DNA from: Acidobacteriaceae bacterium
GTDB taxonomy: Bacteria > Acidobacteriota > Terriglobia > Terriglobales > Acidobacteriaceae
Length of the DNA: 33,366 nt
Direction of reading: 5' to 3'
NCBI GenBank assembly: GCA_003142015.1
Contig: PLOI01000049.1
Location: forward strand, 121,863-155,228
Below, one piece after another: positions 1 to 33,366 of the stretch (within the stretch, counting starts at the first letter, position 1; each line of letters opens with the position of its first letter). Under the pieces are notes generated by a model. The model had not been told where the DNA came from. It did not search any database and saw only the letters and a program-made list of their open reading frames with translations. Both the position numbers and the translations under genes were made by a program.

Positions 1-261
1 ACCATTGTCACCGACGACAAGCGCGGCCGCGTGATGAGTTACTATACGATGGCCTTCATGGGCATGGCGCCCTTTGGCAGCCTGCTGGCCGGGACCATGG
101 CCCACGCCGCTGGCGCGCCCTGGACGGTGATGATGAACGGCGCGGTGGTTCTGCTGGGCGCGGCATGGTTTGCAACGCGGTTGCCGGCGCTGCGGCGCCA
201 GATTCGGCTCATCTACCGCGAGATGGGCATTCTGCCGGCAGAGGAAGGAATACAGCAATGA
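1..261 (+). CDS. MFS transporter, C-terminal end (partial)
   Basis: The reading frame is open from the first base of the window, so the 5' part of the gene lies outside. The visible 86 residues hold a short polar stretch (TDDKRGRVMSYY), which looks like a cytoplasmic loop of a major facilitator superfamily exporter. Two hydrophobic membrane segments follow, then a basic cytoplasmic tail ending in EEGIQQ. The loop and helix pattern resembles the EntS/multidrug-exporter branch of the superfamily, but the substrate cannot be told from this fragment. Its stop codon overlaps the ATG of the next gene (ATGA), so the two are probably translated together. Confidence 0.75.
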   Translation, partial: TIVTDDKRGRVMSYYTMAFMGMAPFGSLLAGTMAHAAGAPWTVMMNGAVVLLGAAWFATRLPALRRQIRLIYREMGILPAEEGIQQ

Positions 262-848
262 GCGACGAAAAACCTGTTCTCAAACTTGATGCGCGTCACA
301 CAGCCATCGTAGTCATCGATATGCAAAAGGGCATCGTAGGGCGGCCGGGCGCGCCGTATCCGCAGCTCACCGTGGTGGCGAATTGCGCGCGCCTACTGGC
401 TGCGGCCCGTGCTGCCGGAGCGCAGCCAGTGCTGGTGCATGTGGGCGGCTCGCCCGATGGCGCTGACCGGCTGCACACCGCGACCGACCAGTCGTGGAAG
501 TCAACTGGCCCGCTGCCGCCTGATTGGAGCGAGTTGATTCCCGAACTCGACCGCCAGGCAGCCGACATTGTGGTTCTGAAGCGCCAGTGGGGCGCTTTCT
601 ACGGAACTGATCTCGACCTGCAACTGCGCCGCCGCAGACTGGCCACCATCGTGATTTGCGGCATCGCCACCGAGTTTGGCGTGGAGAGCACGGCGCGCGA
701 CGCCTATGAGCGCGGCTACGAACTCATCTTCGCCGAGGATGCTATGACCGGCGTGACGGCCGAAAGCCACTCGAACAGCGTGGAGCGCATCTTTCCCCGC
801 TTGGGCCGTGTCCGCTCGACAGATGCGATCGTCGCGGCGTTCAGCTAA
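258..848 (+). CDS. Isochorismatase-family hydrolase, YecD-like
   Basis: A 196-residue protein of the isochorismatase-like hydrolase fold. Asp21 (VVIDMQKG) and Lys108 (VLKRQWGAF) match two members of the family triad. At the third position, where cysteine hydrolases such as nicotinamidase have TxxCV, this protein has TEFGVESTARDAYERG, so Gly141 replaces the nucleophilic Cys. The GIAT(x)2GVESTAR pattern is that of Escherichia coli YecD, and true isochorismatases (EntB, PhzD) also lack the Cys. A vinyl-ether-type hydrolysis is therefore more likely than amide hydrolysis, but the substrate is unknown. The start is fixed by the ATGA overlap with the transporter gene, which suggests a shared small-molecule role. 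It is probably cytoplasmic. Confidence 0.88.
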   Translation: MSDEKPVLKLDARHTAIVVIDMQKGIVGRPGAPYPQLTVVANCARLLAAARAAGAQPVLVHVGGSPDGADRLHTATDQSWKSTGPLPPDWSELIPELDRQAADIVVLKRQWGAFYGTDLDLQLRRRRLATIVICGIATEFGVESTARDAYERGYELIFAEDAMTGVTAESHSNSVERIFPRLGRVRSTDAIVAAFS

Positions 849-991
849 CAATGATGGTTACCTTGCCTTTTTCCGTAATCGAGATCACGCATATCGGTGG
901 CATAGTCCAGGTAGCCGCACTTTCATAAACTGCGCAGGCTAAAGTTCAAATCCTGACATTGTTGAGATCTGACGTACCTGCCGAAAAGAAA

Positions 992-2902
992 CTAGCTCCA
1001 GGTGCGGATGCCGATCACTCCCCACCATGCAAGGTACAGGGCGGCGATCATCAGCGCCGTGATTACCGCGATCGAATACCAGCGGACGCTCCGGCGTATC
1101 TCCTTTTTCCGCGCCCGCCATACAGCGACGGCGCTGGCTAAAGAAGTTGCGGCAAAGATCAGCGTGAGGAGGAAGAGACCAAAGGACCAGATGGTCAAGT
1201 TCCCCAGGCGCACAAGGGCGTCATTGCCAGCCTGCATAAAGACGCCGACGAACGCCACCAAGCTGAGCACGGCAATCAGCGGCCAGAGGCGCATGGCGCG
1301 CTCGGCCGGACGGCGACGCTTCCTGAAGAAGCCGCCGATCATCCAAAACGGCGCGTAGAGCACGATGGAGATGACCGCAAGCACGAACCACGCCACCAGA
1401 ACGATCTCGGCAATGGCGCGGAATGTGGGGATGCGCTTCAGGGTTCCGCCAAGGAATATGAACCGGCCCTCGGCATTGGGCGTCAGCAGGGCCATCGTGG
1501 CTACCGGTTCGGGATGGTCCTTCTTGGGCGGCAGATAGCGGAATTGCGCGCCGTTGACTGGCGCACCAGTGGGCTTGTTGATACCTCCGAGACCAGTGAT
1601 CAGCAGGTTTCCCCCGCCAAAGCTCACGCGCTGCAATCCCAGCAAGCGTGCCAGAAATTGTTGCATCTGATTGCGCGGCGCATCCGGCTGGTACCAACCA
1701 GCGTACTCCTGGGCGTTGGCGGGAAGTTGTCCCGCTGCAGGCACCGGCGGTCGCGTGAGGTTCCTGGTGATGTAGGCGCGAATCGCGTCGCCGATCTTGC
1801 CGAAGGCCTCGCCGTTGGCGGAGTTGATGCTGTAGAAATAGCCTACGCCGTACTCCGGCATATACGACATATCGGTAATTCCGCCGTTCACGCCGCCATC
1901 GTGGCCGTGGTACTCGAAGCCATCGTGAAAGCTGGTGTAGTTGCTCAGGCCGTAACCGGCTTTGAGACCCTGCTGCGCTTCCCATGTGCGGGTAGGGGTT
2001 TCCATGCGGTCGATAGATGCCGCGGGCATCACCTGCACTCCCTCGACAGCGCCGCGATTCAAATAAAATTCAAGATACGCAGCCATATCTTTGGCGCTGG
2101 CGTTGATGGCTCCGGCGGGACGAAGCAGTATGTTCCAGTAGGGAAAGGGCGTCTTGCCGTCATTGTGGTAGAGGGTGGTTAGTTGCGGGGAAGGCTGCTC
2201 GAAATAGGTGGCCGTCTTCATGCCGATGGGCAAAAAGAAGTTCTGCGTCACGTAATCCTCAAAGCGCTGGCCGGTGATCTTTTCGACAATATAAGCGGCA
2301 ACCGGAGGCCCGGAGTTGCAATAGGCCATGCGCGTTCCCGGCCGCCAGCGGGAGATGCGCGAATGGTGGTAATAATCGAGGCCCTCACGCAAGGTCATGC
2401 CCTTGGCATCCTTGGCATATTCGGGCAGGTGCATGTCATCCCAGCCGGTGGTGTGTTCCAGCAGGTCAACCACACGCACCGGGTCGGTGGCTTCCCAGCG
2501 ATTCTCAAACCATATCTCAGGGACGAGTTTGTGCACCGGGTCCTGCAACGACAGCTTGCCTTCATTGGCCAGCTTGAGGATGGAGAGCGAGGCGAAGGCT
2601 TTGGAGGTGGAGCCGATGCGGAAGAGTGTCTCCTCCGTCGCAGCCTGATTTGCGGCTACATTGGATTTGCCCAGCCCCGCAACCCACTCGGGACCATCGC
2701 GATGCACAATGGCGACGGAGACTCCGGGCGTATGTGAATCCGCGAGGATTTTCTCCAACTGCTGGCGCAACTCGGCGATGGATTGCGCGGGCTTGGACGT
2801 GTCATCTTTCTTGTTCTGAGCCAAAGCGCCAGTTGCCTGCAAGCAAAGAACGAGTACGAGAAGGACAGACATCAAGCTTTGACTCAGCATCCTCTTCTTC
2901 AT
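992..2902 (-). CDS. Beta-lactamase-fold serine hydrolase with C-terminal membrane segments
   Basis: A 636-residue exported protein. Residues 1-29 form a signal peptide ending ALAQ. Residues about 43-375 are a class C beta-lactamase / penicillin-binding-like domain with the Ser98-x-x-Lys101 motif (FRIGSTSK), Tyr194-x-Asn196 (AYCNSG) and a His-rich third motif at 332-336 (HGHDGG). A linker domain of about 110 residues follows, and then four hydrophobic segments between roughly residues 495 and 635. The catalytic domain should sit in the periplasm, held by the helices. Family members act as esterases or peptidases on D-amino acid peptides; the substrate here is not predictable. A GGGAG ribosome site lies 7 nt before the ATG. 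It is convergent with the isochorismatase gene and followed upstream on the same strand by the aldo/keto reductase gene. Confidence 0.88.
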   Translation of the reverse strand: MKKRMLSQSLMSVLLVLVLCLQATGALAQNKKDDTSKPAQSIAELRQQLEKILADSHTPGVSVAIVHRDGPEWVAGLGKSNVAANQAATEETLFRIGSTSKAFASLSILKLANEGKLSLQDPVHKLVPEIWFENRWEATDPVRVVDLLEHTTGWDDMHLPEYAKDAKGMTLREGLDYYHHSRISRWRPGTRMAYCNSGPPVAAYIVEKITGQRFEDYVTQNFFLPIGMKTATYFEQPSPQLTTLYHNDGKTPFPYWNILLRPAGAINASAKDMAAYLEFYLNRGAVEGVQVMPAASIDRMETPTRTWEAQQGLKAGYGLSNYTSFHDGFEYHGHDGGVNGGITDMSYMPEYGVGYFYSINSANGEAFGKIGDAIRAYITRNLTRPPVPAAGQLPANAQEYAGWYQPDAPRNQMQQFLARLLGLQRVSFGGGNLLITGLGGINKPTGAPVNGAQFRYLPPKKDHPEPVATMALLTPNAEGRFIFLGGTLKRIPTFRAIAEIVLVAWFVLAVISIVLYAPFWMIGGFFRKRRRPAERAMRLWPLIAVLSLVAFVGVFMQAGNDALVRLGNLTIWSFGLFLLTLIFAATSLASAVAVWRARKKEIRRSVRWYSIAVITALMIAALYLAWWGVIGIRTWS

Positions 2903-2998
2903 TCACGATCTCCCAAAATGGTTGCTGTTGTTTGCACGTAATATTAACACTCATCTAGAGTCCCCATTAAGTAAGATTCTCGGTTGGTGCAAATCGCG

Positions 2999-3991
2999 TT
3001 ACCCGGCTTGCCCCAGAATCGCATTGATGCGGGCCAGTTCGTCCGCGCTAAAACTCAGGTTGGCGAGCGCGGCTATATTCTGTTCAATCTGCTCCACGCG
3101 GCTGGCTCCAATCAGCGCCGAAGTCATGCGCTCATCGCGCAGCACCCAGGCCAGCGCCATCTGCGCCAGCGACTGCCCGCGCTGTGCCGCCAACTCGTTG
3201 AGTGCGCGAATCCGGGCGAGACGGTCTTCGCTGATGTCGCTCTCCTTCAGGAAAACGGCCTTGGTTGCGCGCGAGTCCGCCGGAATGCCGTGCAGATAGC
3301 GGTCGGTCAGCAGTCCCTGCGCCAGCGGAGTAAACGCAATCGCCCCCACGCCCTCCTTGCCCAGCACGTCGAGAAGGCCTTGTTCGGGCGTGCGCACAAA
3401 CATCGAATATTTGGGCTGATGAATCAGGCAGGGAGTGCCCAGCTCGCGCAGGATTTTGATGGCCGCCGCGGCCTGCGTCGCGTTGTAGTTCGAGAGGCCG
3501 GCGTAGAGCGCCTTGCCCGAGCGCACAGCCTGATCAAGTGCTCCCATGGTCTCTTCAATGGGCGTCTCGGGATCGGGGCGATGGGAGTAAAAAATATCTA
3601 CATACTCCAGCCCCATGCGCTTCAGGCTTTGGTCCAGGCTGGCGAGCAGGTATTTGCGCGAGCCCCAGTCGCCGTAAGGGCCGGGCCACATATCGTAGCC
3701 GGCCTTGGAGCTGATGATCATCTCGTCGCGATAGGCCGCGAAGTCCAGGCGCAGAATCTGGCCGAAGTTCATCTCGGCGCTGCCGTAGGGCGGGCCGTAG
3801 TTATTCGCAAGGTCAAAGTGCGTAATGCCCAGATCGAAGGCCCGGCGCACCATGGCGCGGCCATTCTCAAAGCGGTCAGCCCCGCCAAAGTTGTGCCATA
3901 GCCCCAGGGAGATGGCCGGCAAGCGCACGCCGCTCCGGCCCGAGCGGCGATATTGCATGGTGTCATAGCGTTGTTCGCTTGCGAGATACAA
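2999..3991 (-). CDS. yghZ: Aldo/keto reductase, YghZ / L-glyceraldehyde-3-phosphate reductase type
   Basis: A 330-residue cytoplasmic NADPH-dependent oxidoreductase of the AKR14 type. The TIM-barrel catalytic tetrad is visible as Asp60, Tyr65 (FDLANNYGPP), Lys96 (SSKAGYD) and His137 (FYSHRPD). The blocks YDMWPGPYG, SRKYLLASLDQSLKRMGLEY and FTPLAQGLLTDRYL are nearly those of E. coli YghZ (Gpr), which reduces L-glyceraldehyde 3-phosphate and methylglyoxal. A detoxification role is inferred from that family. The start used is a TTG preceded by AAGGAG with a 7-nt gap; an internal ATG at residue 12 is a weaker alternative. Length matches the family. It is divergent from aroDE. Confidence 0.92.
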   Translation of the reverse strand: MYLASEQRYDTMQYRRSGRSGVRLPAISLGLWHNFGGADRFENGRAMVRRAFDLGITHFDLANNYGPPYGSAEMNFGQILRLDFAAYRDEMIISSKAGYDMWPGPYGDWGSRKYLLASLDQSLKRMGLEYVDIFYSHRPDPETPIEETMGALDQAVRSGKALYAGLSNYNATQAAAAIKILRELGTPCLIHQPKYSMFVRTPEQGLLDVLGKEGVGAIAFTPLAQGLLTDRYLHGIPADSRATKAVFLKESDISEDRLARIRALNELAAQRGQSLAQMALAWVLRDERMTSALIGASRVEQIEQNIAALANLSFSADELARINAILGQAG

Positions 3992-4235
3992 AGGGATTCT
4001 CCTTATTTAGAGCGAATTCGTTGAATATGTCTTGACTTTACCGCAAGGCCTTAAAGCCTGTATTACAGACGCCCCGCCAAGCCAAATCGCCTTCATTTCC
4101 AAGCAAGAATACACCTTGCTCCTCGCCGGCGTCTTGAAGCACCGCGCGGGAAACAGTTGGGCTGCACGGCGTAAATCTCTGATAAAGCTGTTGCATCCTG
4201 CCCTCAACCGCTATAAGATGCGTCAGACGAGGCCT

Positions 4236-5834
4236 ATGTCCCATTCCGGCTCCAGCTCGCTTTCTTCTCCGCCAGCCCCGGTCAGCCCGCGGCTGCGCTT
4301 GGCCAATATGGGCAAGCTGTGCATAGCCATCCAAGCCGGCTCCCCGGAGGAGCTGGTCAAGCGGGCGGCGGCGGCGCTGCCCGACTCCAGGCTGCTCGAG
4401 TTCCGGCTGGATTCGCTGCCCAAGCCGGCCTCTGCGCTGCCCGCTGTGAAGCAATTTCTCGCCGCCCATCGCGACGCGACGGTCATCGCCACCTGCCGCC
4501 GCAAGCAGTTTGGCGGGCACTTCGTGCAGTCCTTGAAAGCAGAGCTTGAGGTGCTCACGGCTGCCGCCGAGGCTGGCTGCCAGATCGTCGATCTTGAGGT
4601 CGAGTCAGCCGAGGGGGCTACGCACAGGCAATTGGACGAATTGCGCGCCAAATTGCGCACGGCGGGCGCGGCTCTGCTGGTCAGCTTTCACGACTTTTCG
4701 CGCACCAAAGATCTGGAGCAGGTGGCCGAGCGCATCGAGGCTTTCCAGCCCGATTTCGTCAAGATAGTCTCCACTGCCCGATCTCTGGCCAACAACCTGG
4801 CCATCCTGAAGTTGATCGAAACCCGGTCCCGCTCCTCCGAGATCGTAGCCATAGCCATGGGCGAGGAGGGTCTGCTGAGCCGCGTGCTGGGGCCACGCGC
4901 CGGCGCGGCCTTCACTTTTGCCTCGGTCTCCGACGGCCTGGAAACAGACTCCGATCTAGCGACGGCCCCCGGCCAACTCACCGCCCGCACCATGCGCGAC
5001 CTCTACCGAGTCGACCAACTGGACCAAGCGACGCGCATCTTCGGCGTGGCCGGCAACCCGATTACCCACTCGCTTTCGCCGCTCATGCACAACGCTGCCT
5101 TCCGCCGTGAAAACGTGAACGCCATACTGGTGCCGTTGAAGGTGCATAAAGTGTCCGACCTGCTCACCCTCGCCCGCGAACTGCCTCTGGCCGGCGCTTC
5201 AGTCACCATGCCCCTCAAAGAGGAAATCCTGCCCCATCTAGCGAATTCCGATTCGCTGACGGCCCGCATCGGCGCCTGCAACACCCTGCGCACCGGCGCC
5301 GACGGCAATATATATGGATTCAATACGGATGTGGCTGGAGTGGTCCGGCCTCTGGAAAAGCGGCTGAAACTGCAGGGCGCGCGCATCGTCGTCCTCGGCG
5401 CGGGTGGCGCGGCCCGGGCCGCCGTCTTCGGCCTCGTTGCCCAGGGCGCTGAGGTCTTCGTCGTCAACCGCACCCACGAAGCCGCCGTAAAACTTGCTCG
5501 CCAGGCAAAGGCCAAGTCGCTCAAACACGAGCTCTTCGCCAAAAGCCGCTTCGACGTGCTCATCAACGCGACCCCCTGCGGCATGGCGGGCAACAAGCAA
5601 CTGCTGCCCATCGAAGAAAACGAGCTGAACGCCGGCTTGGTCTTCGATATGGTCTACAACCCGCTGGAAACGCCGCTCCTCAAGCTGGCCAAAGACCGCG
5701 GCATCCCGACCATCAGCGGCCTGGAAATGTTCGTCCAGCAAGGCGCCCGCCAATTCGAAATCTGGACCGGCAAACCCGCCCCCGAAGCGGAGATGATGCG
5801 CGTGGTTGAGTTGGAGCTGCGCCGGCGGGGGTGA
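4236..5834 (+). CDS. aroDE: Bifunctional 3-dehydroquinate dehydratase / shikimate dehydrogenase
   Basis: A fusion of shikimate pathway steps 3 and 4, 532 residues from the chosen ATG. Residues about 26-255 are a type I 3-dehydroquinate dehydratase with His152 (LLVSFHDFSRT) and the Schiff-base Lys176 (DFVKIVSTARS). Residues about 265-530 are shikimate dehydrogenase: GNPITHSLSPLMHN at 273-286 binds shikimate, with Lys328 (TMPLKEE) and Asp365 (GFNTDVAG) as the catalytic pair. GAGGAA at 388-393 and NRT at 411-413 form the NADP site. Starts at 4218 or 4308 are possible; 4236 was chosen because GACGAGG lies just before it and the leader is short. An N-terminal extension to 4032 carries no family similarity. 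Such fusions are known from plants and Chlamydia. Confidence 0.94.
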   Translation: MSHSGSSSLSSPPAPVSPRLRLANMGKLCIAIQAGSPEELVKRAAAALPDSRLLEFRLDSLPKPASALPAVKQFLAAHRDATVIATCRRKQFGGHFVQSLKAELEVLTAAAEAGCQIVDLEVESAEGATHRQLDELRAKLRTAGAALLVSFHDFSRTKDLEQVAERIEAFQPDFVKIVSTARSLANNLAILKLIETRSRSSEIVAIAMGEEGLLSRVLGPRAGAAFTFASVSDGLETDSDLATAPGQLTARTMRDLYRVDQLDQATRIFGVAGNPITHSLSPLMHNAAFRRENVNAILVPLKVHKVSDLLTLARELPLAGASVTMPLKEEILPHLANSDSLTARIGACNTLRTGADGNIYGFNTDVAGVVRPLEKRLKLQGARIVVLGAGGAARAAVFGLVAQGAEVFVVNRTHEAAVKLARQAKAKSLKHELFAKSRFDVLINATPCGMAGNKQLLPIEENELNAGLVFDMVYNPLETPLLKLAKDRGIPTISGLEMFVQQGARQFEIWTGKPAPEAEMMRVVELELRRRG

Positions 5835-5860
5835 GGTTGGAGCGGAGTTTCCGATTTCCC

Positions 5861-5878
5861 AGTCTCAAAATCGAGACT
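5861..5878. terminator. Short inverted repeat between convergent genes
   Basis: AGTCTC and GAGACT are separated by six A/T-rich bases, between the ends of aroDE and the minus-strand SH3 lipoprotein gene. The stem is only 6 bp and has no clear T-tract, so a two-way terminator is possible but weak. Confidence 0.3.
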
Positions 5879-5910
5879 TGAGCACCCAGCGCGTGCAGAC
5901 ATAACTCCGC

Positions 5911-7116
5911 CTACTTGGCTTTCTTCTTTCCCATCTTCCCCGGCTTGGCCTTTGCGCCTTCCAGGTGGCCGATGGGGATCGGGCCCAGGTCGGAGCCAGT
6001 GCGGCGAAGTTGCGTATCGACCATCATATAAGTAATGGTGCGCGGCGACGCGGGGCGGGTGATGCCCGTCTCCGGGTCGGTGGTCATGTTCGGGCCATTG
6101 GCGATCTGGAAGCTGAAAACCGGCGCGCTGCCGCCGGCGCCAGGCGTGACTCGCACCGGCAGATAGCCCTGAATGGGGTGCAGGCGGAAGGCTGTCTCGT
6201 AGCGATGATGCCGAATGCTCCATGTAAAGACGCGCACCTGGTCGAAGTCGAAGGGCAGGCCGGCCTTGAGCGGGGAAAGCACGGTCACGTACTGCGGAAC
6301 CTCGTGGTCCGGAGTCGTGGCCTCGGGGTCGTGAACCTTGTTCAACACGTATGCGCCCACGTACCTCTGGCCCTCGCCATAAGTGCCAATCTCGTCGGGC
6401 ACATCCACATCCATGCGGCCGGCCAGCAGCCAACCGGCACGGCCCTGCCCGTCGCGCACCAGCCACCAGTCTTCCAGCACCGGCGGTTCGGCATCGGGCA
6501 GCCCGGGAATATGCGCTGCGCCAGAGGTCGCTGTCTTCGATCCGGCATTTTGCGCGGGAGCTTTTGCAGCCTGGCCCGTCCCCAGCGTCGCCTTGGGAGT
6601 CCGCTCCGCCACGGGAGAAACCTTGGGAACCGTGGCTCGCGCCAGAAGCTGAACCTTAGCGTTCGCCGCCAGAAGATAGAACCGTTCCGTCTCGCGGCCG
6701 GGCGTCAGATGCAGGTAGATGTCGTCGCGCACCACGCCGGTGGCCACCACCGGGTCCGCCTTGTGCTGAACGCCAAGCTGATCAAAAGCATTGAAGGCCT
6801 TGGCGTCGATTACCGCCCGCTCCTCAATCCATCCGATCTCGTTCTTCTCTGTCTTCACCTTGAGAAAGCGGCGGCCATGCTCCAGCACTTGCAGCGGCTG
6901 GCCATTGGTCACCTCGGCCACGCGGTTGGAGACGGCGGCCACGCGGTCATGCAAGTACATCTGCCGCGCTGAGACGTAAACCGTCTCGTGCATCTCATGG
7001 CGAAAGCGGCTGCACCCGGAAGAAAGCGCCAGCAAACACACAAGAAGCAGCGACACCGCGGGAGCCTTCAAGCCCCGCGCTAAACAGACGAATGGGATGG
7101 GAGATTGCGTGAACAC
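5911..7116 (-). CDS. SH3-domain lipoprotein, function unknown
   Basis: An exported lipoprotein of about 400 residues. The signal is clear: a hydrophobic run followed by the lipobox LALSSGC. After it come a SH3b-like segment (residues about 45-105, containing [11 protein letters not shown]) and a second possible SH3-like segment around [19 protein letters not shown]. The C-terminus is a Lys-rich tail. Bacterial SH3 domains often bind peptidoglycan or cell-surface polymers, which would put this protein at the cell envelope; no enzyme motif is seen. The start is uncertain. A GTG at 7116 was used. A TTG at 7071 would give the neatest signal peptide. The upstream ATG at 7221 is unlikely, because its extension is translated heptamer repeat. 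It is convergent with aroDE. Confidence 0.75.
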
Positions 7117-7153
7117 AGCCTGTGGCGATCCTCTTGAGGATAGCACTGAGAAG

Positions 7154-7192
7154 CAGGGACTAGGGCAGGGAGCAGGGGCAGGGAATAGGGAA
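7154..7192. repeat. Heptamer-like tandem repeat, CAGGGAN class
   Basis: Imperfect tandem units CAGGGAC, CAGGGAG, CAGGGAA and TAGGGAA, mixed with 5- and 6-nt variants. The tract lies in the gap upstream of the SH3 lipoprotein start and is related to the tracts at 7327-7343, 27563-27585 and 30552-30589. Confidence 0.6.
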
Positions 7193-7235
7193 TGGAACAA
7201 CTCTCCAGCGAATCTCGTCATCCCAAAGAGTCAGG

Positions 7236-7270
7236 GTGCCCCAGGTCCGGATTTTCGGACCTGGGAAACC
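7236..7270. repeat. REP-like palindrome, copy A
   Basis: GTGC at 7236-7239 is followed by a perfect 10-bp stem, CCCAGGTCCG (7240-7249) with CGGACCTGGG (7256-7265), around a 6-nt loop. The right flank AAACCA matches the flank of the copy at 28855. It lies between two minus-strand lipoprotein genes and has no T-tract, so it is read as a repeat element and not primarily as a terminator. Confidence 0.65.
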
Positions 7271-7326
7271 AATAACTCCGATCAGTTAACCCCCCGGCTC
7301 TCTCGCCGGCAGTCGCTGATGACTGA

Positions 7327-7343
7327 TCCCCTGTTCCCTGTCC
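7327..7343. repeat. Heptamer repeat, TCCCTGT class
   Basis: Two and a half units of TCCCTGT (one with an extra C) lie just beyond the 3' end of the beta-propeller gene. The surrounding ACTGATCCC text recurs near 30564. Confidence 0.5.
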
Positions 7344-8840
7344 TTACGGCGCCGCTGCAATGGCGACGGCTTGGACGGGATCGGTTCCGGTTGTGCCAGT
7401 GAGGGCGGATGTAAGTGTGCCCGAACTCATGGTGTAGGCATCCAGATCGGGACTCCCCGCAGAGTCCACTGCCATCAGGTAATTGCCGGTCGAGTCCACT
7501 GCCAGGCCTAGCGGGCCGCTGGGCCCGGCCGTAACGGTGCTGATCGAGGTAAGCGCGGTAGTTGAGACGGAGAAGCTGGCGATGTTGTCGGAAGAACTGC
7601 CGCTCACTGCCTGGTTGCCTACATAGACGTAATTTCCGTCCGAGGTGGGCGCGATGGCGGATGGCCCCGTTCCTCCACTCGTGTACGGAGAGCCGCCGAG
7701 TTCGGCGATCCCGGAGGCGGAAATGGTAAAGACACGCAGCCCGCCGGATTGGGTGGCGGAAGGTAGGGCATCGGCCTCGCCAACATAAAGCAACCGGTTG
7801 CTGGGGTCCACAGCTATCGCGTTGTCGCCGCCGGAATGGAGCACCACATAGTGGGTAGCTCCTACGAAGGGATTTGCGTTGGTGGGGCTAAAGTGAATAG
7901 CCTCCGTTCCGCCATCGCCCATGGCAACGAAGACGTAGCAATTGGTGCAGGAACTGGGAGAGATGGCCAACTGTACTGGGGTGGAAGCGGGCAAAGTGAA
8001 ATATTGTTCACTCTCGCTGGCCGTGGCCAGCACGCCTGTGCTGGAGTTGATGGCAATGGCGGCGAGTTGGGTTGAGCCAGAGACAGCATCAACCAGCCAG
8101 GAGTTGGTCGAGTCCACCTGCATGGTATAGGCGAGATCCTGGGAGATGACGCTGCCGCCATTGCCCAACTGAAGCGCGCCGCCTGACTCGATGGTGTAGA
8201 GGTAGATGCCGCCGGCCGTACTCACGTAGAGAAAGTTGCCATTCGGAGCCACGGCGATGGCGATGGGATGCGCGGTGGGCAGGGTAAGGGAGCCGATCGT
8301 GGTCAGCTTACCCGAGGCGATGCTCATGGCGACAACCTGGTTTGTCTCCTGGTTCAGAACATAGAAGACGCCGCTGGTGCCGCTCGCGCTGGAGCAATTG
8401 CCCGTGGTGGAAGTCGTCACATCAACGCAAACGGAGGTAGTCTCCGAAACAGTGCCCGAAGTGCCGGTCACCGTAAGCGTGTAGTCTCCGGCGGTCGTGC
8501 CACTCTGGGTGGTCGCGGTCAGCGTGGAGGTTTGCGCCGTCGAAGTGCTGAAGGTAAGCGATGACGAAGAAAGGCCGCAGGTGGTGGCGTTGGAAGCGCC
8601 CGAGGGCGCGGTCACCGCGCAAGTAAGCGCAACCGTCCCGGTAAACGAACTCGATGGCGTAACGGTAATGGTCGCAGTGTTGCCGGTGGTCGCACCTGGG
8701 CTCACGGTGATGGCGCCGCTGTTGGTAAGCGTGAAGCTGGTGCTGCCGCTCGGCGCCTGCCAGAAATCTCCGCAACCTGCCAAACCTGCCACCAACGGCG
8801 CAGCCGCCAGCAACAACCATGCCCACTTTCCCATCTTCAT
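7344..8840 (-). CDS. Beta-propeller lipoprotein (lactonase / YVTN-like)
   Basis: A 498-residue exported protein. The signal peptide ends in a lipobox (VAGLAGC, Cys23), so it should be a lipid-anchored envelope protein. Residues about 30-145 are a Ser/Thr/Gly-rich Ig-like domain (SPGATTGNTATITVTP, DYTLTVTGTSG). From residue 155 there are repeated beta-propeller blades with the pattern of lactonase-like and YVTN proteins: IAIAVAPNGNFLYVSTAGGI, AIAVDPSNRLLYVGE, AIAPTSDGNYVYVGN and GLAVDSTGNYLMAVD. Enzyme activity cannot be claimed; many acidobacterial members are probably surface-binding proteins. GAGGAG lies before the ATG. It is divergent from the DAHP synthase gene, with a 294-nt gap in which no convincing promoter was seen. 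Confidence 0.85.
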   Translation of the reverse strand: MKMGKWAWLLLAAAPLVAGLAGCGDFWQAPSGSTSFTLTNSGAITVSPGATTGNTATITVTPSSSFTGTVALTCAVTAPSGASNATTCGLSSSSLTFSTSTAQTSTLTATTQSGTTAGDYTLTVTGTSGTVSETTSVCVDVTTSTTGNCSSASGTSGVFYVLNQETNQVVAMSIASGKLTTIGSLTLPTAHPIAIAVAPNGNFLYVSTAGGIYLYTIESGGALQLGNGGSVISQDLAYTMQVDSTNSWLVDAVSGSTQLAAIAINSSTGVLATASESEQYFTLPASTPVQLAISPSSCTNCYVFVAMGDGGTEAIHFSPTNANPFVGATHYVVLHSGGDNAIAVDPSNRLLYVGEADALPSATQSGGLRVFTISASGIAELGGSPYTSGGTGPSAIAPTSDGNYVYVGNQAVSGSSSDNIASFSVSTTALTSISTVTAGPSGPLGLAVDSTGNYLMAVDSAGSPDLDAYTMSSGTLTSALTGTTGTDPVQAVAIAAAP

Positions 8841-9134
8841 CGCCGCTCCTCTAGCGCCGTATTCAGCAGCCCGCTCTCAGGTTACCGCCTCGCCGCGCAT
8901 CCTGTCTCGCTGCCGCACACTGCTGCGTGCGCACCAAGCCCATTATGGAAGTAGACGCAATCCGGCGGGAATTCGCTTATCGGTCGCGTGGGGCCGCCAG
9001 CCTTGACTGCAGGCCCAGCACACAACCCCACTCGCCGCCTCTCTGCGCCCAAGCTGTTAAATTCTAAGCAGGATTGTGCCCATTTCGACCCTCATGCACC
9101 CCTGCCGGGGCGCGCACCCAAAGGAAATTCATCT

Positions 9135-10253
9135 ATGTTTCACACCACTGAAGACCTCCGCATCAAATGGACCAAAGTCGTCCTCCCTCCTGTATTCCTT
9201 GAGGAAGAGCGCCCCGTCAGCGAGGCGGCCTCGGCCACCATCTTCGACGCCCGCAGCGAAATCTCCGCCATCCTCAACGGCCAGGACACGCGGCTGCTGG
9301 TTATCGCTGGCCCCTGCTCCATTCACGACACCAAGGCCGCGCGCGAGTACGCCGCCCTGCTGAAATCCGCAATTGACGAGTTTTCCGCCGATCTGCGCAT
9401 CTTCATGCGCGTCTACTTCGAGAAGCCCCGCACCATCGTCGGATGGAAGGGTCTCATCAACGATCCCTATCTCGACCAGTCCTACAAGATCAACGACGGC
9501 CTGCGCCTGGCGCGCCATCTGCTGCTTGACCTGGCCGAGATGGGCGTGCCCGCCGGAACCGAGTTCCTCGACATGATTTCGCCCCAGTACATCGCCGGAC
9601 TGGTCAGTTGGGGAGCTATCGGCGCGCGCACCACCGAGAGCCAGGTTCATCGCCAACTGGTCAGCGGCGTCTCCTGCCCTGTGGGCTTCAAAAACGGCAC
9701 CTCCGGCGACGTGCAGATCGCCATCGACGCGGTGCTCTCCGCCGCTCGCTCCCACACCTTTTTGGGCCACACCAAATACGGCCAGTCGGCCATCTTCGTA
9801 ACTACGGGAAATCCTGATTGCCACATCATCCTGCGCGGCGGCCGCAAGACGGTGAACTACACGGCGGAGAGCGTGGCTCAGACCGCGGCGCTGATGGAAC
9901 AAGCTGGCCTGCCGCCGCGCATCATGATCGATTTCTCCCACGCCAACAGCAACAAGGACTATCGCCGCCAGGCCATCGTCTGCCACGATGTAGCCAGCCA
10001 GATCGCTGGCAGCAACGGCAAGGGCGATAAACGCATAATCGGCGTAATGATTGAGAGCAATCTGGTCGCAGGCTCGCAGAGGCTCGACAAACTTGTTGAA
10101 GGCCAGCCACTCGTCTACGGCCAGAGCGTCACAGACGGCTGCATCGACTGGAAGGAAACCCACGCCCTGTTAGCCGAGTTAGCCGCCGCCGTCCGGGCAA
10201 GACGCAGCGGCGGTGGCCCGCTCATCAACCCCGAAAGTAACCCTGTGACTTGA
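9135..10253 (+). CDS. aroG: 3-deoxy-7-phosphoheptulonate (DAHP) synthase, class I
   Basis: The first enzyme of the shikimate pathway, condensing phosphoenolpyruvate with erythrose 4-phosphate. The protein has 372 residues, slightly longer than the E. coli enzymes. Diagnostic blocks are visible: VIAGPCSIHD at 57-65 with metal ligand Cys61, RVYFEKPRTIVGWKGLINDP, GARTTESQVHR, GFKNGTSGD, HIILRGG, MIDFSHANSNKDY and GVMIESNLVAGSQ. AAGGAAA lies 7 nt before the chosen ATG, and a longer upstream reading frame has no family similarity. The isoform (AroF, AroG or AroH type, with different feedback inhibitors) cannot be decided by eye. It lies 3.3 kb from aroDE, so two enzymes of one pathway sit close but not in one operon. 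Confidence 0.95.
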   Translation: MFHTTEDLRIKWTKVVLPPVFLEEERPVSEAASATIFDARSEISAILNGQDTRLLVIAGPCSIHDTKAAREYAALLKSAIDEFSADLRIFMRVYFEKPRTIVGWKGLINDPYLDQSYKINDGLRLARHLLLDLAEMGVPAGTEFLDMISPQYIAGLVSWGAIGARTTESQVHRQLVSGVSCPVGFKNGTSGDVQIAIDAVLSAARSHTFLGHTKYGQSAIFVTTGNPDCHIILRGGRKTVNYTAESVAQTAALMEQAGLPPRIMIDFSHANSNKDYRRQAIVCHDVASQIAGSNGKGDKRIIGVMIESNLVAGSQRLDKLVEGQPLVYGQSVTDGCIDWKETHALLAELAAAVRARRSGGGPLINPESNPVT

Positions 10254-10259
10254 GAAGCT

Positions 10260-10296
10260 GTGCCCCGTTCATCGCGGCTCTATCGCGATGAGCGGG
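10260..10296. repeat. REP-like palindrome, copy B0 (upstream of RAYT fragment)
   Basis: GTGC at 10260-10263 is followed by a 13-bp stem, CCCGTTCATCGCG (10264-10276) with CGCGATGAGCGGG (10284-10296), and a 7-nt loop. Pair 5 is a T-G wobble, as in the copies at 10386 and 28855. It lies 6 nt after the DAHP synthase stop codon, so it could also act as a weak terminator, although no T-run follows. Confidence 0.55.
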
Positions 10297-10319
10297 TTGT
10301 AGCGAGCTATGATGGGGCC

Positions 10320-10400
10320 ATGCCGTATGGTCTGAAACGGTTCCAGAAGGCGGATGCTCTTCACTTCATCACTTTCAGTTGCCGGGTGCCCCATCCTTGA
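10320..10400 (+). pseudogene. 5' fragment of REP-associated tyrosine transposase (RAYT, IS200-like)
   Basis: An ATG frame encodes MPYGLKRFQKADALHFITFS followed by Cys21. This closely resembles the N-terminus of RAYT proteins (TnpA-REP, HUH/Y1 transposase superfamily), where the HFITFSC strand opens the catalytic fold. After the Cys codon the similarity ends, the frame enters a REP-like palindrome whose GTGC starts at 10386, and a TGA stops it at 10398-10400. The catalytic HUH motif and tyrosine are absent, so the gene is dead. A full RAYT would be roughly 150-250 residues. A second palindrome ends 23 nt before the start codon, so the fragment is bracketed by elements of one family. Confidence 0.68.
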
Positions 10401-10433
10401 ATCGTTTTTTGATTCAAGGGTGGGAGACCACGA
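10386..10433. repeat. REP-like palindrome, copy B (inside RAYT scar)
   Basis: GTGC at 10386-10389 is followed by a 14-bp stem, CCCATCCTTGAATC (10390-10403) with GATTCAAGGGTGGG (10411-10424), and a 7-nt T-rich loop. Pair 5 is a T-G wobble. The right flank AGACCACGA matches the flank of the copy at 28855 in all but one base. Confidence 0.75.
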
Positions 10434-10832
10434 TCTCATCAGGCGTCTGCCCCATCGCAAGTGGTTTGCCGAAGATTATTCTCCCTTGGCGCACACTGGC
10501 AGATGGAAGGAATGAACATTCAATCCCTCATCGATCCGATCTGTCAATAATCCTCCCGGTTTATACCCCCCGGAGCACCCCCTACCCCTCCCTATACCCC
10601 TGGGGTATAAATTCCCCTCAAAACATTGCAGATTATTTTTAACCCATTTGAAATCAATGCCGCTTGAAAAACTCTTGGCCCGAATTCTCCCACATGGCGA
10701 GATTTGGCCCCTGAAAATCACCGGAAAAATCCGTTTTTCGCCAAAAGACGCCCCCGAAGCATCGCTCCAGCGCCTGCACGCTAACCCGCTATGATGGTCA
10801 CCAGCGCAGAACGAGGCGGCGCAAACCCATCC
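10434..10832. other. Intergenic region, no gene seen
   Basis: About 400 nt without a supported gene between the RAYT scar and lpxB. The composition is more A/T-rich than the flanking genes. It holds C-rich stretches and the palindrome at 10593-10609. Short frames here have no ribosome site or family similarity. Confidence 0.6.
10593..10609. promoter_or_regulatory. Perfect palindrome TATACCCC-T-GGGGTATA, possible operator
   Basis: Two 8-nt arms meet around a single central base. A further half-site, TATACCCC, occurs at about 10562-10569. Two spaced TATACCCC half-sites plus a dyad suggest a DNA-binding protein site, about 225 nt before the lpxB start. The regulator is unknown. Confidence 0.35.
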
Positions 10833-12011
10833 ATGGCACAAAAAATCTTCATCTCGGCAGGCGAGGCCAGCGGCGAACACTATGGAGCTCTGCTGGCCGA
10901 CGCGCTCCAAAAGCAGCTTGCCGCATCCGGCCAGACGGCCGGCTTCTTCGGCATGGGTGGTGAGCGCATGGCCGCTGCCGGGGTTGAGTGTGTCGTCCGC
11001 TCCGAAGAGATGGCCGTCATGGGGCTGACCGAGGTCGTTCGCCACCTGCCCCGCATCTGGCGCGAGTATCGGCGGCTAAAGCAGTCCATTCGCGACCGGC
11101 GGCCCAGCGTGGCCGTGCTCATTGATTTCCCCGAGATTCACTTCCGGCTGGCTAAGGAGCTTCACCGGCTGGGCGTTCCGGTGGTCTACTTCGTCAGCCC
11201 GCAGTTGTGGGCGTGGAAGAAGCACCGCATCAAGCTGGTGCGAAAATACATCGACAAAATGCTGGTGATCTTTCCCTTCGAGGAGCCGTTTTATCGCGAG
11301 CAGGGCGTTCAGGCCGAGTTTGTGGGCCATCCGCTGGCGGAGTTGCCGCTGCCTGCCATCAGCCGCGCGCAGTTTGCGGCGGAAAACGGCCTTGACCTGG
11401 CGAAGACCTGGATCGGTTTGCTCCCCGGAAGCCGTCCCAAGGAGATTCGAGACCATCTGCCGGAGATATTGCGTGCGGCGCAAATGCTGGCCGACAGCTT
11501 CGAGTTTGTGATCCCTCTGGCGCCCACGCTGAATGCGGCACAGCGGAATGAAGTGCAACTCCTTGTGCAAAATTACGGCGGCGGCGTGGCTGTCCGCCTT
11601 GTCGACGATGCCCGCGCCGCGCTCTTTCACGCCCGGGTTTCAATCGTAGCCAGCGGCACGGCAACGGTTGAAGCGGCGCTCATCGGCAATCCTTTTGTTG
11701 TCGTCTACCATGTTTCGCCGCTCACTTACGCCATCGCCAAACGGGTGGTCAAAGTGCCTCACGTGGCCATGGCCAATCTGATTGCGGGGAAGCGGGTGGT
11801 GCCGGAACTGATTCAGAGCGACTTCACCGCGGCAAATATCGTCCGCGAGATTGGGGCGCTGCTCCCCGAGGGGCCGGCGCGCCAGACAATGATGGAGGAG
11901 TTGGCGCGAATTCGCGGCTTGCTGGCCAAAAACAATGGAGCGGGTGAAACCGGCGGCGCCATTGATCGCACAGCGCAGATTACTCTGGAGATGATGCGGC
12001 GGGACGGTTGA
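10833..12011 (+). CDS. lpxB: Lipid-A-disaccharide synthase
   Basis: A 392-residue GT19 glycosyltransferase that joins UDP-2,3-diacylglucosamine and lipid X to form lipid A disaccharide 1-phosphate at the inner membrane. The family start IFISAGEASGEHYGA is at residues 5-18, followed by FFGMGGERMAAAG, VLIDFPEIHFRLAK, YFVSPQLWAWKKHR, LLPGSRPKEI and the C-terminal nucleotide-sugar region SGTATVEAALIGNPFVVVYH. The ATG at 10833 was chosen because family similarity begins immediately; an ATG at 10791 would add 14 unconserved residues. It shows the organism builds an LPS-type outer membrane. The next gene starts 2 nt after the stop, so co-transcription is likely. Confidence 0.95.
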   Translation: MAQKIFISAGEASGEHYGALLADALQKQLAASGQTAGFFGMGGERMAAAGVECVVRSEEMAVMGLTEVVRHLPRIWREYRRLKQSIRDRRPSVAVLIDFPEIHFRLAKELHRLGVPVVYFVSPQLWAWKKHRIKLVRKYIDKMLVIFPFEEPFYREQGVQAEFVGHPLAELPLPAISRAQFAAENGLDLAKTWIGLLPGSRPKEIRDHLPEILRAAQMLADSFEFVIPLAPTLNAAQRNEVQLLVQNYGGGVAVRLVDDARAALFHARVSIVASGTATVEAALIGNPFVVVYHVSPLTYAIAKRVVKVPHVAMANLIAGKRVVPELIQSDFTAANIVREIGALLPEGPARQTMMEELARIRGLLAKNNGAGETGGAIDRTAQITLEMMRRDG

Positions 12012-12013
12012 GG

Positions 12014-14038
12014 ATGAGTGCAATGCTTCGAATGGAGCGGAAGATGCTCGCGGCCATTGGCTTGGCCTGCGCTCTCATGATTGCGCCGCTCTCAGCCCAG
12101 TCGCCGGAGCCAGCCGCACTTACCAGCTCCGGCTACGTTATCGACGCCGAACTCGACACGGCGGCGCACCATCTGACAGCCAAAGTCGTGGTCAGCTTTA
12201 CCGTGCCGGAAACCGCCGAGCCCAACTCCGCTCAAGCTGTCAGCTTCGGCTTTCATCCTGCGCTAAAGGTGACCAGAATCTCCGACGAGGCTGGCAATTT
12301 GCTCACGGGCGAACGTTCGGCGGACGGCGGCATCCGCGTAGCTCCGGCTACGCCCTTTGCAAAAGGCCAGCTCTCGCGCTGGACCTTCGAGTACGAGGGC
12401 AACATAACCGGCAACGAGGAAGGCCCGGTTCACGGAGTCAAGCTGGCTGCCATTCAGGAACCGATTTCCTATCTGCTCTACCAGGCGCGCTGGTTTCCAG
12501 TAGCAGGCGAGCTGGCCGGTTCTCTGACCAACCGCTTTACCGCGGAGATGCACATTCGCGTGCCGCAGGGAGTGAAGGTCTTCGCCAACGGCAGTCAGGG
12601 CGGGGCCAAACCGGTCACTCTGGCCAGCGGCAAGCCCGGCGACGAGTACGACTTTAACTGGACCAAGCCCGGCCTTCCCGGCACGGTGATTGCCGGCCGA
12701 TATGCGGAGCCGGTTTCGGCCGGACCCAGCAACGTGAAGGTCTACCTGACAGCGAGCCACCAACAATTTGCCAACGACCTGGCGCAGACGGCGGCCAGCG
12801 AGTACGGCTTTTTTGCCGATACCTTTGGCGCGCCTGAGTCCAACCGTCTCAATGTGGTCGAGGTGCCGGACGACAACTTGCCCGCCGTTTGGGCGCCGGA
12901 GCTGGCAGCGATCCCCAGCTCGCGCGTCGGCGACAAATCCGGCATTCGCCTGCTGGCCAACATCATGGCCCGCCAGTGGTGGGGCGTCGAAATCAGCCCG
13001 CGCACCCTCGACGACGCATGGATCACCAACGGCATGGCCCGCTACGCCGAGCTGATGTACGTCGAGAACCAAAGCGGAAAAAACGCCCTGAAGACAGCCG
13101 TGCAAGATGTGGCCGCCGGAGCATTGGCCTATGACACCATCCCCCTGTCGAGCGCCGGTCGCATCAGCCCCTTCTCGCCCGAGTTTCAGTCGATGACCAT
13201 GGAAAAAGGCGCCATGATCTTCCACATGCTGCGCTGGGAGATGGGCGACAAGGCTTTTCTGGACACACTCAAAGACGCGCTCAGCCAGTACGCCGGCAAA
13301 GCGATTCGCACATCGGAGTTCGAGAAAATTGCCGAGGCCGATAGCCGCCAGCCGTTGACTGCCTTCTTTGCGCAATGGGTGGACGGCACAGGCGCGCCGC
13401 GGTTCACGAACAAATACGCGGTTTACCGCCTGGGCAACAACAAGGGTTTCCGCACAATCGGTGAGATTGAGCAGGACCTAGACCTTTTCCGTATGCCGAT
13501 TGAGATGAGCATCGAAACCGAAGGCAAGACTGAGACGCAAAGGATTGAAGTTGTCGGGACAGACACTCAATATCAGTTCGACACATTCGGCCGGCCCCGC
13601 CGCGTCAGCCTCGATCCTGAAAACTGGGTGCTCAAGTCCACTCCTGAGCTGCAAGTGCGCATTAACATTCTCAGAGGCCAGCGACTGGTGGCGCAGGGCG
13701 ACCTTCCCGGTTCGCTGGCCGAATACCAGAAAGCACTGGAGGTCAATCCGCAGAGTTCGCTGGTCAACTTCCGCATCGGCGAGTTGCTCTTTACGCAGCG
13801 CAACTATCAGGCAGCCGTGAACTATTATCGCGATGCTCTGCGCGGCGACGGAGAACCGCGCTGGACCGAGGCATGGAGCCACATCGCGCTGGGCAAGATA
13901 TTCGACCTAACCAGCCAGCGCGACCGCGCTGTGAACGAATACCGGCTGGCGGCGCAGACCAACGACAACTCCCAGGGCGCAGTCAATGAGGCACGGCTCT
14001 ACCTGCAAAAGCCGTACGAGCTGCCCGCAAGCAAATAG
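12014..14038 (+). CDS. Secreted M1-aminopeptidase homologue with lost zinc site, plus TPR tail
   Basis: A protein of about 674 residues with a signal peptide ending PLSAQ. Residues about 40-230 resemble the N-terminal beta domain of M1 peptidases. The central domain aligns with the M1 catalytic region: where active enzymes read HExxHQW(F)G, this one reads NIMARQWWG (first position at nt 12959), and the NEGFA helix is TNGMARYAE. Both histidines and both glutamates of the zinc site are therefore gone. The C-terminus (about residues 550-670) holds three tetratricopeptide-like repeats (GDLPGSLAEYQKALEVNPQS). It is probably a periplasmic scaffold or binding protein. Starts at 12023, 12032 and 12044 are also plausible; the last has GGAGCGG in front. 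Confidence 0.8.
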   Translation: MSAMLRMERKMLAAIGLACALMIAPLSAQSPEPAALTSSGYVIDAELDTAAHHLTAKVVVSFTVPETAEPNSAQAVSFGFHPALKVTRISDEAGNLLTGERSADGGIRVAPATPFAKGQLSRWTFEYEGNITGNEEGPVHGVKLAAIQEPISYLLYQARWFPVAGELAGSLTNRFTAEMHIRVPQGVKVFANGSQGGAKPVTLASGKPGDEYDFNWTKPGLPGTVIAGRYAEPVSAGPSNVKVYLTASHQQFANDLAQTAASEYGFFADTFGAPESNRLNVVEVPDDNLPAVWAPELAAIPSSRVGDKSGIRLLANIMARQWWGVEISPRTLDDAWITNGMARYAELMYVENQSGKNALKTAVQDVAAGALAYDTIPLSSAGRISPFSPEFQSMTMEKGAMIFHMLRWEMGDKAFLDTLKDALSQYAGKAIRTSEFEKIAEADSRQPLTAFFAQWVDGTGAPRFTNKYAVYRLGNNKGFRTIGEIEQDLDLFRMPIEMSIETEGKTETQRIEVVGTDTQYQFDTFGRPRRVSLDPENWVLKSTPELQVRINILRGQRLVAQGDLPGSLAEYQKALEVNPQSSLVNFRIGELLFTQRNYQAAVNYYRDALRGDGEPRWTEAWSHIALGKIFDLTSQRDRAVNEYRLAAQTNDNSQGAVNEARLYLQKPYELPASK

Positions 14039-14185
14039 AGCCTGCCGATCCTGACGCGCAAAATATCGTCCCGCACATTCCCGTTTTGATACGCATTTTC
14101 GATTCTGAACGCACCCCCTTCAATCTCCCAATAAGTTCTGGTTTTCGAGTTGCGGCCCATCACGCGCGCTGCCGATTATCTCATC

Positions 14186-17100
14186 ATGAAACTGCTGCGT
14201 TCCATCGTCCGGGGCCTGTTGTTTGTTGCATTGAACCTTGCAGTCGCGGCCGCATTCGCTGCGCCGCGCGATTCTGCCGCGTCGCAAGAGGCCGCGCCGC
14301 GCGTTCAAGGCGCCGCCGATGACGCCGTGCGCGTAACTCTTCACGGCAACATTCACCCGCTGATCCGGGCTGCGGTTGGTAAGGCCGGGACAGCCCAGGC
14401 GAGCGTGTCCCAATCCGCAACCGACCTGGGCGCGGTCGAGGATTCCTTGCCCACCGGCCGGATGCTGCTCTTGCTGCAGCGTTCCTCGCAGCAGGAGGCG
14501 GCGCTCACAGATTTCATTCAGGCCGCGCACACGCCGGGCAGTTCATCTTTTCATCAGTGGCTCACCCCGGCGGAATTTGGCCGCCTTTACGGACCGACCA
14601 ACTCGGACGTGGCGGCCGTAACCGCCTGGCTGGAGTCGCACGGACTCACCATCAACCAGGTTCATGCCGGGCGTGTGGCGATTGAGTTCTCCGGAACCGC
14701 GGGCCAGGTGAGCGAAGCCTTCCAAACTCAGATTCACCGCTATCTGGTGAACGGCGAGACGCATCTGGCCAACGCAACCGATCCATCGATTCCCGCCGCG
14801 CTTGCTCCGGTCATCGCCGGCCTTGCTCCGCTGAACGACTTCCAGCCGCAGCCGCGCCTGAAGGTGCTGGGGCAGGCGCAGTTCAACGCTAAGACCCACA
14901 AGGCCACGCCTCAATGGACTTATCCGGAGGGCAGCGGGATCGTCTTCGTGGTAGCGCCGGGCGATTTTGCCACGCAGTATGACATCAACTCGGTCTACAA
15001 ATCCGGCATCACTGGCACAGGGCAGTCGATCGCCATCGTCAGCGAATCGAATGTGGACCTGAGCCTGGTTCAGGCCTACCAAAGTCTCTTTGGGCTGGGC
15101 GCGAATTTGCCCACGGTGGTGGTTGACGGCAGCGACCCCGGCCAGAACAGTGCGGCCACTGAGGCTTACCTCGACCTTGAGCTTGCCGGCTCGGTTGCGC
15201 CCGGTGCAACAGTCATGCTCTACACCTCGGGCGGCACGGCTCTGACCAACGGTCTCGCCTTGGCCGCGATGCGCGCGGTCGAAGACGATTTGGCCGGGGT
15301 CATCAGCGCCAGCTACGGCGAGTGCGAGATGGAGTTGGGCCAGAGCGGCAATGTTTTCTGGAACGCACTCTGGGAGCAGGCCGCGGCGCAGGGGCAGACG
15401 GTTTTCGTCTCCACGGGTGACGGCGGCTCGGCCGGCTGCGACAACTTCGACACGCAGCAGGTGGCATACGGCGGACTCCAGGTCAACGGCATCGCCTCCA
15501 CGCCCTACAACGTTGCCGTCGGCGGCACCGACTTCTACTACAGCCAGTACGCCGGCTCGTCTTCGGCCATCGTCGCGCAGTTGGGCACTTATTGGTCCAC
15601 CACTTCCACCATCTTGCCCGCCATCTCGCTCCTCAAGACCATTCCCGAACAGGCCTGGAACGACTTTTTCGGCTTCAACCTCTACGACAACGGCAATCCC
15701 GCCAACCAGCCCAGCGAATTAATCGTTGGCGGCGGAGGCGGCGCCAGCAGCGCGGCGCTCTACACTAGCGGCGCAGCCACAGGCTACCCCAAGCCGGCCT
15801 GGCAGGCGGGAACCGGCGTCCCAGCCGACAAGGTGCGCGACCTGCCCGATCTTTCCCTGTTTGCCGCCAATGGCTACAACTACAGCTTCTATCCCATCTG
15901 CGCAAATCCCGGCGACTGCTCCAGCGCAAACCTGACCTCCAGCGGTGCGGTGGTTATCACCGGCGTGGGCGGCACCTCCGCCAGTTCCCCGGCCATGGCC
16001 GCTATCCAGTCCCTCATCAACCAGAGCACCGGCGCCTGGGCCGGGCAAGCCGACTTCATTTACTACCCGCTAGCCGCCAAGCAAAAGACGGCTTTTCATG
16101 ACGTGACCGTGGGTGGCAATCAGGCGCCCTGCTACCCCGGCACAACCAACTGCGTGGCCGGTTCCTCGGCCTCGAACTCCAGCGGCTACTTCGTCGAAAG
16201 CGGCTACGCCGCCGGCACGGGCTACGACCAGGCCACCGGCCTGGGCTCAGTGGACGTGGCCAACCTGATCAAGTACTGGAACACGGTCGCGTTCACTCCC
16301 ACCACCACCACCCTCAGCGTAAGCCCCACCAGCCTTGCCCACGGCAAGACGGCCACCATCACTGGCACGGTAGCGCCCACCAGCGGTTCGGGCACGCCCA
16401 GCGGCGCGGTCAGCCTCACGGGTAACGACGGCATCACCCACTACGCGGCTATTGACGACGTTGCCCTGGCTGCGGGCAGCATTTACGCGCTGGTGGACAA
16501 TCTGCCCGGAGGAACCTATCAGCTCACCGCCGACTACGGGGGCGATGGAACCTTCGCCGCCAGCAAATCCGCGCCTGTCACCATCACCGTCACCCCGGAA
16601 AACAATACCCTGGTCGCCACCGGCTGGGCATGGAATCCCTACGACCTCAACCTTTACCAGCTCTCATCCGGCATTACTCTGCCCTACGGAGCGCAAATCT
16701 TCCTGGATGCGCTGCCACAGAGCGGCAATGCCACCATCACTGCTGAGCCCACTCCGGCCACCGGAACCGTCACCTTCACTGACAAGCTGGGTTCTGCGAC
16801 CGTCACATCGACGCAGCCGCTTAACACGGCTGGCGTTGCCGAGTGGTCCACCGGCGTCTTCGCGCCCGGCAGCCACGCGCTCAGCGAGTCCTACTCCGGC
16901 GATCCGAGTTATAACCCCTCCACTGCCCCCGCCGCTGCTGCGTTTACCGTGATTCAGGGCAGCACCAGCCTCACCGTCAAGCCGCTGGTCACCTCCGTCG
17001 CCGCCGGAGCCAGCGTGGCCGTCGATGTGGTGCTGGCCACCGGCTACCTTTCCCTCTACGGAACCTTGCCCGGCGGCAACGTCACCGTAACCCTGGGCAG

Positions 17101-20100
17101 TCAATCAATCACCGCCCCCTGGCAACCCTTCGGCGCAACCGGCAACGCGAGCCTCGAGGCGGTGGTCACTTTCACCAACGTCCCGGCGGGCATTCTGCCT
17201 CTCATGGCTTACTACGCCGGCGACAGCAACTGGCTGGGCAGTGCCGCTAACGGTGGAACCGTCATCTCCCTCGCCAGCAAGCTCACCCCCACCGTATTGC
17301 TCGCTTCGAGTTCCGCCAACCCCGCACCCGGCCAGACCTTTATTCTCACGGCCACCGTCTCCGGACCCGTGGGCAAGCCAACCCCCACCGGCACTATAGC
17401 CTTCCTCTCCAACGGCCAGAGCTTCGACACGTTTGTCAATCTCAGCAGCGGCACGGCCACCATCGCCATTCCCGGCTACTCCGCCGCCAATGGAATCAAT
17501 ATTTTCACCGCTCTCTACCAGGGCGACGCCAACTACAACTCTGCCGCGTCCAATGCGGTGAACGTCACGGTCGCTCAATCGGATTTCTCCCTCACCACGC
17601 AGAGCGCCGAGGTGCAAATCTCCCCTTCCGGGTCGGGTGTCAGCTCTCTCGCGCTTTCGCCCATCAACGGTTTTAGCGGAACCGTCACGCTCACCGCCAG
17701 CGCGCCCGCCGCCATCACGGTGACTCCAACCGCGGCCTCTCTGGCCCTCAGCGCGCCCGCCACTGATGTGCTCACGATCAAGGTCGCCGCCGCCGCAGCT
17801 GCTGGAATTTATCCGCTCACCATCACAGCCAGCGGCGGCGGACACCTTCACACTGCGCAGATACTGGTTCAGGTTCTGACGGTTGCCGCGCCCGTTTTTT
17901 CTCCCGCGGCTGGTGCCTATGCTACCTCGCAACAGGTTACGCTCACTGACTCGACGGCCGGCGCAACCATTTACTACACCACCAATGGAGCTATTCCTAC
18001 CGCCTCCTCCACAAAGTACACCGGCGCAATAACAGTCGGGGCGACAGAGACCATTCAGGCCATCGCCGTGGTCAGCGGATTTGCGCCATCCTCCGTGACC
18101 TCGACTGCTTACACCATCATGACTCCGGCCGCCACACCCATCTTCTCGCCGGTCACAGGGATCTACTCCTCGGTGCAGACGGTGGCCATCACCGATCTGA
18201 CTCCCGGCGCGAAGATTTACTTCACCACCAATGGCACGGCGCCCACGACCAGCTCGACTCTCTACGCCGGGCCCATTACCGTCTCTGCCACAGAGACGCT
18301 GGAGGCTATCGCCACAGCCAGCGGCTCTTTGCAAAGCGCGACAGGCTCCGCCGTTTACATTATCAACATGGCCGCCAACGGGTGCCCCGCCGGCAGCGGC
18401 AGTTGCGTTGATAACTTCACAGGCTCTTCCGGCACGCTGCTTCCCACTTACAACTCGAAGTGGACGCTGGCTGGAGGCACTAACTCGATCTACACCACCG
18501 GCTCCAACAGCGCGGAGATATCCGGCTCGGCCAGCGCCGTCTACTACTACGCTGCATCTACCTCGGACACCGCGCAGATTACCCTTGCTCCCTCCAGCAC
18601 CACAATTGGCTACGAAAAACTGGCGTGCGTGAGAGTATCCTCGGGCATACCGGGATATTGCGTAGGCTTCAGCCCGGTATCAAGCGGTAACTACACCGCA
18701 TGTTACGTGATGAAGAATTTCAAGTACCTGGGCGGCGGAAATTGCGGAACCGTATCGGCAACCGCAAGCCACGCTCTCACCCTGGTCGCGTCTGGAACTT
18801 CCACTGTCACATTATCCATCTATGTTGACGGAGTTCTCAAAGGCACCGTGACGGATAGCTCCAACCCCTACACCGTGGCTGGGTCGGGATTTGGATTGCA
18901 AGGGGACGGCACACCCGCCGACAGCATCGTGAACGAATGGCAGGATTACTCCGGCGCTTCGCCGGTGGCTACGCCCACCTTCAGCCCTACAGCCGGCGCA
19001 TATACTTCGGCGCAGACAGTGAGCATCAGTGACACCACTCCGGGCGCAACCATCTATTACACCACCAACGGCACCGCGCCCTCAACCAGCTCGACCCTCT
19101 ACGCCGGAGCGATTATCGTCTCGACTTCAGAGACGCTCGAGGCTATTGCCACAGCCCCCGGCTATCTGCAAAGCGCGGCGGCATCAGCGGCCTTCAACAT
19201 CAATCTGGCCGTCGTTGGATGTCCCTCGGGAAGCGGCAGTTGCTTTGATAACTTCACGGGCTCTTCCGGCACGCTGCTGCCCACTTATAACTCCCAATGG
19301 GTGCTGGCGGGAGGCACTAACTCGATCTACACCACCGGCTCTGGCAGCGTGGAGATATCCGGATCGGCCAGCGCCGTCTATTACTACGCCGGCTCCGCAT
19401 CGAATACCTCGCAGATTACGCTCGCCCCATCCAGCGCCACCATAGGCTACGAGAAGCTGGCCTGCGTAAGAGTCTCCGCGGGCATTCCCGGATATTGCGT
19501 TGGATTCAGCGCGGCATCGAGCGGGAACTACACCGCCTGTTATGTGATGAAAAATTTCAAGTACCTGGGTGGCGGAAATTGCGGAACGATTTCCGCAGCC
19601 GTGAGCCACACACTCACGCTGGTCGCATCGGGAACTTCCACTGTGACCTTATCCATCTATGTCGATGGCGTCCTGAAAGGAACGGTCACGGACAGTTCCA
19701 GCCCGTATACCGTGGCAGGCTCGGGATTTGGGTTGCAGGGAGATGGCGCGCCCGCCGACAGCATCGTGAATGAATGGCAGGATTACAGCGGTAGTTCGCC
19801 GGCCCCAAGCGAATGTCCGACGGGCAGCGGCAGTTGCGCCGATAGCTTCACAGGCTCGTCCGGCACGCTCCTGCCTACTTACAACTCCCAATGGGCGCTG
19901 GCGGGAGGCACTAACTCCATCTACACCACCGGCTCCAACAGCGCGGAGATATCCGGATCGGCCAGCGCCGTCTATTACTACGCCGGCTCCGCATCGAATA
20001 CCTCGCAGATTACCCTTGCTCCATCCGGCGCCACCATCGGCTACGAAAAGCTGGCCTGCGTAAGAGTCTCCTCTGGCATTCCCGGATATTGCGTGGGTTT

Positions 20101-20488
20101 TAGCGCGGCGTCGGGCGGGAACTACACGGCTTGTTATGTGATGAAGAATTTCAAGTATCTCGGCGGCGGAAATTGCGGAACGGTCTCTGCAACCGCGAGC
20201 CACACCCTTACTCTGGTCGCGTCTGGGACATCCACTGTCACCTTGTCCGTCTATGTGGATGGAGTCCTTAAGGGAACCGTCACGGATAGCTCCAGCCCTT
20301 ATACCGTGGCTGGCTCGGGATTTGGATTGCAGGGGGATGGCACGCCCGCCGACAGCATTGTGAACGAATGGCAGGATTACACCGGCAGTTCGACGGTGTC
20401 CACGCCTACCCATCTCCCAGCCAGCACATACAACCCGGCGCAAAGAGTACCGATGAGCCCCAGGATATTGTCTGCTGAGACTAACTAA
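14186..20488 (+). CDS. Giant secreted S53 (sedolisin/kumamolisin) protease with Ig-like, chitobiase-C and triplicated modules
   Basis: A 2100-residue secreted serine-carboxyl peptidase. It has a signal peptide (1-26), a pro-kumamolisin propeptide (about 50-225, with HQWLTPAEFGRLYGP) and a catalytic domain (about 255-700). Catalytic residues are Glu326 and Asp330 (TEAYLDLE), Asp412 (STGDGGSAG) and Ser598 (GGTSASSPAMAA). The calcium site shows as FHDVTVGGN and GYDQATGLGSVD. Then come about four Ig-like domains (705-1235), two chitobiase/hexosaminidase C-terminal-type domains, and a series of 191-residue modules with one more such domain between the first two. No C-terminal anchor is seen. Family members digest proteins at acidic pH; the added modules probably bind polymers or surfaces. 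The ATG was chosen over an upstream TTG. Confidence 0.93.
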   Translation: MKLLRSIVRGLLFVALNLAVAAAFAAPRDSAASQEAAPRVQGAADDAVRVTLHGNIHPLIRAAVGKAGTAQASVSQSATDLGAVEDSLPTGRMLLLLQRSSQQEAALTDFIQAAHTPGSSSFHQWLTPAEFGRLYGPTNSDVAAVTAWLESHGLTINQVHAGRVAIEFSGTAGQVSEAFQTQIHRYLVNGETHLANATDPSIPAALAPVIAGLAPLNDFQPQPRLKVLGQAQFNAKTHKATPQWTYPEGSGIVFVVAPGDFATQYDINSVYKSGITGTGQSIAIVSESNVDLSLVQAYQSLFGLGANLPTVVVDGSDPGQNSAATEAYLDLELAGSVAPGATVMLYTSGGTALTNGLALAAMRAVEDDLAGVISASYGECEMELGQSGNVFWNALWEQAAAQGQTVFVSTGDGGSAGCDNFDTQQVAYGGLQVNGIASTPYNVAVGGTDFYYSQYAGSSSAIVAQLGTYWSTTSTILPAISLLKTIPEQAWNDFFGFNLYDNGNPANQPSELIVGGGGGASSAALYTSGAATGYPKPAWQAGTGVPADKVRDLPDLSLFAANGYNYSFYPICANPGDCSSANLTSSGAVVITGVGGTSASSPAMAAIQSLINQSTGAWAGQADFIYYPLAAKQKTAFHDVTVGGNQAPCYPGTTNCVAGSSASNSSGYFVESGYAAGTGYDQATGLGSVDVANLIKYWNTVAFTPTTTTLSVSPTSLAHGKTATITGTVAPTSGSGTPSGAVSLTGNDGITHYAAIDDVALAAGSIYALVDNLPGGTYQLTADYGGDGTFAASKSAPVTITVTPENNTLVATGWAWNPYDLNLYQLSSGITLPYGAQIFLDALPQSGNATITAEPTPATGTVTFTDKLGSATVTSTQPLNTAGVAEWSTGVFAPGSHALSESYSGDPSYNPSTAPAAAAFTVIQGSTSLTVKPLVTSVAAGASVAVDVVLATGYLSLYGTLPGGNVTVTLGSQSITAPWQPFGATGNASLEAVVTFTNVPAGILPLMAYYAGDSNWLGSAANGGTVISLASKLTPTVLLASSSANPAPGQTFILTATVSGPVGKPTPTGTIAFLSNGQSFDTFVNLSSGTATIAIPGYSAANGINIFTALYQGDANYNSAASNAVNVTVAQSDFSLTTQSAEVQISPSGSGVSSLALSPINGFSGTVTLTASAPAAITVTPTAASLALSAPATDVLTIKVAAAAAAGIYPLTITASGGGHLHTAQILVQVLTVAAPVFSPAAGAYATSQQVTLTDSTAGATIYYTTNGAIPTASSTKYTGAITVGATETIQAIAVVSGFAPSSVTSTAYTIMTPAATPIFSPVTGIYSSVQTVAITDLTPGAKIYFTTNGTAPTTSSTLYAGPITVSATETLEAIATASGSLQSATGSAVYIINMAANGCPAGSGSCVDNFTGSSGTLLPTYNSKWTLAGGTNSIYTTGSNSAEISGSASAVYYYAASTSDTAQITLAPSSTTIGYEKLACVRVSSGIPGYCVGFSPVSSGNYTACYVMKNFKYLGGGNCGTVSATASHALTLVASGTSTVTLSIYVDGVLKGTVTDSSNPYTVAGSGFGLQGDGTPADSIVNEWQDYSGASPVATPTFSPTAGAYTSAQTVSISDTTPGATIYYTTNGTAPSTSSTLYAGAIIVSTSETLEAIATAPGYLQSAAASAAFNINLAVVGCPSGSGSCFDNFTGSSGTLLPTYNSQWVLAGGTNSIYTTGSGSVEISGSASAVYYYAGSASNTSQITLAPSSATIGYEKLACVRVSAGIPGYCVGFSAASSGNYTACYVMKNFKYLGGGNCGTISAAVSHTLTLVASGTSTVTLSIYVDGVLKGTVTDSSSPYTVAGSGFGLQGDGAPADSIVNEWQDYSGSSPAPSECPTGSGSCADSFTGSSGTLLPTYNSQWALAGGTNSIYTTGSNSAEISGSASAVYYYAGSASNTSQITLAPSGATIGYEKLACVRVSSGIPGYCVGFSAASGGNYTACYVMKNFKYLGGGNCGTVSATASHTLTLVASGTSTVTLSVYVDGVLKGTVTDSSSPYTVAGSGFGLQGDGTPADSIVNEWQDYTGSSTVSTPTHLPASTYNPAQRVPMSPRILSAETN
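18383..18955 (+). repeat. 573-nt intragenic repeat, module R1
   Basis: The first of three in-frame copies encoding 191 residues, from CPAGSGSC to NEWQDYSG. It includes FTGSSGTLLPTYNS near the start, several cysteines, and IYVDGVLKGTV typical of a LamG/concanavalin-like sandwich. The fold assignment is inference. Confidence 0.85.
19220..19792 (+). repeat. 573-nt intragenic repeat, module R2
   Basis: The second copy has exactly the same length as R1 and differs by scattered substitutions without indels. It is separated from R1 by a chitobiase-C-type domain (about 18967-19203). Confidence 0.85.
19814..20386 (+). repeat. 573-nt intragenic repeat, module R3
   Basis: The third copy is again 573 nt. 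It follows R2 after only 21 nt, without an intervening chitobiase-C-type domain, and is followed by a degraded start of one. Confidence 0.85.
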
Positions 20489-20513
20489 ACCGCTGGAGAA
20501 ATCCAACCACCAG

Positions 20514-20549
20514 ACAGCAAAGGCCAGCCCTCGGGCTGGCCTTTGCTGT
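20514..20549. terminator. Strong two-way terminator hairpin
   Basis: A perfect 16-bp stem, ACAGCAAAGGCCAGCC with GGCTGGCCTTTGCTGT, around a CTCG loop. It sits between the stop codon of the S53 protease gene and the convergent rlpA gene. The stem ends are A/T-rich on both strands, so it can serve both genes. Confidence 0.8.
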
Positions 20550-20566
20550 TGAACACTTTCGTTTGT

Positions 20567-21118
20567 CTAGTTGTCGTGGCGAGGCTTGCCGAGGGAAAGA
20601 ACCTCCAGTCGAACTTCGGCAAGTCCGGCCTTGGTCATGGCCAGCCTCTGGGCTGCGCCATACGAAAGATCGAGGATTCGACCCTTGTAGAGGTAACCGC
20701 GGTCCGTGATGCGCACCACGACCGAGCGCCCATTCTTGAGGTTTACCACCCGCACCAACGAGCCGAAGGGAAGGGTTGGGTGGCAGGCGGTCATCGCGTA
20801 CATGTCAAAGCGCTCTCCACTGGCCGTCCGACGGCCGTTGAACACGCCCCCATACCAGGTGGCTATGCCGCGGAGCGCGTGGGTGGTTTCGGTTTCCAGG
20901 GGTTTCTGCGGCGCAAGCAGGGCGGGCGTCGCGCTCGCTATCGGAACCGCAGAGGGCGCGGTAGTCGATGGAAGGAAAAGCCTTGCATCCGCCAGCACTG
21001 TCCGCGTGGAGACTGCCAACACTCCCGCGGCCAGCGCAACGGACGAAGCTCCCGCCACCAGCCAAATCCGGAGCGATGGTTTCGAGTTCGCGTTGCTTGA
21101 ATTTCGTCGTTTCACCAT
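20567..21118 (-). CDS. rlpA: RlpA-like septal ring lytic transglycosylase family protein
   Basis: A 183-residue protein with a basic N-terminus and one hydrophobic segment (19-40), which is a signal anchor or uncleaved signal peptide. Residues about 83-175 are the double-psi beta-barrel of RlpA: IATWYGGVFNGRRTASGERFD, LPFGSLVRVVNLKNGRSVVV, ITDRGYLYKGRILDLS and AAQRLAM. RlpA proteins cleave naked peptidoglycan glycan strands or act at the septal ring. The usual C-terminal SPOR domain is absent, so this is a short form. No lipobox is seen. It is convergent with the S53 gene and divergent from the lysozyme gene, so two cell-wall-active enzymes share one upstream region. Confidence 0.88.
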   Translation of the reverse strand: MVKRRNSSNANSKPSLRIWLVAGASSVALAAGVLAVSTRTVLADARLFLPSTTAPSAVPIASATPALLAPQKPLETETTHALRGIATWYGGVFNGRRTASGERFDMYAMTACHPTLPFGSLVRVVNLKNGRSVVVRITDRGYLYKGRILDLSYGAAQRLAMTKAGLAEVRLEVLSLGKPRHDN

Positions 21119-21455
21119 CTGCCTATTTTACCAATTCGCCACTAGCGCTTCAAACTGTTGTCAAGATAGATACGAGGAAATCCTGTCCAAAACGGCGCGA
21201 TATTAGGGGATTTTCCAATTTAAGTCATTCTCTCCCAACAACTTACAAATTGCACTAAATTTGGTGCATTTTGTCGCATTTTTTTGCCGGCCTCTCGTGT
21301 TTTCGTCACATCCGGCCCCTCAAGCTCCCCTGAACCTCTGGTCCGGCCGCAAACTCCTCCGCAGCCCCTAGACGCCTGAAGCCGCCTTTGCAGATTATTT
21401 CTCCCCTCCTGCTAGCGTGAAATTGACGTTATCTCCAACAAAAGGCAGGGGAAAA
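21119..21455. promoter_or_regulatory. Divergent rlpA / lysozyme upstream region
   Basis: 337 nt with no gene seen. It contains a near-palindrome TGCACTAAATTTGGTGCA at 21251-21268 (one unmatched pair), T-rich runs, and A/T-rich hexamers on the rlpA strand that could be promoters (TAATAT in the complement near 21202-21207). The promoters are not proven. Confidence 0.4.
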
Positions 21456-21914
21456 ATGAAATTCAGCACCGCGGGAATGGAATTATTGAAGCGTTCTGAA
21501 GGGTTTCGCAATCGCGTCTACCTGGATGTGGCCGGGTTTCCAACCATCGGCTATGGCCACCGACTGCTCCATCCCGAGTCGTTTCCCAACGGCATTACCG
21601 AGCTACAGGCCGCCAATCTCCTGGCCACTGACGTGGGCGACGCCGAGCAGGCCGTTGAACGCCTGGTCAAGGTGCCGCTCTCGCAGGGGCAGTTTGATGC
21701 CCTGGTGGACTTCTGCTTCAACCTGGGCGTGGGACGGCTCGCCGCTTCCACTCTCCTCAAGTCTCTCAATGCAGGAAGGTTCGACGAGGCCGCCCAGGAG
21801 TTGTTGCAATGGGACCATGCCGGCGGGCAGGAAAACAACGCCCTGAAGGCCCGCCGCCAGGCCGAGGCCGAGCTTTGGCGCAACGCTCCGGTTCCGCAGC
21901 AGACAGCCGCCTGA
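21456..21914 (+). CDS. GH24 lysozyme (T4-type muramidase)
   Basis: A 152-residue muramidase that cleaves the MurNAc-GlcNAc bond of peptidoglycan. The catalytic trio Glu15 (RSEGF), Asp24 (YLDVAG) and Thr30 (FPTIGYGH) has the exact spacing of T4 lysozyme Glu11-Asp20-Thr26. LVDFCFNLGVG and RRQAEAELW are typical of GH24. There is no signal peptide or membrane segment, so it would need a holin or lysis to reach the wall. No holin, spanin or other phage gene is nearby. The ATG follows AGGGGAA at a good distance; an upstream GTG at 21417 is less likely. It may be a domesticated phage endolysin. Confidence 0.9.
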   Translation: MKFSTAGMELLKRSEGFRNRVYLDVAGFPTIGYGHRLLHPESFPNGITELQAANLLATDVGDAEQAVERLVKVPLSQGQFDALVDFCFNLGVGRLAASTLLKSLNAGRFDEAAQELLQWDHAGGQENNALKARRQAEAELWRNAPVPQQTAA

Positions 21915-21946
21915 CATTTCTCCTGCGGGCGGAAGCGGGTCCGCGA

Positions 21947-22216
21947 TTATGCCCCGTCAATCTCCACAACTTCCAGCCGCTCGCCCGCCTTCAGGTAGCC
22001 CTTGCGGCGAAACCAGTCTTCCATGGCCGGCTGAAGGCGCTCGAGAGGGACGCGCGTCCCGGCTTCGAGCACTCCGTCGGCCACAGGCAGCGTGTCATCG
22101 AAGACTGGATCGTTGGTGAAGTTGCGCATGGCAAAGTTGTCGATCCAGCCAATCGGGCACGCGTGCCGGACGCCGCTCACATTAATCCGCTGAATGGAAA
22201 ACCTGCGCGCGAACAT
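21947..22216 (-). CDS. Small hypothetical protein
   Basis: An 89-residue protein that I do not recognise. Codon use is strongly gene-like, with mostly G or C in third positions. The protein is soluble and slightly acidic towards the end (GERLEVVEIDGA), with a hydrophilic middle (DWFRRKGYLKAGERL). No motif, signal peptide or membrane segment is seen. It lies 69 nt downstream of the LolA-like gene on the same strand and is convergent with the lysozyme gene. GAGGG immediately before the ATG is a poor ribosome site. A long plus-strand frame over the same bases looks like its shadow. Confidence 0.55.
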   Translation of the reverse strand: MFARRFSIQRINVSGVRHACPIGWIDNFAMRNFTNDPVFDDTLPVADGVLEAGTRVPLERLQPAMEDWFRRKGYLKAGERLEVVEIDGA

Positions 22217-22285
22217 CCCTCTAATGTAATGGATGCGGGCCGGCGGGCGTCCACCCCGCGCGCCAACCCGAACCGAAGGCGCACT

Positions 22286-23164
22286 CTATTTCGCTCCCGC
22301 TACCTTTGCGCCTTTCCCCTGCTCGGCCTCCACGCGGAAACGTTTGTAGTCGTAGTCGCGCTCGGTAACATGCTGTCGATAGCTTTTCACCAGCAGCACA
22401 CGCGCCTGCATAGTTCCTTCGGCGCCGGTTGGAAGCCATACTTCACCATTCACCTGCGCCTGATCGAAATGAAAATTGGAACCCTTCTGGACATTGGCCA
22501 CAACTCCGCCGCCAACGTGAAAATTGTCGTCGAAGGCTGCATCCAGATGGGCGATCTGGCGATCAGTTTCATCGACCCACAACGTGCCCTGCAATTTCTT
22601 TGAGGCGTCCTCGGCCAGGCCGTGCGTCTGGGCGTCCTTCCGGCCCACGAAATCGAAGACAATCGCAGGCCGGCCGCGATAGCTTTCGCGCCGCTCATTG
22701 CGCACATCCATGATCTTCAGCAAGCGGCTGACAGAGATCTCCTGGCCCTCCAGCGGCTGATCGGACGGCGTCTTTTCCGCCTTCCCCACCAGCTTGGTCA
22801 GGCGCTCGGTCTCTTTTTCCAGGTCGTGGCCGCTCAACGGCTGGCCATTCTTCTTCACCGTGCGCCCCACCGGGTGGCCATTGACGAAGAAGATTTCTTG
22901 CTCCTCGGTTTCGGTCTTCTTCACCTGGCCGCCTGCATCAATGTCCTGGGTGGTCACAGTGGCGCTGTAGGTATAGTTCTCGCGTACCTTCTCAAGCTGC
23001 TTTTGGTGATCGACGACCTCACGCATAAGCTGCGGAATTTCTGGCAGAGGAGGAACGGCCACCTGCTGAGCCTGCGCCGGTGCAGTAGTGGCTCCCAACT
23101 CCCACAAGCCAGCAGCCAACCATGCCAGCGCGAATGTAGCCAGACCTGCCAGGCAGTTCTTCAT
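22286..23164 (-). CDS. Exported LolA/LolB-like protein, function unknown
   Basis: A 292-residue protein with a signal peptide ending APAQAQ. The mature part starts with a charged helix (LMREVVDHQKQLEKVRENYT). Strands like those of outer-membrane lipoprotein-sorting (LolA/LolB fold) proteins follow: YTYSATVTTQDID, IFFVNGHPVGR, AIVFDFVGR, GTLWVDETDRQIAHLDAAF and GEVWLPTGAEG. Proteins of this general pattern are common in acidobacteria and are thought to be periplasmic. The fold assignment rests on these patterns only; lipid or lipoprotein binding is not shown. AAGGAG lies 9 nt before the ATG. It is divergent from the VWFA-related gene. Confidence 0.75.
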   Translation of the reverse strand: MKNCLAGLATFALAWLAAGLWELGATTAPAQAQQVAVPPLPEIPQLMREVVDHQKQLEKVRENYTYSATVTTQDIDAGGQVKKTETEEQEIFFVNGHPVGRTVKKNGQPLSGHDLEKETERLTKLVGKAEKTPSDQPLEGQEISVSRLLKIMDVRNERRESYRGRPAIVFDFVGRKDAQTHGLAEDASKKLQGTLWVDETDRQIAHLDAAFDDNFHVGGGVVANVQKGSNFHFDQAQVNGEVWLPTGAEGTMQARVLLVKSYRQHVTERDYDYKRFRVEAEQGKGAKVAGAK

Positions 23165-23270
23165 CGGTCGAAGCTCCTTACCTCTGTCCTGTAAAGAATA
23201 TCGCCGCGCGAGACGGCGCTGTTAGACTTGGTGCGAAGCCGGTGGTGGAAATTCAAGTGAGGTGAATCGT

Positions 23271-24359
23271 ATGAGCCGGTCGCGGTGCGGTTGTCTGGCG
23301 CTTTTTGTTTGCCTGCCGGTTTTTTCCTGGCCGCAACAGAATCCCGCTCCGGCGGCAGCCTCGACGCAGTCTCAGGCTGCATCGCCGTCCGCGCCCCAGC
23401 CGGAAAAGAAAGAAGGCCACATTTATCTCGATGTAATGGTCACAGACAAGGCGGGAGCGCCCGTATCCGGTCTGGAACTCAAGGATTTCACTTTGCTGGA
23501 CAACAACCAGCCCGGCAAGATTCTCTCCTTTCAAGCCTTCGGGGGAAGCGCGCAAAAGGCCAGTCCGCCGGTTGAAGTGATTCTGCTCGTCGATACAGTG
23601 AACGAGCCGTTCCAGCAGGTTTCCATTACCCGGCAGCAGATTGCGAACTTTCTGCTCCAGAACGGCGGGCATCTCGCGGCGCCGGTTTCGCTCTTCGTCT
23701 TGACCAACCAGGGCGTGGATGCCCAGCGTCGGCCTACTTATGACGGAAACGGTCTGGCCCAAGACATCAGGCAGCTCGACAACCATTTGCGCACCATTAC
23801 CCGCTCAGCCGGCTTCTGGGGCGCGGACGAACGATTCCAGCTCTCGCTCCAGGCGCTCCACAATATTGCTGACAATGAAGCGAAAAAGCCGGGCAGGAAG
23901 TTGCTGATCTGGGCCGGGCCTGGCTGGCCGCTCTTCGATACTCCAAGAATTGAATCCACATATAAGGAGCAGCAGCAGGATTTCGATGCGCTCGTTCAGC
24001 TTTCCACCAGGCTGCGCGAGGCGCGCATCTCCGTCTACAGCGTTTCGCTGGGGCAACCCAATTTGGGTACGTTTCTCTACCAGGATTTTCTGAAAGGGGT
24101 AAAGAAGCCAGCGAAGATGAATCTCCCCAACCTCGGCTTGAAGGTCTTTGCCGTCGAGACCGGCGGGCGCGTCGTCGGCCCGGACAACGATATGGCAGCC
24201 CAGATCGACCGTTGTGTTCAGGATGCCGGCGCCTTCTACACCCTTTCCTTCGATCCGCCGCGCGCGAATGGCGCCAACGAGTATCACGATCTGAAAGTGC
24301 TCGTTGACAACCCGGCGCTGACAGCCCGCACCAACACCGGTTATTACAACCAGCCGTAG
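23271..24359 (+). CDS. VWFA-related protein of acidobacterial type
   Basis: A 362-residue exported protein. The short hydrophobic N-terminus (CLALFVCLPVFSWPQQ) is a signal peptide, followed by a Pro/Ala/Gln-rich linker (24-45). The acidobacterial VWFA-related domain then begins with YLDVMVTDKAGAPVSGL and KDFTLLDN. The core reads VEVILLVDTVNEPF, so the metal-ion site motif DxSxS is degenerate (Asp108-Thr-Val-Asn). The typical C-terminal block GAFYTLSFDPPRANG and the ending NTGYYNQP are present. It probably mediates protein contacts outside the cytoplasm. The ATG was chosen because GAGG lies 8 nt before it; a GTG at 23262 overlaps that site. Confidence 0.88.
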   Translation: MSRSRCGCLALFVCLPVFSWPQQNPAPAAASTQSQAASPSAPQPEKKEGHIYLDVMVTDKAGAPVSGLELKDFTLLDNNQPGKILSFQAFGGSAQKASPPVEVILLVDTVNEPFQQVSITRQQIANFLLQNGGHLAAPVSLFVLTNQGVDAQRRPTYDGNGLAQDIRQLDNHLRTITRSAGFWGADERFQLSLQALHNIADNEAKKPGRKLLIWAGPGWPLFDTPRIESTYKEQQQDFDALVQLSTRLREARISVYSVSLGQPNLGTFLYQDFLKGVKKPAKMNLPNLGLKVFAVETGGRVVGPDNDMAAQIDRCVQDAGAFYTLSFDPPRANGANEYHDLKVLVDNPALTARTNTGYYNQP

Positions 24360-24541
24360 CTGGGTGCCGTCTCTGGCGCTCATATTGACAGCGGCCATCG
24401 TCGCTCCCTAAAATTAGAAAGGCAGGCTTTGCGATTTTGCTGGCCTAAACGCTAGAAAAATCAAGGGTTGAGTGGCTTTTGTAACACAGGGCAGGACTGC
24501 TGTAGCAACCATGGACAAGCCCGGAACGGAGAGCGGGGAAG

Positions 24542-25681
24542 ATGCCTGATGCGCGCGTCAGTCCGCGAGAGCGGCTGGTGCTCACGGCCATCATCGAGTT
24601 GTACATCGCTACCGGCGAGCCGGTAGCCTCGCAGGCGGTCGCGCACTTTTTCGCCGACCGGGAAGGCTTGAGCTCGGCCACTATCCGTAACGTGATGGCC
24701 ACGCTGGGCGAAGCGGGACTGCTGGAGCAGCCGCACACCTCGGCTGGCCGCGTGCCCACCGCCGCTGCCTTCCGCTATTACGTTGAACAGATTACCCAGC
24801 CGGGCCGCATGGCTGCCGGAGCGCAGCCGTCCGCCCTGGGCGCAGTGCCGCAAGGCGCATCCTCATTGGGGCCGTCGTCTCTGAGCGAAGCACGCCGCGA
24901 GCAGATCGAGGAGAGCTTCTCGGGCGTCACCAGCACCAACGACTATCTGGAGCGCACGTCGCATGTTCTAGCGCTGCTTTCCAGCGGCCTCGGCGTCGCG
25001 CTCGCCAGCTCCACAACCGGCCAGATACTGGAACACATCCACTTTTCACGGCTTTCCACCGGACGTGTGCTTGCCGTGCTGGTTACTCAGGCAGGCGCGG
25101 TGCAGGATCGCGTGCTCGCGCTGGACCGCGAACTAAACCAAATCGAACTGGAAACAGCCGCGCGCTACCTCAACGAAAATTTTCGCGGATGGCCCATCGA
25201 GCGCATCCGCTCTGAAGTTGCCCGTCGCGTCGAGTTGGAGCGCGAGGCATATCACCAGATGCTGGCCTCGGTTGAGGAGCTTTGCCGCAAGGGCGCGCTG
25301 GCCGGAGGAGACACCGGACCGGCCATTTTTGTTGACGGCATGGCCAACCTTATCGCCGCAGAAGTTGACCGCGAGCGGATGCGCCAGATGCTGCTGGCTC
25401 TGGAAGCCAAACAACGGCTGGTCGAGCTGCTCACCGCCTATGTGGACGGCCGCCAGCAGGAGGTGCGCGTGGTGGTCGGCCTCGGCTTGGCCGGACTGGA
25501 TGAGGCCTCGCAAGCCATGCAGGACCTGGTGCTCATCGGCGCGCCGGCCCGCCTTCATGGCGCCAATCTGGGCACCGTAGCCGTTATCGCGCCCACGCGC
25601 ATCCAATATCAGGAGATGATTCAGGCAGTGCGCTACATTGCAAAGCTCTCCGAGCGCCTGCTGGAAGTTCCCGCTGACTAG
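24542..25681 (+). CDS. hrcA: Heat-inducible transcription repressor HrcA
   Basis: A 379-residue repressor that binds CIRCE operators ahead of chaperone genes and is kept active by GroE. The N-terminal winged helix is clear: SPRERLVLTAIIELYIATGEPV, LSSATIRNVMATLGEAGLLEQPHTSAGR and VPTAAAFRYYV. The middle and C-terminal dimerisation parts (LNENFRGWPIERIRSEV, IFVDGMANLIA, VVVGLG, GTVAVIAPTRIQYQEMI) fit the family, and the length is normal for it. GAGCGGGG lies just before the ATG. It heads a hrcA-grpE-dnaJ cluster. I see no convincing CIRCE element in the 182-nt upstream gap. Confidence 0.94.
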   Translation: MPDARVSPRERLVLTAIIELYIATGEPVASQAVAHFFADREGLSSATIRNVMATLGEAGLLEQPHTSAGRVPTAAAFRYYVEQITQPGRMAAGAQPSALGAVPQGASSLGPSSLSEARREQIEESFSGVTSTNDYLERTSHVLALLSSGLGVALASSTTGQILEHIHFSRLSTGRVLAVLVTQAGAVQDRVLALDRELNQIELETAARYLNENFRGWPIERIRSEVARRVELEREAYHQMLASVEELCRKGALAGGDTGPAIFVDGMANLIAAEVDRERMRQMLLALEAKQRLVELLTAYVDGRQQEVRVVVGLGLAGLDEASQAMQDLVLIGAPARLHGANLGTVAVIAPTRIQYQEMIQAVRYIAKLSERLLEVPAD

Positions 25682-25810
25682 ACCGGGGAGCGCGGACAGG
25701 CCCACATCGGAACCTGCGTTGCTCCCGATAACCAAGAGAGAAGCCGGCGCTTGCCGTGGAAACTATCATTGAAACAAACGAGAGAGCTGCTTCGGAGATT
25801 GCGTAGAACC

Positions 25811-26425
25811 ATGCCAGAAAAGGAATCAGAGTTGACCTTGTCGGAAGAGGCATCTGCAGCGGCTGCTGCGTTGGCCGAAAATTCCGTCATCGAAATGCCG
25901 GCGCAAGTGCCGCCGCAAGAGGCGGGAGAAGCCCAGCCCGTGGCTGGCGCGGAGCCCGTAACTCGTGAACAATTTGACCAGCTCAAGGCCGAGCGCGATC
26001 AACTCCTCGACCGCCTCGCCCGGCTGCAGGCTGAATTTGAGAACGCCCGCAAGCGGGGAGAGCGCGAGAAAATCGCCAATCGCGATTATGCCGTCGGCAA
26101 TGTCGTCGAAAAGTTCCTGCCGGTGCTGGACCACTTCGAACTGGCTCTCAAGGCCGGCGGCACCACCGAGCAGTTGCGTTCCGGCGTCGAAATAATTGTC
26201 AAGCAGATGGAAGATGTTCTGCGCCAGTTGCATGTGACGGCAATTCCCGCCCTGGGCGCGGAGTTCGATCCCCGCCATCATGAAGCTCTTGGCACCGTCG
26301 AGCGCCACGACCTGCCCGACCAGCACGTGGCCGAGGAGATTCGCCGCGGCTACAAGTTACGCGATCGGCTTCTGCGCCCAGCGTTGGTGCGCATAGCCTC
26401 CAACCCGAAACAGACAAGCGAATGA
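25811..26425 (+). CDS. grpE: Nucleotide exchange factor GrpE
   Basis: A 204-residue cochaperone that releases ADP from DnaK. It has an acidic, Ala/Glu-rich disordered N-terminus (1-55) and a long coiled coil (about 60-110, QFDQLKAERDQLLDRLARLQ, FENARKRGEREK). The C-terminal beta domain follows with VEKFLPVLDHFELAL, ALGAEFDPRHHEAL and EIRRGYKLRDRLLRPALVRIA. The ATG at 25811 was chosen since the upstream extension is unrelated. The stop codon overlaps the dnaJ ATG (ATGA), so the two are translationally coupled. Confidence 0.94.
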   Translation: MPEKESELTLSEEASAAAAALAENSVIEMPAQVPPQEAGEAQPVAGAEPVTREQFDQLKAERDQLLDRLARLQAEFENARKRGEREKIANRDYAVGNVVEKFLPVLDHFELALKAGGTTEQLRSGVEIIVKQMEDVLRQLHVTAIPALGAEFDPRHHEALGTVERHDLPDQHVAEEIRRGYKLRDRLLRPALVRIASNPKQTSE

Positions 26426-27558
26426 GTTCTAATACAAGAGTGAGCAAACCCGACTATTACGAAGTTCTGGGCGTCTCGCGCCAGGCCAGCGACCAGGAAT
26501 TGAAGAGCGCCTACCGCAAGATGGCGCGCGAGCACCATCCTGACCTCAATCCCGGCGACCATGCCGCGGAGGAGCGCTTCAAGGAGGCCAGCGAGGCCTA
26601 TCAGGTGTTGAGCGACGCCGACAAGCGCGCCGCATACGACCGCTACGGCCATGCCGGAGTCAGCGCGGCCGGCCAGGGATTCGGCGGGCCGTTCGCCGGC
26701 GGCGTTGACATTGGCGACATCTTCGGCGACCTCTTCGGCGAGATGTTTTCCGTGGGCGGCAGCACTCGCCGCGCCACCCGCCAGCAGCGCGGCGACGATC
26801 TGCGCTTTGATCTGACCGTGGACTTCGAGGCCGCCATCTTCGGTCACGAAACCGAAGTGAAGATTCGCCACCTCGAGGCTTGCGGCGCCTGCCATGGCAG
26901 CGGCAGCGTCAGCGGCCGCGGACCCTCCGTCTGCAGCCAATGCCAGGGCCGCGGACAGGTCCGCTACCAGCAAGGCTTCTTCGCCGTGGCCCGCGCCTGC
27001 ACGGCTTGCGGAGGCACCGGCCAGGTCATCCCCGACCCCTGTACGGTTTGCCACGGCGAAACCCGCGTCACCAAAGAACTCAAGCTCAAGGTGAAGGTGC
27101 CGCCGGGCGTCGAGAGTGGAACCCGCATCCGCTACGCCGGCGAAGGCGATGCCGGCCGCGCAGGCGCGCCCTCGGGCGACCTCTATGTGGTGCTCTCTCT
27201 CCGGCGCCATGAGTTTTTTGAACGCGACGGCTACAACCTGCGCTGCGTCATTCCCATCAGCTTTCCCCAGGCCGCTCTCGGCGCAGAGATCGAGATTGCC
27301 GGCATCGGCGGCCCAGTCACTCTGAAGGTTCCAGAAGGCACGCCGAGCGGCAAGGAACTGCGCGTGCGCGCCAAGGGCATCCCGTTCCTCAACGAGAAGG
27401 GAACTGGCGACCTGATCGTGAAGGTGATGGTCGAGATTCCCCGCAAGCTCTCCCGCGCCCAGCGCGAGCTCGTCGGCCAACTCGCCGAGTCGCTGGCCGT
27501 CGATAACAAGCCCGCGTCTCCGAGTTTGATCGAGAAGATGAAGGACTTGTTCAACTAG
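26422..27558 (+). CDS. dnaJ: Chaperone protein DnaJ
   Basis: A 378-residue type I Hsp40. It has a J domain at about 10-77 with His39-Pro40-Asp41, a short Gly/Phe region (84-112), and a zinc domain with four Cys pairs at 154/157, 171/174, 193/196 and 207/210. The substrate-binding C-terminal domains contain LKVKVPPGVESGTRIR and GDLYVVL. The fourth zinc repeat is CTVCHGET, a departure from CxxCxGxG that keeps both cysteines. DnaJ delivers unfolded proteins to DnaK and stimulates its ATPase. dnaK itself is not in this window. Confidence 0.95.
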   Translation: MSSNTRVSKPDYYEVLGVSRQASDQELKSAYRKMAREHHPDLNPGDHAAEERFKEASEAYQVLSDADKRAAYDRYGHAGVSAAGQGFGGPFAGGVDIGDIFGDLFGEMFSVGGSTRRATRQQRGDDLRFDLTVDFEAAIFGHETEVKIRHLEACGACHGSGSVSGRGPSVCSQCQGRGQVRYQQGFFAVARACTACGGTGQVIPDPCTVCHGETRVTKELKLKVKVPPGVESGTRIRYAGEGDAGRAGAPSGDLYVVLSLRRHEFFERDGYNLRCVIPISFPQAALGAEIEIAGIGGPVTLKVPEGTPSGKELRVRAKGIPFLNEKGTGDLIVKVMVEIPRKLSRAQRELVGQLAESLAVDNKPASPSLIEKMKDLFN

Positions 27559-27562
27559 GGCT

Positions 27563-27585
27563 CAGGGAACAGGGAACGAGGAACA
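27563..27585. repeat. Heptamer repeat, CAGGGAA class
   Basis: CAGGGAA, CAGGGAA and CGAGGAA in register, in the 46-nt gap between the ends of dnaJ and the fitB-like gene. Confidence 0.6.
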
Positions 27586-27604
27586 GAAAAGCCGCTCCTC
27601 ATAT

Positions 27605-28024
27605 TCAGCTTTCCCATGGATTGATGACTGGCACACCGGCGGCGAGGAACGGCGCGGTATCCCGCGTGGCGACAGTGAATCCATGCACGGCGGCGATGGC
27701 GGCAATCTGGCCGTCGGCAACGGGTATCGCCAGGCCTTTGGCCATCGCGCGGCTGACCAGCACCGCGTAGGCCACGGCGGCTTCGCGGTCGAAGTCCAGA
27801 AACCGCGCCCCGAAGAGCCTTTCGAGCAACTCCTGCATGGCTTCGCTCAGGCCGCTTTTTCGCCTGCCGGCAGGCAGCAGTTCAATGCCGGTGAGTACCT
27901 CGGAGAGATTCGTCGCCGTCAGGTAGAGCGTATCGGCGGATTGGCGGTCGAGCCAGGCCACAACGGCCGGATCAGCCTGCGCCTTCATCGGCTCCGAGAT
28001 CACGTTGGTGTCCAGAATGATCAT
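27605..28024 (-). CDS. fitB: PIN-domain toxin, FitB / VapC type
   Basis: A 139-residue PIN-domain ribonuclease toxin. Four acidic residues stand exactly where those of Neisseria FitB do: Asp5 (MIILDTNVISE), Glu42, Asp104 (PVADGQIAA) and Asp122 (VATRDTAPF). The ending VINPWES also matches the FitB ending. VapC-class enzymes cut tRNA or rRNA in a metal-dependent way; FitB itself is best known as half of a DNA-binding complex. The ATG overlaps the stop codon of the antitoxin gene (ATGA), the usual toxin-antitoxin layout. All acidic residues are intact, so it should be active when free. Confidence 0.9.
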   Translation of the reverse strand: MIILDTNVISEPMKAQADPAVVAWLDRQSADTLYLTATNLSEVLTGIELLPAGRRKSGLSEAMQELLERLFGARFLDFDREAAVAYAVLVSRAMAKGLAIPVADGQIAAIAAVHGFTVATRDTAPFLAAGVPVINPWES

Positions 28025-28260
28025 TCGAAGACGGCCGGTTTAGTTGGCGTCTGGTCGCGATTGATGTCAAGATCGATGCCTCCGAATCGCCGGCCAAAGG
28101 CGGCAAGCTCCGATCCGACCCTGATGCGCGCCTTGGGCGAGACGGCTTCTTCCAGAATCACGCGAATCTCAGCCTCGGTGCTGCGCGAGTTGTGCGCCGC
28201 GCGCAACTTGAGTGCGCGATGAACCTCCGCTGGTAGATTGCGAACTGTGACAGCAGGCAT
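28021..28260 (-). CDS. fitA: FitA-like ribbon-helix-helix antitoxin
   Basis: A 79-residue antitoxin. The N-terminus is a ribbon-helix-helix DNA-binding domain (VTVRNLPAEVHRALKLRAA, RSTEAEIRVILEEAV). The C-terminal tail (SELAAFGRRFGGIDLD) corresponds to the part of FitA that sits on FitB and blocks its active site. The start at 28260 has GGAG 9 nt before it; an upstream ATG at 28299 would extend into the operator. It very probably represses its own operon together with the toxin. The first gene of a two-gene operon, 4-nt overlap. Confidence 0.9.
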   Translation of the reverse strand: MPAVTVRNLPAEVHRALKLRAAHNSRSTEAEIRVILEEAVSPKARIRVGSELAAFGRRFGGIDLDINRDQTPTKPAVFE

Positions 28261-28273
28261 GAGGGTTTGCTCC

Positions 28274-28318
28274 TTGCAATATGCTATCAATGATATCATA
28301 TTGCAAGTAGCGATAGCA
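28274..28318. promoter_or_regulatory. fitAB operator region with nested inverted repeats
   Basis: TTGCAATATG (28274-28283) and CATATTGCAA (28297-28306) form a perfect 10-bp inverted repeat with a 13-nt spacer. Overlapping it, TGCTATCA (28282-28289), TGATATCA (28291-28298) and CGATAGCA (28311-28318) are FitA-like half-sites. The Neisseria FitAB operator is recalled to use TGCTATCA with TGATAGCA. The region starts 13 nt before the fitA ATG. Confidence 0.65.
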
Positions 28319-28401
28319 AAACCTTCCCGTCCCCAGGCATCAACGCCCCTGCTCGGGAGAAACCAGCACTTCGGGGTAAACTGGTTTCAGGTCTTGCTCA
28401 T

Positions 28402-28486
28402 GCGAAAGTGGCGGAATTGGCAGACGCACCAGACTTAGGATCTGGCGGAGCAATCCATGGGGGTTCGAGTCCCCCCTTTCGCACCA
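28402..28486 (+). tRNA. tRNA-Leu (anticodon UAG)
   Basis: The acceptor stem GCGAAAG (28402-28408) pairs with CTTTCGC (28476-28482), followed by ACCA, so CCA is encoded. The anticodon stem CCAGA/TCTGG encloses CTTAGGA, giving anticodon TAG at 28436-28438. A long variable arm and the T-loop GTTCGAGTC fit a class II leucine tRNA. Confidence 0.97.
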
Positions 28487-28527
28487 ACCCCACTCCAGCT
28501 CACCTGCCGGAGTAATCTGGAGAAACC

Positions 28528-28833
28528 ATGAGTCCATCCGCGCAGCAGCCGCAAATGAACCTTGCCCACACCCCTGACTACCGCGAGTCCTACGCCAACA
28601 GCGTCCAGATCCGCGTCAGCGTCTGGGACTTCCAACTGGTCTTCGGCCTGGCTTCGAGCGACGCTCCCGACCAGATCACCATCCGCAACCACGATGCGGT
28701 TTTCCTCAGCCCGCAACAAGCCAAGGCTCTGTGGAACATGCTGGGACAGAACCTGGCCCAGTACGAGCAGGCCTTCGGCACACTTAACTTGGAGCCGCAC
28801 GGCCACAACTTCCCGCAGGGACCTGTCAACTAG
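28528..28833 (+). CDS. DUF3467 family protein
   Basis: A 101-residue cytoplasmic protein. The pattern YANSVQIRVSVWDFQLVFG, followed by ITIRNHDAVFLSPQQAKALWNMLGQNLAQYEQAFG, matches the DUF3467 family, whose function is unknown. GGAG stands 6 nt before the ATG. It lies 41 nt after the tRNA gene and is followed by a REP-like palindrome. No signal peptide or catalytic motif is seen. Confidence 0.85.
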   Translation: MSPSAQQPQMNLAHTPDYRESYANSVQIRVSVWDFQLVFGLASSDAPDQITIRNHDAVFLSPQQAKALWNMLGQNLAQYEQAFGTLNLEPHGHNFPQGPVN

Positions 28834-28854
28834 GCGGATGGTGCAAGGTCATGG

Positions 28855-28902
28855 GTGCCCCATCCTTTCGCTTTTTTCTGGCGAAAGGGTGGGAAACCAC
28901 GA
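28855..28902. repeat. REP-like palindrome, copy C
   Basis: GTGC at 28855-28858 is followed by a 13-bp stem, CCCATCCTTTCGC (28859-28871) with GCGAAAGGGTGGG (28881-28893), and a 9-nt loop. Pair 5 is a T-G wobble. The right flank is AAACCACGA. It lies between the DUF3467 gene and the ribosome site of the glycosyltransferase gene. Confidence 0.75.
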
Positions 28903-28937
28903 CCCTCAATCAGTTCCGTTTATCAGGAGCAATCGCT

Positions 28938-30554
28938 TTGCGCTGGATAAGCCTCATCAAGCCGCGGCCCGACGCGCCATTTCCTGCCTGGATGATCTTC
29001 CCGGTCATCTTCGCGGCGCTCTACCTGAGCCACTTCACCCTGCTCACCTTGCCATACTACTGGGACGAGGCCGGCTACTACATCCCCGCGGCGCTGGACT
29101 TCTTTCACTCCGGCTCGCTGATTCCCCTCACCACGCCGACCAACGCTCATCCCCCGCTGCCCAGCATCTATCTGGCGCTGTGGTGGAAGGCCTCGGGCTT
29201 TCTTCCCGAGGTCACGCGCGAGGCCGTGCTCATCGTTGCCGCCTTTGGCCTTACGGCGGTCTGGCGATTGGCTATGCGCCTGGTGGGCGTTCCCGCGGTC
29301 GCTTTCTGGACCGTGGCGCTCACCGCCATTTATCCCATCTGGTTCGTCCAAAGCTCGCTGGCCCACGCCGACATCTTCGCCGCCGCTTGCACGCTCTGGG
29401 GGCTGGTCTACGCCGTGCCCAGCCGCGACCGCAAACCATGGGCCGCCGCGGTCTGGTTTTCGTTGGCCGCGTTATGCAAGGAAACGGCCATCGTCATCCC
29501 GCTCACCCTGGCCGTCGTCAGCCTGGTTGAAAGCCGCCGCGCTCCTGGAATAGCTCGCATCCGGCTGTGGCGCGAGTCCGCATGGCTCGCCAGTTGCACG
29601 CTTCCGCTGGCCGCATGGTACGCGTACCATTACTTCAAAAAAGGCTTCATCTTCGGCAATCCGGAATTCCTGCGCTACAACGCCGAGGCCAATTTCTCGC
29701 CACTGCGCTTCCTGGCCGCCTTCTTGCACCGCAGCCTCCATCTCACCACACACATGAACCTCTTTGTGCCGGTGCTGATGGCCATCGCCGCACTGATGCT
29801 TGCACCTCGCCTCGACGCTGATGAAAACGGAGCCGTAAATCAGCCACGCCCGGCGATCTTACCCGCAGCCTTGCGCCGCATCTTTCTCCTGCTGCTGGTC
29901 AACGCGCTTCTGTTTAGCGTCCTGGGCGGCGCACTGCTCACGCGCTATCTGCTGCCCATGTACCCGCTGGTGCTGCTCCTGGTCGTCACCACCTTCTATC
30001 GCCGGGTTCCTTACTGGCAGGGCCTGGCCGTCGTCTCCGCAGCGGCTTTCATCCTGGGACTCTTCATCAATCCTCCTTACGGCTTTGCCCCGGAAGACAA
30101 TCTGGCCTACGCGCGCGTCATCCGCTTCCAGCAGGCCGGCGTTCATCAGCTTGAAGAGCGTTACCCCGGCGCCACCGTGCTCTCTGTCTGGCCTCTCACC
30201 GACGAGCTCAAGCGTCCCGAGCTGGGCTACGTCCATCAGCCCTTCGCCGTCTATCTCATCGACAACTTCTCCGCAGCACAGATCGCCCGCGCCGCCCAGG
30301 AGCCGGAAAAATACTCCGCCGCCCTCGTCTTCAGCACCAAGTACGATCCGCCCTCGCCGCTTTTCACGCTGGGGCCAAAGAGCAGGGCGTTGGATGAGCG
30401 CTACTTCGACCTCCACTACGACCTGCAGCCCGAAGCCATAGCCCTCGCGCTCCACGGCGATCTTGTCTGGAAACAGGAAGACCAGGGCCAGTGGATCGCT
30501 CTCATTCGCTTCAACCGCCAGTACGACGTGAGGCTGGAGAAAGCGTGGCCCTGA
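28938..30554 (+). CDS. Membrane glycosyltransferase, GT39 / ArnT-like
   Basis: A 538-residue integral membrane protein of the dolichyl/undecaprenyl-phosphate-sugar mannosyltransferase type. The first loop carries the catalytic-type acidic pair in LPYYWDEAGYYIPAALDFF, then NAHPPLPSIYLALWW. About ten hydrophobic segments follow up to residue 405, and then a soluble C-terminal domain of about 125 residues. Such enzymes move a sugar from a lipid carrier to protein or lipid A on the periplasmic side; donor and acceptor are unknown. The TTG start is chosen because AGGAG lies 8 nt before it. The longer frame from 28851 begins inside the palindrome at 28855-28902 and is not credible. Confidence 0.85.
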   Translation: MRWISLIKPRPDAPFPAWMIFPVIFAALYLSHFTLLTLPYYWDEAGYYIPAALDFFHSGSLIPLTTPTNAHPPLPSIYLALWWKASGFLPEVTREAVLIVAAFGLTAVWRLAMRLVGVPAVAFWTVALTAIYPIWFVQSSLAHADIFAAACTLWGLVYAVPSRDRKPWAAAVWFSLAALCKETAIVIPLTLAVVSLVESRRAPGIARIRLWRESAWLASCTLPLAAWYAYHYFKKGFIFGNPEFLRYNAEANFSPLRFLAAFLHRSLHLTTHMNLFVPVLMAIAALMLAPRLDADENGAVNQPRPAILPAALRRIFLLLLVNALLFSVLGGALLTRYLLPMYPLVLLLVVTTFYRRVPYWQGLAVVSAAAFILGLFINPPYGFAPEDNLAYARVIRFQQAGVHQLEERYPGATVLSVWPLTDELKRPELGYVHQPFAVYLIDNFSAAQIARAAQEPEKYSAALVFSTKYDPPSPLFTLGPKSRALDERYFDLHYDLQPEAIALALHGDLVWKQEDQGQWIALIRFNRQYDVRLEKAWP

Positions 30555-30589
30555 TCCCTGGCCACTGATCCCTGTTCCCTTATCCCTCC
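30552..30589. repeat. Heptamer-like repeat, (A)TCCCTG class
   Basis: Repeated TGATCCC, TGTTCCC and TTATCCC units, beginning at the glycosyltransferase stop codon and ending 30 nt before comM. Confidence 0.55.
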
Positions 30590-30619
30590 CGTCTGCTACA
30601 CTCGCTGCAAACCTCCCTC

Positions 30620-32179
30620 ATGCTTTTCAAAGCTCACAGCGCGGCTGTCTACGGAATCGATGCCAACCTTATTGATGTCGAGGTGGACTATAGCGGCGTG
30701 GTCGCGGAGAAAGACGTCTTCCACACCGTGGGCCTGCCCGACGCGGCGGTGCGCGAGAGCCGCGACCGCGTCCGCGCCGCCATCAAAAACTCCGGCTACT
30801 CGATTCCGCCCACGCACATCACCATCAATCTGGCGCCCGCCGATCTCAAGAAGGAGGGCTCGGGCTTCGATCTGCCTATCGCCGTCGGCATCCTCGGGGC
30901 TTACGGCGCGCTGCATACCAACGACCTGAGCCGCTTTCTGCTGGTGGGCGAACTGGGACTCGACGGCGGCCTGCGCCCCGTGCCGGGCATGTTGCCGGTG
31001 GCCATCCTGGCGCGTGAAAAGAATATTCCCAACCTCATCCTGCCCGCGGCCAACGCCGCCGAGGCTGCTGTCGTCGAGGGCGTCAACGTCTATCCCGCCT
31101 CCTCGCTGCTCGATGTGCTGGAGCTGCTCAACACCATGGTCGTGGGTGTGATTCAGCGCGAACCGTACCGCGTCTCGACTGAAGCGCTGCTCGGCGAGCT
31201 GCAACACTTTGCCGTGGACTTCAAGGATGTGCGCGGCCAGCAGACTGCCAAGCGCGCTCTGGAAGTGGCCGCAGCCGGCAGCCACAACATTCTCATGATC
31301 GGCCCGCCCGGCTCGGGCAAGACCATGCTGGCCAAGCGCCTGCCGTCCATCCTCGCGCCTCTGACCTTTGAAGAGGCTCTGGAAACTACAAAAATTCACT
31401 CCGTCGCCGGCGTGCTCGACGCGGCTGCGGGCCTGGTCACACAGAGGCCATTCAGGTCGCCGCACCACACCATCAGCGATGCTGGTTTAATCGGCGGAGG
31501 CATCATCCCGCGTCCCGGCGAGGTTTCGCTGGCCCACAACGGGCTTTTGTTTTTGGATGAGCTGCCGGAGTTTCCCCGCAACGTACTCGAGGTGATGCGA
31601 CAGCCCCTCGAAGACCACACGGTCACTATCGCGCGCGCCTCCATGTCGCTCAGTTTTCCGGCGCGCTTCATGCTGGCGGCCGCAATGAATCCATGCCCAT
31701 GCGGTTACTTCAACGACAAATCACGCGAGTGCATGTGCACCCCGCCCATGATTCAACGCTATGTGGCCAAAATCTCCGGCCCGCTTCTCGACCGCATCGA
31801 TATTCATATCGAGGTTCCGGCGGTGAAATACAAGGAGCTGCGCGGCTCGGCGGCCATTGAAGGTTCGGCCGAGATTCGCGCCCGCGTACTGGCCGCCCGC
31901 GAGCGCCAGCAGCAGCGATTTCGCAAATTCGGCGAAAAAATCTACGCCAACGCCCAGATGACTACCCGCCAGATTCGCGCCTACTGCGAACTGGGCGAAG
32001 ACGCCGAGCGCCTGCTGGAGCGCGCCATGCAGCAGCAGGGCCTGACCGCCCGCGCCCATGACCGCATTCTCAAAGTCGCCCGCACCATTGCGGATCTCGA
32101 AGGCGCCGAGCACCTGGCCGTCGCCCACCTGGCCGAGGCCATCCAATACCGGACGCTCGACCGCAGCTACTGGGCGTGA
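30620..32179 (+). CDS. comM: ComM / YifB family Mg-chelatase-like AAA+ ATPase
   Basis: A 519-residue hexameric DNA helicase that drives branch migration during natural transformation. The N-terminal Lon-protease-like domain (1-170) has [18 protein letters not shown] and [20 protein letters not shown]. The AAA+ core holds Walker A at 228-235 (GPPGSGKT) and Walker B at 309-314 (LLFLDE). The inserted zinc cluster [17 protein letters not shown] follows, then the Mg-chelatase C-terminal domain. Length is normal for the family. No strong ribosome site precedes the ATG. Competence in this organism is an inference only; comM is widespread also in bacteria not known to be transformable. Confidence 0.94.
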
Positions 32180-32332
32180 GAACGCGGTGATCGGCGAACA
32201 ACGGATAGTCTTCGATAATTGGCAACCATTTGATAGAAAAGCAGTTACCAGAGGAAGAGCCATGCGGTTTAGCCGCTGATACCCGTGTTGCTGACCACTG
32301 CTCACTGTCCACTGTCCACTGCAAAATAACTG
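32180..32332. other. Gap after comM, no gene seen
   Basis: No terminator with a T-run was found. A tiny frame at 32262-32279 (MRFSR) has AGAGGAAG in front, but nothing else supports it. The heptamer tract lies at its end. Confidence 0.5.
32296..32323. repeat. Four tandem CACTGYY heptamers
   Basis: CACTGCT, CACTGTC, CACTGTC and CACTGCA in perfect 7-nt register, ending 9 nt before the -35 box of the presumed rpoZ promoter. Confidence 0.75.
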
Positions 32333-32361
32333 TTGACCTTGGTGCCAACTCGTTATACATT
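32333..32361 (+). promoter_or_regulatory. Sigma-70-type promoter candidate for rpoZ-rho
   Basis: TTGACC at 32333-32338 and TACATT at 32356-32361 are separated by 17 nt. An alternative -10, TATACA, has a 15-nt spacer. The spacing and -35 box are good. Confidence 0.5.
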
Positions 32362-32720
32362 CAGTATTGCTATCCATCAAAGAGCAGAGTTTAAAGTGTA
32401 TTTGTGTGCGCTCTTCTGTTGTTTCCCGCATCATATTGAGCTGAGGCTCATCCGTTGATGCCCTAGTGCGTTTATCTCGACTGGAATGGGAATGCAGGGT
32501 GGATGGCTCCCAAGGCGGCAATTTGAATCACTGATACTGCATGAGGCCTGCTCCAAATCTGCGAAAGTGCGTCAGAATTTTGAACTGGTTGTTCGATTTG
32601 TGCGTCTAAGCCTTGGAAGTTGAAATTTGGGGGCGGTCCGCGTTGTTTTGACGCCCCTGCTGCACCGCCGGTGACCCTCGGGTTACGGCTGGAGCCAATT
32701 TGTTTTAAGGAGATACTGTA
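32362..32720 (+). promoter_or_regulatory. Long rpoZ leader
   Basis: About 350 nt between the presumed promoter and the rpoZ start, with no gene. Hairpin candidates include AGAGC with GCTCT early on, GGCGGT with ACCGCC (32634-32669), and a GTGACC/GGTTAC stem near 32671-32686 about 20 nt before the ribosome site. No known riboswitch was recognised. Confidence 0.35.
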
Positions 32721-32942
32721 ATGCGTTCTGATTTGGTTTTCGGGGCACTCTCTCATGTGTCCAATCGCTACCAACTCTGTCAACTGGCTAGCAAGGCAAC
32801 TCGCAAGCTGCACAAGCCGAACACACGGCTGCAGGATACTACCAATGAAGTTCTTGGCCGTTTCCAAACCTCCAACCCCGGCTTTGCGACGCCCCTCGTG
32901 GCGTCCGCTCACGAGCCGGTTGAAGCCCGCCGCGCCGCTTGA
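32721..32942 (+). CDS. rpoZ: RNA polymerase omega subunit-like protein
   Basis: A 73-residue protein. The block HVSNRYQLCQLASKATRKLH fits the omega signature in which NRF(E)L is followed by a helix rich in Ala and basic residues, and NTRLQDTTNEVLGRF fits the following segment. Omega binds the beta-prime subunit and helps RNA polymerase assembly. AAGGAG 8 nt before the ATG is the best ribosome site in the window, which supports translation. Its place ahead of rho, a transcription termination gene, fits a transcription-machinery role. The extreme C-terminus is Pro/Ala-rich and unconserved. The call rests on pattern recognition only. Confidence 0.72.
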   Translation: MRSDLVFGALSHVSNRYQLCQLASKATRKLHKPNTRLQDTTNEVLGRFQTSNPGFATPLVASAHEPVEARRAA

Positions 32943-33163
32943 TCTCGGATCCCGAAGGGTATAGTTGAGTCAGGCAGCGGTTTCTGGCGGTTTGCCGTTC
33001 AAGGCAGCCGCGCACTCCGGTGTTCTGTGTTCCACTTGATTTCGGGATAGTCTTCCAATGCGGCGCAGTCCGGCCGCCAGCCTTGAAATCCCGCCTGTAC
33101 GTTCCCGGAACACTTCCCCATTCCGGATACTCCCACTCACATCCTCACTTTTCGCAGGTGAAC
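32943..33163 (+). promoter_or_regulatory. rho leader region
   Basis: 221 nt without a gene between rpoZ and rho. The last 65 nt (from about 33094) are C-rich and G-poor with repeated CTTCCCC, CTCCCACTCAC and ATCCTCAC-type text, the kind of RNA that Rho binds. Autogenous attenuation is inferred from rho genes of other bacteria. Confidence 0.4.
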
Positions 33164-33366
33164 ATGACCATTGCTGAACTAAAAGAAAAAAACATCACTG
33201 AGCTGACACGCATCGCTCGCACCCTGGAGATCCCAGGCACCAGCGGCCTTCGCAAACAAGACCTGATTTTCAAGATCCTCCAGGCGCAAAGCGAAAAAGA
33301 AGGCCACATCTTTGCCGAAGGCGTGCTCGAGATTCTGCCCGACGGCTACGGCTTCCTGCGTTCGCC
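33164..33366 (+). CDS. rho: Transcription termination factor Rho, N-terminal part (partial)
   Basis: The first 67 residues of Rho; the gene runs out of the window. The N-terminal helical domain reads [20 protein letters not shown] followed by [14 protein letters not shown], which is the Rho_N signature. The start of the RNA-binding cold-shock-like domain follows ([14 protein letters not shown]). Rho is a hexameric RNA helicase that stops transcription at C-rich unstructured RNA. AGGTG lies 3 nt before the ATG, a short spacing. It follows rpoZ on the same strand. Confidence 0.93.

Follow-up and report, generated by a model that had tools for sequence, protein, structure and literature searches.

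The DNA considered here, called the window, is a stretch of 33,366 nucleotides within a 163-kb contig (C124) of an Acidobacteriaceae draft genome (3.42 Mb in 167 contigs), and it contains no N bases. Downstream of an aroG-type gene lies the start of a RAYT (REP-associated tyrosine transposase) gene, placed between two hairpin repeats. The features, all on the + strand, are the following:

8988 to 10253, +: ORF of an aroG-type DAHP synthase (NCBIfam aroFGH TIGR00034, 497 bits), with its final 13 codons and stop supplied by the element
10212 to 10319, +: left end and leader of a RAYT element, a family A unit (99.4% identity to C131 across 10212-10382; 108 nt at 99% to C146:10847-10954)
10264 to 10296, +: hairpin A, the cognate REP of the RAYT type, with a GTGC foot at 10260 (single-stranded DNA fold z -4.5 against 200 shuffles; also found before C131 and C12, and inverted after C131, C146 and C12)
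10320 to 10382, +: RAYT gene, codons 1-21 (95% identity to the start of the C131 RAYT, which passes NF047646)
10380 to 10383, +: junction, where the bases TGC agree with the RAYT gene as well as with the sequence commonly found 5' of B repeats
10386 to 10441, +: family B REP, non-cognate, with a GTGC foot, a hairpin at 10390-10424 and a tail conserved as far as about +17 (the pattern matches 72 times in the genome; fold z -5.1 against 200 shuffles; flank profile of 71 copies)

The ATG of the stub, at 10320, follows the stem of hairpin A after 23 nt. From it the reading frame runs MPYGLKRFQKADALHFITFSC and then RVPHP and a stop, 26 amino acids in total, the final five of which are read from the following repeat and do not belong to RAYT. 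The second hairpin sets in directly 3' of codon 21, with GTGCCCC at 10386. Both hairpins have the same orientation but belong to different families, and each folds more stably on the + strand than on the - strand (hairpin A, -15.3 versus -13.8 kcal/mol; hairpin B, -15.5 versus -12.8 kcal/mol). The 26-residue peptide matches no family in Pfam or NCBIfam, as expected at such a length, and the stub alone gives no match to NF047646, the NCBIfam RAYT model. A functional peptide was rejected on account of the absent family match and the repeat-derived terminal residues.

The upstream gene has been altered by the element, as aroG takes its last 13 codons and its stop from element sequence (10212-10253). 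Orthologous aroG genes (20 read) end about 1 to 8 residues past a RARR-like stretch, and the 13-codon tail of the window occurs in none of these 20. Judged by comparison with these orthologues, the element evidently replaced the aroG stop codon and added 13 codons. The genes aroG and lpxB are adjacent and in the same order, 218 to 4033 nt apart, in 20 loci that include the closest relative (G035); these loci were selected for nearness of both matches, and other arrangements exist (G004 and G010, opposite orientation).

Several further features of the window stand apart from the stub. A third dispersed repeat, family C, occupies 10446-10790 just upstream of lpxB. An alignment of 13 copies contains strongly conserved blocks, has no Rfam match and shows no covariation as RNA; with a two-sided change in 1 of 22 predicted pairs, an RNA was rejected for this repeat. 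The search for structured RNA in the window returned only a tRNA, located elsewhere, at the gathering threshold, and weak matches at a relaxed one. The window also holds a second B repeat at 28855-28893 and an ORF of 2112 amino acids at 14150-20488.

The source element and the repeat at the break

The genome contains ten Y1_Tnp matches. Over residues 1-22, the stub peptide is 95% identical to the RAYT of C131 and 91% identical to those of C12 and C146. At the DNA level, 10212-10382 corresponds to the 5' part of the C131 element (99.4% identity over 171 nt), and C131 is the closest match of the window copy (170/173 identical). Similarity ends at 10382. A preliminary description of this DNA had recognised the opening 21 codons of a dead RAYT gene 23 nt after one palindrome, breaking off where a second begins, and had suggested that an intact relative might exist elsewhere in the genome. 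These points are borne out, as only the opening codons are present here and close full-length relatives are found at C131 and C146, both open, and at C12, which has a run of N.

The C131 element consists of a GGCAGGTGGC left end, hairpin A, the RAYT gene, an inverted hairpin A and a GGGCCACCTGCC right end; its inverted ends are GGCAGGTGGCCC, and the stop codon of its RAYT gene lies inside the inverted A hairpin. C131, C146 and C12 all carry A upstream and inverted A downstream, the upstream hairpin of C146 holding N, so the GTGC palindromes that the preliminary description proposed to look for at such flanks are there. Scores against NF047646 (cut-off 80) are 88.4 bits for C131, 112 for C130 and 99.8 for C124b. 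The foot of both A and B is GTGC, not GTAG or GTGG, and the classification is RAYT-like with a GTGC foot. The C131 and C146 RAYTs (L048:351-905 and L047, respectively) carry 14 extra residues (GSPAHELCALGWKP) directly after YIHRNP, an extension absent from C130 and from six relatives aligned end to end. Because C131 and C146 share these residues yet differ in their genomic surroundings, the C131-type element appears to have moved within the genome.

Family B is defined by the pattern GTGCCCCATCCTT, a free inner stem and AAGGGTGGG. Exact matches number 72 genome-wide (27 forward, 45 reverse), and a reversed control pattern gives 0. Pairing and flank profiles were drawn from 71 of these copies, one with N being omitted. 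In the inner stem, 277 of 284 positions pair, against a maximum of 171 in 2000 shuffles; the T.G wobble of the outer stem is kept in 70/71 copies, at a position where the pattern searched for was restricted to G or A. Conservation of the unit spans about -12 to +17 around the hairpin. GC occupies positions -5,-4 in 31/71 copies versus 8.5% further upstream, independently of an A-rich 5' block (18/43 with the block, 13/28 without). This block is present in 43/71 copies and absent from 28/71, as well as from the window B.

B repeats lie on both sides of the C130 RAYT, inverted to each other (802-841 + and 1485-1524 -), and occur twice upstream of the RAYT C124b (C124:13.9 kb). Since these are other RAYTs, the second hairpin of the stub is not the cognate downstream repeat of its RAYT type. 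That both hairpins form one family, as had been proposed, was rejected, with A flanking C131, C146 and C12 and B flanking C130; the proposed link between palindrome and RAYT as cognate REP stands for hairpin A and fails for hairpin B. Intact RAYTs flanked by a different palindrome had been named as evidence against that link, and such flanks are found with respect to the second palindrome, while the first is cognate. The inverted right end GGCAGGTGGCCC was absent from 10383-10832 with up to 3 mismatches allowed, a search that finds about as many matches in the window as chance predicts (79 versus 67 expected) and returned no inverted match in that interval. The window piece is a RAYT copy that has lost its 3' part and adjoins a foreign REP; it is not an internal deletion with a cognate end on each side.

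Accessible parts of the literature describe several systems with which this element can be compared. RAYT (TnpAREP) genes and their REPs form REPtrons, with GTAG or GTGG as the usual hairpin foot (PMC6006769; PMC8266576). The elements described here are alike in that full-length relatives pass the NCBIfam RAYT model, the flanking hairpins fit one strand better and the inner stems of B covary; they are unlike in having GTGC, or GTGG in some heads, as the foot. An acidobacterial group, TIRYT or TIRtron, has GGGGWSAS in the inverted repeat of many but not all members (PMC3733652). Shared features are a tyrosine transposase between long inverted ends, which C131 has as GGCAGGTGGC on the left and GGGCCACCTGCC on the right together with the inverted A hairpins, the occurrence in Acidobacteria, and ends that are also dispersed repeats. 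Unlike the TIRtrons so described, the C131 element (262-1013) lacks GGGGWSAS, both matches to this motif falling outside 262-1013. REPINs, inverted pairs of REPs (PMC3116915), likewise involve short hairpin repeats tied to a RAYT, whereas the window hairpins point in the same direction and come from two families. The remnant in the window belongs to a known kind, RAYT elements with features of the acidobacterial TIRtrons.

Broken copies in this genome and its relatives

Twelve truncated A copies occur in the same genome and break at differing points, namely behind the hairpin, behind GTAGCGAGC, immediately 5' of the ATG (C146:10847), about 10 nt into the gene (C8) and 63 nt into it (the window). 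Read by eye, another REP head follows directly in 9 of the 12, the exceptions being C109, C96 and C138. Among 20 solitary A loci fetched from relatives, 18 gave a hairpin match and two gave none; a strict head motif lies within 160 nt of 8 of these 18 hairpins and is absent from the other 10.

Nineteen broken RAYT starts from ten genomes, a non-exhaustive set picked for short frames or short matches, were then classified by what lies at the break. A REP head, scored as the motif [AG]GGTG[CG]C no more than 6 nt from the break, is present in 9/19, from six genomes; with 74 occurrences in 39,492 nt of loci of this sort, themselves REP-rich, about 1% would be expected per break. Four units had been set aside before this count: G038 C42 and G063 C81, cut by contig ends, C146:10847 of the same genome, where the break precedes the ATG, and the second unit of G003 C69, at a contig end. 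The classes are:

Breaks at a REP head (9): the window, own C8, G027 C19, C23 and C198, G024 C51, G079 C20, G003 C69, G011 C8
Internal deletions or breaks running into inverted repeats (8): own C52, G024 C72, C27 and C160, G025 C13, G047 C159, G061 C168 and C92
Neither class (2): G077 C211, G077 C37

The near-identical G024 copies C27 and C160 both lie at the end of a contig and could represent a single copy. At C52:22031-22296 (L271) a RAYT start is fused to a RAYT end with both cognate ends retained, a MITE-like internal deletion; in the window, the retention of both cognate ends that marks such deletions is not seen. In G003 C69 (L344), units made up of hairpin A and 37 nt of RAYT stand head to tail and run off the contig end.

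Some breaks fall on common points: codon 21 in the window and in G027 C19 and C23, base 77-78 in G024 C51 and G079 C20, and base about 10-11 in own C8 and G011 C8. The codon-21 break would have arisen at least twice, perhaps three times, because the window copy is nearest to C131 of its own genome and the two G027 copies are as near to C155 as to each other (164/172 to each other; 161/173 and 164/172 to C155). As a wider motif, the codon-21 junction stays at chance level, with the pattern in 12/398 genomes and a reversed control in a similar number; among these pattern matches, only the window and G027 C19 are RAYT starts. In G027 C19, 28 nt bordering the copy on either side had the look of a target duplication; the idea was dropped because much of this flank is the tail of a REP type matched dozens of times in the G027 genome. 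One-ended transposition of the IS91 or Helitron type leaves one precise and one variable end, as the truncated copies also have; these are different HUH families, and the likeness is an analogy only.

How the junction may have formed

The favoured reading, which we consider probable, is that a truncated C131-type copy was joined at codon 21 to the head of a B repeat, REP heads being hot spots for joining. Its observed components are what each piece is, that the second hairpin is not cognate, that the right end is absent, the lengthening of aroG, and breaks anchored at heads in other genomes. A C131-type element, with GGCAGGTGGCCC as its left and GGGCCACCTGCC as its right end and, between them, hairpin A, the RAYT gene and an inverted hairpin A, would have inserted at the 3' end of aroG, replacing its stop. 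Its 3' part would have been lost in a join of codon 21 to the 5' edge, or head, of a family B REP, using up to three common bases (TGC). The locus would thus formerly have held more of the element. A head could act as a hot spot either if replication switches template at the hairpin or if a RAYT cleaves at the head and transfers a strand; we infer a deletion or a strand transfer at the REP head, with a RAYT as the putative agent of the cut. The deletion is not seen directly, because neither an empty site nor an intermediate was found. Hot spots for deletion or strand transfer are the most likely account of the REP heads, from a pattern in a selected sample and not a rate.

Other origins account for parts of the evidence. 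The preliminary description had an internal deletion joining the RAYT start to its own downstream REP, and deletions that keep both ends do exist (own C52, G047 C159); however, the downstream repeat of the intact relatives C131, C146 and C12 is an inverted A, here it is a B in direct orientation, and the right end is missing from 10383-10832, which leaves this origin disfavoured and very unlikely. A one-ended insertion would have placed a copy, exact at its left end and ragged at its 3' end, directly before an existing B repeat. The constant left and variable right ends of the A copies, and the tandem A-RAYT units abutting head to tail in G003 C69, would suit it. That the A-rich 5' block present in 43/71 copies is missing from the window B suits loss on both sides of the joint instead, but 28/71 copies also lack it, and on balance such an insertion seems unlikely. 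Alternatively, the B repeat could have inserted into the RAYT gene, the remainder being lost later. Its sharp edge at the break and the GC immediately before it, as in many B copies, would agree with this, yet no RAYT remnant lies downstream of B in the window, and none was seen in the inspected stretches of G027 C19 and C23; this order of events is quite improbable.

An assembly chimera would have to be reckoned with in a draft genome of 167 contigs, in which N runs stand beside repeats in C146 and C12 and 171 nt are common to the window and C131. Against it, the aroG-lpxB neighbours keep the same order in at least 20 relatives including the closest, G035 (loci chosen for nearness), the same kind of junction occurs in five other genomes and the window has no N. 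An artefact of this kind is extremely improbable.

Within the favoured reading, the bases at the join bear on how it was made. The junction reads TTGC-CGG-GTGCCCC, and the break falls at the GC that is enriched 5' of B copies. This fits a joint made by a RAYT, and the one to three common bases (GC or TGC) may also be plain microhomology. In vitro, according to the accessible text of PMC8266576, cleavage 5' of a REP is known chemistry, as is transfer of the strand to a free 3' end, the cleaved strand being held by the enzyme via its 5' end and open to attack by an added 3' end. In the same source, changing the foot from GTAG to GTGG shifted cleavage by the Marinomonas enzyme to CC, and attempts to change the cleavage sites of the E. 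coli and Stenotrophomonas enzymes failed (PMC8266576). Extending the guide rule (GTAG with CT, GTGG with CC), which was shown for one enzyme (Marinomonas), a GTGC foot should pair with GC. It is a tentative idea, possible but less than likely, that RAYTs truncate copies of their own gene: the enzyme would cut a REP head and keep hold of it by its 5' end, and a 3' end located in a RAYT gene close by would attack the head. Stubs of RAYT genes joined to REPs would, on this view, be fossils left in the genome by the cleavage and strand transfer that are known in vitro.

Pseudogenised RAYTs with deletions are marked in published tables (PMC3686654). In the accessible parts of the open literature searched (including PMC6006769, PMC3733652, PMC3686654, PMC3116915, PMC8266576 and PMC2817692), no description was found of RAYT stubs ending at REP heads, and none of natural products of RAYT cleavage or strand transfer. 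The question addressed by such stubs is how REPs spread and how RAYTs act on DNA in cells, cleavage and strand transfer being established in vitro. Should the breaks be no more than microhomology deletions, the locus would amount to ordinary decay of a mobile gene. If confirmed, stubs that a repeat borders sharply on one side, some with the identical break point in different species, would be natural products of the RAYT reaction, and a testable GC cleavage site would be predicted for GTGC-footed hairpins. Such repeats may mark the spots at which copies of RAYT genes are shortened.
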